From the NCBI RefSeq assembly GCF_903642095.1, contig NZ_CAHJWD020000194.1, positions 1 to 64,000 on the forward strand: a stretch of 64,000 nucleotides of DNA, in the 5' to 3' direction. The notes beneath the pieces were generated by a model that worked only from the letters and a program-made list of their open reading frames with translations, made no database searches and was not told the DNA's origin. Shown piece by piece: positions 1 through 64,000 of the stretch. Made by a program: the position numbers and the translations under genes. Source of the DNA: Bathymodiolus brooksi thiotrophic gill symbiont (GTDB taxonomy: Bacteria > Pseudomonadota > Gammaproteobacteria > PS1 > Pseudothioglobaceae). Numbering within the stretch: the stretch's first letter is position 1; the number at the start of each line of letters is the position of its first letter.

Positions 1-707
1 ACAATCCAATATCAAGGTCTGCACCACATAAAAATTTAATTCAAGGGGTTTTAAACACTCATGCATCATTAGAAATTATTAAAATATTTGGGGAAAAAAA
101 TTTTAGCCACCCCAAGCCAGAAGAACTTTTACAACGAATAATAGAATTATCCACTAAAAAAGGCGATTTAGTCCTGGACTATCACCTAGGCAGTGGCACA
201 ACTTGTGCCGTAGCCCACAAAATGGGACGGCAATATATCGGCATTGAGCAGATGGATTATATTGAGGATATTGCTGTTAAGAGAATGCAAAAAGTCATTG
301 GTAAAAAAACCAAAAAAGACGGTGAATTATTGGAGCGTGTGGATTTCGATAATGGCGGCATCTCTAAAAGTGTTGATTGGCAAGGTGGTGGTGAATTTAT
401 TTATTTTGAATTGGATAAATACAATCAAGCCTTTATTGAAAAAATAGCCAAAGTCAACGAAAAAAATATTTTAAAACTTTATGATGATATTATCGAAAAA
501 GCCTTTTTAAATTACGATGTAGAAAGTGAAAAACTCAAAGACAAGAAACAAGACTTTAAAGCGTTAAACCTTAGCGATAAAAAAGAATTTTTATTCTCAA
601 TTCTTAATAAAAATCAACTGTATAAAAATTTAAGTGAAATTGACGATAAAGATTTACAAGTAGATGAGAATGTAAAAGCATTAAACAAAGGTTTTTATAA
701 TGAATGA
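1..707 (+). CDS. mod: Type III restriction-modification DNA methyltransferase (Mod), C-terminal part
   Basis: The reading frame is open from the left edge (first whole codon at base 3) to the stop at 705-707, so only about 234 C-terminal residues are present and the start is outside the window. The motif DYHLGSGTT, about 58 residues into the visible part, is the S-adenosylmethionine-binding motif I (FxGxG type) of amino-methyltransferases. It is followed by a stretch ending GRQYIGIEQ, as in Mod proteins. Finding motif I near the C-terminus fits the beta-class order (DPPY, target recognition, motif I) used by type III Mod subunits. The DPPY motif and recognition domain must lie upstream and cannot be seen. 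An internal ATG at 222 should not be taken as the start. Mod should methylate one strand of a short asymmetric site and guide Res, encoded at 2605-5181. Confidence 0.88.
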   Translation, partial: NPISRSAPHKNLIQGVLNTHASLEIIKIFGEKNFSHPKPEELLQRIIELSTKKGDLVLDYHLGSGTTCAVAHKMGRQYIGIEQMDYIEDIAVKRMQKVIGKKTKKDGELLERVDFDNGGISKSVDWQGGGEFIYFELDKYNQAFIEKIAKVNEKNILKLYDDIIEKAFLNYDVESEKLKDKKQDFKALNLSDKKEFLFSILNKNQLYKNLSEIDDKDLQVDENVKALNKGFYNE

Positions 708-1719
708 ATTAACCGAGTTTTTGCTATACACGGGTAGCGATGGCGATGTTAAGGTGGAAACTTATTTACACAATGAAACGCTGTGGTTATCGCAAGCACA
801 AATAGCCTCACTATTTGGCGTGCAACGACCAGCAATAGGTAAGCATTTGAAGAATATTTTTGAAAGTGGCGAGTTGAATGAAAAAGTGGTATGTTCCATT
901 TTGGAACTACCCACTCAACACGGTGCTATCATTGGAAAAACTCAGAATACAAGTGTTAAGTATTATAATTTGGATGCTATTTTATCCGTGGGCTATCGGG
1001 TTAATTCTAATAAAGCCACCCAGTTTAGAATATGGGCAACTACTATTTTAAAAGAATTTATTATTAAAGGCTTTGCGATGGACGATGATCGTCTTAAAAA
1101 TGGCAAGCATTTTGGTCAAGATTATTTTAAAGAATTATTGGAAAAAGTTCGTTCAATCCGCTCTAGCGAGAGACGAATCTATCAACAAATTACTGATATT
1201 TTTGCGGAATGTAGTATTGACTATAGTAAAAATGCACCAATTACTAAACGCTTTTTTGCCAATGTGCAAAATAAATTTCATTATGCCATTACAGGACAAA
1301 CAGCTGCTGAAATTATTTACACGCACGCTGATAAGTCCTTGCCTCATATGGGGCTTAAAACTTGGAAAAATGCACCAAAAGGCAGAATTTTAAAATCTGA
1401 TGTGGGGATTGCTAAAAATTATTTAACTGTCAATGAAATTAAGGGTTTAGAAAAGGCAATTAGCTCATATTTTGATTATATTGAGATAATTATTGATAAT
1501 CGAACTACAATGACTATGCAGGATTTAGCGGATTCCGTTGATAAATTTTTGAATTTTAATGAATACAAAATACTCAAAGATTTGGGCATTAAAACCAAAC
1601 AACAAGCACAAGAAAAAGTGGATTTGATATATGATGAATTTAATAAAACTCAAAAAATAAATTCTGATTTTGACAAGATGATTAAAAAAATAAAAGATAA
1701 GAATAAGAGTCAACCTTAG
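700..1719 (+). CDS. RhuM family protein
   Basis: 339 residues, starting at an ATG that overlaps the mod stop by 8 bases, so translation is probably coupled. The N-terminal part (about residues 20-55, around LSQAQIASLFGVQRPAIGKH) looks like a helix-turn-helix. It is followed by the KYYNLDAILSVGYRVNS region typical of the RhuM family, named after a gene of Salmonella pathogenicity island 3. The biochemical function of the family is not established. Members are often found in restriction-modification loci and genomic islands, and a regulatory or accessory role in defence is a reasonable inference. The C-terminal half is lysine-rich and probably helical. Here the gene lies between mod and dinD, inside the type III cassette. 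Confidence 0.82.
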   Translation: MNELTEFLLYTGSDGDVKVETYLHNETLWLSQAQIASLFGVQRPAIGKHLKNIFESGELNEKVVCSILELPTQHGAIIGKTQNTSVKYYNLDAILSVGYRVNSNKATQFRIWATTILKEFIIKGFAMDDDRLKNGKHFGQDYFKELLEKVRSIRSSERRIYQQITDIFAECSIDYSKNAPITKRFFANVQNKFHYAITGQTAAEIIYTHADKSLPHMGLKTWKNAPKGRILKSDVGIAKNYLTVNEIKGLEKAISSYFDYIEIIIDNRTTMTMQDLADSVDKFLNFNEYKILKDLGIKTKQQAQEKVDLIYDEFNKTQKINSDFDKMIKKIKDKNKSQP

Positions 1720-1760
1720 CCAAGAGCAAGATTTTTTTACACTATTAATAAAGAATACAA

Positions 1761-2612
1761 ATGAAAACTGAAATTATAAAAACTTTAACGACTGATTTTG
1801 AAAACTCATCTTATAAAACGGATGAAGGTATAGAGTTTTGGTTAGCAAGAGATTTGCAGCATTTACTTGATTATAGTAAATGGGATAATTTTAAAAATGT
1901 TATTTTAAAAGCAAAAACAGCTTGTGAGGTGAGTGGGCATAAGATTTTTAACCATTTTCCCGATGTCGGGAAAATGGTTGATATTGGCTCTGGAGCAAAA
2001 AAAGAAATTGATGATTTAATGCTAACTAGATACGCTTGTTATTTAATTGCTCAAAATGGTGATAGTAAAAAAGAAATCATTGCTTTTGCACAGACTTATT
2101 TTGCAATGCAAACAAGAAAGGCTGAACTCATTGAACAAAAAATTTTAGAGAGTGAAAGGGTAAATGCAAGGCATAAATTAACCCAAACAGAAAAAGAGTT
2201 GTCCAGTATTATTTTCGAGCAAACAGGTGATAAAAATTTTGGTTTAATTAGAAGTAAGGGTGATAAAGCTTTGTTTAATAACAACACTCAAATGATGAAG
2301 GGCAAATGGGGGGTTAATAAAAATAAGCCTTTGGCAGATTTTATGCCAACTATTCTTTTAAAAGCGAAAGATTTTGCAACTGAGATTACTATTTTTAACG
2401 CTAAAAATAAAAATATGGATATGGAAGAAGCTATTTCAAATGAGCATATTGCCAACAACAAAACAGTTAGAAACACACTTATTTCACGAGGTATTACCCC
2501 TGAAAATTTGCCACCTGAAGAAGATGTTAAAAAAGTTGAGCGTCAACTAACTAAAGACAAAAATATAACCTTAAAGGGTAATGATGGCTTTAAAGGTGAT
2601 GCAAATGAGTGA
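1761..2612 (+). CDS. dinD: DNA damage-inducible protein D (DinD) family
   Basis: 283 residues, close to the usual DinD length of about 275. The N-terminal part (about residues 20-120) is a BRO-N/antirepressor-like domain containing FWLARDLQHLLDY and a segment ending TRYACYLIAQNGD. The C-terminal part carries the DinD-type stretch around GDKALFNNNTQMMKGKWGV. In E. coli dinD is LexA-regulated and the protein has been linked to inhibition of RecA filaments. No clear LexA box was found in the 41-base gap before this gene. It follows the RhuM-like gene on the same strand, and its last codons overlap the res start (ATGAGTGA). It is therefore built into the restriction cassette. Confidence 0.85.
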   Translation: MKTEIIKTLTTDFENSSYKTDEGIEFWLARDLQHLLDYSKWDNFKNVILKAKTACEVSGHKIFNHFPDVGKMVDIGSGAKKEIDDLMLTRYACYLIAQNGDSKKEIIAFAQTYFAMQTRKAELIEQKILESERVNARHKLTQTEKELSSIIFEQTGDKNFGLIRSKGDKALFNNNTQMMKGKWGVNKNKPLADFMPTILLKAKDFATEITIFNAKNKNMDMEEAISNEHIANNKTVRNTLISRGITPENLPPEEDVKKVERQLTKDKNITLKGNDGFKGDANE

Positions 2613-5181
2613 TAAATTTTTATTTGACAGCATAAAAGAGGAGTTTGGCAGAGAGTTGCGGACTGATGCTAATTATCCATTTGTTAATAACAATCTAAAC
2701 CCAAAACTTGAATTAAGAAAATATCAAAAACAAGCTTTTACACGATTTTACAAATATTATGAAAATAGCGACACAGAAGCCTACATTAAACCTGATAACA
2801 ATATCCATCTAGCCTTTCATATGGCAACAGGTAGCGGTAAAACTGTAATGATGGCAGGGGTAATTTTGTATCTTTATGAAAAGGGCTATCGTAATTTTTT
2901 ATTCTTTGTTAATCGTGGGCAGATTGTTGAAAAAACCAAAGATAATTTTATCAATCAGTTTTCTAGCAAGTATCTTTTTAACGACAAAATCATCATTAAT
3001 AATAAGCAAGTGAATATTAATGCAGTGGATAATTTTTCCCATTCTCAAAACGACAATATAAATATTTGCTTTACCACTATTCAAGGCTTATTTAGTAACT
3101 TTCATAACGAAAAAGAGAATGCTCTAACAATTGAGGATTTTAAAGAAAATAAAATATGCCTCATTGCCGATGAGGCACACCACATAAATGCCAGCACTAA
3201 AAAGCAACAAGAGTTATATGCTAAACCCAGTTGGGAAAACACTGTCGAAGAAATCTTTAAAGCACACAAAGACAATATTTTATTAGAATTTAGTGCCACG
3301 ATTGAACTGGATAATCAAGCGGTTAAAGAAAAATATTTGGATAAAGTTATCTATCAATACGATTTAAAAAGTTTTGTTAAAGATGGCTTTAGTAAAAAAA
3401 TTAGTTTATTTAAAAGTGATACTGATAAAAAAACAAGAATCTTACAAGCATTACTTATCTCAATTTATCGTGAACAAATAGCAATTAAAAATAAGTTAAA
3501 TATCAAGCCCATTGTGTTGTTTAAATCTTCAAAAATTTCTGAAAGTAAGGGCAATCAGGCGTTATTTCATCAGTTGATTGATGCCTTAAGTGTTAGTGAT
3601 ATTGAATTGATTAAAAATCAAAGTAATATTAAGATATTGCAAAACGCCTTTGCTTTCTTTGAGACGCAAAAGATTGGCACCAATCGTTTAATTGAAAGAA
3701 TAAAAAATGCCTTTGATGATAAAAAATGCCTCTGCACTAATAATGATAAAGAATTAGAAGTTAACCAAAAAAGATTGAATAATTTAGAGGATGGGGATAA
3801 CAGTATTCGGGCAATATTTACCGTTGATAAGTTAAACGAGGGCTGGGATGTGTTAAATCTTTTTGATATTGTTCGCCTGTATGAAGGGCAAAGCACTGGA
3901 GGTAGCAATAAAGGAAAAATAGGTAAAAAAACAGTGAGTGAGGCTCAATTAATTGGACGCGGTGCTCGGTATTGTGCCTTTAAAATTAATGACGATGACG
4001 ACCCCTATATTCGCAAGTTTGATAACGACATTGAAAATGAATTAAGAATTTTAGAAGAGTTATATTTTCATAGCAGTAACGACAGTCAATATATCAGCGA
4101 AATACAAAAAGCATTGATAGAACAAGGTTTGTTAGAAAAATTAGGTGAAGAGCCGATTGTGTTTAAACTAGAATTAAAGGACAAAATTAAACACAGTGAT
4201 AATTTCAAAAATAAACTAATTTTTAAAAACAAAAGAGTGGTTAAAAAATACAATCATATTAAAAGCATTAGCGATTTTGGCATTCAAAAATCAAACTTTT
4301 GCTATGAGATGGAAAATGGAAAAGGTAGCTTGCTAGAGATTTTTAATGACGCAAAAGAAGTCGCGATCAACAAAAAAATTAGGTCTTATAATTTGGTTAA
4401 TTTACTTAGTAAAAATATCTTAAAAAATGCAATGCTGATGTTTGATAGTTTTTCTTTTTCAAACTTAAAAATACCTTTTGAGAATATTAACTCAATAAAT
4501 GATTTTTTCAACAATGACTATTTAGGTAAATTTAAAATAGACATTTCAGGAGATATTAACGACTTATCAAGCAAGCAAAAACTAACAATAGCCCTCTCAT
4601 TTCTCAGTGCCTTAGAGGTGGAAATAAAAGGTAATACTGCCCAATATGAAGGCACTAAAGCATTTTACCCATATTCAGCTCACGATATTTTTAAGGAAAA
4701 AACGCTATTAGTATCCAAAGATGTGATAATTAAAGAAATAACACACGATTGGTTTATTTTTAAAAAGTTTAGTGGCACAAGTGAAGAGGAAAAATTAGTG
4801 GCACTAATTGAAAGGGTTATTAACGACACACAAAATAATCACAATGAAGTCTATTTAATCAGAAATGAGCGGCATTTCGCCTTATATGACTTCAAGGAAG
4901 GTAGAAGATTTGAACCCGATTTTGTGTTATTAAGTAAGAAAGATGGGTGCAGTTATCAGTTTTTTATCGAACCTAAGGGGGCACATTTACAACTGCGAGA
5001 CAAATGGAAAGAAGATTTTTTATCAAAGATTGAAAATAATCACAAAGCAATGTCTGGTGTTTGCCATACAACAAGTTATTCCAATAAAGAATACAAAATT
5101 ATTGGGCTTAAATTTTATAACCACGACAACGAAAACGAAAACGAATTTAAACAGGAATTGGAGGGCATTTATGTCATATAG
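2605..5181 (+). CDS. res: Type III restriction endonuclease subunit Res
   Basis: 858 residues from the ATG at 2605, chosen over in-frame ATGs at 2581, 2584 and 2599 because it overlaps the dinD stop and has AAAGG 8 bases upstream. It is a superfamily 2 helicase/translocase: Walker A MATGSGKT at residues 73-80, DEAH at 189-192, motif III-like SAT near 230, and motif [11 protein letters not shown] near 448. The C-terminus holds a PD-(D/E)xK nuclease core, with D772 in FEPDF and E789-x-K791 in FIEPKG. This is the domain order of EcoP1I/EcoP15I-type Res, which works in a complex with Mod and needs ATP. All key motifs are intact, so the enzyme looks active. The stop overlaps nrdB by 11 bases. Confidence 0.93.
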
Positions 5182-6307
5182 TATTTTTAGCAAGGAAGTG
5201 AGTGATACATTAACCGAGCCAATGTTTTTTGGTCATAGCGTAAATGTGGCGCGTTTTGATAAGCAAAAGTTTGAAATGTTCGAAAAATTGACAGAAAAAC
5301 AACTGTCGTTTTTTTGGCGACCTGAAGAGATTGATGTTTCTAAGGATAAAATAGATTTTTCTAAATTATTGCCTAATGAAAAACACATTTTTATTTCCAA
5401 TTTACAATACCAAATTTTGCTTGATTCTGTGCAAGGTAGAAGCCCTAGTATTGCTTTTTTGCCGATTGTTTCCTTGCCAGAATTAGAAAACTGGATTGAA
5501 ACTTGGTCGTTTTCTGAGACAATTCATTCTCGCTCTTATACGCATATTATTCGTGCTATTGTGAATGAGCCGGGTGTGGTGTTTGATGATATTATGAAAA
5601 CTGATGAAATTATTAAGCGTGCTGAGAGCGTCTCTAAGCACTACGATGAGTTGATTAAATGCACTCAGGCGTATTTATTACACGGCACAGGTAAAGCAAC
5701 AATCCAAGGGCATGAAGTATCAATAGACCTGTATTGTTTAAAAAAGCAACTGTATCTCACTATTGTGTCTGTTAATATTCTTGAGGCAGTGCGTTTTTAT
5801 GTGAGTTTTGCTTGCTCATTTGCTTTTGCTGAGCGTAAGGTAATGGAAGGTAATGCTAAGATTATCAAAATGATTGCCCGTGATGAGGCGTTACACCTTT
5901 CGGGCACTCAACATATACTTAATTTAATGCGTGAGGGTAAGGATGATTTAGAAATGCAAAAAATTGCCAAAGAATGTGAAAGTGAGGTTATTACTATGTT
6001 CAAAGAAGCTTGCGAACAAGAAAAAGACTGGGCAGAATATTTATTCCGTGATGGCTCAATGATTGGACTTAACGCTGAAATCCTTAAGCAATACTTAGAA
6101 TATATTACCAATGTGCGTATGAAAGCCCTTAATCTACCCCCTTTCTTTGATGAACGCACCAATCCCCTGCCGTGGATTAACCATTGGCTGGACTCTGATA
6201 ATGTCCAAGTTGCTCCACAAGAAACTGAAATTACCTCATATTTGGTTAGTGCAATTGACAACACTTTAGATGAGAAAGACACTGATTTTGGTAACTTTAA
6301 ATTGTAA
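5171..6307 (+). CDS. nrdB: Ribonucleoside-diphosphate reductase class Ia, beta subunit
   Basis: 378 residues from the ATG at 5171 (E. coli NrdB has 376). The frame stays open upstream to 4943, but that stretch lies inside res and has no NrdB homology. NrdB carries the diiron centre and tyrosyl radical that start reduction of NDPs by NrdA. The radical tyrosine is Y123 in [12 protein letters not shown]. Iron ligands are visible in WSFSETIHS and in ARDEALHL. The C-terminal DFGNFKL tail should dock onto NrdA. The ribosome-binding site (GGAG) lies within the end of res, and the two genes overlap by 11 bases. nrdA, normally next to nrdB, is not on the visible upstream side; the restriction cassette is there instead. 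A ferredoxin gene follows after 3 bases. Confidence 0.97.
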
Positions 6308-6310
6308 CTC

Positions 6311-6580
6311 GTGTTAAAAATAGAAGTTAGCAACATCAATGGCAAAACCGAATCACTATATGTATATGGCGATTATTCAATTCTGAGTGAATTAGAGGCA
6401 CATAATGTATTAATTGATCACTCTTGCCGACAAGGGCATTGTGGCTCTTGCATACTGCAACTTTTATCGGGTGATGTAATGCATGAAGATTGTTTGGTGC
6501 CACTTTCTCCGGGGGAAATTCTTGCTTGTCAAGCTAAACCAATCACAGACATTAAAATAGGGTTGCGTGATTTTAGTTAA
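6311..6580 (+). CDS. yfaE: [2Fe-2S] ferredoxin, YfaE type
   Basis: 89 residues with a GTG start 3 bases after the nrdB stop. The plant-type [2Fe-2S] cysteine pattern is visible: CRQGHCGSC (C-x4-C-x2-C), with the fourth cysteine in LACQAKP. In E. coli YfaE, encoded next to nrdB, helps rebuild the diferric-tyrosyl cofactor of NrdB. The same adjacency and size support that role here. Its stop overlaps the convergent mnmH stop by 8 bases, so no terminator fits between them. Confidence 0.92.
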   Translation: MLKIEVSNINGKTESLYVYGDYSILSELEAHNVLIDHSCRQGHCGSCILQLLSGDVMHEDCLVPLSPGEILACQAKPITDIKIGLRDFS

Positions 6581-7670
6581 TTGATTTTTCACTCAGATAA
6601 GACAATACTTCTTCAGCGTTACCCTTAAACACTACTCTATTCATCTTTTTCTGAATTTGATAATTATACATTGGGTCGTAATAATCTACTAACAACGCCT
6701 CGATTACTGAATAAAAACCTTTAATTTCACCCTGTTCTTGATACATTGAGAGTGCTGTGTTTACTTTTTTCAACAATGCTTGATAACGCTCTAAACCTAG
6801 GCGTTTTTGGATTTTTTCTAGGCTGGTTAGCCAATAATTGGCAAAGTTAGCAAACCCATGTTGACTATCAAGTTCCATGAAACTTTGACACATATCAATT
6901 ACATACGCATCCATACTGACCTGAAGTCGCTGTTCAGTGCTGACCTCAAGTAAAACCAAGTCGGCTTGTTTGGTTCTGACCTGTAAGCAATCAGGAATGT
7001 GATTGGCACCGATGTTTGCACCTTCATCTTCAAAAATTAGATGGGCACAATGTTGTTGTTTAATGAGTTCAATCGCCAAGGTGTTTTCAAAATTAATCTG
7101 TGTGGGCTGTGGCGTGGTGGTATTACCAAAGGCAGAGCCACGGTGATTTGCCAGACCTTCTAAATCAATTGTATTGTTAAGCTTGTCAAGTAACAAAGTT
7201 TTACCGCAACCGGTTTGCCCACCAATAACAACAGGTGTGATTTTTTGCATAATTCTCTCTGTTTCCTCAATAAGAAACCGACGCAACGCCTTGTAACCAC
7301 CTGCAATACGCGGATAATCAATACCAGTAGCCTCATAAATCCATTGCTGGGCGATTTGACTGCGTAATCCACCACGAAAGCAATACAAAGCACCATTTGG
7401 GTTATTTTTAATGAATTTAAGCCATGCTTCTATACGCTTGTCTTTTGCTTTGCCTTGCACCAATTGATGCCCAAGTTCAATGGCTTTTGCTTGACCTTTA
7501 TTTTTGTAGCAAGTACCTATCTGCTCACGCTCATCATTGCTCATCAATATAAGATTTTGTGCATACGGAAAAGCACCTTGTTTAAATTCAACTGGTGCCC
7601 TGCTATCTATCAGAGGAGTGTCGGTGGAAAATAGATGGGTAAAATCGGTAATTTGTGTTAATTCAGGCAT
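6573..7670 (-). CDS. mnmH: tRNA 2-selenouridine synthase
   Basis: 365 residues from the ATG at 7670 (E. coli MnmH/SelU has 364). A longer frame to 7772 lies inside selD and lacks homology. The N-terminal rhodanese domain has its cysteine in [12 protein letters not shown], and the P-loop domain follows with GGQTGCGKT. The enzyme uses selenophosphate to turn 2-thiouridine (through a geranylated intermediate) into 2-selenouridine at the wobble base of Lys, Glu and Gln tRNAs. The start overlaps the selD stop by 8 bases, so the selenium donor and the user are translationally coupled. No selenocysteine-insertion genes are visible here. Confidence 0.95.
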
Positions 7671-8694
7671 TGATTTGCACAATGGGTTGATTATTGTTTT
7701 CAACAATCTCGCCAATGGCTTCCAAATCAAAACCTGATTTTTGCATGACTTGGTGAAATTCAGATTCGGCACTATCAGATACCATAATCAACAATCCACC
7801 ACTGGTTTGTGGGTCGCAAATAATAGATTGCATTTCATTGCTCATCTGACTAAGATTCTGTCCGTAACTTTCAAAATTGCGTTGTGCACCACCGGGTGAG
7901 CAACCATTGGCTAGATAATTTTTAATATTTGGCAGTATTGGCACTTTGTTATATTGAATCGTTGCCGATACTTGGGATCCCAAGCAAACTTCTGATAAAT
8001 GCCCACCTAATCCAAAGCCAGTAACATCGGTCATAGCGTTAATACCCTTGATGCTGGCTAACTTGGCACCAATATCGTTAAGTTGACACATAATATCCAT
8101 GACGCGTTTTTCATCTTCGGGCGTGATTTTCTTTTGTTTTTGTGCAGTAGTTAAAATGCCAACGCCTAAGGGCTTGGTAAGGTATATCTTGTCCCCTACT
8201 TTGGCAGTTGAATTTCTTTTTAGATGTTCAATCGCTACTTTACCCGTTACTGCCAAACCAAAAATTGGCTCAGGCGAGTCAATACTATGTCCACCTGCAA
8301 GCATCATCCCTGCCGCTTGGCACACGCTACGACCACCTTCAATAACCCGTTGCCCTACTTCGGCAGGCAATTTATCCAACGGCCAGCCAAAAATAGCAAT
8401 TGCCATCAATGGCACACCACCCATCGCATACACATCACTAATCGCATTAGTCGCAGCAATTCGCCCAAAAGTAAATGGGTCGTCAACAATCGGCATAAAA
8501 AAGTCGGTAGTGCTAATAACCGCTTCGCCATTACCCAGATCATACACGGCGGCATCATCACGGGAATGGTTGCCCACTAGCAAATTAGGGTCAATAATTT
8601 CATCAATAGATGAAACTAAAATCTTGTCCAAAATTTTGGGTGATATTTTGCAGCCACATCCTTGTCCGTGACTATATTCGGTAAGTTTAATCAT
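7663..8694 (-). CDS. selD: Selenide, water dikinase (selenophosphate synthetase)
   Basis: 343 residues from the ATG at 8694, which gives the family N-terminus; the frame extends upstream to 8748 without similarity. The enzyme makes selenophosphate from selenide and ATP. The active-site region [10 protein letters not shown] holds Cys13 in place of selenocysteine, with Lys16. The ATP-binding stretches [24 protein letters not shown] and [10 protein letters not shown] match the E. coli enzyme closely. It is the first gene of a two-gene selD-mnmH unit. Its promoter region probably lies in 8695-8848, which holds a MITE-like inverted repeat. Confidence 0.97.
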
Positions 8695-8708
8695 AGTAAT
8701 ATTATAAT

Positions 8709-8800
8709 AGAGACCTTTGCATAAATATGGATGATTGGCAGAATTCAATTTGATAAAAAGTGGATTTTTGATGATTATTCATATTTATGCAAAGGTTTCT
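8709..8800. mobile_element. 92-bp MITE-like element with near-perfect terminal inverted repeats
   Basis: The left end reads AGAGACCTTTGCATAAATATG. The right end, read on the other strand, is AGAAACCTTTGCATAAATATG: one mismatch in 21. The similarity runs a few bases further inward. The interior is about 45 bases with no coding capacity. The bases just outside include AAT on both sides, or AATAG if the ends are placed at 8711 and 8800, which may be a target duplication. Ends of the GAGACCTTTGC type are common in IS5-family elements, so this may be a non-autonomous derivative; that link is from memory. It lies between selD and batD. Confidence 0.72.
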
Positions 8801-8848
8801 AATAGTAAATTTAAAATTTTCTTGCTCAGAAAATCAAGCAAGACTTAT

Positions 8849-10279
8849 TCAGAAGTCGCCTGATTGAATAAGTGTAATTATGGCTTTTTTGTTAATTTTG
8901 TGCGTTTCGCCTTTGTAAAGATTGGCCTCTAATTGTTGCAGTATGGAATCGAGTTCGCTTAAATCAAGGGGTAGCAACAAGTCAAACAAGGCTTTATCAC
9001 CTTTGCTAGATTTAATTTGTCTGATTAAATCTTGATTTTTTTCTGGCTTTTGTCTGTTGTTAAGTTTTATACTTAAAAAACTGATAAGTGCACCAATGAT
9101 AAGCCCCAGTAAGAGGTAATAATATTTTAATTTATTATTGACTGGTGTTTTATTGTCAGGTTTTACAAGGGTTTCGGTTGTTGCTGCTATGACAGGACTG
9201 GCTTTATCGACTTGAATGTTAATAGGTTGGGAGCTAATGGTTTTTTTGGTTTGGGTTGCTTTGTCAAAATAATTAAGTTTTAGGCTGGGTATGACGAAAC
9301 TTTGCCCACTAACAATAGCAAATTTTTGTTGCCAATCTTTGTAACTGGTAATCGCATCATCACTGTAAATGGTGGCGTTATCAATCTCAATTTTAAAGGC
9401 TTCAATATCTTCAAAATTACCTTTGCCAACGATACTTACCGTTAAATTAACGGCTTCCCCTTGCTTAACTTGAGTTTTGTCAACAATAGCCTTGAAGTTA
9501 AAATCACCAAAAATTCTGAGTGCATCTGGCAGGGGTTTTACGGTTAATGTTAAGGCGTTTGAAAATACTTTTTTCTGATTTTGCCTTTGCCTTGTGTCAA
9601 AAAAATTACCAAAAATACCGTTATTTTGATTGCCAATAGTGGCAACCAAACTTGGGATATGAATGGTGCCAAAATTATTTGCACTAACTTTGTAACTCAA
9701 TGTTTGAATATTATAGTTTTCATCAGGAGTGCGTATTACTTCGTTATTTTTGATAAACAACAAATCTTTTGAATCGGGTGCGGAAAGAACGATTTGATTG
9801 GTAAGTGGTAAGGATTTTTTTGCTTTAAAAGTAATGTTTAAATTAATAGTATCACCTAAAAAAAATGTTGTTCTGTCCACCTTAATTTGCAAAATATAAT
9901 CATCCCCTGCCTTAGCTTTGCTTGGCTTTTTAAAGGTTATTTTTATGGGTTGAGTGGTTTGCTTGACACCATCTACTGTTAGTGTATAAGCTGGAATTTG
10001 TAAGCTTTTTAAAGGTTTAAAAGTATAGGATTTACTATTTTTTATAGTGCGTCTATTGTTGGCAATACTAATGCTTTGAGAATTGTTTGTGTTTAAAACA
10101 GGATATCCTGCAATATTGCTAATCTCAGGAAACATAACCTTGCTACTATCAGCATTCAAAGTTAAAACAATGACTTCTCCCGGATAAAACCATGTCTGAT
10201 TAACATTGGCTGAACTGAGTGCAAAAATTGGGGTGCTAAGTAGTAAAAATAAACTACCAAAGATTTTTTTTATCATCAT
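8849..10279 (-). CDS. batD: BatD-like protein (oxygen-tolerance/aerotolerance protein)
   Basis: 476 residues from ATG 10279 (10276 is also possible); this start gives a clean signal peptide (KKIFGSLFLLLSTPIFA). A longer frame lies inside the TPR gene. After the signal peptide come tandem beta-rich periplasmic domains of BatD type, including DDYILQIKVDRTTFFLGD and a second unit with VDKTQVKQGEAVNLTVSIVG. A C-terminal membrane helix (YYLLLGLIIGALISFL) and a short cytoplasmic tail follow. It is the last gene of the moxR-DUF58-DUF4381-batA-batB-batC-batD series. The family takes part in envelope stress tolerance, but its molecular role is poorly known. Confidence 0.85.
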   Translation of the reverse strand: MMIKKIFGSLFLLLSTPIFALSSANVNQTWFYPGEVIVLTLNADSSKVMFPEISNIAGYPVLNTNNSQSISIANNRRTIKNSKSYTFKPLKSLQIPAYTLTVDGVKQTTQPIKITFKKPSKAKAGDDYILQIKVDRTTFFLGDTINLNITFKAKKSLPLTNQIVLSAPDSKDLLFIKNNEVIRTPDENYNIQTLSYKVSANNFGTIHIPSLVATIGNQNNGIFGNFFDTRQRQNQKKVFSNALTLTVKPLPDALRIFGDFNFKAIVDKTQVKQGEAVNLTVSIVGKGNFEDIEAFKIEIDNATIYSDDAITSYKDWQQKFAIVSGQSFVIPSLKLNYFDKATQTKKTISSQPINIQVDKASPVIAATTETLVKPDNKTPVNNKLKYYYLLLGLIIGALISFLSIKLNNRQKPEKNQDLIRQIKSSKGDKALFDLLLPLDLSELDSILQQLEANLYKGETHKINKKAIITLIQSGDF

Positions 10280-10943
10280 CGTTATTATTCTGTTTATTGA
10301 GTGGAATAAGCAAGGTTCTAAGGTCTTTATTAAGAGACTTTTCCCATCGCTGCTGTTTAATGGCATCCAATTTTTTCTCTTGTTGCCGCTGTTCTTTTTT
10401 ACTGTCTTTTTTATTGTCTTTTTTACTGTCTTTTTTGTCTTTACCTTTGCGTTTCTTGCTATTTTTCTTACTGTTCTGTTGTTGCTTTTCTTGCTCTTTG
10501 CCTTTTTTCTGTTTTTTATTATCTTTGCTATTCTTGGCTTGTTCGTTCTTTTTTTGTTTGGCCTTTTGTTGTTTTAACATTTTTAAATTAAACAAGGCAT
10601 CTTTATCTTGTTTTAATTTTAACGCCTCTGTGTAACTGTCAATAGCCTCATCAATCTTTTTTAATTTAGCGTAAGTATTGCCAGTATTATACAAACGATT
10701 AAAATCCAAATCTTTTTGTTTAACGCTTTGATATTTTTCCAGTGCTTTCTCGTATAAACCTTGTTTGTAAAGGCTATTTGCTTGGTTTAGCTGTGCAGCG
10801 TCATTGTTAATATCAGCAAACTTTTCCGTAGCCGCTTTATAGTCTTGCTTTTGATAAGCGTTATTGGCTTGCTCAATGTGCAAAAAATCCAGCAATCCTG
10901 CCTCTACATTCATTGACAATAATACAAAAAAAATAAATTTCAT
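10254..10943 (-). CDS. batC: BatC-like TPR protein with a lysine-rich low-complexity tail
   Basis: 229 residues with a hydrophobic N-terminus (signal-like, residues 1-16). TPR repeats occupy about residues 22-125 (for example YKAATEKFADINND, YNTGNTYAKLKKIDEAIDSY). A very lysine/glutamine-rich stretch (about 128-195, built of KKDSKK and KKQKKGKEQEKQ units) follows, and the C-terminus has a DDDKK acidic patch. The start overlaps the batB stop by 4 bases (ATGA) and the end overlaps batD by 26 bases. In Bat operons this protein sits between the VWA proteins and BatD and is thought to act in the periplasm. The homopurine-like DNA of the tail could favour strand slippage. Confidence 0.8.
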   Translation of the reverse strand: MKFIFFVLLSMNVEAGLLDFLHIEQANNAYQKQDYKAATEKFADINNDAAQLNQANSLYKQGLYEKALEKYQSVKQKDLDFNRLYNTGNTYAKLKKIDEAIDSYTEALKLKQDKDALFNLKMLKQQKAKQKKNEQAKNSKDNKKQKKGKEQEKQQQNSKKNSKKRKGKDKKDSKKDNKKDSKKEQRQQEKKLDAIKQQRWEKSLNKDLRTLLIPLNKQNNNDDDKKNLW

Positions 10944-11890
10944 GGTTTTTTAGGTAAGGAAAAAAATGCAAAAAATAACAATGCCAAAGCAAGTAACAAG
11001 GGGTAATAAAACAATTGACGCTTTTGATTAATTTTCATATCCTTGCTGTTGTTATGCCGATTAAAAGTATTGATAAAATTTGATAGGTCATTATTATTTA
11101 AGGAATATTTTAAATATTTCCCGTGCGTTTGGGTCGCTAATGTTCTAATATTTGGATTCTCCCTAACATGAACAATATTTTTGTTTTGGTCTTTCAAAAG
11201 CCCATTTTCAGTGCGAATACTGCCCCCACTCTTGCTGGCAATATCAAAAATAAAAATTTGTAGATTTTGCTCTATTGCATACGCAATCTCCTCTTCAAAG
11301 CTACTGTCATCACCGCCATCGGTCAGCAGTAATATTTGCTTATTTTCTGTCTTATCTATCAAATCATTGGTGGCTTGCAATAAATTGAGTATATTGGTGC
11401 CTTTTAGGTTGATACTACCTGTATGTAAATTTTTAATTAAGAACTCAAGACTGGAAAAATCGTCTGTTAAAGGAGAAACTAAAAAAGTTTGACTGGTGAA
11501 CCCTAAAATCGCAACACGCCAGCCATTGATTTTATTCAAATTGTGCAGTAGTTTGTTTTTTGCAAATTCAAAGCGACTTGGATAAATATCATTTGCCAAC
11601 ATAGAGTGTGACATATCAATCGCTACCACCAAATTACTCAAGTGTTTTTTTATCTTAACTTCGCCCTTGTCAAGGGTCGGTTGACTCAACGCCAATAAAA
11701 TCAAGATAATGGATAATAACAGTAATTTAAGGCGTGTTTTTAGACGCATTCCATGTTTGTCTAAACTGATTTTTTCCAGCACTTCAGGTGCAAACAAAGC
11801 CTCAAGGTTATTCTTCTTGTGGTGAATAAAAAACCACAACATAGCCACTGGAATGAGAGCGTAAAGTAATTCTATTTGTTCAAAATCCAT
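10940..11890 (-). CDS. batB: BatB-like VWA-domain membrane protein
   Basis: 316 residues from ATG 11890; a TTG at 11905 would add 5 residues. Two N-terminal membrane helices (about residues 8-22 and 55-75) precede a von Willebrand factor A domain with the metal-binding motif DMSHS (DxSxS) near residue 92 and a second site at LLLTDGGDD. A C-terminal membrane helix (YYPLLLALALLFFAFFS) follows. This is the BatA/BatB architecture, with the VWA domain between membrane anchors. It overlaps batA by 19 bases and batC by 4, so the genes are probably co-translated. It probably forms a complex with the other Bat proteins and is assembled by MoxR (family knowledge plus inference). Confidence 0.85.
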   Translation of the reverse strand: MDFEQIELLYALIPVAMLWFFIHHKKNNLEALFAPEVLEKISLDKHGMRLKTRLKLLLLSIILILLALSQPTLDKGEVKIKKHLSNLVVAIDMSHSMLANDIYPSRFEFAKNKLLHNLNKINGWRVAILGFTSQTFLVSPLTDDFSSLEFLIKNLHTGSINLKGTNILNLLQATNDLIDKTENKQILLLTDGGDDSSFEEEIAYAIEQNLQIFIFDIASKSGGSIRTENGLLKDQNKNIVHVRENPNIRTLATQTHGKYLKYSLNNNDLSNFINTFNRHNNSKDMKINQKRQLFYYPLLLALALLFFAFFSLPKKP

Positions 11891-12765
11891 GTGTTTCTCT
11901 GCCAAAAATAAAGGAATAAAAGTATTAACGCCAAACTTAGGGGGTAGTGAAAATAATAGGTTTTCTTTTCATATTTATTGATATTTATTTTGCTTTTTTC
12001 TAATTGATTGATTTGTGCATAAATGTCTTTTATGCCTTGAGCACTATTGGCTGAAAAGAATTCAGCACCCGTCTCTTGTGCAATTTCTCTCAAAACTTCA
12101 GCATTAAAATCTCTTGCATTACCAATGGCAATTGTATAAACCTTTATTTTGTTGCTTTTTGCACGCTTAATTGCCACTTCAAGTGGCACACTGTCTGTGT
12201 TATTTTTACCATCCGTAAGTAAAATGGCAATTTTTTCTTTAGATTGAGAGTCTTTAAAAAGTTTTGAACTCAAAAATAGGGCCTCATAAAGTGCTGTTTT
12301 TTGCTTTCCAGCAACGCCTACCTCAATATGACTGAGTATTTTGATAATGCTTTTTTTGTCATAAGTCAATGGAATGGCAGTATAAGCAAAATCTGCAAAA
12401 ATACTCAGTGCTAATTTATCGGTTTTACGCTGTTTAATGAATTCCACAACAATCTCTTTTACAATAGAAAACTTGTTGTTTTGTTGCATTGATCCAGAGG
12501 CATCTAAAATTAATGAGATTTCGTAACCTTCGCTGTTGTCCAGTATTATATCCTTAGTTGTAACTGGGCTAGCAAGGGCAACAATAACCAAACTGAGGGT
12601 TAAAAATTTGAGTGCATTGCTTAACAATTGTTTGGATTTTACGACAGTTTTTAAACCTTCACTGTGTGGAAAATAAATAGAGAGTTTTTTCTCTTGACAG
12701 AAAAACAAACAAATAAATGCAACAATAATGGAGGCTAGCACATAGGGATATTCAAAACTAAACAC
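11872..12765 (-). CDS. batA: BatA-like VWA-domain membrane protein
   Basis: 297 residues from a GTG at 12765, preferred because AAGGGG lies 7 bases upstream; a TTG at 12789 is the only longer alternative. Layout: an N-terminal membrane helix (YVLASIIVAFICLFF), a second helix near residue 50-65, a VWA domain with intact DASGS metal-binding motif and ILLTDGKNN, and a C-terminal helix (YPLSLALILLFLYFW). It overlaps the DUF4381 gene by 8 bases and batB by 19. Two VWA proteins in series with a MoxR ATPase and a DUF58 protein is the standard Bat layout. Confidence 0.85.
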   Translation of the reverse strand: MFSFEYPYVLASIIVAFICLFFCQEKKLSIYFPHSEGLKTVVKSKQLLSNALKFLTLSLVIVALASPVTTKDIILDNSEGYEISLILDASGSMQQNNKFSIVKEIVVEFIKQRKTDKLALSIFADFAYTAIPLTYDKKSIIKILSHIEVGVAGKQKTALYEALFLSSKLFKDSQSKEKIAILLTDGKNNTDSVPLEVAIKRAKSNKIKVYTIAIGNARDFNAEVLREIAQETGAEFFSANSAQGIKDIYAQINQLEKSKININKYEKKTYYFHYPLSLALILLFLYFWQRNTWILNK

Positions 12766-13129
12766 AAAGAAACCCCTTGATTTGTTCAATTAAATTTTGT
12801 TCTAATTGCTCAACTTTTTCTTTGTATTTATAAGCTAATAATGCCGTATTAATTTGTTCAAAATCTGTCATATTACTATCATTCACCAATGCACTAGCAT
12901 AACGACTGAATGTATAGGCCGTGGCTTTGCTGTCGTTAAAATCAAGGTTCTTAAGTATTTTGAGTGCCTTTCTTTTTTTGTCATTGCGACGCTTTAATTG
13001 AATTTTTTTCCAGCCAAAATAACCTGCAACTAGCACCATTAACAAGACAACAAAAAGCACAATAAGCAGATAAATAAAGGAATTATCTGCAATAGTAACA
13101 AGCGGTTTAATGTCTTTTAAAGTATCCAT
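12758..13129 (-). CDS. DUF4381 family membrane protein
   Basis: 123 residues. One strong membrane helix (about residues 18-40, FIYLLIVLFVVLLMVLVAGY) is followed by a basic cytoplasmic segment (KKIQLKRRNDKKRKALK) and a helical domain. Size, topology and position between the DUF58 gene and batA match the DUF4381 proteins of MoxR/VWA operons. Function is unknown; a role as membrane scaffold for the VWA proteins is inferred. The stop overlaps the batA start. Confidence 0.75.
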   Translation of the reverse strand: MDTLKDIKPLVTIADNSFIYLLIVLFVVLLMVLVAGYFGWKKIQLKRRNDKKRKALKILKNLDFNDSKATAYTFSRYASALVNDSNMTDFEQINTALLAYKYKEKVEQLEQNLIEQIKGFLCV

Positions 13130-13154
13130 AATTATTGTTTTGAGTGCCTTTTCC

Positions 13155-13970
13155 TCACTTTAAAATCTGTGAAAGTTTAACAAAAACATCGTCATTGGTG
13201 TAAATTTTACCAACATTGATTTTATGTTGAGCAAAATGCAAATAACGCTTGTCGTCCTCAATTTTTAATTGAGATTGGTATTTTTTTGCTAATTTTTTAT
13301 CAAAATTCACTTCAATATTACTGTTATTTTGTGCGTTTTTTAAACTTAATTCTGTGCCGAAAAGCGGTAACTCTTCTAATGGGTCACGCACCAGTATTGC
13401 ATTTATTTGGTTTTTATGGGCAATCATACTGTAGTCGATGGACTGGTAAAAATCACCAATCACAAAAACCAATGATTTTGCTTGTTGAACTAAGTAGGTA
13501 CTCAATGCCTCAGGATTTATCTGTATTTTTAACAAGTCAAAATTTAGCAATGCTTCAGTTGCTACCAGCAAACTGCCCATATTATCAAGTTGAAAAACTT
13601 GCTGTTCATTGTTAAAGAAAAACACCAATTTTGTCTGATTTTTTTGCTGTATAGAGGAATAGGCCAAATGTGCAACAATCTCAGCAATCAACTCGTTTTT
13701 CAGTCGCACAGAACCAAAATGTAGACTGCTGGAAAGCATTACGCAAATTACCACATTAATTTGCCTGTCCTCGTTAAAAACATTGGTTTGCAATTCACCA
13801 GTTTTGCCACTGGCAGAAAAATTTATTTTGCGAATGTCATCGCCTGCTTGATAGGGGCGAATTTCACAAAAATCCAAACCATCGCCTCGCATTTTTGACA
13901 AATGCTCGGCTGATTTTTGAGTGAAAACATTCTTTTTAACACGCAACAATATTTCTTGTGCTGACATCAT
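13155..13970 (-). CDS. DUF58 domain protein of the MoxR/Bat operon
   Basis: 271 residues from ATG 13970 (a second ATG at 13967). The DUF58 signature is visible as MRGDGLDFCEIRPYQAGDDIRKINFSAS (residues about 27-54, quoted in part: DFCEIRPYQAGDD). The C-terminal part has a VWA-like fold in which the usual metal-site serines are replaced by VMLSSS. No membrane helix is evident. DUF58 proteins are near-constant partners of MoxR ATPases. The start overlaps the stop of a possible 37-codon reading frame (13967-14080). Confidence 0.87.
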   Translation of the reverse strand: MMSAQEILLRVKKNVFTQKSAEHLSKMRGDGLDFCEIRPYQAGDDIRKINFSASGKTGELQTNVFNEDRQINVVICVMLSSSLHFGSVRLKNELIAEIVAHLAYSSIQQKNQTKLVFFFNNEQQVFQLDNMGSLLVATEALLNFDLLKIQINPEALSTYLVQQAKSLVFVIGDFYQSIDYSMIAHKNQINAILVRDPLEELPLFGTELSLKNAQNNSNIEVNFDKKLAKKYQSQLKIEDDKRYLHFAQHKINVGKIYTNDDVFVKLSQILK

Positions 13971-14080
13971 AAGAGAACCACCGTATTATCACCACGCAAT
14001 TTGAGAGATGCAAAAATTAGCATTTCATTCATCCAAAAACGAGCAGAACTGCCATTGATTTGTCGCAAAATAGTCATCAT
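13967..14080 (-). CDS. Possible 37-residue leader ORF upstream of the DUF58 gene
   Basis: Between moxR and the DUF58 gene an ATG at 14080 opens a 37-codon frame. It ends in a TGA embedded in the DUF58 start (TTATGATG). The product would begin MMTILRQINGSSARFW. There is no recognised domain and no strong ribosome-binding site. The stop-start overlap is the only positive sign and could be chance. It may be a coupling leader peptide or a remnant of a longer gene in this otherwise unexplained 206-base gap. Confidence 0.22.
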   Translation of the reverse strand: MMTILRQINGSSARFWMNEMLIFASLKLRGDNTVVLL

Positions 14081-14176
14081 TTTTCTATAAATCATAAATA
14101 CTGTATTCTAGTGTCTTTAAGCATATTTAAATAATTGTTCACTTCTTCTTTGTCATCTTATTTTGTGCTTGGTAAT

Positions 14177-15115
14177 TTATGGCACCTGAATCGCCTCAAG
14201 TATTTGCTTAATAATTGCTTTGACACTCATATTTTCAGCCTGTGCTTGATAACTTAAAACAATTCTATGTTGCAACACTTCTGTTACCACGCTGGCAATG
14301 TCAAGCGGTGTAACAAAATCATTGCCCCGTATTAACGCCTTGGCACAACTGGCTTTGTATAAATCGATACTCGCCCTTGGACTGGCACCAAACTCAATAT
14401 AATGTTTGATTGAATCCAAGCCATAATCTTGCGGGTAGCGTGTTGCAAAAATGATTTTTAACATATAATTTTGCACTGCATCATCCACATGAATCTTCTC
14501 AAACTGTTGTCGAATTTTAACAATATCCGCCATATCTGCCACTTGCTCAACCTGCTCAAAGCCATTAATAGCAACCCGTCTAACCACTTCTAACTCTTCA
14601 TCTAGTGTATTGTAATCAAGCACTGTTTTTAGCATAAAGCGGTCAAGTTGTGCCTCTGGTAACTGATAAGTCCCCTCTTGTTCTACTGGGTTTTGGGTTG
14701 CCATAACCAAAAAAGGCTGCTCAAGTTTAAAACTTTCATCAGCAATGGTTACCTGTCTTTCTGCCATTACCTCAAGTAATGCTGCTTGCACTTTAGCAGG
14801 TGCGCGATTGATTTCATCAGCCAGTAATAAATTGGTAAAAATCGGTCCCTTTTTAACGCTAAATTCACCTGTTTTTGGATTATAAATTTGCGCCCCTGTT
14901 AAATCACTGGGTAACAAATCTGGCGTAAACTGAATGCGTTTAAATTGAATTCCCAAAGCTTTGGATAAAGTATTGATTGCCGTGGTTTTTGCCAACCCTG
15001 GCACGCTTTCAACCAAGATATGTCCGCCAGCAATGAGTCCAATTAATAAATGGTCAACCAGGTCTTCCTGTCCAATAATTACTTTTTGTATTTCTGTTTT
15101 AAGTGTTTTTATCAT
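14177..15115 (-). CDS. moxR: MoxR family AAA+ ATPase
   Basis: 312 residues, the usual MoxR length. Walker A is at VPGLAKTT (about residues 39-46) and Walker B at LLLADEIN (about 97-104). The MATQNPVEQEGTYQLPEAQ stretch (sensor 1 region) and an arginine-finger region DRF follow. MoxR ATPases act as chaperones that insert cofactors or mature VWA-containing complexes. Here it starts the classic moxR-DUF58-DUF4381-bat series. The start overlaps the dUTPase stop by 4 bases (ATGA). Confidence 0.93.
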   Translation of the reverse strand: MIKTLKTEIQKVIIGQEDLVDHLLIGLIAGGHILVESVPGLAKTTAINTLSKALGIQFKRIQFTPDLLPSDLTGAQIYNPKTGEFSVKKGPIFTNLLLADEINRAPAKVQAALLEVMAERQVTIADESFKLEQPFLVMATQNPVEQEGTYQLPEAQLDRFMLKTVLDYNTLDEELEVVRRVAINGFEQVEQVADMADIVKIRQQFEKIHVDDAVQNYMLKIIFATRYPQDYGLDSIKHYIEFGASPRASIDLYKASCAKALIRGNDFVTPLDIASVVTEVLQHRIVLSYQAQAENMSVKAIIKQILEAIQVP

Positions 15116-15759
15116 AATGTGTATGCCTTTTCTAATTTTTCATAAAATTGTTCAGGAGTTAGGTCGGGGTAATCTTCCATAATTCTAAAAGCTACCACAT
15201 TGTCTTCAACGCCACCCCATAATTTGATATAAGTACCCTCTTTATAACCGTGTTCTTGTCTAAAAGTGTTAAGCTGATTTTTAACCAAATAACGCTTATA
15301 AAGTTCTGCTACATCCATGTTCATTGTCGCCAGTGCCTTGAAAAAAAGCCCTGTAATTTCGTATAAAGCATTTTGTGATTTATCAACATTAGCACTGGCG
15401 GCAATGGCGAGCATTCTTTCTAAAATTTCCACAGTGAGTTCTGGATTAATCTCTCTTTCAGGCTGCATATCAGCGTAAGCCTCAGCAAATTTAGTATCGC
15501 CAAAGTGAATTGCCTCGGACATAATAAAATGCCAAATATCCACCAGTTCAACTTTGGCATTATCTAAATCTGGATCGCCTTCAATATTTTTCCAGTGCTT
15601 CCAATTAAACGAGTCAATCGCCTCAGCGGCTTCCATATAAATACACCGCAACCATGAAATTTGTCGCCCTTCTTTGGTAGCGCCTTCAGTCCAAATAAGT
15701 CCATTAGTAGCGTCGTTAAGTTTCTGTTGAAGCTCAAACATTTGCTTGATTTGGTTCAT
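15112..15759 (-). CDS. All-alpha dimeric dUTPase
   Basis: 215 residues. The family signature of all-alpha NTP pyrophosphatases is present: EAAEAIDSFNWKHWK (ExxE-type magnesium site) and KVELVDIWHF (ExxD). The MazG-like/dimeric dUTPase family, known from Campylobacter, Trypanosoma and phages, hydrolyses dUTP (and dUDP) to dUMP and keeps uracil out of DNA. It differs in fold from the trimeric Dut common in gammaproteobacteria. It is translationally coupled to moxR by a 4-base overlap. That coupling has no obvious metabolic reason and may only reflect operon compaction. Confidence 0.85.
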   Translation of the reverse strand: MNQIKQMFELQQKLNDATNGLIWTEGATKEGRQISWLRCIYMEAAEAIDSFNWKHWKNIEGDPDLDNAKVELVDIWHFIMSEAIHFGDTKFAEAYADMQPEREINPELTVEILERMLAIAASANVDKSQNALYEITGLFFKALATMNMDVAELYKRYLVKNQLNTFRQEHGYKEGTYIKLWGGVEDNVVAFRIMEDYPDLTPEQFYEKLEKAYTL

Positions 15760-15799
15760 AAAAATTTTCGTCTAAAATAAATTGGGTGAGTTATTATAA

Positions 15800-16114
15800 T
15801 CAATAAACAATCATTGAATTGTCAATTTTTTTTGCCCAAGCATCAATGCCCCCTTGTAAATTGATAATACGCTCAAAGCCGATAGAATCAAAATAGCGAG
15901 CAACTTGCATAGAGCGAATACCGTGATGGCAAATAACAACAGTTTCTTGCGTTTTGTCTAATTGCTCAATATTGCTCATAATTTGCCCCATTGGTAACAG
16001 TGTTGAGTTTTTAAAATGGCATTTATCCCACTCCCATTGTTCACGCACATCCAGAAGTAAAGGTTGATTGTTTTTTAAATAATCATTGAGTTCGGTAGCA
16101 GACAAATCTTTCAT
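15800..16114 (-). CDS. Rhodanese-like sulfurtransferase
   Basis: 104 residues, one rhodanese domain. LLLDVREQWEWDKCHF is the N-terminal signature, the catalytic cysteine sits in VICHHGIRS, and the domain ends with LQGGIDAWA. Such proteins carry persulfide sulfur to acceptors. There is no signal peptide, so it is cytoplasmic (GlpE-like). The start overlaps the stop of the VWA gene by 4 bases (ATGA). The specific acceptor is unknown. Confidence 0.88.
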   Translation of the reverse strand: MKDLSATELNDYLKNNQPLLLDVREQWEWDKCHFKNSTLLPMGQIMSNIEQLDKTQETVVICHHGIRSMQVARYFDSIGFERIINLQGGIDAWAKKIDNSMIVY

Positions 16115-17442
16115 TGTAGTTGTATCCTAGCACCCCATGGAATGACTTCTTTGCCTTTTACCAGCCACATAACAGGGTAATTAGGCTCAATTTCAGGGAA
16201 TTTACCCTTGGCATCAGTAAAGTAAATTAACACATCGCAAACCTTATCTTGTGCATTAATATAATCAAACACAGGGTTAAAATTAGTGCCCTTGCCCCCG
16301 CCTAAAGAGGCAGGAAACTGCAATGCATCCCAAGCCTCAAAACGCCAAGGCGAATGCTCAGAAAGTTTATCATCACAGGCAATTAGAGTAATGCTGGCAC
16401 GCAAATTGGCTTTAATGGCATTCACTTCCGAGACAAACTCATCCACTTCTTCTTGTGAAATGGATCCAGAAGTGTCAATTGCGACAGTGATGTCGATTTG
16501 ATGGGATTTAAGTGCAGGCAAAATTGCCTCCCCGCTCCTGCGTGATGGGCGAGAATAGCTGAAATCATCTCGTGCAAGTGCTGACATATATTGTGCTAAC
16601 AACGATTGCCATGAGACTTGAGGCTGTAAAAAGAAATCAACCAATTTGGCAAATTCGCCCTCTAATTTGCCCGCTTGTTGAGCGATTTGTGCACTTGAAG
16701 CAAGATTTTTTTGCCATTGAGTGGCCAGTTTTTCAATCTCATCAGGACGCAAAATAGCAGGTTGTTGCGCCAAGGAAGAGGCACCGCCCTGCTCACCTTC
16801 GTTTGCCTTACTTTGGGGTTTGGGCTCTTGTTGTAATTGATCTTCACGCATACCCCCATCTGATTGCTTAGAATCGTCATTCGCTTGGTCATCGTATAAA
16901 TGCTGATCCATCGGCTCCTGATTAAGGTTGTCATCAATCATTGGGTAAATTTCTTCAGCAATCATACCTGCATATTGTTGAAAAATCGGCACATCAATCG
17001 GCGGATGAAAGCCCTCTTTAACCAGCAACGGATTGATAGCAAAATCACAAGCCAAATCCCACTTATGCTTGGTGCGATTACCTCGGCGGGCAAAATGAGT
17101 TAACGCACAATGCAAAGCCTCGTGAATTAAAACAAACTTAATTTGGTGTTTGTTAAGTGAATCGATAAACTCAGGATTGTAATAAAAACTTTTGGCATCT
17201 GTAGCACTGGTTTTGCACCACGAATCTGCTGCCACTAACGGCAAACGCAACACTAAATTACCCAAAAAAGGTCTATCCAAAATCAACTGCGTGCGTGCCT
17301 TAGTCAATTTGTTTTTAATGCCCTCTAAATCACTGTCGCTCAATAGGTTTTCTTGCGTTGATTGCACAATATCTTCACCAACTACCCTAACCTTTTCTTC
17401 GGGTGTAAGTGATTTATCTTGCCATGTTGGATATGTGTCCAT
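16111..17442 (-). CDS. VWA-like protein with a metallopeptidase-like N-terminal domain (DUF2201 type)
   Basis: 443 residues. The N-terminal domain has a zinc-peptidase-like HEALH motif (residues 107-111). A polar low-complexity linker (about 175-225, rich in Gln, Asp and Glu) and a C-terminal VWA-like domain with DTSGS at residues 323-327 follow. This two-domain design is known in proteins encoded next to a MoxR-type AAA ATPase; the matching ATPase here is at 22361-23401. The function of the pair is not established. The start overlaps the stop of the TOPRIM-like gene by 1 base (TAATG). The rhodanese gene follows with a 4-base overlap. Confidence 0.83.
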   Translation of the reverse strand: MDTYPTWQDKSLTPEEKVRVVGEDIVQSTQENLLSDSDLEGIKNKLTKARTQLILDRPFLGNLVLRLPLVAADSWCKTSATDAKSFYYNPEFIDSLNKHQIKFVLIHEALHCALTHFARRGNRTKHKWDLACDFAINPLLVKEGFHPPIDVPIFQQYAGMIAEEIYPMIDDNLNQEPMDQHLYDDQANDDSKQSDGGMREDQLQQEPKPQSKANEGEQGGASSLAQQPAILRPDEIEKLATQWQKNLASSAQIAQQAGKLEGEFAKLVDFFLQPQVSWQSLLAQYMSALARDDFSYSRPSRRSGEAILPALKSHQIDITVAIDTSGSISQEEVDEFVSEVNAIKANLRASITLIACDDKLSEHSPWRFEAWDALQFPASLGGGKGTNFNPVFDYINAQDKVCDVLIYFTDAKGKFPEIEPNYPVMWLVKGKEVIPWGARIQLQ

Positions 17443-18152
17443 TAGCTAAACTCTGTTAGGGCAGACACACCCTTATAATCTAAATAGAACAAAGGTAAGG
17501 CACTTAATACGGCTACCTCTTTATTTGGGTCAATGTGTTTTTTTAATTGAGCATTAAAAATATCGTGTTGTTCAATCACACTATTAGGATTTTGACACTG
17601 TCCATTCACTAAAAAATTGGCTTTTTTAAGGTGCTTGCTAATTAAATTCATAAAGTCATTCAAAGGTAATTCTGTTAATTCTTTAAGGCTTAAAAGGGAT
17701 AAGTTTTTATAATGACTGCCTAACTTAATTTTTGTAGTAATGTCTTTAAAATTAGAGTCAGAGTTGTTATCAGTCAAGGCTTCTAACATCGGATAACTCA
17801 GAAAAAGTTTCCCTTTGTCTGTTTCATTGTCAAATATTTTCAACATTTTTTTCATTATTTCATTGTTTGCCTCTGGCACATGTCCATCGTAGTCAAAAAA
17901 TAGATATATTCTGGCAATATCATCTCTATCATAATCTTCTGAACTTAAATCACTACACCCTTCCTTTAGCAATTCAAAAGTGTCTAAGTCTGGATCACCT
18001 GTCAATTTATTGTGTAAATCATATATGTGAGTACACCATGCAATTTCTATTCTTTTTATGTTGACAGGCAAGAGTTTAAGAAAAACATGCAGATATTGAC
18101 GCTCTTGTTTTTTTCCTTCAAATACAAATAAAGTAATCGAATTGTCTGTCAT
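17442..18152 (-). CDS. TOPRIM-like protein paired with an AAA ATPase (candidate defence effector)
   Basis: 236 residues; not a protein I can name. The N-terminus LFVFEGKKQERQY places a glutamate (E12) after a hydrophobic strand. IYLFFDYDGH places a DxD pair (D87, D89) after another. Glutamate then DxD is the metal-site pattern of TOPRIM nuclease domains. A following LFLSYPMLEAL segment is also seen in ATPase-associated proteins of this kind, as far as I recall. It joins the upstream ATPase gene and the downstream VWA gene by 1-base TAATG overlaps. Two-gene ATPase/TOPRIM systems include PARIS (AriA/AriB) and AbiL/RloAB, while OLD and GajA carry both parts in one protein. Which group this belongs to is undetermined. 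Confidence 0.55.
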   Translation of the reverse strand: MTDNSITLFVFEGKKQERQYLHVFLKLLPVNIKRIEIAWCTHIYDLHNKLTGDPDLDTFELLKEGCSDLSSEDYDRDDIARIYLFFDYDGHVPEANNEIMKKMLKIFDNETDKGKLFLSYPMLEALTDNNSDSNFKDITTKIKLGSHYKNLSLLSLKELTELPLNDFMNLISKHLKKANFLVNGQCQNPNSVIEQHDIFNAQLKKHIDPNKEVAVLSALPLFYLDYKGVSALTEFS

Positions 18153-19264
18153 TATTCAAATGCGTGGGCTTTATAAAGTTTTTGCAAATTATGTGCTTTG
18201 CGTAACTCTTGGTCGGTTAATTTATTAACAGAAGTAATTTTATTGTCATTCAAAATAAAATAACAATCAGGACGAGATAAATCGTTAGTCATAATATCGG
18301 TATTATGCGTGGTAAAAACAACCTGAACATCAATTTTCTGTAATTTTTTAATGATAAATTTAGATAAATTATGATGGTAGAACGCATCAAACTCATCGAT
18401 AAATACAAAAGAGGTTTTATTAGATTGAATGCGTTGATACCAGTAATAAAACAAAGCCATAGCCCTTGTCCCTTGTGAAGCGATATCAAAAAAACTAATA
18501 GAGTCATCGCCTCCGAAGTCAAAAACTATTTTTTCTTCATTGTTTATATCTTTAGCAATCCCTAACTTACACTTAATACCTGCCTCATTAAGGAATTTTT
18601 CAAAATCAACAACATGCCCTTGATCAATAATATCTTTATCTATTGCTTTTGAGCCATTTTCCAGCCCTAAATAAGCACTATGCTCTAGTGAGCGGAAAAA
18701 CAGCATTTTATTAATAAAATCAAAAAATTGATTAAATACAGCGTTGTTACCATTGTTTTCTAATATAGTATTTTCTTTAACATACTTAACAATCGATAAA
18801 TTAACATTGGCAATCTCTTGATTTAGACTTTCTGCACCTTGTAGAGAAAAATTTGCATTCTTTTTTTTGCCAGTGCGTTTTACCGATAAAACTTCTTTCT
18901 TATTGATAGATAAAAACTCATCTAATAGAATTTCGTGATTGGTTTTTGAATAACGATAAACCACTTCGTTTTGTTCAAATTTAAAACAATATTCAAATTC
19001 TGCATAAGGAATGCTAATTGGCTTGGTTAAATAATTCTGATAAAAACTCCCTTTGCTCTCATTGTCAGTTAAATGCTGGACAATATCAAATATCGCAAAG
19101 CCTAAATTAGATTTTCCAGAAGCGTTAGCACCGTAGACAATCGCAGTTTTAACAACGCCTTCTTTGACAGATTGAGGGTTAAACTGATAGTCGCTAGCAG
19201 TAAAATCAAATGTTAGTTTTTTGTTAAAATTTTTAAAGTTGGTAACGCTAAATTTTTCTAACAT
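18152..19264 (-). CDS. AAA ATPase of the OLD/ABC-like group (AAA_15/AAA_21), candidate defence sensor
   Basis: 370 residues. It has an N-terminal RecF/SMC-like strand (FSVTNFKNFNKKLTFDF) and Walker A GANASGKS (residues 45-52). A signature-like SQGTRAMALFYYW, Walker B FVFIDEFDAF and an H-loop VVFTTHNTDIM follow. This is the ABC-type ATPase fold without a membrane part, common in OLD, RloA, AriA and GajA defence proteins. No nuclease domain follows the ATPase part; the TOPRIM-like function appears to be in the next gene. It is the first gene of the long minus-strand run down to batD. The upstream 223 bases are shared with the divergent TPR gene and contain a hairpin. Confidence 0.78.
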   Translation of the reverse strand: MLEKFSVTNFKNFNKKLTFDFTASDYQFNPQSVKEGVVKTAIVYGANASGKSNLGFAIFDIVQHLTDNESKGSFYQNYLTKPISIPYAEFEYCFKFEQNEVVYRYSKTNHEILLDEFLSINKKEVLSVKRTGKKKNANFSLQGAESLNQEIANVNLSIVKYVKENTILENNGNNAVFNQFFDFINKMLFFRSLEHSAYLGLENGSKAIDKDIIDQGHVVDFEKFLNEAGIKCKLGIAKDINNEEKIVFDFGGDDSISFFDIASQGTRAMALFYYWYQRIQSNKTSFVFIDEFDAFYHHNLSKFIIKKLQKIDVQVVFTTHNTDIMTNDLSRPDCYFILNDNKITSVNKLTDQELRKAHNLQKLYKAHAFE

Positions 19265-19322
19265 AGTTATTTATTTTTTTGCATAAAAAAAGGTCATTCT
19301 ACCCTAAAAACAAAATGCCGTT

Positions 19323-19350
19323 AAAAAAATACGGATGACCCCGTATGTTT
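19323..19350 (-). terminator. Hairpin with T-run on the minus strand, possible terminator or attenuator
   Basis: ATACGG (19329-19334) pairs with CCGTAT (19341-19346) around a 6-base loop. Read on the minus strand the stem is followed by a run of seven T. It lies 59 bases upstream of the ATPase start, so it could terminate transcription entering from the right or attenuate the ATPase/TOPRIM operon. On the plus strand the stem is followed by GTTTTTG. Confidence 0.45.
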
Positions 19351-19444
19351 TTGTGGCTGATTTTTAAAGTCTTTGGTGGGATTCAATTTTTGTCAACTTG
19401 ATGCATTTCTACCCCTTGTTACTGGATTTAAAAAAAATACCTCA

Positions 19445-19461
19445 ATTTATGTAAAAGTTTC
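19445..19461 (+). repeat. Solo end of the ATTTATGYAAA repeat family
   Basis: ATTTATGTAAAAGTTTC matches the right end of the 8709-8800 element with two differences in 17. It lies 27 bases upstream of the TPR-glycosyltransferase start. A second copy lies just after the same gene (22294). Confidence 0.45.
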
Positions 19462-19487
19462 AAACATAAAACGCTAAAATACTTCAA

Positions 19488-22250
19488 ATGGAAAAAAACA
19501 ACAAGAAAAAAAAGAGGAAGGCTGGCCCTTTAGGTGAACAACAACATATAAAAAATGCTGAATATTACAATAATAAAGGCGTGTATTTTATCAATAAAAA
19601 GCGTTATGACAAGGCTCAACAATGTTTTGAAAAAGCTCTGTTACTTGATCCAAATCATACATATGTACATAGCAATATAGGTCAATTATTTCAAGAAAAA
19701 AAGTGTTTTAAAGAAGCGCAACAACACTTTGAGAAAGCTTTGTCACTTGATCCAGAACAAGCGAATGCGAGGTGGAATTTGTCCTTGATGCAATTGACTC
19801 TAGGTAATTTTAGCCAAGGTTGGGAAAACTACGAAGCTCGCTACCATAAGAATAAACAAAACTGGAAAGTTACCCCACTTAACATTAGCATTCCTCATTA
19901 TCAAGGAGAAGGTGTTAGGGGTAAAAATCTACTTATTTGTTTTGAACAAGGCTTCGGCGATTCAATTCAATGTATTCGGTTTTTACCTTTGTTAAAAACC
20001 CAAAAAGGCGTTAAAGATATTATTTTGGTCTGCCAAGCACCACTTAAAAAACTCTTTTCAAGCATAACTTGTATTGACCATCTGCTTGATGAGAATGAGT
20101 TTAAAAAAGCTGAAATTCATGGCATTGATCATTGGATGTTTATCATGAGCCTACCCTTGTGCTTTAATGTTACGCTAGAAACGCTGCCTCAAAAATTGCC
20201 TTATTTATCCACTTCCCAAGCAGCTAAAAACAAATGGAAGGACAAACTCCCTCAAGGTTTTAAGGTGGGTTTGGTTTGGAAAGGTAGCACTATCCATGTC
20301 TCCGATAAACAGCGTTCACTTGCTTCAATTAAATTATTAAAACCATTGTGGAAGATTTCAGAAAACATTAGTTTTATTAGTTTACAAAAAGGTGCAGGGG
20401 AAAAGGAGGCTCAAAATCCACCAGCAGATCAACCTTTGATTCACCTAGGCAATGAAATTCAAGACTTTTCTGACACCGCTGCCATTGTTTCTCAACTGGA
20501 TTTGGTTATTTGCGTTGATACTGCCATCGCCCATCTTACTGGTGCACTTAACATTCCTTGCTGGGTTTTAATTCCCGATTACAATGCTGATTGGCGTTGG
20601 ATGATTGACAGGGAAGACAGTGTTTGGTATCCCAAGGTGATGAGATTATTCAGGCAAACTGCTAGTGGCAATTGGGATGAAATCATTACCAAAGTAAGTG
20701 AAGCTTTAACTGCGTTAATTAACAACCCGATAACAGCCTCTCAAACAATTAAACATATAGAAAAAACAACAACGGCAGATGAATTTAACACCGATATTCT
20801 TCAACTTTACAACCAAGGTGATATTAAAGCGGCGCTACAACTTAGTAAACAAGCCTTAAAGTTGTTTCCAAAAAATGCAAACTTGCTAGAAAATGCAAGT
20901 GGGTTTGCGGGTATGCTAAATGAGACCACATTGGCAAAAAAATATGCTTTAAAAAGTTTGGAAATTAACCCAAATAACGCAAATACTCATAACAATCTGG
21001 GGCTATTATATAAGATACAAAAACGCTTTGATAAGGCGCAACAATACCTTGAGAAAGCGTTATTACTTGATCCAAATCATAGTGAAGTGCACAACAATAT
21101 GGGTTTATTATTTCAAGAACAGCAGCAGTTTGACAAGGCACAACAATGTTATGAAAAAGCTTTAAAGATTGACCCTAGCCATATTAATGCTCACAATGAA
21201 TTGGCTAATTTATTGAAAACTAAAAAGCAATTTTCTGCGGCACATGCACATTATAAAATAATCTTAAAACTTGATCCAAATAATGCTGGCGCAAAATGGA
21301 GTATATCTTTATTGCAATTAATAACTGGTGATTTTAAGCAAGGTTGGGAAAATTATGAATATCGATACCACAAAGACAAAAAAAACAAAGTTGTAACGAT
21401 GCCTGATATTTCTTCACCTCAATATCAAGGTGAAGACTTAAAAGGCAAAAATATTCTCGTCTATTTTGAACAAGGTTTAGGTGATGAAATTCAATTTATC
21501 CGTTATTTACCTTTACTCAAAACCCAAAAAGGCGTTAGGGGCATTATCTTGGTATGCAAACCTCCACTTAAAAAACTCTTCTCAAGTATGAGTTGCATCG
21601 ACTATATATTTGATAAAGATGAAATTAACAAAATAAGCATTCAAAAACTAAACTATTGGGTATTTATCATGAGTTTGCCCTTGCATTTTAATACTAGAAT
21701 ACAAACTATTCCTAACCAACTGCCCTATTTATCCTCTCCAAAAATAGAACAAGACAAATGGAAGGATAAACTCCCTCAAGGCTTTAATATTGGTTTAGTT
21801 TGGAAAGGCGAATCCAGATATAGAGACGATGTTAGTCGTTCCTTGCCTTCAATCAAAACCCTAAAGCCACTCTGGCAAGTTGCAGAAAATATTAACTTCA
21901 TCAGTTTACAAAAAGGGGCAGACGAAGAGGTGCAAAACCCACCAGCAGACCAACCTTTAACCCACCTAGGTGATGAAATTCAAGACTTCGCCGACACCGC
22001 TGCTATCGTCTCTCAACTGGATTTGGTTATTTGTGTTGATACTGCCATTGCCCATCTTGCTGGCTCACTTAACATTCCTTGCTGGGTATTGCTTTCTGAT
22101 TGCAATTCCGATTGGCGTTGGATGGTTAACAAAGAAAGCAGTGCCTGGTATCCTGAGATAATGAAATTGTTTAGGCAAACCACTAATGGCGATTGGGGCG
22201 AGGTAGTTACCAAGATAGCTACAACCTTAACCCGCAAAATAAGCGAGTAA
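19488..22250 (+). CDS. TPR-glycosyltransferase (GT9-like) protein with internal duplication
   Basis: 920 residues. Layout: lysine-rich start; two TPRs (about 24-92); a GT9/heptosyltransferase-like domain (about 93-410); further TPRs (about 432-602); a second GT9-like domain (about 603-918). The two halves repeat with an offset of about 508 residues (QGWENYE at 110-116 and 618-624; LDLVICVDTAIAHL in both). VCVDTAIAHL-type motifs resemble the nucleotide-sugar site of GT9 enzymes. No signal peptide, so it probably acts in the cytoplasm on a protein or glycan acceptor bound by the TPRs. Target and sugar are unknown. It is divergent from the ATPase gene and convergent with the AAA gene. Confidence 0.8.
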   Translation: MEKNNKKKKRKAGPLGEQQHIKNAEYYNNKGVYFINKKRYDKAQQCFEKALLLDPNHTYVHSNIGQLFQEKKCFKEAQQHFEKALSLDPEQANARWNLSLMQLTLGNFSQGWENYEARYHKNKQNWKVTPLNISIPHYQGEGVRGKNLLICFEQGFGDSIQCIRFLPLLKTQKGVKDIILVCQAPLKKLFSSITCIDHLLDENEFKKAEIHGIDHWMFIMSLPLCFNVTLETLPQKLPYLSTSQAAKNKWKDKLPQGFKVGLVWKGSTIHVSDKQRSLASIKLLKPLWKISENISFISLQKGAGEKEAQNPPADQPLIHLGNEIQDFSDTAAIVSQLDLVICVDTAIAHLTGALNIPCWVLIPDYNADWRWMIDREDSVWYPKVMRLFRQTASGNWDEIITKVSEALTALINNPITASQTIKHIEKTTTADEFNTDILQLYNQGDIKAALQLSKQALKLFPKNANLLENASGFAGMLNETTLAKKYALKSLEINPNNANTHNNLGLLYKIQKRFDKAQQYLEKALLLDPNHSEVHNNMGLLFQEQQQFDKAQQCYEKALKIDPSHINAHNELANLLKTKKQFSAAHAHYKIILKLDPNNAGAKWSISLLQLITGDFKQGWENYEYRYHKDKKNKVVTMPDISSPQYQGEDLKGKNILVYFEQGLGDEIQFIRYLPLLKTQKGVRGIILVCKPPLKKLFSSMSCIDYIFDKDEINKISIQKLNYWVFIMSLPLHFNTRIQTIPNQLPYLSSPKIEQDKWKDKLPQGFNIGLVWKGESRYRDDVSRSLPSIKTLKPLWQVAENINFISLQKGADEEVQNPPADQPLTHLGDEIQDFADTAAIVSQLDLVICVDTAIAHLAGSLNIPCWVLLSDCNSDWRWMVNKESSAWYPEIMKLFRQTTNGDWGEVVTKIATTLTRKISE

Positions 22251-22272
22251 TAAATAGCCTGCTTTTTAAGTA

Positions 22273-22310
22273 GGTGAAAAATAGATTTTTCACATTTATG
22301 TAAAAGTCTC
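22273..22310 (+). repeat. Short palindrome joined to a solo repeat end
   Basis: GTGAAAAAT-AG-ATTTTTCAC is a perfect 9-base palindrome at 22273-22292. It is followed directly by ATTTATGTAAAAGTCTC (22294-22310), a copy of the right end of the 8709-8800 element. It lies just downstream of the TPR-glycosyltransferase gene. Confidence 0.45.
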
Positions 22311-22319
22311 TGAGTATTT

Positions 22320-22350
22320 GTTTGCGCTATTTTTAAAAAATAGCACAAAC
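22320..22350. terminator. Long hairpin between convergent genes, possible bidirectional terminator
   Basis: GTTTGCGCTATTTT pairs with AAAATAGCACAAAC over 14 positions with one mismatch and a 3-base loop. It separates the stop of the TPR gene (22250) from that of the convergent AAA gene (22361). The A/T part of the stem can supply a U-run in both directions. Confidence 0.55.
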
Positions 22351-22360
22351 CGACTTCAGG

Positions 22361-23401
22361 CTAATCAAACAAAGTATCAGCGATTGCACCAGCCCAGTTA
22401 GCAAATTCTGGAATAGTAAAAATTTCTTCACCGATGGCGCGCTGCATATCGGATACCAGCATTACACCGAGTTCTTTTTGTGGAAAATTACGGGCAAAGT
22501 TAAGAATATTACCCCAAATCTTTTCGGCATTGTCCTTACCTTTAACGCTAATTGCCCTACCAACTAAGGCGGAACAAATAGCGTATTGCAAATCAATAGC
22601 ATCAGGAATTGACACAGATTCTCCATTTACAATAGCATCCAAATCTGGCAAATCTTCTAAATGTTCAATAAAAGTTGCCACTTCAACACCCGCCACTTCG
22701 CCAACACAGGCACTGGCGGCAGCTCTAAACAAATTCAAATTATTTTCAAATTTTTGTAAAGCACGATGGGTGAACGCCCAAGTTCTAGGAGAGGGAAAAG
22801 CCACGGGATTATGTGCAGGGTCAAATTCAAACAAGTGTTCGGGGCGATAACGCAAAAAGCCAATAATACGCTCGTCAATATCATTTTTATACGCCCAAGC
22901 AACCCAATCGTCTAAATTCACTTCCAATTCATAATGAGAAAAACGGTTGGACAAAGGGGCAGGCATGGAATAAGTTACGCCACGGTCGCCTTGACGATTA
23001 CCTGCGGCAAAAATTACCCAGCCATCAGGCACCACATAATCACCCAAACGCCTGTCTAAAATCAATTGATAAGCAGCAGCGGAAACACTGGGGGGTGCCG
23101 AAGTGATTTCATCTAAAAATAAAATACCTTGCTTTCCATGGCGTTTTTCATCAGGCAATAGTGATGGAATCGCCCAATCAACTTGCTCACCATTTTTAAA
23201 GGGAATCCCACGCAAATCACTCGGCTCCATTTGTGATAAGCGAATATCAATCATATTTACATTATGTTCACTGGCAATTTGGGAGATGATTTGAGATTTA
23301 CCAATTCCAGGTGCACCCCATAACATAACGGGTGTGTGATGACCACAAAGAACAGACTTAAACTCTTGATTTAAAATAACACTAACTTGCTCTGGACGCA
23401 T
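22361..23401 (-). CDS. MoxR-type AAA+ ATPase, predicted partner of the DUF2201-type VWA protein
   Basis: 346 residues. Walker A is GAPGIGKS (residues 29-36) and Walker B is GILFLDEIT (about 92-100). The sensor region AAGNRQGDRG and a conserved SMPAPLSNRFSHYEL stretch follow. This branch is different from the MoxR at 14177-15115 and is usually encoded beside a VWA-like metallopeptidase-fold protein, as at 16111-17442. In this window the two are about 4.9 kb apart on the same strand, with the ATPase/TOPRIM pair and the opposite-strand TPR gene between them. It should use ATP to remodel a VWA-bound client; the client is unknown. Confidence 0.87.
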   Translation of the reverse strand: MRPEQVSVILNQEFKSVLCGHHTPVMLWGAPGIGKSQIISQIASEHNVNMIDIRLSQMEPSDLRGIPFKNGEQVDWAIPSLLPDEKRHGKQGILFLDEITSAPPSVSAAAYQLILDRRLGDYVVPDGWVIFAAGNRQGDRGVTYSMPAPLSNRFSHYELEVNLDDWVAWAYKNDIDERIIGFLRYRPEHLFEFDPAHNPVAFPSPRTWAFTHRALQKFENNLNLFRAAASACVGEVAGVEVATFIEHLEDLPDLDAIVNGESVSIPDAIDLQYAICSALVGRAISVKGKDNAEKIWGNILNFARNFPQKELGVMLVSDMQRAIGEEIFTIPEFANWAGAIADTLFD

Positions 23402-23464
23402 AATTAACTTGAAAATATTAAAATTGACACCATTTTATAGCAATAGACACTAAAATTACTTAAT

Positions 23465-23749
23465 ATGATTAAACCTAATTCAAAACCTACTCCGGAAGAG
23501 ATTTTTAACTTCCCTTGCGATTACCCCGTAAAAGTAATGGGTAAAGATTGCCACGAGTTGCACACTGAAATGTGTGCCATTATTGAGCGTTATGCTGGCG
23601 AAATTCATTCAAGTCAAATTAGCAGTAGAAAAAGCACAAAGGGCAATTATATCTCCTACACTGTTAGAATTGTAGCGACCAGCGTATCGCAGCTAAATTC
23701 AATCAATAAAGAGCTTCAAGGTCATCCATTGATTGCCTATATACTTTGA
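23465..23749 (+). CDS. ybeD: DUF493/YbeD family protein
   Basis: 94 residues, close to E. coli YbeD (87). [13 protein letters not shown] at the start and [20 protein letters not shown] later are family features of this small ferredoxin-like (ACT-like) fold. Function is unknown, but it lies directly before lipB in many gammaproteobacteria, as here, with a 4-base overlap (TTGA). A TTGACA at 23424-23429 lies 35 bases upstream of the start, but no good -10 was found at the right distance. Confidence 0.9.
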
Positions 23750-24351
23750 AAATTACCAAACTGGGGTTACAAAACTACACACAAACTTGGGAATTAATGC
23801 AAGTATTTAGTGCTAATCGCCAAGTTGATACTGAAGATGAGTTATGGATAGTTGAGCATCCGCCAGTTTTTACTCAAGGCATTTCTGGCAAAGTAGAACA
23901 CTTATTACAAAATAGTGATATTCCTGTGGTGCAAAGCGACCGTGGCGGGCAAATTACTTATCATGGTCCTGGTCAATTAATTGTATATTGCCTAATTGAT
24001 TTAAAACGCTTGGGAATTGGGGTAAAAAAAATGGTCTCGTTAATGGAAATGGCCATTATAGATGTGTTAAGCCATTACAATATCCACTCTCAAACAAAAA
24101 ATGGTGCACCGGGTGTGTATGTCGCGGATGCTAAAATTGCTGCGTTAGGACTTAAAGTAAAAAATGGCAGAACTTACCATGGATTAAGTTTAAATGTAGA
24201 TATGGACTTATCCCCCTTTTCTCATATTAACCCTTGCGGATATCAGGATTTAGCGGTTACACAATTAGCAGATTTAACGGATAATATCAAGATTGAAACC
24301 ATTGCCAGTGAACTCACTCAAACTTTAAAAAAATATGTTACAAGAAATTGA
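23746..24351 (+). CDS. lipB: Octanoyl-[acyl carrier protein]:protein N-octanoyltransferase
   Basis: 201 residues with a TTG start that overlaps the ybeD stop (TTGA). LipB moves octanoate from ACP to lipoyl domains of dehydrogenase complexes and GcvH. Family motifs are present: [12 protein letters not shown], the catalytic lysine in [20 protein letters not shown], and the catalytic cysteine in NPCGY. It overlaps lipA by 17 bases, forming a ybeD-lipB-lipA lipoate unit. Confidence 0.96.
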
Positions 24352-25282
24352 AATTAAAGCCTTAAAAGGCGAATCAAAAACAGCACGCCTAAAAATCAAG
24401 CCTGATGTTACACGCACACCACTGAGAAAACCAAGTTGGATTCGCATTAAGCACCCTACTGGCTCAAAAGTTGACAAACTAAAAAAGACATTGCGCTCGC
24501 AAAAACTATTTACTGTCTGCGAAGAGGCACAATGTCCTAATCTCGGCGAATGCTTTAACCATGGCACAGCAACCTTTATGATTATGGGGCAAATTTGCAC
24601 CCGCCGTTGTCCATTTTGTGATGTGGCACACGGTAAACCTAAGCCACTAGATGTAGATGAGCCAAAGCATTTGGCACAAACGATTGAAAAAATGAACCTT
24701 AAATATGTGGTTATCACTTCGGTTGATAGAGACGATTTGCGTGATGGTGGTGCGGGTCATTTTAAGCAATGTATTGATGAAATTAGACAAACCACGCCAC
24801 AAGTTAAAATTGAGATACTCACGCCAGATTTTAGAGGCAGAATTGACAAAGCACTTGAAGTCTTTAACACTTGTCCGCCCGATGTATTTAATCACAACTT
24901 AGAAACTGTGCCAAGTCTTTACCCTAAAGTGCGTCCAGGGGCTGATTATGCATATTCACTAAAGTTATTACAATCTTTTAAGCAACAACATCCTGATGTT
25001 ATCACTAAATCAGGCTTAATGCTGGGTGTGGGTGAAAACGAACAACAGGTGTTAAATGTATTATCTGATTTGCGATTGCACGGTGTAAATATGCTTACGC
25101 TTGGGCAATATTTGCAACCCAGTAAATATCACTTAGCCGTTGAGGAATATGTCACCCCTGAGCAATTCAAACGCTACAAAAACATTGCCACAGAAATGGG
25201 CTTTTCTCAGGTTGCTAGCGGTCCAATGGTGCGTTCATCGTATCATGCAGATTTACAAGCGGCTGGTGAGTCTATTGGTTAA
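24335..25282 (+). CDS. lipA: Lipoyl synthase
   Basis: 315 residues. LipA is a radical-SAM enzyme that inserts two sulfurs into protein-bound octanoate. The auxiliary cluster cysteines are in [12 protein letters not shown] and the radical-SAM cluster cysteines in CTRRCPFC. The C-terminal serine ligand is present in [11 protein letters not shown]. The start overlaps the end of lipB. The downstream 133 bases have no clear terminator hairpin but hold a piece resembling a MITE left end (25317-25331). Confidence 0.97.
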
Positions 25283-25316
25283 AAAATGACTTTTTTTGGG
25301 TGTTTTTAATATGTTA

Positions 25317-25331
25317 AGACCTTTGTATAAA
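25317..25331 (+). repeat. Possible solo left end of the MITE-like repeat
   Basis: AGACCTTTGTATAAA matches the left end of the element at 8711-8725 (AGACCTTTGCATAAA) with one mismatch. No matching right end was found within 100 bases. It lies between the convergent lipA and RND transporter genes. Confidence 0.4.
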
Positions 25332-25415
25332 ACATAATTTCCCGTCCTAATTTCAATTTTTACAGTTTTTTTAAAAAATGGTGTTACTAATAATTATTTA
25401 CTTTAAGAGCCAACT

Positions 25416-28400
25416 TTAAATATCACTTTTATCTTCTTTTTTAAGCAAACTATTGGTGTCAATTTTCTTAGGTTTGGAGTCCATTTCCTTAGAATCATTT
25501 TGAAGAATTTCCTCTGCAATAATAATACCATCTTGTTCGGTTTCTTGAATAACAACTTCTTGCTTTACCTTTTTCTCAGTTTCCTGATTGGTCTCTTTTT
25601 GCTCAGTTTCTTGAGTAACAGCCTCTCGTGTAACTTCTTGCTCTTTGGGCTTAACCTTTTTATTTAATAGACCTTTAACCCATTTTTTTACATAACCAGT
25701 TTTAACTTTCGTTGTAGGTTTTTTCTTATTCTTAACAATATTGTATTTGGCATCAGCATCCTCTTCGCCTGGTAATAAGCCCATATTAACAGCAATATTG
25801 CGACAAGATGCTTCACCTGCAGACAAAGTGCCCAACGGAATAACGATTAAAGTTAATATTGTTGAAACCAATACACCAAACAACAATGAAATTGCCATAC
25901 CTTGGAAGATTGGATCAGACAAAATAACACTAGATCCACCAACCAATGCAAAAGCAGTAATCATAATTGGGCGTGTTCTAGAGGCACAAGAGTTAATAAC
26001 CGCATCAAAAAATGGCACACCTTTGGCGTATTCTTGCACAGTAAAATCAACCAGTAAAATCGAGTTTCGCACAATAATACCCGCCAAAGCAATCCAACCA
26101 ATCATCGAAGTAGCAGTAAATTCTGCATTCAATAACCAATGCCCTGGCACAATACCCAATAGCGTTAATGGAATAGGTGCCATAATTACAGCTGGAATAA
26201 TAAAGTTACCAAACTGCCAAACAACCAACATATAAATAACCACTAATGCCACTGCAAATGCAGTGCCCATATCACGGAAAGTTTCATAAGTTACTGTCCA
26301 CTCCCCGCTCCACTCAAAACCTGGCACGGTTTGATCTTCTGGCGGGCCTAAATACTCACCTTGTAGTTGCTTGCCATTCACAGTTTGGTAATCTAACAAT
26401 AAATCATCAACACCAAACATTGCGTAGATTGGTGCACTTAAGCGACCAATTGGCTCCCCTAAAACATACTCAACATCTACAAGGTCTTTATGAAAAATTA
26501 AATCATCTTGCTTTTTATACACAAAAGAACCCAATTCAGAAATTGGAATCATACCGCCATGTTGTGAAGGCACAGGTAGTTGTGTCAAATAAGAGAGTTG
26601 CGAGCGTCTAGATAATGGCACTTTTAAATAAACATACGAAGGCTCAAGTGCATTTTTAAGGCGAATAGTGGTTACATTAAAACTACTTATTGCCATTGCG
26701 AGCGTTTCTTTAATGATTTGCACGCTAACACCAAAACGAGATGCTTTAATGGTGTCTACTTGAAAATTAATCACAGGATATTCATCACGCATTAAATTAT
26801 CAATATCGGTCATTGTGCCTGATTTTTTAAACATCTCAGTTAAATCACTTGCTAACTTACGACGCGTTGCCTTGTCAGGTCCATAAACCTCTGCAACCAC
26901 TGGGCGTAACACTGGCGGCCCAGGTGGCATTTCAACCACAGCATAATTGGCACCTGCATCTAAGGCCACTTGTGCAATAAGTTGTCGTGCCTCAAGGGCA
27001 ATTTCATGACTGGATCGGTGGCGTTCGCCTTTTTCAGATAATTGAATTTGTAACTCACCTTCTGAAGCGTTTTGCCTTAAATAAGAGTGCCTTACTAGAC
27101 CATTAAAGTCAAACGGCTTAGCGGTACCAGAATAAGTTTGAATGGAAACCACTTCTGGCATCTTGCGTAATATTTGTGCCATTTTATGTAAAGTAGAAGC
27201 CGTCTTTGGAAGTGCCGTGCCATCAGGCATATCAAGAGAAACACCAAATTCTGATTTGTTGTCCAATGGCAACATTTTCACTGGCACTGCCGTGGAATAA
27301 AACATTGACATTGATAAGAAAAATGCTGCTACCAAGCCAATTAAAAAACTCATGCCATAAAATTTGATACTGAATAATTTAGAAATGACTAATCGGAAAA
27401 AAGTTTGCAACATCCTGCCTTCTTTTTCTTCTTTTTTGTGCATTTTATGCAAGACATCAATTGGTGGCACAAACTTCATCACAAAATAAGGTGTAAATGC
27501 AAACGCCGCAAATAATGAGAACATCATTGCCACTGAACCTAACACTGGAATAGGTGCCATATATGGCCCCATCATACCACTTACCGCCGCCATTGGCACC
27601 AAAGCAGCAACCACAGTGAAAGTCGCCAAAATAGTTGGATTGCCTACTTCGCGAACTGCATCAATCGCAGTGCCAATGGTAATTTTGTTGTCAATTAACC
27701 AGCGTCGATAAATATTTTCGGTAACCACAATAGCATCATCCACCAAAATACCAATAGAGAAAATCAGTGCAAAAAGACTCACTCTATCAATCGTCATACC
27801 CAACATCCATGCTGAGAAAATAGTCATTAATAAAACGACTGGGATAACCAGCGTTACGACAATTGCAGGACGAATACCGAGCGCAAACCAAACCAACAAG
27901 GTAACTGCACCTGTAGCAATAAAGAGTTTTTTAATCAGTGAATTAACTTTATCTTTAGCAGATTTTCCATAGTTTCTACTAACACTTACCTCAACATTAT
28001 CTGGAATGAGGCGCCCTTTAAGTTCTTTAACTTTAGCCAAAATATCATCGGCAACTTTAACACCATTGGTGCCAAATTTTTTCGCAATAGCAACAGTTAC
28101 TGCTTGCTCACCAGTTGCCCTCACCTTATTCTTACTCGCAACACCTGTGTAATGATTAACCATATGATTTGCTTCTTCTGGTGCATAATATACATCTGCC
28201 ACATCACGAACATATACAGGTTTCCCCTCTTTGACTGCAACCACTAAATTCTCAATATCCTCTACTTTCTTAAAGAAGTCGCCTGAATAAACCTCCATTT
28301 TGTAGCCGTTTAACTCAATATCACCCGTATGTGAACTAACATTTGCACCACTAATAGTACGTGAGATTTGCTGAATGGAGATGCCGTAACCCGCTAGACG

Positions 28401-29063
28401 ACCAGGGAAAACATCAATATGAAAAATTTCTTTGCGTCCGCCCACCACAAAACCGTGATTGGTGTTTGGCACTTTTTTGAGTTGCTGTAGCAATTCCAAG
28501 CCAAGCGCACGAAGTTGTCCATCATCTAAGGATTTCGACCATAATGTTAGATTAATAATTGATACATCGTCAATTTCTTTTGGCTTTATCAAGGGTTGTC
28601 GAACGCTTGGCGGCATAAATTCAGAATTGGAGAGTATTTTGTCACGCACTTTGGTAACAGAATCGGTCATTTTTTGACCCACATCAAACTCAATAGTAAT
28701 AATGCCACGACCCTTATCGCTCACTGAATACACATGTTTAACCCCTAAAATATCAGACATTAAACGCTCTAAAGGTTTGATAACAATATTAGACACTTCT
28801 TCCGAAGAGGCGCCCGGATATTCAACAAAAACATCAATCATCGGGACAGAAATCTGTGGGTCTTCTTGGCGTGGCGTGGAAATAAGCCCCATAATACCTG
28901 CACCAAGCATAGCAAAGAAAAGAATGATAGAGAGTGGCGAAGTGATAAAGGCTTTTGTCAACTTACCCGCAACGCCCAACTCATAATTCTTTAAGTCGTC
29001 TTGGATGATATCTTTATCAATATTCTCTTCTTTAGAGGAATCAGCCTGTTCGTGTTTTTTCAT
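25416..29063 (-). CDS. RND-family efflux transporter permease with an extended C-terminal tail
   Basis: 1215 residues. An N-terminal cytoplasmic stretch precedes the first membrane helix (about residues 42-62). The TPRQEDPQI motif, a large periplasmic loop, further helices including a GILVDDAIVVTEN segment, a second loop and a final helix group follow. This is the inner-membrane proton-driven pump of a tripartite export system, of the AcrB/HAE1-like branch; the substrate cannot be told. The last 110 or so residues (from about 1106) are an unusual lysine/glutamate-rich tail with QETEQ and TNQETEKK repeats that ordinary RND pumps lack. Its adaptor gene lies upstream on the same strand. No outer-membrane channel gene is next to it. 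Confidence 0.92.
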   Translation of the reverse strand: MKKHEQADSSKEENIDKDIIQDDLKNYELGVAGKLTKAFITSPLSIILFFAMLGAGIMGLISTPRQEDPQISVPMIDVFVEYPGASSEEVSNIVIKPLERLMSDILGVKHVYSVSDKGRGIITIEFDVGQKMTDSVTKVRDKILSNSEFMPPSVRQPLIKPKEIDDVSIINLTLWSKSLDDGQLRALGLELLQQLKKVPNTNHGFVVGGRKEIFHIDVFPGRLAGYGISIQQISRTISGANVSSHTGDIELNGYKMEVYSGDFFKKVEDIENLVVAVKEGKPVYVRDVADVYYAPEEANHMVNHYTGVASKNKVRATGEQAVTVAIAKKFGTNGVKVADDILAKVKELKGRLIPDNVEVSVSRNYGKSAKDKVNSLIKKLFIATGAVTLLVWFALGIRPAIVVTLVIPVVLLMTIFSAWMLGMTIDRVSLFALIFSIGILVDDAIVVTENIYRRWLIDNKITIGTAIDAVREVGNPTILATFTVVAALVPMAAVSGMMGPYMAPIPVLGSVAMMFSLFAAFAFTPYFVMKFVPPIDVLHKMHKKEEKEGRMLQTFFRLVISKLFSIKFYGMSFLIGLVAAFFLSMSMFYSTAVPVKMLPLDNKSEFGVSLDMPDGTALPKTASTLHKMAQILRKMPEVVSIQTYSGTAKPFDFNGLVRHSYLRQNASEGELQIQLSEKGERHRSSHEIALEARQLIAQVALDAGANYAVVEMPPGPPVLRPVVAEVYGPDKATRRKLASDLTEMFKKSGTMTDIDNLMRDEYPVINFQVDTIKASRFGVSVQIIKETLAMAISSFNVTTIRLKNALEPSYVYLKVPLSRRSQLSYLTQLPVPSQHGGMIPISELGSFVYKKQDDLIFHKDLVDVEYVLGEPIGRLSAPIYAMFGVDDLLLDYQTVNGKQLQGEYLGPPEDQTVPGFEWSGEWTVTYETFRDMGTAFAVALVVIYMLVVWQFGNFIIPAVIMAPIPLTLLGIVPGHWLLNAEFTATSMIGWIALAGIIVRNSILLVDFTVQEYAKGVPFFDAVINSCASRTRPIMITAFALVGGSSVILSDPIFQGMAISLLFGVLVSTILTLIVIPLGTLSAGEASCRNIAVNMGLLPGEEDADAKYNIVKNKKKPTTKVKTGYVKKWVKGLLNKKVKPKEQEVTREAVTQETEQKETNQETEKKVKQEVVIQETEQDGIIIAEEILQNDSKEMDSKPKKIDTNSLLKKEDKSDI

Positions 29064-29064
29064 A

Positions 29065-29121
29065 AAACCTCTGTGTAAAAGATGGTGTTTTGATTATTAT
29101 TCATGGTTTATGCAGGAGACT
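29065..29121. repeat. Degenerate, shortened copy of the MITE-like element
   Basis: The left part AAACCTCTGTGTAAA resembles the 8711 end. The right part, with TTTTGATTATTATTCATGG and then TTTATGC, closely follows the inner and terminal bases of the 8764-8800 half. It fills the gap between the RND permease and its adaptor gene, so it may be transcribed as part of that mRNA. Confidence 0.45.
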
Positions 29122-29123
29122 TA

Positions 29124-30269
29124 CTAAGTATCCATTCCTGAAATCATCATAATGTTGGGATTGGTAACAATTTTTTCACCAATCTTTAGACCAGATAAAA
29201 CACTTTTTTGATAGTCATTAACTTGCTCGCCAAGACGCACGAATCTTAACTCGGTTTTATTGGTTTGTGAATTAACAACAAACACACTTGGTAAGCTAGA
29301 ACGCCATATAATCGCTGTTTCTGGAATGATTGGCATTAGCGAACCTGAATTTGTTTCAAAAATTTCCACCTCTGCATAAGCCCCCGCTAAGACTGGCGAA
29401 TTTTCAGGTAAATCAAATTTTACTTTAACACTGTGTTTGTTATTATCAGCAATTGGGTAAATTTGTGACAGTTTTGCATTAACCACAATATTTGCCATAT
29501 CCAATTTAATGCGGTATTTTTTATTAAGCCTTAAACTGGTTACTAAGCGTGAAGGCACATTAAGTTCAACTTGTAGTTTTTTAATATTGGCAAACTTTAT
29601 CAACTCCTGACCAGGCTGCACAATATCACCTTGATCAACATTCTTAACCACGATAGCACCATCAAAAGGTGCAACAATGTTTGCATCTTTAAGGCGTGCC
29701 TCTACTTGTTTAAGTTTAAGTTTTGCTTGTGTTAATTTATGTTTTGCTTGTTGATAACTGGTATAGCGTGAAGTGCGTCTAGCAAACTTATCAAAATCAG
29801 GATTGCCTTGTCCGCTCATCCTTACCATTGGATCGGTAAACGCCGAAAACATACTTGGAATGCCACCAAACATACTGCTTGAGTTTGGCGAAACAATTGA
29901 TTGTGAATATTGCACACCTGCATTTTTAAGGGATTCATTAGCAGATTCTATCTCTGCATAAACGGCATCTCTTTGCGCTTGAATAGATTCCTGCTCAAGG
30001 ATTATTAAAATAGCACCTTTTCGAAATACATCACCTTCTTGTCCTTTGATACTTAAAACATCGCCTGAAACCTGTGCTGACAAACTTACTTGTGCAGATG
30101 AAATTACCTTGCCACCAAGAAGTGCCCTTTTGTTAAGCGACATACCCTTTACTATTTGAATACCGTAGGTAGAGCTAAAACTTTTCGAATCTTGTTTAAA
30201 TTGTGCCACACTGGGAAGTGATAACGGCAGTAAAATCAATGTTGTTAAAACTGTTGCCAATAAGCTCAT
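29124..30269 (-). CDS. RND efflux periplasmic adaptor (membrane fusion protein)
   Basis: 381 residues with an N-terminal signal peptide (LATVLTTLILLPLSLPSVA). The lipoyl-like halves are visible as SAQVSGDVLSIKGQEGDVFRKG and ANIVAPFDGAIVVKNVDQGD (quoted in parts: LSIKGQEGDVFRKG; IVAPFDGAIV). A helical hairpin lies between them, with an unusual Met/Ser/Pro-rich insert (about residues 125-155), and a beta-barrel domain follows. The protein should link the permease at 25416-29063 to an outer-membrane channel. The two genes are in the order adaptor then permease, 60 bases apart. Confidence 0.9.
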   Translation of the reverse strand: MSLLATVLTTLILLPLSLPSVAQFKQDSKSFSSTYGIQIVKGMSLNKRALLGGKVISSAQVSLSAQVSGDVLSIKGQEGDVFRKGAILIILEQESIQAQRDAVYAEIESANESLKNAGVQYSQSIVSPNSSSMFGGIPSMFSAFTDPMVRMSGQGNPDFDKFARRTSRYTSYQQAKHKLTQAKLKLKQVEARLKDANIVAPFDGAIVVKNVDQGDIVQPGQELIKFANIKKLQVELNVPSRLVTSLRLNKKYRIKLDMANIVVNAKLSQIYPIADNNKHSVKVKFDLPENSPVLAGAYAEVEIFETNSGSLMPIIPETAIIWRSSLPSVFVVNSQTNKTELRFVRLGEQVNDYQKSVLSGLKIGEKIVTNPNIMMISGMDT

Positions 30270-30739
30270 AATTGCCTTATATAAAAATACGAAAATAACA
30301 CCAAAACCGCCATTTTAACACTAATCTTATCTTTTTAATAAAGTATTACTGCTTCAATCCAAATATAGGAATTAAAAACACAAAAAACCTCTGGCATAAT
30401 AGCTGCAACCAAAAAACACACTTTGCCAGCAGATGAATGCACAAAGATAACCATATTCCTTTTACGCAACCAAGCCTTATTGCATTATGGGTATTTCAAA
30501 CTACAAACTTGATGCTTAAGACATTAGAGTTGTCAGCCAACACTTTGCAAACCTTGGTAGCAATCTCAGACTTTGTTAAGCTGATATAAAGGTAGCATTT
30601 GCAAAAAAAATCATCGTAAAGTTACTTGAAGTTTTTTCAAATATTGAAATAACAAGCGTTGACGCTATATTTACATTTTCTATCTTTGAGTTGAGACATT
30701 AGGCTTTATAATAACCGTAATTTTTTAACACATAAAATA
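30270..30739. other. 470-base gap between divergent adaptor and pdxA genes; no convincing gene
   Basis: The region should hold promoters for both flanking genes. A 50-codon frame (30437-30589, start MHKDNHIPFTQPSLIALWVF) and a second short frame further on (ending before 30702) give protein-like text without recognisable domains. They could be remains of a decayed gene. No ribosome-binding site, hairpin with T-run, or repeat was found that would settle it. Confidence 0.4.
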
Positions 30740-31714
30740 ATGCTTGCATTTACCCTCGGTGAACCTGCTGGAATTGGCCCTGATTTGGCAGTGATTATCG
30801 CCCAAGAGAAAACAGCGCAAGATTTATTGCTTTTTGCTGACCCTGATGTATTAATATCAAGGGCAAAAACCCTTAACTTAACTCTTAAAATTAGCGAAAC
30901 AGAAGGCAGTTACGAGTCCAATACTCTCTGTGTTTACCCTGTAAAAACTGCCGATAAAGTTGTTGCTGGTGTGCTGAATAAGAATAATGCTGAATATGTA
31001 TTAAATACACTGGATTTAGCAACACAATATTGCCTTGATAGTAAAACTCAAGCATTGATTACTGGCCCTTTGCATAAGGGTGTTATTAATCAAGCAGGTA
31101 TTTATCAGGATAAAAATGGCAAAGGTTTTAGCGGACATACCGAATATTTGGCTGAAATCTCTGGTGTTGATAAAACGGTGATGATGCTGGCTACCAAAGG
31201 ATTGCGTGTTGCACTAGCAACAACACATATACCCTTATCTCAAGTGCCACAACATATACATGCCAATTCTTTAGAGGAAACTTTGCGTATTATTCACAAC
31301 GCTTTACAAAGTTATGGCATTCAAAATCCAAAGATTGTGGTTTGTGGGCTTAATCCACATGCTGGTGAAGGTGGATATCTTGGTTCTGAAGAAATTGAAA
31401 TCATTAACCCTTTGATTAACAAACTAAATGCACAAGGTTTTAATCTTATCGGTAGCATACCAGCAGATACCGCCTTTACACCTGATGCACTACAAGGCGT
31501 GGATTGCGTGCTAGCAATGTATCACGATCAAGGGTTACCAGTGCTCAAAACCTTGGGTTTTAAAAAAGCAGTGAATGTAACACTAGGTTTACCCTTTATT
31601 CGCACTTCGGTAGATCATGGCACTGCACTTAATTTAGCAGGCACAGGCAACATCAGTTTAGGCAGTTTACACACGGCGATTGATTATGCCAAAAACTTAC
31701 TTAATTATGCATAA
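30740..31714 (+). CDS. pdxA: 4-hydroxythreonine-4-phosphate dehydrogenase
   Basis: 324 residues (E. coli PdxA 329). It oxidises 4-phospho-hydroxy-threonine in pyridoxal phosphate synthesis. Family features: GEPAGIGPD at the N-terminus, ITGPLHKGVIN, the metal-site GHTEYLAE, NPHAGEGG and MYHDQGLPVLK. First gene of pdxA-rsmA-apaG-apaH, the same order as in E. coli, where surA precedes it; surA is not here. rsmA begins inside its last codons (8-base overlap). Confidence 0.97.
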   Translation: MLAFTLGEPAGIGPDLAVIIAQEKTAQDLLLFADPDVLISRAKTLNLTLKISETEGSYESNTLCVYPVKTADKVVAGVLNKNNAEYVLNTLDLATQYCLDSKTQALITGPLHKGVINQAGIYQDKNGKGFSGHTEYLAEISGVDKTVMMLATKGLRVALATTHIPLSQVPQHIHANSLEETLRIIHNALQSYGIQNPKIVVCGLNPHAGEGGYLGSEEIEIINPLINKLNAQGFNLIGSIPADTAFTPDALQGVDCVLAMYHDQGLPVLKTLGFKKAVNVTLGLPFIRTSVDHGTALNLAGTGNISLGSLHTAIDYAKNLLNYA

Positions 31715-32459
31715 GGCTCGCAAACGCTTTGGGCAAAACTTTTTAACCGATAATCGGGTAATTGAACGCATTGTTGCGGTGATTGCACCAAAATTTAATG
31801 ACAATTTACTTGAAATTGGCCCTGGGCAAGGGGCGATGACATTGCCTTTATTGGAACAGGTTAAAAAATTAAATGTGATTGAGATTGACAGAGATTTGAT
31901 TGCCTTGTTAATTGGTTTTGACAAAGACAATCTGGTTATTCATGAAGGTGATGCACTCAAATTTGACCTTAGCACCTTGCCGAACCCGATTCGAGTAGTT
32001 GGCAATCTGCCTTATAACATCTCATCCCCCATTCTTTTTCACTTGCTTGAAAATCGAGAAAAGATAACAGATATGACTTTTATGTTACAAAAAGAAGTGG
32101 TGGAAAGAATAGTGGCAGACAAAGGTTCAAAAATCTATGGGCGTTTGAGTGTTATGATACAAGCATTTTTTGAGGCTGAATTAATCTTTATCGTTCCCCC
32201 TGAGTCTTTTAATCCAGCACCAAAAGTGGATTCTGCTATTATTTATCTCAAGCCACTACCCAAAACAGAAGTAAAAAATATGGCAATTTTTGAAAAAATT
32301 GTTAAGGCTTCTTTTGCACAACGCAGAAAAACCTTAAGAAATTGTTTAAAATTACATCTTTCACAAGAACAAACCGCTATTGATTTATCGCAACGCGCTG
32401 AAATGCTTGCGGTGCAAGATTTTATCACCCTATCCAATGATTATGAAAAACAACATTAA
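31707..32459 (+). CDS. rsmA: 16S rRNA dimethyladenosine transferase
   Basis: 250 residues from ATG 31707, which gives the family start MHKARKRFGQNFL; an upstream frame to 31680 lies in pdxA. The enzyme dimethylates A1518 and A1519 of 16S rRNA. SAM-binding motif I is LEIGPGQGAMT and the catalytic NLPYNISSP is present. It overlaps pdxA by 8 bases and apaG by 17. It is somewhat shorter than E. coli KsgA (273). Confidence 0.96.
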   Translation: MHKARKRFGQNFLTDNRVIERIVAVIAPKFNDNLLEIGPGQGAMTLPLLEQVKKLNVIEIDRDLIALLIGFDKDNLVIHEGDALKFDLSTLPNPIRVVGNLPYNISSPILFHLLENREKITDMTFMLQKEVVERIVADKGSKIYGRLSVMIQAFFEAELIFIVPPESFNPAPKVDSAIIYLKPLPKTEVKNMAIFEKIVKASFAQRRKTLRNCLKLHLSQEQTAIDLSQRAEMLAVQDFITLSNDYEKQH

Positions 32460-32814
32460 AATTACCATTCAAGTTTCGCCATTGCCTCAGTTTACCAATC
32501 CTTTTGAGAGTAAATATGTATTTTCTTACACGATTACCATTGTCAACAATGGTGAAATCGGCATGCAATTACTCAATAGACATTGGATTATCCAAGATGA
32601 AATGGGATACATAGAAGAAGTAACTGGCAAAGGCGTGGTTGGTGAACAGCCTCACTTATTGCCTGGCGAGTCATTTGAATACACTTCTGGTTCAGTTATT
32701 AAAACTCAGACTGGCACTATGAAGGGTAACTATAGTATGATTAATGATGATGGCGAACACTTTGATGTTGATATTCCAGAATTTGTTCTAAGTGAGCCAT
32801 ACACGCTACAATGA
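32443..32814 (+). CDS. apaG: ApaG protein
   Basis: 123 residues from ATG 32443 (E. coli ApaG has 125); a longer frame to 32380 overlaps rsmA. A single fibronectin-III-like domain, with conserved stretches YTITIVNNGEIGMQLLNRHW and GEQPHLLPGESFEYTSG. Molecular function is uncertain (Co2+/Mg2+ effects and F-box-like domains in eukaryotes). It lies between rsmA and apaH as in E. coli and overlaps apaH by 4 bases. Confidence 0.94.
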   Translation: MKNNIKITIQVSPLPQFTNPFESKYVFSYTITIVNNGEIGMQLLNRHWIIQDEMGYIEEVTGKGVVGEQPHLLPGESFEYTSGSVIKTQTGTMKGNYSMINDDGEHFDVDIPEFVLSEPYTLQ

Positions 32815-33608
32815 GTGATTATTTAATTGGTGATGTTCAAGGGTGTTATGATGCACTCCAAATACTACTCAAAAAAAGTCGTTTTTCCCTTGATAAAGAC
32901 CGGCTGTTTTTCCTTGGCGATGTAGTCAATCGTGGCAATAAATCACTTGAAACTTTACGCTTCATTAGAAACTTAGGCGACAATGCAAAAATGCTATTGG
33001 GTAACCATGATTTTCATCTATTGGCATGTGCACTTGGCGACAAAACGCCGAGTAATAAAGACACTTTTAATGATATTTTAAACGCCAAAGATGCACAATA
33101 TTTAATTGGATTTTTACAAAAACAACCCTTGGTAATTGAGCACCAAGACGCACTATTGGTGCACGCAGGCATTCCGCCAATTTGGGACAAAACCACCCTG
33201 TTAACACAAACTGCCACAGTTGAAAAACACTTACAAAGTCATCAGGCAGGCGATTTTATCAATATTATGTATGGCGACCATCCATACACTTGGGCAGAAG
33301 ATTTAAATGCAATGGATAAATGTCGATATACCATTAACGCCTGTATGCGTATGCGTTTTTGCAAGGCAGATAGCACATTAGAATTTAAAGGGAAAATGAA
33401 TCACGATACTGCTCCTAAGGGCTTCAAGGCATGGTTTTTACAAAACAACAGAAAATTGGAAAATACCGATATTTTCTTTGGTCATTGGTCTACTTTGTCA
33501 AACATCGCTCAACCACATATCTACCCAATGGACAAAGGCTGTGCTTGGGGTGGTGCATTAAATATGATTCGCTTTGAGGACAAACAAATATTTTCTGTCA
33601 ATTGTTAA
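32811..33608 (+). CDS. apaH: Bis(5'-nucleosyl)-tetraphosphatase, symmetrical
   Basis: 265 residues. A metallophosphoesterase that splits Ap4A to 2 ADP and also removes Np4 caps from RNA. The metal motifs are in order: IGDVQGCYD, LGDVVNRG, GNHDFHLL and LVHAGIPP. The start overlaps apaG (ATGA). It ends 23 bases before the convergent dapF stop, and no hairpin was seen between them. Confidence 0.96.
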   Translation: MSDYLIGDVQGCYDALQILLKKSRFSLDKDRLFFLGDVVNRGNKSLETLRFIRNLGDNAKMLLGNHDFHLLACALGDKTPSNKDTFNDILNAKDAQYLIGFLQKQPLVIEHQDALLVHAGIPPIWDKTTLLTQTATVEKHLQSHQAGDFINIMYGDHPYTWAEDLNAMDKCRYTINACMRMRFCKADSTLEFKGKMNHDTAPKGFKAWFLQNNRKLENTDIFFGHWSTLSNIAQPHIYPMDKGCAWGGALNMIRFEDKQIFSVNC

Positions 33609-33631
33609 ACTGAGGCACTGGGTTTGGTGCG

Positions 33632-34456
33632 TTAAATTTCTATTTGCCCTTCAAATACAAACTCAGCAGATCCTCGCATACACACGCCATAATTATCAAT
33701 ATCAATAAACAGGTCTCCTCCTTTCAATTTAACGGTGATTTCACTGGCATCAATTTTATTTATTTTATGTAAATATGCCGCAGTTGCACATGCGCCACTA
33801 CCACAAGCCAAGGTTTCGCCCACACCTCGCTCATAAACCCTAAGCGTGATATTATGCCTATCAACAATGTTTACAAAATTTACATTTACCCCTACTGGAA
33901 AATCAGCAGAACTTTGTATTTTTTTAGCAATTGTTTCAATTTCCTGACGAATATCATCCACAATTAATACTGCATGCGGATTGCCCATTGACACCACACC
34001 AAGTGTCTCACCTTCAACGGTATAAGTTGCGTCAACATTGTCTAATTGCTCAAAAGGAATGTCTTTTGAATGCCATATTGGCTTCCCCATAATAACAGCA
34101 GCCTCATTGTTATTGTGAACAAGCAATTTCATCACACTCTCTTTAGTTTCTACCACAATATCTTCACCAAACCCTTTATTGGTTAATTTTTTTTCAATTA
34201 CAAAACGCGCAAAACAACGCGCCCCATTCCCACATTGCCCTACCTCAGAACCATCGGCGTTAAAAATTCGATATTTAAAATCATATTTGCGGTCATCTGG
34301 CTTTTCAACTAACAGCAATTGATCAAACCCCACGCCAAAATGCCTATTTGCAAGTTTTTGAATTTGCACTACAGATAATAATATTGATTGATTGATTGCA
34401 TCAATCACCATAAAGTCATTACCAAGCCCTTGCATTTTTGTAAAATTAATCAACAT
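33632..34456 (-). CDS. dapF: Diaminopimelate epimerase
   Basis: 274 residues from ATG 34456; an ATG at 34462 would add two. It converts LL- to meso-diaminopimelate for lysine and peptidoglycan. The two active-site cysteines are in QCGNGARC and ACGSGACA. The N-terminus FTKMQGLGNDFMVID matches the family. It stands alone on the minus strand between apaH and DUF971. Confidence 0.97.
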   Translation of the reverse strand: MLINFTKMQGLGNDFMVIDAINQSILLSVVQIQKLANRHFGVGFDQLLLVEKPDDRKYDFKYRIFNADGSEVGQCGNGARCFARFVIEKKLTNKGFGEDIVVETKESVMKLLVHNNNEAAVIMGKPIWHSKDIPFEQLDNVDATYTVEGETLGVVSMGNPHAVLIVDDIRQEIETIAKKIQSSADFPVGVNVNFVNIVDRHNITLRVYERGVGETLACGSGACATAAYLHKINKIDASEITVKLKGGDLFIDIDNYGVCMRGSAEFVFEGQIEI

Positions 34457-34780
34457 ACGCATATTTTATTTCTGAAAATTATTTGAAAAATTATACATTT
34501 AACCTCTCTCCATTCTTAACAGTTCTATTTTAAAAAATAGAATCAACAAAAAAACCGCCCTCTCCATTCTAAATCTCACCCGCCATAGTGCTTATCAAGT
34601 AACGCTAAAGTTTTTTATAAATACCCTAATAACAAATGGTTAGCACTGTAATTTATATTTACTCTGTATTTGGGCTAGAACAATAAACCCATAACTTCTA
34701 TTTTTAGATTGAGAGGCTGTAAGTAAATAAACTTCGGGTAAAATCGTGTTTAATCTAATTCTTTCGAGTAAATAAATCTA
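34457..34780. other. Gap between divergent dapF and DUF971 genes, with a palindrome and a short direct repeat
   Basis: TTCTATTTT and AAAATAGAA form a perfect 9-base stem at 34523-34542. CTCTCCATTCT occurs twice, at 34506-34516 and 34560-34570, flanking the palindrome. No gene longer than about 16 codons was seen. Promoters for both flanking genes are expected here but are not clear. Confidence 0.45.
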
Positions 34781-35134
34781 ATGCAAACACCCAGTAATAT
34801 TACCCTTAATAAAGCAAAAAATCTTTTAACACTTACTTTTGACAATATCAAATATCCGTTAACTTCCGAATATTTAAGAGTTCATTCACCTTCTGCTGAA
34901 GTGGTGGGACATGGACCGGGACAAGAAACTTTGCAAATAGGTAAAGAAAATGTTGCTATCACACGCATTGAACCTACAGGTAATTACGCTATTGTTTTGT
35001 TTTTTAGCGATGGTCACGATAGTGGTATTTATTCTTGGGAACATTTGTATAATCTTGCGACAGAGTATGATGTGCGTTGGTCTAACTACCTAAAAAGACT
35101 CAAGGATGCGGGGCATTCTCATAAGCAACACTAA
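34781..35134 (+). CDS. DUF971 protein (gamma-butyrobetaine hydroxylase N-terminal-like)
   Basis: 117 residues. Family features include YLRVHSPSAEVVGHG, ITRIEPTGNYAIVLFFSDGH and GIYSWEHLY. The domain is found alone in proteobacteria and as the N-terminus of gamma-butyrobetaine hydroxylase, where it binds zinc; its stand-alone role is not known. It precedes bamA by 48 bases. Confidence 0.88.
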   Translation: MQTPSNITLNKAKNLLTLTFDNIKYPLTSEYLRVHSPSAEVVGHGPGQETLQIGKENVAITRIEPTGNYAIVLFFSDGHDSGIYSWEHLYNLATEYDVRWSNYLKRLKDAGHSHKQH

Positions 35135-35146
35135 ACGCTGTATAAT
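35118..35146 (+). promoter_or_regulatory. Possible bamA promoter (-10 TATAAT)
   Basis: TATAAT at 35141-35146 is a perfect -10 box 36 bases before the bamA start. The -35 position (35118-35123, CTCATA) is a poor match. Good position, weak -35. Confidence 0.38.
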
Positions 35147-35182
35147 TGCATATTTTTTTATTCTTTAACTTGCCTAGTTGCC

Positions 35183-37468
35183 ATGAAAAAAATAATCGTT
35201 AAACTTGTTTTAATGGCAAGCTTATTAAGTACTTCACTGGCTTTTTCAGCCTCCATTAAGAATATTGAAATTCTAGGTCTTAATGTTATTTCTAGAGGCA
35301 CAGTGCTAAGTTATTTACCCGTTGAAGTTGGCGATGACTATGATGCACAAACCTCATCGAAAATTATTCGTGTTCTTTACAAAACACAATTTTTTAAGGA
35401 CATTGAAGTAACGGAAGAGGAGCAAATCTTAAAAATTAAAGTAACGGAAAACCCACATATTAAATATGTAGATTTTCTCAATAATTCAGAGAAAGTACTT
35501 GACAAAGATACCGTTAAAAAAGTTTTAAGCAGTATGAACCTAACTCAGGGCAAGATTTTCAATAAAAAGCAATTGGATGAATTGATTGAGCAAGTAAAAT
35601 CAACTTACATTAGCCAAGGTTACCACAATATCAAAATCACCAAAAATATTGAAATTGACAGTCAAAACAGAGTAGGAATTGAGCTTGACATTGCCGAAGG
35701 TGAAATTGCCCGTATCAAGACAATGCGCATTTTAGGCAATAAGGTAAAGACAGAGAGGGAGTTACTTGGTTTGTTTGAAATTGGCGAACCCAATTGGTTT
35801 GTTTTAAACTATTTCACCGAAAAAGATCATTACTCAAAAATTGCATTAGATGCAGGCATTGAGGCATTGAAATCGCAGTATATTAACTCAGGTTATCTTA
35901 GTTTTAAAGTAACCGATGTTAAAAGTGAATTATCTGAAGATAAAAAAAATATTGATATCACTATTCAGATAAAAGAAGGCGACAAATACACAATTGGTAA
36001 CATTATTTTTTCAGGAAATACATTAAATAAGTCTGATAGAAATCTAACAAAATTACTAACAATTAAGCCTGGTAAAGTTTTTATGCGCAAAAAAATCATC
36101 AATGACATTAAAGCCATAACAGAAGCTTATACCGATCAGGGTTATGCTTTCGTTAAAGTAGATGTGGCAACTGCTGAAGGCAAAGTAGATCCTGTTATTG
36201 ACTTAAATTTTAAAATTACACCGAAGAAAAAAGTTTATATTAATCGCATTACTATTACTGGCAATACTAGAACACAGGATGAAGTTGTGCGTAGGGAAAT
36301 CGATGTTTATGAAGGTGGACTGTATTCAGACAAAGCATTGGAAAATTCAATAACCAAGATTAAACGACTGGGGTTCTTCTCCAATGTAACAATGAATGTT
36401 TCCAAAGTTAAAAACTTTAGCGATAAAATTGATTTAAACTTTGTAGTGGAAGAGACTAAAACTGGCACCTTTTCTATTGGTATATCTCACTCCAACAATT
36501 CTGGTGCTGCTTTTAATCTAGGCATAAAAGAAAAGAACTTTCTTGGTACGGGTAATGTATTAAATGCATCGGCGTCACACTCTGAAGCGGTAGAGGAATT
36601 ATCATTATATTTTTCTAATCCTTATTTTACTCAAGATGGGCATAACATTAATTATGGTATTTTCAATAAAAAAACTGATGGTGCAGAATTAGATGTTGCC
36701 TCTTATAAAATCAATCAAAGTGGGGGAAGTATCGGCTATGGAATCCCAGTTACAAAAAATACACGCATTACTACAAATTTAAAACTTTCCAGCAGGGATG
36801 TTACTTGTGGAGCCACTTTTGCAAAGGACTACGAAGTAAAGCAGTGTGCTAGTAATGACAGAACCGAGGCCAAACTTAGTATAAATTGGAGTAGCAATAC
36901 CTTAGATAATTACAACTTTCCAACAACAGGGGACAGAAAAAATCTTAACTTGAGTGTCGCATTGCCAGTTGCTGATTTTAGATATTACAAAATAAACGCT
37001 TCGAAAAAAAGATACCGTCCCATCTTTAAAAATATAACCTTAAAAACAAATTCTAAAATAGGTATAGCACAGGGTTATGACAAGAAAGAATTGCCATTCT
37101 TTGAGCGATTTTATGGAGGTGGGTCTTCTTCTGTGCGTGGTTTTGACTTTAACTCTTTGGGTGAAAAATACGCAAATGGAAAGGCCAAAGGCGGTAAATT
37201 ATCTATACTATCAGGGGTTTCTATAATTTCACCGCTTACCTTTATAAAAGACAGCAGCAATATGCGCATAAGTGCCTTTATTGATATAGGTGGCATTAGT
37301 GAAGAGGTATCTAGTTTTAAAGCCTCTAATTTGCGTGCATCTACTGGTGTAGCATTTACTTGGCTAACCCCTATTGGCCCGTTAGGTGTTTATTTTGCCA
37401 AACCTTTTTTAAAGAAAACAGGGGATAAAACCAAGTCTTTTGAGTTTACTATTGGCACAAGTTTCTAA
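35183..37468 (+). CDS. bamA: Outer membrane protein assembly factor BamA
   Basis: 761 residues. A signal peptide (residues 1 to about 22, ending LAFSAS) is followed by five POTRA domains (about 24-420) and a 16-strand beta-barrel. The barrel carries the conserved loop-6 motif SSSVRGFDFNSLG. The C-terminus ends in Phe (FEFTIGTSF), the usual outer-membrane signal. BamA inserts beta-barrel proteins into the outer membrane. E. coli has skp between bamA and lpxD; here lpxD follows after 2 bases and skp is missing. Confidence 0.97.
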   Translation: MKKIIVKLVLMASLLSTSLAFSASIKNIEILGLNVISRGTVLSYLPVEVGDDYDAQTSSKIIRVLYKTQFFKDIEVTEEEQILKIKVTENPHIKYVDFLNNSEKVLDKDTVKKVLSSMNLTQGKIFNKKQLDELIEQVKSTYISQGYHNIKITKNIEIDSQNRVGIELDIAEGEIARIKTMRILGNKVKTERELLGLFEIGEPNWFVLNYFTEKDHYSKIALDAGIEALKSQYINSGYLSFKVTDVKSELSEDKKNIDITIQIKEGDKYTIGNIIFSGNTLNKSDRNLTKLLTIKPGKVFMRKKIINDIKAITEAYTDQGYAFVKVDVATAEGKVDPVIDLNFKITPKKKVYINRITITGNTRTQDEVVRREIDVYEGGLYSDKALENSITKIKRLGFFSNVTMNVSKVKNFSDKIDLNFVVEETKTGTFSIGISHSNNSGAAFNLGIKEKNFLGTGNVLNASASHSEAVEELSLYFSNPYFTQDGHNINYGIFNKKTDGAELDVASYKINQSGGSIGYGIPVTKNTRITTNLKLSSRDVTCGATFAKDYEVKQCASNDRTEAKLSINWSSNTLDNYNFPTTGDRKNLNLSVALPVADFRYYKINASKKRYRPIFKNITLKTNSKIGIAQGYDKKELPFFERFYGGGSSSVRGFDFNSLGEKYANGKAKGGKLSILSGVSIISPLTFIKDSSNMRISAFIDIGGISEEVSSFKASNLRASTGVAFTWLTPIGPLGVYFAKPFLKKTGDKTKSFEFTIGTSF

Positions 37469-37470
37469 TA

Positions 37471-38466
37471 GTGTATAGATTAAAAGACATTGCTACTTTT
37501 ATTGATGCCGAGTTAATAGGTGATGCGTCAATAAAAATCAACAGTCTTGCCACTAGTTTTAATGCACAAAAAGATCAGCTCACTTATATTGCATCAAATA
37601 AATACAAAGCAGATTTACTGGACTTAAAAGCGGGTGCAGTTATCATAACCAAGGATTTATTGGAAGATTGCCCCACTAATGCCCTTGTGGTTGATAATGT
37701 TTATTTAGCTTTTGCTCAAATTACGCACTATTTTAAACAACAGCCGACCTATCTTGATGGTATTCACACTAGTGCTCAAATTAACAGCAAAAACATTGCC
37801 AAGAGTTGCACTATTGGAGCGCATGTTGTGATTGGTAAAAACTGCACCATTGGCACTAATACAATAATTGAACAAGGTGTAATAATAGGGAATAATGTCA
37901 TTATTCAGCCCAATGTGACTATTTTACAAAACTGCACCATTGGCAACAATGTCTTTCTTTCAGTGGGTGTGGTTATCGGCTCAGAAGGTTTTGGCAATGC
38001 TTTAGACAATCAAGGACACTGGCACACTATCGCACATCTGGGCAATGTGATCATTGGCGATGATGTAGCCATTGGTGCAAATACTGTTATTGACAGAGGC
38101 ACATTAGAAGACACGCAAATACACAGTGGCGTGCGTCTTGATAATTTGGTGCATATTGCCCACAATGTCAGTTTGGGTGCAAATACAGCAATCGCCGCAG
38201 GTGTAACTATTGGTGGCAGTGTCACATTAGGTAAACGATGTCAAGTTGGTGGTGGTGCGGTGATTGCCAGCCATATGTGCTTAGCAGATGATGTGATTGT
38301 TACTGGTGCTAGCACGGTGGATAAGCACCTGAATAAAGGGCATTACACAGGCTTTACCTCTATCTCCTTGCATTCAGATTGGAAAAGAATACAAATGTGG
38401 CTGTCAAAACTTGATAAAATCACGCAATATTTAAACATTAAATTAAAATCTTTAAAAGGACAATAA
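37471..38466 (+). CDS. lpxD: UDP-3-O-acyl-glucosamine N-acyltransferase
   Basis: 331 residues with a GTG start 2 bases after bamA. N-terminal uridine-binding domain, then a left-handed beta-helix of hexapeptide repeats ([13 protein letters not shown] and similar). The catalytic histidine region is HIAHNVSLG. It adds the second acyl chain in lipid A synthesis. It is followed by fabZ and lpxA. Confidence 0.96.
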
Positions 38467-38468
38467 AT

Positions 38469-38912
38469 ATGGAAATGAACATTCAAGATGTTAAAAATTA
38501 CTTACCGCACCGCTACCCTTTCTTATTGATTGACCGAGTATTAGAATTAGAAGTTGGCAAATCTATCGTTGCGCTTAAAAATGTTTCTTTTAATGAGCCA
38601 CAATTCACTGGACACTTTCCTGAGCAACCAATTATGCCAGGTGTTTTGATTGTTGAGGCGTTGGCACAAGCCACAGGCATCCTAGCATTTAAATCTGAAG
38701 TAGGCAAACCGATTGACGGACAAATTTATATGCTGGTTGGCATAGACAAAGTGCGCTTTAAACGCATGGTTGAGCCGGGTGACCAATTGCGCCTTGAAGT
38801 GGAAGTTTTGGCAGTTAAGCGTGGGATTTGGAAATTTAAATGTGTTGCTATAGTTGAGGGAAAAGTAGTTACCACTGCTGAGTTGATGTGCACCCAAAAG
38901 GCAGCAAACTAA
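38469..38912 (+). CDS. fabZ: 3-hydroxyacyl-[acyl-carrier-protein] dehydratase FabZ
   Basis: 147 residues (E. coli FabZ 151). A hot-dog fold enzyme that dehydrates beta-hydroxyacyl-ACP. The active site His is in [13 protein letters not shown] and the Glu in LIVEALAQA. The N-terminal [13 protein letters not shown] is typical. It lies 2 bases after lpxD, the normal lipid A/fatty acid cluster. Confidence 0.97.
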
Positions 38913-38924
38913 AAGAGGTTTATT

Positions 38925-39716
38925 GTGGCAATACACCCTAGTGCAGTCATTGACCCTAGTGCAAAAATTCATGAAAATGCTGAAATATGTGCATACACTA
39001 TCATTGGTGCAAATGTTGAAATTGACTCAGGCACCATTGTAGAATCCCACGCCGTCATACAAGGGCCAACCAAAATTGGTAAAAACAACCATATCTACTC
39101 ATTTACCTCAATTGGTGGCGACCCGCAAGACATTACTTACGAAGTTGGACAAGAATCTAATTTAATTATTGGCAATGACAATCAAATTCGTGAATTTTGC
39201 ACCATCAATCGTGGCACAGAAAAAGAGGAATCTGTTACTCGTGTTGGCTCCAACAATCTGTTTATGGCGTATGTGCATATTGCCCATGATTGCTATATTG
39301 GCGACCACATTATTATGTCAAACAACGCTTCATTGGCAGGACATGTGCGTATACAAAACTGGGCAATTCTTGGCGGATTTACCTTGGTTAAACAATTTTG
39401 CATGATTGGTATGCATACTTATATTGGCATGGGTTGCCAAATCAATAAAGACATTCCGTCTTATATGCTGGCATCAGGTGTGCAGACCCGTGTTCGAAGC
39501 ATTAACGCCGAAGGTATGCGTCGTCGAGGCTTTTCAACGAATGCGATTGCTGCCATCAAGCGTGCCTTTAAAATAGTCTATCGTGGTTCTGGGTTACTTG
39601 ACCAATCTTTGAAAAAATTGGAAGAAACTGAATCCGACCATTTGGAAGTCCTACAATTCGTAGCCTGTATTCGTAGTTCAAAAACAGGCATTATGCGTGG
39701 CCCTAACGAAGAATAA
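38925..39716 (+). CDS. lpxA: UDP-N-acetylglucosamine acyltransferase
   Basis: 263 residues (E. coli LpxA 262) with a GTG start preceded by AGAGG. First step of lipid A synthesis. Hexapeptide repeats run through most of the protein. The catalytic His is in HIAHDCYIG, and the C-terminal helical region begins after RSINAEGMRRRGFS. lpxB, which follows lpxA in many relatives, is replaced here by murJ. Confidence 0.97.
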   Translation: MAIHPSAVIDPSAKIHENAEICAYTIIGANVEIDSGTIVESHAVIQGPTKIGKNNHIYSFTSIGGDPQDITYEVGQESNLIIGNDNQIREFCTINRGTEKEESVTRVGSNNLFMAYVHIAHDCYIGDHIIMSNNASLAGHVRIQNWAILGGFTLVKQFCMIGMHTYIGMGCQINKDIPSYMLASGVQTRVRSINAEGMRRRGFSTNAIAAIKRAFKIVYRGSGLLDQSLKKLEETESDHLEVLQFVACIRSSKTGIMRGPNEE

Positions 39717-39723
39717 TATTTAG

Positions 39724-41253
39724 GTGGATAAGTCTTTTCTAAAGTCCAGTAGTGTTGTTACTATAATGACTTTTATATCACGCATTTTGGGCTTAATTCG
39801 TGATTATATTGTGGCACGATATTTTGGTGCGAATGGCTTAACAGATGCCTTCTTAGTTGCCTTTAAAATTCCTAATTTTCTCAGGCGTTTGTTTGGTGAA
39901 GGTGCTTTTTCTCAGGCGTTTGTGCCTATTTTGGCTGATGCTAAAGCTAATCATAGTGAGGCGGAGGTGCAAAATATAATTAACCACATTGGCACCAAAT
40001 TTTTAACCATTTTAATTATTCTCACTCTAATTGCTGTGGTCATTGCCCCCGCTATTATCTTTATGTTTGCTTGGGGTTTTTATTTTGATGCCGACCCGAC
40101 CAAGTTTAACTTAGCAACAGATATGTTGCGTATTACTTTTCCCTACCTATTGCTGATTTCATTAACCGCATTTGCAGGTAGTATCCTCAATACTTATGAT
40201 AAATTTGCTGTACCTGCCTTTACGCCAGTGTTGTTAAATATTTCGATGATTTTGTGTGCGGTTTATTTGTCAGAAAATTTAGCCACACCCATTATGGCAC
40301 TGGCTTGGGGAGTGTTGATTGGTGGCGTTGTGCAATTGCTATTTCAAATCCCATTTTTAATCAAAATCAAAAAAATGCCTCACTTGGTAAAAGGCAACCA
40401 CCAAGCCGTAAAAACTCTTAAAAAGCGACTAATACCTGCCCTATTCGGCGTTTCAGTATCACAAATCAATTTACTAATAGACACCATGATTGCCACCGTA
40501 TTAACCAGTGGCAGTGTTTCTTGGTTATATTATTCAGATCGATTACTAGAGTTGCCTTTAGCACTGATTGGCATTGCCTTAGCAACAGTAGCCTTAGCCA
40601 AACTCAGTCGTCATTTTGCCAACAAAGATGAGCAAAAATTTACCCGCACAGTAGATTATGCTCTCAAAATTGGCTTAATACTTGGTGCACCTGCTTGCAT
40701 AGGGCTTATCTTATTAGCAGAACCTTTGATGATTACTTTGTTTCAATATGATAATTTTAATGCCTTTGCTGCTCATCAATCTGCACTTAGCCTGATGGCT
40801 TATGGCACTGGATTAATGGCGTTTATTGCAATCAAAATTTTAGCCCCTGTGTTTCTTGCCAGAGGCGATACCAAAACACCTGTTAAAGTAGGCATAATAG
40901 CAATGGGGTCCAATGTATTTTTAAATGTTATATTGGCTTATTACTATGCACACACAGGTTTGGCAATTGCCACCTCAATATCGGCGGTTATCAACGCTTC
41001 TTTATTGTATTACTACTTAAACCAACGCACTATTTTTACACTTTCCAAGAATTTTTTCAAACTATTTCTTAAAGTTTTACTGGCAACTATTATAATAACC
41101 ATCTTTATATTAAACTTTAATCAAACAATCAATGACTACTTGTATGCCAACGCTTGGAACAGAGTGTTAGAAATAAGTTATGTTATTGGTCTTTCAGTGC
41201 TTATTTATTTTATAAGTTTAAGGCTGTTAGGCGTAAAAATGAGGAAATTATGA
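39724..41253 (+). CDS. murJ: Lipid II flippase MurJ
   Basis: 509 residues with a GTG start (GGTGGATAAG) 7 bases after lpxA. A MOP-superfamily membrane protein with about 14 helices. The start segment [20 protein letters not shown] and a following [20 protein letters not shown] region (quoted in part: [16 protein letters not shown]) are family signatures. It flips lipid II for peptidoglycan synthesis. It overlaps yggX by 4 bases (ATGA). Confidence 0.96.
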
Positions 41254-41516
41254 ACACTGTAAATTGTATCCACTTAAACAAAGAACTTGAAGCTTTAGAA
41301 CGGGCACCCTATCCGGGGGAACTAGGCAAACGCATCTTAGACAATGTGTCCAAACAGGGCTGGCAAGCATGGCTAGATCATCAAACTATGTTAATTAACG
41401 AAAACAATCTTAATATGTTAGACGAAAAAGCACAAAGTTACTTAAAAGAGCAAATGGAAAAATTCTTCTTTTCTGCAGATGGAGCTGATGATATTGCAGG
41501 CTATACAAAAGAATAA
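41250..41516 (+). CDS. yggX: Probable Fe(2+)-trafficking protein YggX
   Basis: 88 residues from ATG 41250; a longer frame to 41154 lies inside murJ. YggX is about 91 residues in E. coli. [19 protein letters not shown] and [16 protein letters not shown] are characteristic. It protects iron-sulfur clusters from oxidation and is linked to iron trafficking. It joins gmk by a 1-base TAATG overlap. Confidence 0.93.
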
Positions 41517-42127
41517 TGGCCAATCTATTTATTATCGCCGCCCCCTCTGGTTGTGGCAAAACCTCTTTAGTTAAAGCACTGATTGAAAAAACGCAAAATC
41601 TTTGTGTTTCAGTCTCACACACCACGCGCACAGCCCGTTCAGATGAGACACACGGAAAAAACTACTTCTTTGTTAGCAAAGATGCATTTGATGAAATTAA
41701 CGATAGCGATGGTTTTATTGAGTCAGCTTGTGTGTTTGATAATTACTATGGTAGCGCTAAACAAACGGTTAAAGATTTATTGGCAGCAGGTCAAGATGTG
41801 ATTTTAGAAATTGATTGGCAAGGTGCCAGACAAGTTGAAAAAAGTTTTCCAAACATTACCAGCATCTTTATTATCCCCCCTTCCATTGAATCACTTAGAG
41901 CGCGTTTAACTGGTAGAGGGCAAGATGATACATCAATTATTGAGCGTAGAATGCAAGACGCTGTAAGTGAAATGCAACATTATAATGAATTTGACTATTT
42001 GGTTATTAATGATGATTTTGAAACAGCACTTAATGATTTGTCCAATATTATCCATTCGCAGAGATTAGATACTGAACAACAATTTTCTAAACATCAAGTC
42101 CTACTTGAAACTCTAATCCAAAAATAG
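41516..42127 (+). CDS. gmk: Guanylate kinase
   Basis: 203 residues (E. coli Gmk 207). P-loop APSGCGKTSL at residues 8-17. The GMP-binding region contains SVSHTTRTARSDE and the core strand segment VILEIDWQGARQV. It phosphorylates GMP to GDP. rpoZ, often next to gmk, is not here; yggX and murJ precede it. Confidence 0.96.
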   Translation: MANLFIIAAPSGCGKTSLVKALIEKTQNLCVSVSHTTRTARSDETHGKNYFFVSKDAFDEINDSDGFIESACVFDNYYGSAKQTVKDLLAAGQDVILEIDWQGARQVEKSFPNITSIFIIPPSIESLRARLTGRGQDDTSIIERRMQDAVSEMQHYNEFDYLVINDDFETALNDLSNIIHSQRLDTEQQFSKHQVLLETLIQK

Positions 42128-42226
42128 TATTAGCTCTTGCTATTACAAAACTTATCAATCTGATTGTTAAACATTATGCCTCTCCTGTAATAATAAAGAT
42201 TAATATTGGTTTTTGGTTTTCTATTT

Positions 42227-42253
42227 TTTGAATTAGGGGTGAAAGCCTTATAA
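42227..42253 (+). promoter_or_regulatory. Possible sigma-32-like promoter upstream of rpoH
   Basis: TTTGAA (42227-42232), 13 bases, then CCTTATAA (42246-42253). This resembles the sigma-32 pattern CTTGAA-N13/14-CCCCATnT, with several mismatches in the -10. A TATGAT at 42273-42278 is an alternative sigma-70 -10 without a good -35. Confidence 0.3.
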
Positions 42254-42311
42254 AAAAAACTTTAAATTAAGGTATGATGTTATCGTGTTTTTTATCTTTA
42301 AAAATAAGACA

Positions 42312-43157
42312 ATGAATCAAAAATTTACCTTACCTAGCGTTCAAGCCAATACCGGTATTGGTGTTCAAAAATATCCGCCAATTCTATCGGCAGAAGAAGA
42401 ATATGCCTTAGCTGTTGAATTGTATGAAAACCACGATTTGAGTGCAGCAAGAAAATTGGTGTTATCACACATGCGTTTTGTTGCCTTTATTGCACACGGT
42501 TACAAAGGTTATGGTCTTGAGCAAGCAGATTTAATTCAAGAAGGCACGATTGGACTAATGAAGGCGGTTAAACGCTTTAATCCTAATAAAAATGTGCGCC
42601 TTGCTTCTTATGCAGTCTATTGGATTCGTGCTGAAATTCACGAATTTATCTTTAAAAACTGGAAGATTGTCAAAGTTGCAACCACGAAATCACAACGCAA
42701 GTTATTTTTCAAACTTAAAAAAGCAAAATCACATATCTACACCTCGCTCAGTGTAGCGCAAGCAGAAGAAATAGCCAATGAACTAGGTGTGCGTCCTAAA
42801 GATGTTCTAGAAATGGAATCTCGATTACAATTCAATGATGTTGCCTTTGAGGCTACAGATTCAGACGAAGAAAACACCTTTGCCCCAGAGCGTTATTTAA
42901 CTGACGCTAATGCACAAACACCTGAGCAACTATTGCTCAGTGATGACACTCGGAAAAACCAGCAACAACAACTTTATAAAGCACTTTCTGCGCTAGATGA
43001 AAGAAGTTTAGATATTTTACAATCTAGATACTTGAAAGAAGAAAAAACGACCCTACATACCTTAGCAGATAAGTATGAAGTTTCCGCTGAAAGGATTCGT
43101 CAGCTTGAAAATAAAGCCATGCAAAAGCTTAAGAGTTTTTTAAAAGAACAAGTTTAA
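42312..43157 (+). CDS. rpoH: RNA polymerase heat-shock sigma factor (sigma-32)
   Basis: 281 residues from ATG 42312; a GTG at 42285 would add nine. Region 2 has LRRF-like HMRFVAFIAHGYKGYGLEQAD and DLIQEGTIGLMKAVKRF. The RpoH box QRKLFFKLKK is specific to sigma-32. Region 4 ends with ALDERSLDILQSRYL and a helix-turn-helix. It directs heat-shock transcription. In E. coli rpoH follows ftsEX; here it directly precedes groES-groEL by 36 bases. Confidence 0.96.
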   Translation: MNQKFTLPSVQANTGIGVQKYPPILSAEEEYALAVELYENHDLSAARKLVLSHMRFVAFIAHGYKGYGLEQADLIQEGTIGLMKAVKRFNPNKNVRLASYAVYWIRAEIHEFIFKNWKIVKVATTKSQRKLFFKLKKAKSHIYTSLSVAQAEEIANELGVRPKDVLEMESRLQFNDVAFEATDSDEENTFAPERYLTDANAQTPEQLLLSDDTRKNQQQQLYKALSALDERSLDILQSRYLKEEKTTLHTLADKYEVSAERIRQLENKAMQKLKSFLKEQV

Positions 43158-43193
43158 AAGCTCAAAAAAATTTAAATTTAAATAGGAGAAAAA

Positions 43194-45121
<1,928 letters not shown>

Positions 45122-45141
45122 ATCACCTGACTTTTGGTTAT

Positions 45142-45173
45142 AAAAAAGCCTCGTTTTTACGGGGCTTTTTTTG
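45142..45173 (+). terminator. Rho-independent terminator of rpoH-groES-groEL
   Basis: GCCTCG and CGGGGC pair (one G-T) around TTTTTA, extended by A/T pairs. A run of seven T follows. It lies 21 bases after the groEL stop and is the clearest terminator in the window. Confidence 0.85.
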
Positions 45174-45236
45174 GCATGATACTTTACAAAATAGTTTAAA
45201 ATAATTATAAAATATTGCCTTAACTTTTTACAACTT

Positions 45237-45362
45237 ATGAAACAAACAAAACAACACTTTTTTCACTTTAAAATTCATCAAATAACCAGCCATCTTTCTC
45301 ATATTTGGATGGAAATTTCACCATTTTCGTGCCTTTCTAAGTTAAATTGGGTTTATTTATGA
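45237..45362 (+). CDS. Possible 41-residue leader ORF coupled to parE
   Basis: An ATG at 45237 opens a frame whose TGA (45360-45362) overlaps the parE start in ATGA. The product would start MKQTKQHFFHFKIHQITSHL and contains six His. No family is recognised and no strong ribosome-binding site is seen. The length and overlap might be chance. Confidence 0.25.
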   Translation: MKQTKQHFFHFKIHQITSHLSHIWMEISPFSCLSKLNWVYL

Positions 45363-47242
45363 GTAACTATGACTCATCCTCCATTGAGGTATTATCTGGC
45401 TTAGACCCCGTACGCAAACGCCCAGGAATGTATACAGAGACTGAGCGTCCTAATCATTTAGCACAAGAAGTAATTGACAACAGTGTCGATGAAGCAGTGG
45501 CTGGATATGCGACAAAAATCAATGTGGTGCTTTGCAAAGATAATTCTATCTCAGTTGAGGATAACGGTCGCGGTATGCCTGTTGACATTCACCCTAAAGA
45601 AGGCGTATCAGGTGTTGAGGTAATTCTCACCAAACTTCATGCAGGTGGTAAATTTTCAAATGATTCTTATCAGTTTTCTGGGGGGCTGCACGGGGTTGGA
45701 ATTTCAGTGGTAAACGCCCTGTCAACGCTAGTAGAAGTGTGGATTAAACGCGATTCTAAAACACATTATATTTCATTTTCCAATGGCCTTAAAAAATCTG
45801 AACTTGAGGTCATTGGTGCTGTTGGAAAACGCAACACAGGCACCAAAGTTAAATTCACTCCAGATGCACAATTTTTTGACACAGTGAAATTTTCTATTAC
45901 CAAGTTAAGGCACAATCTACGCTCAAAAGCAGTGCTATGCCCAGGTTTAGATGTTACTTTCCACAATGAAATTGATGGCACTGAAGACCATTGGAACTAC
46001 AAAGACGGCTTAAAAGATTATTTATCAGTTTCACTTGATGGCTTAGATTGTTTACCAGAAGTGCCATTTGTTGTAACTTACGAGTCTAACGAGCAACAAA
46101 TGCATTGTTCGTTAGCGTGGACAGAATACAACACCAATGTTATCAGTGAAAGTTATGTTAACCTTATTCCCACCTCTCAGGGTGGCACGCATGTCAATGG
46201 GTTACGCTCTGGATTGACCGATGCTTTAAAAGAATTCTGTGAATTTAGAAACCTATTACCGAAAAATCTCAAACTTACACCTGACGATGTTTGGCAAAAA
46301 ATCGCCTATGTATTGTCTATTAAAATTTTAGACCCACAATTTTCAGGGCAAACTAAAGAGCGATTATCCTCTAGAGAATGTGCCAGTTTTGTCGCTAATG
46401 TGGTTAAAGATATATTCAGTCTTTGGCTAAACCAACATACCGCAATTGCTGAAAAAATTGCTGAATTGGCAATTATGAATGCACAATCACGGATGAAAAC
46501 AGGCAAAAAAATAATACGCAAAAAAATAGTAAGTGGTCCCGCTCTACCAGGAAAATTATCAGATTGCACTAGTAATGACCTTGATCAAACCGAAGTGTTT
46601 TTGGTTGAAGGAGATTCTGCAGGTGGCTCTGCTAAACAAGCACGAGATAAAGAATACCAAGCTATCTTGCCACTACGAGGCAAGATTTTAAACACTTGGG
46701 AGGTGGATTCAGACCAAGTGCTGGCAAGTAACGAAATACACGATATTAGCGTTGCCATTGGCTTAGAGCCAAATTGCAAAGACCTATCAGGACTAAGATA
46801 TGGAAAAATTTGTATTTTGGCAGATGCAGACTCAGATGGTGCACATATTGCCACTCTGATTTGCACGCTATTTGTCAAACACTTTCCAAAACTGGTCAAA
46901 GAAGGGCATATTTATGTAGCAATGCCACCACTATATCGTATTGATGCTGGCAAACAAGTGCATTACGCATTAGATAATGCTGAACGCGATGCCATGATTA
47001 AGAAAATAGAAAAAGAAAACAAACGCGTTAAAATTCAAGTTCAACGCTTCAAAGGCTTAGGTGAAATGAACCCTTCGCAACTGCGAGAAACCACGATGTT
47101 ACCTGACACCCGCCGACTGATTCAACTAACACTTGACAACCCACTGCAAGTCGATCAGATGATGGATATGTTACTGAGTAAAAAACGCGCACCAGACCGA
47201 AAGAAATGGCTGGAAGAAAAAGGCAATCTTGCCAATGTCTAA
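45359..47242 (+). CDS. parE: DNA topoisomerase IV subunit B
   Basis: 627 residues from ATG 45359 (E. coli ParE 630); a TTG at 45347 is an alternative. GHKL ATPase domain: [26 protein letters not shown] and [14 protein letters not shown]. The TOPRIM part has [14 protein letters not shown] and [12 protein letters not shown]. Subunits of this size and without the GyrB insertion are ParE. It works with ParC (not in the window) to decatenate chromosomes. It overlaps queC by 8 bases. Confidence 0.96.
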
Positions 47243-47909
47243 AGCAGTCATTCTTTTATCAGGTGGCTTAGATTCTACCACCACGCTTGCTATTGCCAAA
47301 TCCCAAGGATTTGATTGCTACGCATTGAGTTTTGATTATGGGCAAAAGCAAAAATCAGAACTGAATTCTGCTAAACAGATTTCTGAATTGTTTTCTACTA
47401 TTGAGCACCGAATTATGACCATCTCTTTAAACGATATTGGTGGATCTGCACTTACCGACAGTGCAATTGATGTGCCAAAATTTAAAAAGAGTAACGGCAT
47501 CCCTATTACTTATGTGCCTGCACGCAACACCATCTTTCTATCTTATGCAATGGCATGGGCAGAAGTGCTAGAATGCCAAGATGTCTTTATCGGTGTTAAT
47601 GCGCTAGATTATTCAGGCTACCCAGATTGCCGTGCAGAATATATTAGTGCCTTTGAAACCATGGCAAATCTTGCTACCAAACAAGGTGTTGAAGGTCAAA
47701 AACTCACTATTCACACGCCATTAATAGATTTACATAAGGCGCAAATTATTCAAAAAGGTTTGGCATTAGGGGTAGATTATGCAATGACTACTACTTGTTA
47801 TCAAGCGGATGAAAATGGCGATGCTTGTGGATTTTGTGATGCTTGTGAATATAGAAAACTCGGCTTTAAAGCGGCAGGCATAATAGACCCCACCCATTAT
47901 CAAAAATAG
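47235..47909 (+). CDS. queC: 7-cyano-7-deazaguanine synthase
   Basis: 224 residues from ATG 47235, inside the last codons of parE. It converts 7-carboxy-7-deazaguanine to preQ0 for queuosine. The PP-loop is [25 protein letters not shown] and the zinc cysteines in [10 protein letters not shown] are present. No preQ1 riboswitch is expected or seen, because the gene overlaps parE. Confidence 0.96.
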
Positions 47910-47923
47910 TTGTAAAAACACTA

Positions 47924-47951
47924 TTGCATAAAACTATTTTTACGATAAAAT
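47924..47951 (+). promoter_or_regulatory. Promoter of acpP
   Basis: TTGCAT (47924-47929), 16 bases, then TAAAAT (47946-47951). It lies 33 bases upstream of the acpP start, in the gap after queC. Good match to a sigma-70 promoter. Confidence 0.55.
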
Positions 47952-47984
47952 ACAACTTTTATAATAATAACACGGGAATAACAA

Positions 47985-48212
47985 ATGAGTATTGAGCAAA
48001 GAGTAAAGGCAGTGGTAGCTGAGCAATTAGACGCAAGTGGCGATATTGATAACAACGCTTCTTTTATTGATGATTTAGGTGCAGACTCTCTAGACACTGT
48101 TGAATTAGTTATGTCGCTTGAAGAAGAATTTGACTGTGAAATTCCTGATGATGAGGCAGAAAATATTACTACAGTTCAACAAGCAATTGATTATGTTAAC
48201 AATAATTTGTAA
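47985..48212 (+). CDS. acpP: Acyl carrier protein
   Basis: 75 residues, strongly acidic. The phosphopantetheine-attachment serine is in [12 protein letters not shown]. It carries acyl chains in fatty-acid and lipid A synthesis. fabF follows after its own terminator. fabG and fabD, which often precede acpP, are not here. Confidence 0.98.
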
Positions 48213-48235
48213 TTTCCATTTATTGACTTAAATTT

Positions 48236-48263
48236 AAAAGCGCTTTATTTAGCGCTTTTTTTA
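48236..48263 (+). terminator. Rho-independent terminator after acpP
   Basis: AAAAGCGCT pairs with AGCGCTTTT around TTATTT-type loop, followed by more T. It lies between acpP and fabF. It probably reduces read-through so that acpP is made in excess over fabF. Confidence 0.82.
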
Positions 48264-48288
48264 TACAGAAAGAGGCTTTTGTGCAAAC

Positions 48289-49527
48289 ATGAATAAAAGA
48301 AGAGTTGTAATTACAGGTATGGGCATTGTTTCTCCCGTTGGTTCAAGCGTATCTAGTGCATGGGACAACATCCTTAAAGGGCAATCAGGTATTAACACCT
48401 TGAGCAACCTTGAGACTGAAGGGCAATCAGTTACCATTGGCGGTTCAGTTAAAAATTTTGATATTGCTGATTATTTAAAACCCAAAGATGCCAAAAAAAT
48501 GGATACTTTTATTCATTATGGCATGGCAGCAGGTATCCAGGCGATTGAAGACAGTGGACTTGAGATTACTGAGGAAAATGCCGAACGCATTGGCGTTGCA
48601 ATTGGCTCAGGAATTGGTGGCTTAAATTCAATTGAAAAAACGGCTGACCTTTTTAGAAAGAAAGGTGCAAGGCGAATTTCACCTTTCTTCGTCCCCTCCT
48701 CTATTATCAATATGATTTCTGGCAATCTGTCCATTAAATACGGACTTAAGGGTCCAAATTTTGCTATTGTAACAGCATGCACAACTGGCACACACAATAT
48801 TGGCAACGCATCGCGTCTAATTGAATATGGTGATGCTGATGTAATGATAGCGGGTGGTGCTGAAATGTCAACCACCAATTGTGGCTTAGGTGGATTTGCC
48901 GCATTACGCGCCCTTTCTACTCGTAATGACGACCCAGCAACTGCATCTCGACCTTGGGATCAAGACCGTGATGGCTTTGTGCTTAGTGATGGTGCTGGCG
49001 TAATAGTATTAGAAGAATATGAACATGCTAAAGCTCGTGGGGCAAAAATATACGCCGAAGTCTCAGGCTATGGCATGAGTGGCGACGCTTACCATATGAC
49101 TTTACCCTCTAAAGGGGGTGAAGGTGCAGCTATATGCGTAAAAAATGCACTTCGAAATGCAGGTGTTAATGCAGAACAAATTGATTACATCAATGCACAT
49201 GGCACCTCTACGCCTGCTGGAGACCAAGCGGAAACCGATGCCACTAAATTAGCATTTGGCAATCATGCTCACCAAATTGTAATGAGCTCTACAAAATCAA
49301 TGACAGGTCATTTACTAGGAGCCGCTGGGGGCATTGAGGCAATTTTTACTGCCTTATCAATCAGAGATCAAGTGTCGCCACCAACTATCAATATTATTAA
49401 TCAAGATTCTAATTGTGATTTAGATTATTGTGCTAATGAAGCCAGAGAGATGAAAATTAACCATGCGCTCAGTAATTCATTTGGCTTTGGTGGCACTAAT
49501 GGGACGATTTTATTGTCTAAGATTTAA
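48289..49527 (+). CDS. fabF: 3-oxoacyl-[acyl-carrier-protein] synthase II
   Basis: 412 residues (E. coli FabF 413). The catalytic cysteine is in [12 protein letters not shown]. The two histidines are in [11 protein letters not shown] and [11 protein letters not shown]. It elongates acyl-ACP, including 16:1 to 18:1. It lies 76 bases after acpP. Confidence 0.97.
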
Positions 49528-49531
49528 AACT

Positions 49532-49549
49532 AAAGATAAGGTTATCTTT
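49532..49549. terminator. Weak hairpin after fabF
   Basis: AAAGATA and TATCTTT form a 7-base stem around AGGT, just after the fabF stop and before the convergent small gene. AT-rich with only a short T-run, so function is uncertain. Confidence 0.3.
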
Positions 49550-49610
49550 TAATGATGTAAATTCAACTGGCTCTCTACTTTTTTTAATTTCTATTTTTAG
49601 ATTAAGAAAA

Positions 49611-49808
49611 TTAAAGTTGTTTAACGCCATCGTCAAACAATGATTTAGCAAAATCATAGATTCTAAGCACGCCATTTTGCACACTATTTTTCGCCATTTC
49701 TTTATTCATTGTTAAGGACCAGTATTCATTTGTTGATTTAAATTGAACCGCACCGCCAGCAAGCGCTAAAATCACAATGCTACCCACTAAAATCTTAATT
49801 ATTGACAT
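49611..49808 (-). CDS. Small membrane-anchored or secreted protein, unknown function
   Basis: 65 residues. One N-terminal hydrophobic helix (IIKILVGSIVILALAGGAV) serves as a signal anchor. A polar, probably helical remainder (NEYWSLTMNKEMAKNSVQNG and following) follows. No family recognised. It lies just downstream of the oligopeptidase gene on the same strand (32-base gap). Confidence 0.55.
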   Translation of the reverse strand: MSIIKILVGSIVILALAGGAVQFKSTNEYWSLTMNKEMAKNSVQNGVLRIYDFAKSLFDDGVKQL

Positions 49809-49840
49809 ACCTTCTATTCCATAATAATAATAAAATTATT

Positions 49841-51784
49841 TTACCTGTTTTCACTCTCAATATAAATACCATTTGATTTAAGTAATGCCTTGATGCTAGG
49901 ATTCTCTCCTCTAAATTTAATATATTGTGCCATAAAATCTAGACTACCGCCAACTTGTAATATTTCCTTTAAAAAGGAACTTGCTGCATTTGAGCCGATA
50001 CCACCTTGGGATTGGACATAATAATACGCATCTGCTGCCAGCACTTCAGCCCATTTATAACTAAAATAGCCCGCTGCATATCCACCACTAAAAATATGTC
50101 CAAAAGTGTTTAAAAAGCGACCTTCATTCACACTAGGTATCAAGGCAGTTTCCTTCCTAATTTCATCTAAAATTACATAAGTATCTTTGTCTTCTGAATG
50201 CGTTTTAATGTCCCACAGGGAAAATTCACATTGACGCAACATACCGAGTGCCGATTGAAAATTCTTAGAGGCAATGAATTTATCGTATAAATCATCTGAC
50301 AACGATTCACCCGTTTGCCAGTGCTTGGAAAGTAATTTAACCACAACTTGCTCATAGCAGAAAAATTCCATATATTGGCTCGGCAACTCCACCCCGTCCC
50401 AAGGCACACCCGCAATACCTGCCACTGATGGATACTTAACTGTAGTTAACAAATGGTGTAACGCATGGCCAAACTCATGAAACAAGGTAACAATTTCATC
50501 AAACTCAAATAAAGCAGGCTTGCCCTCAGAAGGAGAATTTAGGTTGCAAACTACAAAAGCAACTGGCTTGTTATTGCCCATTAATGGCTGATAATCCGCC
50601 ATCCATGCCCCACCTCGTTTGTTCTCCCTAGCATATATGTCCAAATAAATACGCCCAACCAAACCTGCTTTATTGACAATATCCAACACCTGAACATCCG
50701 CATGATAGCATTGCTCATCTACCACCGTAATGTGGACTTGATATAGATTTTCGATGGTGGCAAACAACCCACTCAATACTTGTTTTTCAGGGAAATATGG
50801 TGCCAAATCTGATTGCTTAAAACCAAATTTTTTCTGTTTCAATTTTTCTGAATAATACGCCAAATCCCAAGGCATTAAATCTATACCCGAAAATGCTTTA
50901 AGTTCTGCCAATTCCTGCTCTGCCTGTGGCTTTGATCGTTGCACTAAATCTTGCAAAAAATCTAACACTTGCTCTGTAGAATCCACCATTTTAGCGGCAA
51001 TAGAGCATTGTGCATAATGCTCAAAACCCAATATTTTTGCCATCTCTAAACGCAATATCAAAATCTCATCCATAATGGCTTTATTGTCAAACTTTTTATC
51101 AGTAATGCCGACCTCAGATGCACGGGAAACATACGCCTTATAAACTTCTTCTCGCAAATCACGCTTATCCGCATACACCATAACATCCATATAAATCGGT
51201 GCTTGTAAGCTAATTTCATAACCGTTATCCGACTTAACTTTGGCAAGCTTGTCTTCGTCATAACCTTTTAAGTCCACTTTGGAAACTGTTTTTTTCCATG
51301 CGTTAGTTGCCATTAAACTGTTTTTAGAAAATTGATTACTCAAAATACTTAAACGCTCTTTAATTGCCTTAAACCGAGTAGATTTTTCGCCTTTCAATCC
51401 CACGCCAGAAAGTTCAAACGCTTTAATACTTTCTTTAATGATATGCTGTTTCTGCTCATCCAAGTCTGTCTCCAAAAGATTTTTATAAGCTTGATACAAC
51501 TTCTTATTGCTACTCATTTCCGTGTAAAAATTAGTAACTAGCGGTAAAGTTTTTTCATATTCGGCGTTAAACACCTCACTAAACATAACTGCATTAAGGT
51601 GAGAATTTACACTAATATGCTGTTCAAATTTAAATTCAAACCTGTCCAAAGGTTCAACCACCTCAGCCCAAGTTTTACCTTTGGCAGCTACATTCACCAC
51701 CTTTAATCCTTCTTTGATTAAGGCTTGAACAGTTATAACAATATCTTTTGGGTAGAAATTAGGTTGATTAAGTATATTTTTCAT
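49841..51784 (-). CDS. prlC: Oligopeptidase A (M3 family metallopeptidase)
   Basis: 647 residues, a little shorter than E. coli PrlC (680). The zinc site is HEFGHALHH, with the third ligand glutamate in the PSQYMEFF region. It degrades short peptides, including signal-peptide remnants, in the cytoplasm. The start codon lies at the edge of an ATTTATGTAAA repeat end (51785-51801), which occupies its immediate upstream sequence. Confidence 0.93.
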   Translation of the reverse strand: MKNILNQPNFYPKDIVITVQALIKEGLKVVNVAAKGKTWAEVVEPLDRFEFKFEQHISVNSHLNAVMFSEVFNAEYEKTLPLVTNFYTEMSSNKKLYQAYKNLLETDLDEQKQHIIKESIKAFELSGVGLKGEKSTRFKAIKERLSILSNQFSKNSLMATNAWKKTVSKVDLKGYDEDKLAKVKSDNGYEISLQAPIYMDVMVYADKRDLREEVYKAYVSRASEVGITDKKFDNKAIMDEILILRLEMAKILGFEHYAQCSIAAKMVDSTEQVLDFLQDLVQRSKPQAEQELAELKAFSGIDLMPWDLAYYSEKLKQKKFGFKQSDLAPYFPEKQVLSGLFATIENLYQVHITVVDEQCYHADVQVLDIVNKAGLVGRIYLDIYARENKRGGAWMADYQPLMGNNKPVAFVVCNLNSPSEGKPALFEFDEIVTLFHEFGHALHHLLTTVKYPSVAGIAGVPWDGVELPSQYMEFFCYEQVVVKLLSKHWQTGESLSDDLYDKFIASKNFQSALGMLRQCEFSLWDIKTHSEDKDTYVILDEIRKETALIPSVNEGRFLNTFGHIFSGGYAAGYFSYKWAEVLAADAYYYVQSQGGIGSNAASSFLKEILQVGGSLDFMAQYIKFRGENPSIKALLKSNGIYIESENR

Positions 51785-51801
51785 ATTTATGTAAAGATTT
51801 C
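51785..51801 (+). repeat. Solo repeat end abutting the oligopeptidase start
   Basis: ATTTATGTAAAGATTTC is a copy of the right end of the 8709-8800 element with a few differences. Read on the minus strand it forms the leader immediately before the prlC ATG. Confidence 0.4.
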
Positions 51802-51941
51802 ACGATAGTTTAAAAAAAATTAAGCAATAAAGATACTTGCTCTTTATTAATGGAAAATATCAAGTTTGAGTCAATAGCCTGAACCCCATAACTAGCACTA
51901 AGCTTTATAAAAACTTTATAGGGTTTTTGTATGCAATAATT

Positions 51942-52029
51942 TGGTGGAGAGAGAGGGATTCGAACCCTCGGTACCGTGAGGTACACCCGCTTTCCAAGCG
52001 AGCAAATTAAACCGCTCTGACATCTCTCC
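51942..52029 (-). tRNA. tRNA-Ser (anticodon GGA)
   Basis: 88 bases with an encoded CCA. The acceptor stem is GGAGAGA with TCTCTCC. The anticodon stem-loop is CTCGC-TTGGAAA-GCGGG, giving GGA. The long variable arm GTACC-TCAC-GGTAC is typical of serine tRNAs, and the T-arm is GAGGG-TTCGAAT-CCCTC. The discriminator base before CCA is A, whereas E. coli serine tRNAs have G73. Confidence 0.95.
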
Positions 52030-52045
52030 GTATAAAGGGGGTATT

Positions 52046-54052
52046 TTAACTGATTTTCATCCCTATTTGTGCGCCAGAATCGGGTAATAAAATATGTAAA
52101 GATTTTCCATCACTGGCGGCTAATACCATGCCTTCTGAGATGCCAAATTTCATTTTTCTGGGTGCTAGATTGGCGACCATAACAGTGAGTTTTCCTTCTA
52201 GTTCTTCTGGTTTGTAGTGTGCTTTGATGCCAGCAAAGACATTGCGGGTATTGTCTTCGCCAATGTCTAATGTGAGTTGCAATAATTTATCTGCACCTTT
52301 AACTGCTTGTGCTTTGACAATTTTAGCAATGCGTAAGTCAATTTTAGCAAAATCATCAATTTGAATCATATTACCGCCCTCTTCTTGTGTTTTTTTCTTG
52401 GTAATTTGCGTGCTTTGTTTGGATTTTTCAATCACTTGATTGATTTGTTCGTCTTCAATGCGCGACATTAGTGGCTTAAATTTATTAATTTTATGCTTGG
52501 TGAGTGGGTGCTTAATGTCTTGCCAATTTAATGAATCAATGTTTAAAAAAACTTCAACTTGTTCTGCCATCACGGGCAACACTGGCTTTAAATAAGTCAT
52601 TAACACTCTAAATAAATTAATTGCTAAAGAGGCAACATCATGCACTTGTGCTTCCTTACCTTCTTCTTTAACGAGTTGCCAAGGCTTGTGTTCATCAATA
52701 TATTGATTGGCTTTGTCAGCAAGTTTCATAATCTCACGCATGGCTTGACTGTAATTGCGTGCTTCATACAATTTAGCAATCTGCTCACCTTGATCAACAA
52801 ATTCTTGATACAACTGCGATTCAACTGCATACGCCGACAAGGTTTTATCAAACTTTTTCACGATAAAACCCGCACTTCGTGAGGCAATATTAACCACCTT
52901 GCCAACCAAATCTGAATTAACTCTCTGTTTAAAATCTTCCAAATTAAGATCAATATCGTCAATCTTAGCAGAAAGTTTATACGCATAATAATAGCGTAAA
53001 TATTCAGGATTTAAACTCTCTAAGTAGGTTTTTGCTTGAATAAAGGTGCCACGAGACTTACTCATTTTTTGCCCATTGACGGTTAAAAACCCATGTGCAA
53101 AAATCGCACTTGGTGTGCGATAATTCGCCCCCATCAACATGGCTGGCCAAAATAGCGCATGAAAATAAACAATGTCCTTGCCGATAAAATGATACAACTC
53201 AGTTTCAGAATCCTGATTAAAATATTCGTCAAAATCAATATTTTGCTCATTACACAACTTCTTAAAACTCGCCATATAACCAATTGGTGCATCTAGCCAA
53301 ACATAAAAATATTTGCCTTCCACCCCAGGGATTTGAAAACCAAAATACGGTGCATCACGAGAAATATCCCATTGCTGTAAACCTTGCTCAAACCATTCTG
53401 CCAATTTGTTACTAATCTCGCCTTGTAAATGCCCTGCTTTAGTCCACGCCTTTAGTTGTGCTTCGAATTGTGGTAAATCAAAGAAATAATGCTCAGAATC
53501 TTTGGTAATTGGTGTTGCACCTGATACAGCCGACTTTGCATTTTTTAATTCTGTTGGTAAATAAGTCGCACCACAAGCTTCACAATTATCACCATATTGA
53601 TCGCTGGCACCACATTTAGGGCAATCACCTTTGATAAAACGGTCAGGTAAAAACATTTTCTTTTCAGGGTCAAATGCTTGAGAGATGGTGCGAGTTTTGA
53701 TAAAGCCACTCTTATTTAGTTTGTTGTAAATATCTGCTGATATTGCCTTATTCTCATCTGAATGCGTTGAATGATATTGACTAAACCCAATCAAAAATGC
53801 TTTAAAATCTGCTTGATGGCGTTCGCTCACACCCTTAATTAATTCTTCTGGAGTAATGCCAAGTTCGTTGGCTTTCAGCATAATTGGCGTGCCGTGTGCG
53901 TCGTCCGCACAAACAAAATGGCATTCATTGCCCATCATCTTTTGAAAACGCACCCAAATATCAGTTTGAATGTATTCTAATAAATGCCCTAAATGGATTT
54001 CACCATTAGCATAGGGCAGTGCCGAGGTAACAAGGATTTTTCTTGGTGTCAT
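52046..54052 (-). CDS. metG: Methionyl-tRNA synthetase
   Basis: 668 residues (E. coli MetG 677). The HIGH-type motif is in [12 protein letters not shown] and KMSKS is in [11 protein letters not shown] zinc knuckle [18 protein letters not shown] is present. A C-terminal OB-fold tRNA-binding domain (about residues 565-668) mediates dimerisation. It lies 16 bases after the tRNA-Ser gene and is divergent from mrp. Confidence 0.97.
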
Positions 54053-54121
54053 TATTAATATTAGGGTTAACCGATGCAGTTATACGATAAAATAATTCAT
54101 TTTACTTAATTGGACACACTA

Positions 54122-55204
54122 ATGGCAGATTTAACTCAAGACCAGATTGAAAAAATTCTTAGCACTGTTGTGGATATTTACACCGAGCAAGATATTGTTT
54201 CTTCAAACGCACTAGATAGCACTGAAATCAACGGCGATAAAATCATTATTAATATTGTCCTCAACTACCCAGCACAAAGTTACCACCAAACATTAACAGA
54301 AGCAATTGTAAATACATTGTCAAACGCTGGTGCCAAAGAAGTAACAGTCAACATTGAGACAAAAATTGCCAAATATGCCACGCAAAAAGGGGTAGATGTG
54401 TTGCCAGAAGTTAAAAATATTATTGCCATTGCCTCAGGCAAAGGTGGGGTTGGAAAATCAACAACAGCCGTTAATCTAGCACTTGCACTGCAAGCAGAGG
54501 GCGCTAAAGTGGCTATTTTAGATGCTGATATTTACGGCCCTTCTCAGCCAAGAATGTTAGGCGTTTCCAAGCTCAAACCTGAAACCACTGGTGAAGGAAA
54601 ATTACTTCCTATTTTAGGTCATGGCATGCAATCTATGTCAATCGGCTATTTGGTTGACGAAGAAAACCCAATGATTTGGCGTGGCCCTATGGTAACACAA
54701 GCTTTAGAGCAAATGCTACGCGATACTTTATGGCGTGGCATAGACTATATGATTATTGACTTGCCACCCGGCACAGGTGATACACAACTAACCTTGTCAC
54801 AAAAAATCCCAGTTAGTGGCTCAGTAATTGTAACCACACCACAAGATATTGCCTTACTAGACGCTAAAAAGGGTTTAAAAATGTTTGAAAAAGTCAATAT
54901 TCCAATTCTAGGTATTGTTGAAAATATGTCATTACATATTTGCTCTAAATGTGGTCACGAAGAGGCAATCTTCGGCGTTGGTGGTGGTGAGTCAATGGCA
55001 AAAGATGCTGATGTGAATTTCTTAGGGGCTTTGCCATTAGAAATAGACATTAGAACAGATGTTGATGAAGGCACACCAACAGTTGTCAAAAAACCAGATG
55101 GAAAAGTGGCACAAATCTATAAAGAAATTGCCAAAAAAGTATCTGCCAAACTCACTCAACAAGACAAAGCACTGAGTGCATTTCCAAGTATTACTATTGA
55201 GTAA
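54122..55204 (+). CDS. mrp: Mrp/ApbC iron-sulfur cluster carrier ATPase
   Basis: 360 residues from ATG 54122; a TTG at 54110 is an alternative. An N-terminal MIP18-like domain precedes the ATPase. The deviant Walker A is IASGKGGVGKSTT at about residue 104. The C-terminal CSKCGHEEAIFG gives the CxxC that holds the bridging cluster. The protein delivers [4Fe-4S] clusters. It is adjacent to metG, as in E. coli. Confidence 0.95.
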   Translation: MADLTQDQIEKILSTVVDIYTEQDIVSSNALDSTEINGDKIIINIVLNYPAQSYHQTLTEAIVNTLSNAGAKEVTVNIETKIAKYATQKGVDVLPEVKNIIAIASGKGGVGKSTTAVNLALALQAEGAKVAILDADIYGPSQPRMLGVSKLKPETTGEGKLLPILGHGMQSMSIGYLVDEENPMIWRGPMVTQALEQMLRDTLWRGIDYMIIDLPPGTGDTQLTLSQKIPVSGSVIVTTPQDIALLDAKKGLKMFEKVNIPILGIVENMSLHICSKCGHEEAIFGVGGGESMAKDADVNFLGALPLEIDIRTDVDEGTPTVVKKPDGKVAQIYKEIAKKVSAKLTQQDKALSAFPSITIE

Positions 55205-55215
55205 ATTCGTTTAAC

Positions 55216-55638
55216 ATGGACTATTTAGCACAGTTTCAAGATCGCTTTATTGGTATCATGCAATGGGAGGATTGCCACGCATTGTTTGAAAAACTTAGCA
55301 ACAATCCAAACGATTGGTATCTATACAATACCTCAAAAGTTGTGCCAAAAACAGTGGTTAATGCTAATGATTTTCTTAATGCCATCAATAATATTAAAAA
55401 GGTTATTAAAAGTGAGCACCAAGAAAGGTATTGTGGTATTGTTTATACTAACGACTTAAACAACCCTGATTTTGTGAAAATATTTCACCCAAACAATCTA
55501 GGAAAATCTTGTGGCAGCAGTGAAAATCCACCAATACCACAATGGTTATTATCTAAAATAAAACCAATTGATATAATAAAAAGATTTGATCTTCCATCTG
55601 AAAAGAAAGGGTTTATTTCTAAATATTTTAAACTGTGA
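55216..55638 (+). CDS. Conserved hypothetical protein
   Basis: 140 residues. No named domain. The stretches YCGIVYTNDLNNPDFVKIFHP and NNLGKSCGSSENPPIPQW (quoted in part: FVKIFHPNNLGKSCGSS) look strongly conserved. I recall similar proteins in other gammaproteobacteria, with a role unknown to me. It begins 11 bases after mrp and is probably co-transcribed. Confidence 0.7.
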   Translation: MDYLAQFQDRFIGIMQWEDCHALFEKLSNNPNDWYLYNTSKVVPKTVVNANDFLNAINNIKKVIKSEHQERYCGIVYTNDLNNPDFVKIFHPNNLGKSCGSSENPPIPQWLLSKIKPIDIIKRFDLPSEKKGFISKYFKL

Positions 55639-55957
55639 AAAACTTGAAGTATTCAATGAGTGTTTTCATTGTAAAAAATTAGCATTTTGGTGGTTTTACA
55701 CCCTTAGATAAACCTTTTAAAATCATTTGGAAATTAACTGCAAAAAATAAAGTTCAAGAAAATATTAGGACATTAAAATTATGGGAAATCAAAATTTATG
55801 GGTATACTGGAATTGTAAAGGCATTTATGTTGACATGTAGTAGTCTAATTTACTTGGACATATTTTAAGCAAACCTCGCCCACTTCTCATGTCTAGCACT
55901 CGCTTAAAGGGCATGCTAAGCAATCAGATAGAATGATTTTTAAAAGCCTCTAAAAAA
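55639..55957. other. 319-base gap with possible decayed coding fragments
   Basis: A plus-strand frame from about 55679 to 55869 encodes about 60 residues with no start (contains FGGFTPLDKPFKIIWKLTA). A minus-strand frame of 29 codons begins MPFKRVLDMRSGRG. Neither has a recognised family. They may be remains of an insertion sequence, but no clear terminal repeats were found. Confidence 0.35.
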
Positions 55958-58900
55958 CTAAAGTATTTGAACGCCTTCTTGAATCCAAAGCTCAACATTA
56001 GATGAAGTTGACATTCCTGCAGTATCGCTATGATGATAAATACTATAAGTTAAATCATTCATGATGGTTGAGGCTTTACCTGAATTATTAAATCCAATAG
56101 CATGAATACTATTCGTTTGACCACCTTGAACCATAAGGATATTAGTTTCACTGGAAATGCTTAACAAATCATACAGATCGAGTGTTAATCTGTTGCCCAA
56201 AGAGGAGGAGGCATCAGAAAAAGAATGATATTGATTACTTTTTAAATCATTATCTGCTGAATCTGTAAGGTTAATAACCTCAATGCCTTGGATACGACTA
56301 TTGTTTATTGCCGTCAAATCTAAACTCAAACCTTTGCCAGTCAAATACAAAGTATCAAAACCGCCACCGCCATCGATTCTGGCGAGTAAATGGCTACTAA
56401 GAGCATTACTACCAAGTTTGTTAAGATTATCTGCATTAATGATAATCTTATCATCGCCTTTACCTGCGTAAAAAACATCAGTTCCACCATTGCCTATTAA
56501 GGTATTATCATTCACGCCAGTAACAAATAATTCATCATTTGCACTACCTCTAAATGTATTGCCAGTTCCATTATCTTGAAAATCAATTACATGGGCACTG
56601 ATTCCATATTGAGCAACATCCGTCAAATCAACAGCTGTGGTATCTTTTTTACCAAATATTACATAGGATTTTCCTACATCTTTTCCCACGGTTGTATCTG
56701 CCTTATTAGCACCAACAATCAAGTCGTCTAAACCATCACCGTTGACATCACCTGCTGAGGAGACTGAAAGACCGCTGTTATCACCAGTATTCTCACCGTT
56801 AATAACAAAACCACCTGTGCCAATGCCAGATACTGAGGAAATATCTGATAAATTAACAGCAACACCACTCGTTTTGCCAAACACTACGAAAGATTTACCT
56901 GCATTAACTTTTCCGTCAGGATCTGCCTTATTAGCACCAATAATTAAATCATCCAAGCCATCGCCATTAACATCACCTGCTGAGGAGACTGAAATACCAC
57001 TCTGATCATTGTGATTTATGCCGTTAATGACAAAACCAGCTGCCACACTCGTGTTAGATGCTGCACTGATATCTGATAAATTGATAACGGCACCACTTTT
57101 TTTACCAAATACCACATAAGCCCTACCTGCCGCACCATTGCGTTCCACATTGGGAGCACCAATAATCAAATCATCTAAGCCATCGCCATTGACATCGCCT
57201 GCCGAAGATACCGAACTACCACTAAAATCATTACTCGCCTCACCATTAATAACAAAACCACCATTATTCGATGTTAAGGCAATATCTAATAAATTAACAG
57301 CAGTATTGCTCGTTTTGCCAAACACCACATAAGATTTTCCCACATGTTTTCCTTTAATGGTGTCTGCAGTAGGCGCACCAACAATCAAATCACTCAATCC
57401 ATCGCCATTAACATCACCTGCTGAAGAGACGGCTAATATAGTCAAGTTACTAGGTAGGTTACCACCACGCCAATTAACATCACCTGCTGAAGAGGCGGCT
57501 AATATAGTTTGACTCAAGTGCATTCGTCCAGTGATATCTTTACCGCCACCAATGACAAAACCATCTGCACTGGTTTCGTTGCTAATAGTTGATAAATTAA
57601 CAGCGGCAATAGTTTCTTTACCAAATACCACGAAAGATTTACCAGCAACCATTGTTGACCCATGAGAACTAACAATCAAATCAGCAAAACCGTCGCCATT
57701 GACATCACCCGCTGAAGAAACCGAATGCCCACTGAAATCATTAGACTGTTCGCCATTAATGACAAAGCCACCTCCAATAGATGATGAGGCAATATTTGAT
57801 AAATTAACAGCAGCACTGTCTTCCTTTCCAAACACCACATAAGATTTACCTGAATATTCTTTTCTAGCAGACTTTGCAAGCCAAGAGCCAATAATCAAAT
57901 CATCCAAACCGTCACCATTCACATCGCCTGCTGAGGAAACTGAGTGACCGCTCCCATCGCCCTTATTTTCGCCATTGATTACAAAACCACCCCTACCCCG
58001 ACCAGATGCTGTATCAATATTTGATAAATCAATAGGAGTGCCATTCGTCCTACCAAACACCACATAAGACTTGCCTTTTAAAGATTTGGACATATCAGAA
58101 GGAGCGCCAATAATCAAATCATCCAAGCCATCACCATTCACATCGCCTGCTGAGGAGACTGAGATGCCACTCTTATCATCAACCTTTACGCCGTTAATAA
58201 CAAAACCTTTTGCTACAGGAATAGTAATATCAGCAATAGCTGTATGGAGGAACTCTGATTCGTTTTCGTGAATTCTTATGGCTAATATATCTTTTAAAGC
58301 CACCTTGTCAATACTAAATTCTCCATCTTCACCTGATTTCATTGTATAACTTAGCATTCTTATATTTGTGTCGTCTGTACCTGACCAAGCAGCTTTTACT
58401 GCTACACCATCTATTTTAAAAGTTTGACGATCCTCAAAACCTGTTGTTAAGCCATGAACCTTGTCACTAAAAGTAATCTTAAGAATAATGGTGTTACCAT
58501 CCTTGACGAAGACAGTGGCTGACATGTTTAAAGTTGTAAGAAAAGACAAACCTTGTTCTACCCATAATTTTGCTGTTGGAGCATCCTTATGAGAATAAAC
58601 ATTATATGTGACATTATCAACAGATTTTATTATGCTTAAAGCGTGAAACCCGACAGCACCAACGATGCTATCACTCTGCCCTTTAACTTTAATAATATTA
58701 GTTTCATTAGAGAGGTTCAAAAAACTATACAAATCAAGTGATAGCATATTATACAAACTATCTGCATCTAATCTGTTCAGCCCAGACAAATCAATAGTTT
58801 CAATACCTTGAATACGGCCATTGCCTATTGTGGAGAGATCTAAAGTTAGATTATTACCAGTCAACACTAAAGTATCGCTCCCGCTACCACCATTAACACT

Positions 58901-60703
58901 AGCCAGTAAATGACTACTAAGAGTATTGCGACTAAATTTAGCAAGGTTATCAGCATTAATGATAATTATGTCATCACCTGCACCTGCATTAAAGACATCG
59001 GCACCACCATTGCCCACTAGAATATCATTACCTCTACCCGCAACAAACAATTCATCCTTTGTGCTACCCGTGAATGTTTCATTGCTATCATCGCCCTTAA
59101 AATCAATTGCATGGGCAATGCCACCAACGCTATTATTAACATCCGTCAAGTTAACGACCACTGTATTGGTTTTGCCAAATACTACATAAGATTTACCCGC
59201 ATCTTTCCTTCCGATAGGGTCTGCTCTATTTGCACCAACAATCACATCATCTAAGCCGTCACCGTTGACATCGCCTGCCGAAGAGACTGAATAACCACTA
59301 TAATCACTAGACTTCTCGCCGTTAATAACAAAGCCACCCTTGCCCACGCCAGACGCCGAATCAACATCTGATAAATTAATAGCAGTGCTACTTTTTTTGC
59401 CAAATACTACATAAGATTTGCCTGCCCATGCTCTCGCAAAAGGATCTGCTCCATATGCACCAATAATCAAATCATCTAAGCCGTCACCGTTGACATCGCC
59501 TGCTGAGGAGACCGACTGACCACTAAGATCCATAACTTTCGCACCATTGATGACAAAGCCACCCGTGTTGGATATTGAGCCAATGTCTGATAAATTAATG
59601 GCTGTGGTATTCGTTTTACCAAATACTACATAAGATTTTCCCGCATTAGATCCTCCAGTAGAATCCGCATAAAGAGCACCAACAATCAAATCATCTAAGC
59701 CGTCACCATTAACATCGCCTGCTGAGGAAACTGAATAACCACTATAATCACCCTGTTTATCGCCGTTAATAACAAAGCCACCTATACCTATGCCAGATGT
59801 AGAAGCAATGTCTGATAAATTAATAACAGCACTATTTGCTTTACCAAACACCACATAAGATTTACCAGCATTAATTTTTCCAGCAACAGACACATACTGA
59901 CTACCAACAATCAAATCATCTAAACCATCACCATTAACATCGCCTGCTGAAGAAACTGACCAACCACTAAAATCGTTAGCATTTTCACCGTTTATAACAA
60001 AGCCACCCACGCCAACACCAGATACCGGATCAATGGCTGATAAATCAATGGCAGCACCACTTTTTTTGCCAAACACCACATAAGATTTACCTGCTTTTTC
60101 CTTTCCAGCCCATATGGCACCAATAATTAAATCATCCAAACCATCGCCATTGACATCGCCTGCTGAAGAGACTGACCGACCGCTAAGGTCTTCAGCTTTT
60201 GCACCGTTAATAACAAAACCACCCACGCCAACACCAGATACTGAATCAATATTCGATAAATTAACAGCAACGCCATCTGCTTTACCAAACACCACAAAAG
60301 TTTTGCCCGCAACATGTTTTCCAGCAGGGCTTCCATTAAAAACACCAACAATCAAATCATCTAAGCCATCACCATTAACATCGCCTGCTGAGGAGGCTGA
60401 ATAACTGCTGGAATCGCCAGCCTTATTGCCACTAATGGCAAAACCTCCTTTATTAGATGAAAGTGCAATATTTGATAAATCAATAGTAACGCCATTCGTC
60501 TTACCAAACACCACGAAAGATTTACTTGTATGTCCTGAGTTAACAGATTTTAAAGAAGAACCAATAATCAAATCATCCAAACCATCGCCATTCACATCGC
60601 CTGCTGAGGAGACTGAATAACCACTACCACCACCAGTCTTTCCACCGTTAATCACAAAGCCTTGATTTCCAATTATTGCCTCTCTTTTGAATGTGGTTTT
60701 CAT
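55958..60703 (-). CDS. Large FG-GAP (integrin-alpha-like) repeat protein with RTX-like modules
   Basis: 1581 residues, no signal peptide. Fourteen FG-GAP repeats share SSAGDVNGDGLDDLIIG, whose DxNxDGxxD is a calcium site. They fall in two groups of seven (residues about 14-535 and 830-1355). Each group is followed by an RTX-like module (DELFVAGRGNDILVGNGGAD near 545; a similar one near 1375). A spacer (about 590-815) includes an Ig-like stretch near 725-800. Seven FG-GAP repeats make one beta-propeller, so two propellers are predicted. RTX-type repeats and no signal peptide suggest type I secretion, but no type I genes are nearby. It is probably a surface or secreted protein binding a host or cell target. 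One repeat is disrupted by an in-frame duplication. Confidence 0.85.
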   Translation of the reverse strand: MKTTFKREAIIGNQGFVINGGKTGGGSGYSVSSAGDVNGDGLDDLIIGSSLKSVNSGHTSKSFVVFGKTNGVTIDLSNIALSSNKGGFAISGNKAGDSSSYSASSAGDVNGDGLDDLIVGVFNGSPAGKHVAGKTFVVFGKADGVAVNLSNIDSVSGVGVGGFVINGAKAEDLSGRSVSSAGDVNGDGLDDLIIGAIWAGKEKAGKSYVVFGKKSGAAIDLSAIDPVSGVGVGGFVINGENANDFSGWSVSSAGDVNGDGLDDLIVGSQYVSVAGKINAGKSYVVFGKANSAVINLSDIASTSGIGIGGFVINGDKQGDYSGYSVSSAGDVNGDGLDDLIVGALYADSTGGSNAGKSYVVFGKTNTTAINLSDIGSISNTGGFVINGAKVMDLSGQSVSSAGDVNGDGLDDLIIGAYGADPFARAWAGKSYVVFGKKSSTAINLSDVDSASGVGKGGFVINGEKSSDYSGYSVSSAGDVNGDGLDDVIVGANRADPIGRKDAGKSYVVFGKTNTVVVNLTDVNNSVGGIAHAIDFKGDDSNETFTGSTKDELFVAGRGNDILVGNGGADVFNAGAGDDIIIINADNLAKFSRNTLSSHLLASVNGGSGSDTLVLTGNNLTLDLSTIGNGRIQGIETIDLSGLNRLDADSLYNMLSLDLYSFLNLSNETNIIKVKGQSDSIVGAVGFHALSIIKSVDNVTYNVYSHKDAPTAKLWVEQGLSFLTTLNMSATVFVKDGNTIILKITFSDKVHGLTTGFEDRQTFKIDGVAVKAAWSGTDDTNIRMLSYTMKSGEDGEFSIDKVALKDILAIRIHENESEFLHTAIADITIPVAKGFVINGVKVDDKSGISVSSAGDVNGDGLDDLIIGAPSDMSKSLKGKSYVVFGRTNGTPIDLSNIDTASGRGRGGFVINGENKGDGSGHSVSSAGDVNGDGLDDLIIGSWLAKSARKEYSGKSYVVFGKEDSAAVNLSNIASSSIGGGFVINGEQSNDFSGHSVSSAGDVNGDGFADLIVSSHGSTMVAGKSFVVFGKETIAAVNLSTISNETSADGFVIGGGKDITGRMHLSQTILAASSAGDVNWRGGNLPSNLTILAVSSAGDVNGDGLSDLIVGAPTADTIKGKHVGKSYVVFGKTSNTAVNLLDIALTSNNGGFVINGEASNDFSGSSVSSAGDVNGDGLDDLIIGAPNVERNGAAGRAYVVFGKKSGAVINLSDISAASNTSVAAGFVINGINHNDQSGISVSSAGDVNGDGLDDLIIGANKADPDGKVNAGKSFVVFGKTSGVAVNLSDISSVSGIGTGGFVINGENTGDNSGLSVSSAGDVNGDGLDDLIVGANKADTTVGKDVGKSYVIFGKKDTTAVDLTDVAQYGISAHVIDFQDNGTGNTFRGSANDELFVTGVNDNTLIGNGGTDVFYAGKGDDKIIINADNLNKLGSNALSSHLLARIDGGGGFDTLYLTGKGLSLDLTAINNSRIQGIEVINLTDSADNDLKSNQYHSFSDASSSLGNRLTLDLYDLLSISSETNILMVQGGQTNSIHAIGFNNSGKASTIMNDLTYSIYHHSDTAGMSTSSNVELWIQEGVQIL
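57407..57508 (-). repeat. 66-bp offset direct duplication inside FG-GAP repeat 11
   Basis: The 36-base segment at 57407-57442 recurs at 57473-57508 with one visible difference (GAC/GGC). The protein reads SSAGDVNWRGGNLPSNLTIL and then a normal SSAGDVNGDG unit. The spacing of 66 bases (22 codons) keeps the frame, so one half-repeat has lost its calcium ligands. Confidence 0.75.
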
Positions 60704-61011
60704 TACTCCTCCAGAAGTTAGATAAAATTTATGCTCAATTCTACTCTAAAATTATAAAATTAAGTTGATTATCTTTCTAAATCCAAAAGCAGAAATCGTT
60801 CTTTCTAATATCCCTTGATAACTACAAACCCAGTGCCACCCATCATAAGGCAAAGACTTAAAATTAGTCCATAGGAAATTTTAAAAAGTTGTTAGGGATT
60901 TTGAGACAATATAATTACACTATTTCAGAATAGCACATTAGAGTCTCAGTTATTACCTGAAATAAAGTTTAAAAGGGGTTGTCTCTAAATATTAAATAGG
61001 TTGACAAATTT
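60704..61011. other. 308-base gap between the FG-GAP gene and fdx; no gene seen
   Basis: AT-rich. It should carry the FG-GAP promoter (read leftward) and any terminator of hscA-fdx. A 6-base inverted pair (TGAGAC and GTCTCA) brackets about 47 bases near 60900-60950. No confident promoter, terminator or coding sequence was identified. Confidence 0.35.
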
Positions 61012-61350
61012 TTAATGATTTTCGCTCACTTGGTTAATGGTGTATTTTGGAATTTCAATTACCAAATCAATATTGTTAACAAGTGCTTGACAGGATAGGC
61101 GAGAATCTGGGTCTAATCCCCACGCTTTATCAAGTAAATCATCTTCTGTTTCATCAGATTCTTCAATGTCATCAAAACCTTCACGCACATAAATGTGGCA
61201 GGTGGTGCAGGCATTGGACATTTCACAGGCGTGTTCAATGTCAATATCGTTGGCAAGCATTGCTTTACAAATACTAACACCCTTCTCAGTTTCAATAACA
61301 GCACCTTCTGGGCAAAGTTCTTCGTGTGGCAATATAATTATTTGTGGCAT
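61012..61350 (-). CDS. fdx: [2Fe-2S] ferredoxin of the ISC system
   Basis: 112 residues (E. coli Fdx 111). Cysteines are in CEMSNACTTC and LSCQAL, the adrenodoxin-like pattern. It supplies electrons for cluster assembly on IscU. It follows hscA by 28 bases, as in the isc operon. Confidence 0.95.
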   Translation of the reverse strand: MPQIIILPHEELCPEGAVIETEKGVSICKAMLANDIDIEHACEMSNACTTCHIYVREGFDDIEESDETEDDLLDKAWGLDPDSRLSCQALVNNIDLVIEIPKYTINQVSENH

Positions 61351-61378
61351 TTTCTTACTCCTGTATTAAAACCAATTT

Positions 61379-63229
61379 TTAATTGGAAAATTCATTAACA
61401 TTATGACCTTTCATGGCTTGTGCAATACTACTGTTCATACGCATTTCTACAAACTTAGCACTGACCGCTTCAAGGTTGTCTATTTTATCTTGAATGGCTT
61501 TCTCGTTGTTGTCTTTTGCAACGCCAGCTAACTCTAATCTAGCTTGCATAATTGCGTCAACCATCGCTTTATCTAGCATTTCTGCATCTTTAGCCAGTGC
61601 TGAATCAATCGCTTCTAGTGTTCTGTCTGCTTCCACTTGTGTTTCGTGCAACTGCCTAGATTCTATATCATCTTTAGCAAATAAAATAGAGTCTTTCAGC
61701 ATTTGCTCCATCTCGCTATCACTCAATCCGTAAGAGGGTTTGATTGTCACATCGGCTTTAACACCTGAAGTTTCTTCGTTGGCACTAACAGATAGCAAGC
61801 CATCAGCATCCACTTGAAATTCCACTCGAATGCGTGCATTGCCTGCAACCATGGGCGGAATACCTCTGAGTTCAAATTTTCCAAGTGAACGGCAATCTTT
61901 AACCAATTCCCGCTCACCTTGCAGCACATGCACGCTCATTGCTGTTTGCCCATCTTTAAAAGTGGTAAATTCTTGTGCTCTAGTAATAGGAATAGTAGTA
62001 TTTCGATGCACCACCTTCTCTACCAAGCCACCCATGGTCTCCAAACCGAGCGACAAAGGTAACACATCCAGCAGCAACACATCCTCTTGTGATTTATTAC
62101 CTGCCAATGAATTGGCTTGAATGGCAGCCCCTTTTGCCACCACTTCATCGGGATTAATAGTGCATAAAACAGGCTTGCCAAATAAATCGCCAACCATGCT
62201 TCTAACCAAAGGCATTCGAGTTGATCCACCCACCATGACAATGTCTTTAATTTCACTCATTTCAATTTCAGCATCTCTTACCGCTCGTTTAGTCAATAAC
62301 AATGTGTGCTTGATTAACACCTTAGACAAAGATTCAAATTTTTCTCTGGTAATGCGATACGGTGCTTCCACGCAGTTGAATTCAGCCAACTCATGATCAG
62401 TTAAAGTTTCCTTTGCAGTGCGTGCAAACTGCTTAATTTTCTGCATTTGCACAGGGGTTAATTCACCCAGTTTTAACATTTCGACACAATCATCAATAAT
62501 CAATTGGTCAAAATCATCGCCACCTAAAGTAGAATCACCACCCGTTGCCAACACTTTAAACACCCCTTTTTGAAAACTCAAAATCGAAACATCAAAAGTG
62601 CCACCCCCCAAATCATACACAGCATGAATACCCTCTTCACCTGACTCTAAGCCATAAGCAACTGCCGCCGCCGTTGGTTCATTTAATAATCTTAAGGTAT
62701 TTAATCCTGCCAGCGTTGCCGCATCTTTGGTGGCTTGTCGTTGTGCATCGTTAAAATAAGCAGGCACAGTAATCACAGCACCGACTAAATCGCCACCAAG
62801 GGCTTTTTCCGCACGCTGTTTGAGCGAGGTTAAAATAGTTGATGAAATCTCTACCGCAGACAAATCACCCATAGCGGTATGAAATTGCACATTATTGCCA
62901 TTTTCCACCAAGTGATATGGACAATTTTTAAAAGCCTTAACTTCTTGATAGCTCAATCCTATAAAGCGTTTAACCGATATAATTGTGTTAGTTGGGTCGG
63001 TTTTTGCATAAGGGCAAGCGTCGCAACCCACTGTGAGTTTATTGTCTTTACCACAATGCACAACTGAGGGCAAAATCGCCTTGTTGTTTTCATCTTTCAG
63101 CACCTTACTCTCGCCACTTTGCACTGTCGCCACCAAAGAATTAGTGGTACCCAAATCAATGCCAATCGCTAATTTATGTTGGTGCGGTGCAGTGATTTGA
63201 CCGGGTTCTGAAATTTGTAGTAATGCCAT
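61379..63229 (-). CDS. hscA: Fe-S assembly chaperone HscA (Hsp70 family)
   Basis: 616 residues (E. coli HscA 616). ATPase signatures [26 protein letters not shown] and [11 protein letters not shown] are present. Context next to fdx and the HscA length separate it from DnaK. It works with HscB to release clusters from IscU. hscB would normally lie directly upstream; here a zeta-toxin-like gene is there, 7 bases away. Confidence 0.95.
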
Positions 63230-63236
63230 TAGTAAA

Positions 63237-63857
63237 TTACTCCATTAACAATGTAATTGTCAAGCCGTCATAAACAAACTGCGTCCAATTATTAAGTTCT
63301 GTATATTGCTTTAATGTTTGCTTTTTGCCTATATTTTCCACTCTAAAGATAAGTTTTGGACTGGCGTTATCAATAGAATTATCATAAATGTAACTTCTGT
63401 CGACCAAATTAATAATTTTCTGACAGTTCACAACTGATTTTTTATACCTGCTAATAATTTTTTCTATAGGAACTTGATGTCCGCCTTTTGACACTCGAAA
63501 AGCAATTCTACTGGCATTAATAGCAGGGTCTTTGGTTGCAATAAAGAATAGACGAATAAAAAAACCGTTTTCTATTGCGTTTTTAACAAATTCAACATTT
63601 CCTTGGGTTGAAAAAACCGTTTCAAAAACTAAACTTTGTTTATTCTTTATACACTCGTTACGCATTTTTTCTGCATAATTAGCAGCTTTAATAAAAGATT
63701 CTTTATCGTTCCATCCGCCAAACTTTTCTTGTGCAATATTATCAGGATTGATATGGACAGCGTCTTTTAACCAAGGGTGTGTTAACAATTGTTGGGTAAT
63801 GGTAGTTTTTCCAGACCCATTCGGCCCTGCAACAATGATTAAAACAGGTTTTTTCAT
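63237..63857 (-). CDS. Zeta-toxin-like P-loop kinase
   Basis: 206 residues from ATG 63857; a TTG at 63887 overlaps the upstream gene. Walker [10 protein letters not shown], then FETVFST and [18 protein letters not shown], are typical of the zeta/AAA_33-type family. Zeta toxins phosphorylate UDP-GlcNAc; many members of this broader family are unstudied. It lies between an unseen upstream gene (end at 63868-64000) and hscA (7 bases). An antitoxin could be the upstream gene. Confidence 0.75.
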
Positions 63858-63867
63858 CTTTTTCTTG

Positions 63868-64000
63868 TTATGAAAAGATTTGTTCAAATTGTTTTAACTT
63901 TGTAATTAATGTTTTTGAAGGTTTTGAATCGTCAAACCATCTTATGTTACTGTTTTCGCACTGCACATTTGTGCCAATATCTTTAAATAACTTGTCCAAC
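63868..64000 (-). CDS. C-terminal end of an upstream gene, possible antitoxin
   Basis: A frame of 43 codons is open to the right edge and stops at 63868, 10 bases before the zeta-like start. The end reads SKPSKTLITKLKQFEQIFS. No family can be named from this fragment. A small protein paired with a zeta-type kinase could be its antitoxin, but this is a guess. Confidence 0.5.
   Translation of the reverse strand, partial: LDKLFKDIGTNVQCENSNIRWFDDSKPSKTLITKLKQFEQIFS

What the first reader, a model, noticed from the sequence alone, without database searches (positions are those of the whole stretch)
17442..19264. Two-gene ATPase/TOPRIM-like module fused by 1-base overlaps to a VWA/MoxR operon
An OLD/RloA-like ATPase is followed by a 236-residue protein with a TOPRIM-like metal pattern (E12; D87 and D89), and then the VWA protein, both junctions TAATG. 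Known ATPase/TOPRIM defence systems exist, but this pair is shorter than AriA/AriB as I know them. Coupling to a VWA metallopeptidase-like gene has not, to my knowledge, been described as a unit. The VWA and its AAA partner might be part of the same response.
Basis: partly seen in the sequence, partly recalled or inferred. Interest (0 to 1): 0.72.

Follow-up and report, generated by a model that had tools for sequence, protein, structure and literature searches.

The report
Self-contained defence gene pair with operator
Two genes in a bacterium related to deep-sea mussel symbionts form a portable candidate anti-virus module that has slipped in front of an unrelated gene, and across several bacterial phyla the module carries the same short DNA switch, which suggests that it controls itself.

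Summary
The genes are as described: 370-aa ATPase (18152-19264, -), 236-aa protein (17442-18152, -), DUF2201 VWA protein (16111-17442, -), two TAATG junctions. The pair is PADLOC's candidate defence system PDC-M12 (A 2.9e-150, B 1.5e-74). B is RloB/TOPRIM-like by profile comparison and by the topology of a confident model; a fold search did not confirm it. The pair resembles AbiL/PARIS.

The VWA link is local. Within one genus the pair, or its remnant, sits directly before VWA in 5 of 12 genomes. In 88 loci from other genomes, plasmids and phages, B is found with A in 85, and VWA in one, a duplicate of a genus member. One sponge-symbiont copy has whole A and B genes in a defence island, with only scraps of VWA and MoxR.

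The unexpected result is a 17-bp dyad, CCGTA-N7-TACGG, at the pair's promoter: exact in 62 of 91 loci, within one mismatch in 76 of 91 (shuffles 0.01 and 0.1), and in 0 of 33 sister-family loci. The window's copy (19318-19334) has one mismatch. It looks like a private operator bound by the pair itself; that is inferred, not shown.

The parts
18152..19264 (-). PDC-M12A: ABC/AAA_21-type ATPase, 370 aa (P-loop GANASGKSN, Walker B FVFIDEFD, TTHNT; motif names recalled)
17442..18152 (-). PDC-M12B: RloB/TOPRIM-like protein, 236 aa; E12, D87, D89, H91, E124
19318..19334 (-). Conserved dyad CCGTA-TTTTTTT-AACGG (family consensus CCGTA-N7-TACGG), proposed operator; the only CCGTW-N7-WACGG site found in this genome
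19296..19324 (-). Promoter-like site of the pair: -35 TTAACG (overlaps the dyad's right arm), 17-nt spacer, -10 TAGAAT; conserved in the genus copies
16111..17442 (-). DUF2201 putative metallopeptidase/VWA protein, host operon gene; not part of the module
22361..23401 (-). MoxR2, the AAA gene that precedes VWA, directly or beyond NnrS/hemerythrin, in relatives without the pair; separated here by the inserted genes
19488..22250 (+). TPR/glycosyltransferase-9-like gene in reverse orientation between MoxR2 and the pair; also in G011 and in part in G007

Best explanation
The pair is a self-contained, horizontally mobile PDC-M12 module. The ATPase (A) is probably the sensor and restraint, and the TOPRIM-like protein (B) the nuclease effector, as in AbiL and PARIS. 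The transferable unit is promoter plus A plus B. Its promoter carries a private 17-bp dyad operator, CCGTA-N7-TACGG. Because the operator accompanies the pair across phyla and I saw no recurring third gene, A, B or their complex most likely binds it and autoregulates. In this genus the module settled between the MoxR2 and VWA genes of a host operon and moved with scraps of its flanks. The VWA gene is a bystander, which here probably now reads from the module's promoter because MoxR2 lies beyond a reversed gene. Shown: module content, dyad, its association with the pair and its position. Inferred: defence role, nuclease activity, self-binding, promoter capture.
For: PDC-M12A and B models match. 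B is RloB/TOPRIM-like. B is found with A in 85 of 88 loci, VWA/MoxR2 in 1 of 88. No neighbour family occurs in more than 4 of 136 sampled neighbour proteins. Copies lie on small plasmids, on a Vibrio filamentous phage, and in a DISARM/type I RM island. MoxR2 and VWA scraps flank the sponge-symbiont copy, whose genome gave no VWA match. Dyad: 62 of 91 exact, 76 of 91 within one mismatch, six other spacings 0-2 of 91 at that level; 0 of 33 sister loci. In 398 genomes the only two exact sites with an A- or T-run centre are at PDC-M12 promoters. It stands at group-typical distances from promoter elements, and the same 17-mers occur in both orientations. dN/dS is 0.13 for A and 0.16 for B.
Against: I found no published activity of a PDC-M12 member. 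Foldseek gave no significant PDB match for B. Pfam shows no dedicated DNA-binding domain in A or B, so the operator's binder is unknown. Five of 6 Campylobacterota loci lack the dyad within one mismatch. The loose form CCGTW-N7-WACGG occurs in 38 of 58 related genomes, most of them without the pair, and 78 of 89 viral stretches with an exact dyad lack PDC-M12A, so the dyad is not exclusive. In this genus the pair and VWA have kept the same order in several genomes, so a local benefit of the linkage is not excluded.
Confidence: 0.72

Rival explanations
1. ATPase, TOPRIM-like protein, VWA and MoxR form one response unit.
For: Tight overlaps in the window and the same order in 4 genomes of the genus, plus a remnant in a fifth.
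Against: VWA/MoxR2 in only 1 of 88 further loci, a duplicate genus member. VWA follows MoxR2 without the pair in relatives. In G007 the pair is broken while VWA is whole and about 100% identical. In L081 the pair is whole and VWA and MoxR are scraps. Caveat: only 59 of 84 loci have 2 kb or more on both sides.
Confidence: 0.07
2. The dyad is read by a widespread host regulator, and the pair is merely one of its targets.
For: A and B have no dedicated DNA-binding domain in Pfam. Looser or exact dyads also occur away from the pair.
Against: One CCGTW-N7-WACGG site in the whole window genome, at this promoter. In 398 genomes the two run-centred exact dyads stand at PDC-M12 promoters. The same sequence accompanies the pair in several phyla.
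Confidence: 0.15
3. The dyad acts as RNA: a 5-bp stem and 7-base loop, the geometry of a tRNA anticodon arm (recalled), as target mimic or decoy for a tRNA-cutting B.
For: Stem and loop sizes fit, and AriB, a TOPRIM effector, cuts a tRNA anticodon stem (passages of PMC12409363).
Against: Promoter elements lie downstream, so it is probably not transcribed from the pair's own promoter. Several one-sided changes break the pairing and I saw no compensating one in the listed sites. The same 17-mers are used in both orientations.
Confidence: 0.08
4. The pair is not anti-phage but a toxin-antitoxin-like or plasmid-maintenance module.
For: Small plasmids carry it. ATPase/TOPRIM_OLD pairs behaved as toxin-antitoxin pairs in neutralisation assays (passages of PMC10440598).
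Against: It occurs in a defence island and on a filamentous phage. The two roles are not exclusive.
Confidence: 0.25

Closest known systems
PADLOC PDC-M12 (candidate system)
   Same: Both proteins match its A and B models over nearly full length.
   Different: The copy here sits in a host operon. I found no published description of PDC-M12 or of the dyad.
AbiL (AbiLi/AbiLii) and RloA/RloB
   Same: ATPase followed by a TOPRIM/RloB-type protein; A matches the AbiLi model at 3.2e-42, B aligns with RloB.
   Different: AbiLi-like and RloAB loci tested lack the dyad (0 of 33). An RloAB pair lies elsewhere in the same genus.
PARIS (AriA/AriB)
   Same: Separate ATPase and TOPRIM effector genes; the ATPase of a Vibrio phage copy is annotated Paris_II.
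   Different: No sequence match and no significant structural match of B to the PARIS complex; B shorter than AriB (AriB length recalled). Trigger and target unknown.
RptR-regulated defence island
   Same: Palindromic operator at the promoter of a defence locus (passages of PMC12255303).
   Different: RptR is a separate repressor gene with a TAGCTA site; here I saw no recurring regulator gene.

Membership tests
PDC-M12 | Adjacent A and B genes matching the PADLOC models | tested here: met
   PDLC04426 2.9e-150, PDLC04430 1.5e-74; 1-base overlap
PDC-M12 | Anti-phage activity | not testable with these tools
   Candidate status only; needs a bench test
TOPRIM | Glu after strand 1 and DxD after strand 3 of an alternating alpha/beta fold | tested here: met
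   Model pLDDT 91.2; strand 6-11 then E12, strand 79-87 ending at D87 with D89 following; residues conserved; the topology rule itself is recalled
TOPRIM | Significant fold match to a solved TOPRIM protein | tested here: not met
   0 matches at E <= 0.001 among 723 at E <= 10; PARIS 8ux9_A rank 3, E 0.16
PARIS | B homologous to AriB | tested here: inconclusive
   No PARIS chain among sequence hits in PDB; insignificant structural hit
RloB/AbiLii | RloB domain (PF13707) | tested here: inconclusive
   No hit for the window protein; weak hits in 18 of 55 homologues, best 2.6e-4; hhalign probability 90.6
Three-part ATPase-TOPRIM-VWA system | Recurring adjacency outside one lineage | tested here: not met
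   1 of 88 loci, and that one is a duplicate member of the same genus

The most novel reading that the evidence does not exclude
The ATPase/TOPRIM complex is itself a sequence-specific DNA-binding autoregulator. It occupies CCGTA-N7-TACGG at its own promoter, and release on infection would both free the nuclease and derepress the operon, so sensing, effector and transcription control lie in two genes, with an operator kept nearly to the base across phyla.
Probability: 0.5. Interest if true: 0.75.

Novelty: new variant of a known kind. Interest (0 to 1): 0.6.

Why it matters
Several ATPase/TOPRIM defence pairs are known, but I found little on how their expression is controlled (listings). A 17-bp operator conserved across phyla, on plasmids and on filamentous phages gives a direct bench handle: a DNA probe that should capture the regulatory state of the complex. 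It is also a sequence signature that helps find PDC-M12 loci. The locus also shows that tight gene overlaps in one genome do not prove a shared function, and how a defence module enters a host operon, moves with scraps of its flanks and may take over transcription of its neighbours.

Tried and rejected
VWA coupling was tested by neighbourhood survey and rejected. Frameshifts of VWA and MoxR2 in G004 looked like evidence that the pair does not need them, but they look like single-base shifts, some near short runs, in an assembly rated 87% complete, and may be sequencing errors, so I do not use them. Searches of the PDB by sequence gave nothing useful for B: with the profile one hit, to Cas10/Csm1 at 0.0038, taken as chance. 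The RNA-hairpin reading of the dyad is disfavoured. The neighbour census used 136 of 243 neighbour proteins (140 drawn at random, 4 then left out for the size limit; 5 loci left out beforehand) and has no control, so it supports only the lack of a constant third partner. A tree placing the sponge-symbiont copy inside the genus clade has weak support (82/88), and that contig may be a binning error. A terminator-like hairpin beside the dyad was not pursued. Of 89 viral stretches with one of three exact dyad forms found pattern-first, 11 had PDC-M12A just downstream (two of these were already known loci and several are near-copies) and 78 did not. The loose pattern in relatives had a capped listing. 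In one search the reversed control pattern occurred in 18 of 398 genomes, against 8 for the dyad pattern, so the pattern as such is not enriched genome-wide. One dN/dS row (VWA, G000 against G002) gave no value.
Full report
What is there. The window holds, on the minus strand, a 370-aa ATPase (18152-19264), a 236-aa protein (17442-18152) and a 443-aa VWA protein (16111-17442), with TAATG at both junctions. Downstream follow rhodanese, dUTPase_2 and MoxR genes, then DUF58, DUF4381 and VWA genes. The VWA protein is DUF2201_N plus DUF2201. Between them lies a reversed TPR/glycosyltransferase-9-like gene (19488-22250).

What the pair is. Both proteins match PADLOC's candidate system PDC-M12: A at 2.9e-150 and B at 1.5e-74. 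The next named family for A is AbiLi at 3.2e-42. Pfam gives AAA_21 for A and nothing for B. Across 55 homologues of B, D87 is invariant and E12 and D89 at least 90% conserved. Eighteen of 55 show weak RloB matches and one a Toprim match, at E up to 1. A profile comparison with five RloB proteins, four of the same genus and one of the same class, aligns FVFEGK with IVCEGK and FFDYDGH with VFDKDGH (probability 90.6, E 1.3e-6). The AlphaFold2 model (mean pLDDT 91.2, pTM 0.90) puts E12 after the first strand and D87/D89 at the end of the strand at 79-87. By the recalled TOPRIM topology that fits. Against this, Foldseek found no PDB match at E <= 0.001; the PARIS complex chain 8ux9_A ranked third at E 0.16. 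So the TOPRIM assignment rests on motif, profile and topology, not on a fold match.

The VWA link. The VWA gene was sought in 58 genomes and found in 36. PDC-M12A in its close form (E below 1e-140) occurs in 4 of the 58, all of the window's genus; 10 of 58 have some match at E <= 0.001. I mapped 32 relatives' loci. The common order is MoxR2 - NnrS - hemerythrin - VWA - rhodanese, or MoxR2 directly before VWA (NnrS and hemerythrin confirmed by Pfam in G004 only). Among the 12 genomes of the genus examined, the pair is whole in 4 (G000, G002, G004, G011) and a remnant in one (G007), each time directly before VWA; 7 have none there.

Why the linkage is incidental. Of 88 further loci (the 80 best of a genome scan, plus plasmid, phage and viral records, some near-identical), B is found in 85 and VWA/MoxR2 in one, L082, which is G004 again. 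Flanks are 2 kb or more on both sides in 59 of 84. Two natural cases separate the genes. In G007 the pair is broken while the VWA protein is whole and about 100% identical to the window's, rounded. In L081, a contig labelled Methylococcales symbiont of the sponge Hymedesmia, A and B are whole, a MoxR2 3' scrap and a VWA 5' scrap flank them, no VWA matched in that genome, and the neighbours include DrmA, DrmB and type I RM genes. The empty answer is weak by itself, because the search had no positive control. G004 carries a degraded MoxR2 end beside the leader although its MoxR2 lies about 2 kb away, and G002 carries a truncated extra VWA start before the pair. The module therefore seems to have moved with scraps of its flanks.

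Mobility. Related pairs lie on about 4-kb Escherichia plasmids, on Acinetobacter and Pectobacterium plasmids, and on Vibrio phage records, one of which is a filamentous phage whose annotator labelled A as Paris_II. Among 136 sampled neighbour proteins no Pfam family occurs in more than 4 and no PADLOC family in more than 2. Between the window and G011, dN/dS is 0.13 for A and 0.16 for B against 0.02-0.05 for MoxR2, lipA and VWA, with similar dS. That suggests purifying selection, faster protein change, and vertical descent between these two genomes.

The dyad. The leader before A contains CCGTATTTTTTTAACGG (19318-19334). The form CCGTA-N7-TACGG is found within 120 nt upstream of A exactly in 62 of 91 loci, within one mismatch in 76 and within two in 80. 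One duplicate (L082) was dropped; other near-identical loci were kept. After dropping six near-copies, 71 of 86 remain within one mismatch. Six other spacings give 0 to 2 of 91 at one mismatch and up to 8 of 91 at two. Shuffles give means of 0.01 exact and 0.1 within one mismatch. Outside these stretches the loci, 1.37 Mb in all, hold 2 exact sites and 25 within one mismatch. By group, within one mismatch: Pseudomonadota 12 of 12, own genus 4 of 4, Bacteroidota 36 of 41, Bacillota 13 of 17, Campylobacterota 1 of 6, records of the plasmid collection 4 of 5, viral and phage records 3 of 3, single others 3 of 3. Of the misses, L145 has an exact dyad just outside the 120-nt limit, and others have two-mismatch or N6 forms. 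Sister families: 0 of 30 AbiLi-like and 0 of 3 RloAB loci within one mismatch. Of three PDC-M12A loci from a separate sample, two are exact and one has one mismatch; the last, L203, carries the same 17 bases at the same distance as L086 and may be the same locus. On an 80-sequence tree the dyad is present in 68 of 80 and needs 8 changes, so it is probably ancestral to this part of the family.

How specific it is. In the window's genome CCGTW-N7-WACGG occurs once, here, against 15 for the reversed control. In 58 relatives that loose form occurs in 38, mostly in genomes without the pair (capped listing, in which the centres away from the pair are mixed). In 398 genomes the strict form with an AT-only centre occurs 8 times, against 18 genomes with the reversed control. 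Its only two sites with an A- or T-run centre are the promoters of PDC-M12A in G718 and G759; the other two PDC-M12A genomes of that sample, G000 and G482, carry one-mismatch forms. Pattern-first in viral contigs, 11 of 89 stretches had PDC-M12A just downstream. So the dyad predicts the system well at promoters but is not exclusive to it.

DNA rather than RNA. The dyad lies at group-typical distances from promoter elements. TAnnTTTG occurs within 45 nt downstream in 30 of 71 loci, 27 of them at 13-19 nt, against a shuffled mean of 2.5. In all 13 Bacillota loci that have the dyad, TATAAT or TATACT starts at 29 nt. In most Pseudomonadota a -10-like hexamer with up to two mismatches starts at about 14-19 nt; this last has no control. 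The same 17-mers occur in both orientations (15 and 11; 7 and 8; 5 and 4). Several loci have one-sided changes that break the pairing. In the window the right arm overlaps the -35 hexamer TTAACG, with TAGAAT 17 nt on. Promoter-like sites as such are no more frequent in the region than chance (25 found, 25.7 expected); the weight comes from conservation.

Mechanism proposed. A senses and restrains, B is the nuclease, and one of them or the complex binds the dyad. The roles of A and B are transferred from PARIS and AbiL (passages of PMC12409363 and PMC10440598), not shown here. Self-binding is inferred from conservation across phyla and the lack of a recurring third gene. In the window, VWA and the genes after it probably read from this promoter, because the MoxR2 side is cut off by a reversed gene. 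In G007 the leader, dyad and promoter survive although A and B are broken, which fits promoter capture but also fits recent decay.

Literature. The name PDC-M12 gave 0 papers. The three dyad sequences searched gave 0 papers. Searches for ATPase/TOPRIM autoregulation and for PADLOC candidates listed no paper whose title or abstract start describes this operator (listings only). RptR, read in passages, is a different, dedicated repressor.

Verdict. The reported gene order is real and its VWA coupling is most likely incidental. The pair is a member of a known candidate family. The conserved private operator is the new element.

Noticed in passing
L044:7132-7304 (G002): An inverted-repeat, MITE-like element lies between a truncated extra VWA start and the pair's leader; related stretches (68-81%) occur in the regions of G002, G004, G005 and G007.
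   Followed up: partly
window 19488-22250; L043:5360-8089; L042:13361-14258: A 920-aa TPR/glycosyltransferase-9-like gene with two similar halves sits reversed in the MoxR2-VWA gap in G000 and G011 and in part in G007.
   Followed up: no
L048:8957-10608, L045:4216-6337 and other relatives: NnrS and hemerythrin genes between MoxR2 and VWA in many relatives, lost in others, suggesting that the host operon has to do with nitric oxide (Pfam on G004 only).
   Followed up: partly
L036, L037, L038, L163-L168, L170: A separate RloA/RloB pair elsewhere in the same genus; in the window's genome only a contig-edge piece of RloB was found.
   Followed up: partly
L117 (record titled Marinifilum caeruleilacunae, 4.5 kb contig): Its dyad region has the same variant core as the Escherichia plasmid copy L075, so the contig may be a stray plasmid.
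   Followed up: no
L079 (NZ_CP084075.1): A 2.1-Mb Fusobacterium record filed as a plasmid carries the pair and dyad; its size suggests a chromosome.
   Followed up: no
L206, L234, L240, L242, L265, L278, L280, L283: Viral contigs with the dyad shortly after a CTGGAAGA...TCTTCCAG-like hairpin, without PDC-M12A; may be terminators of a phage group.
   Followed up: no
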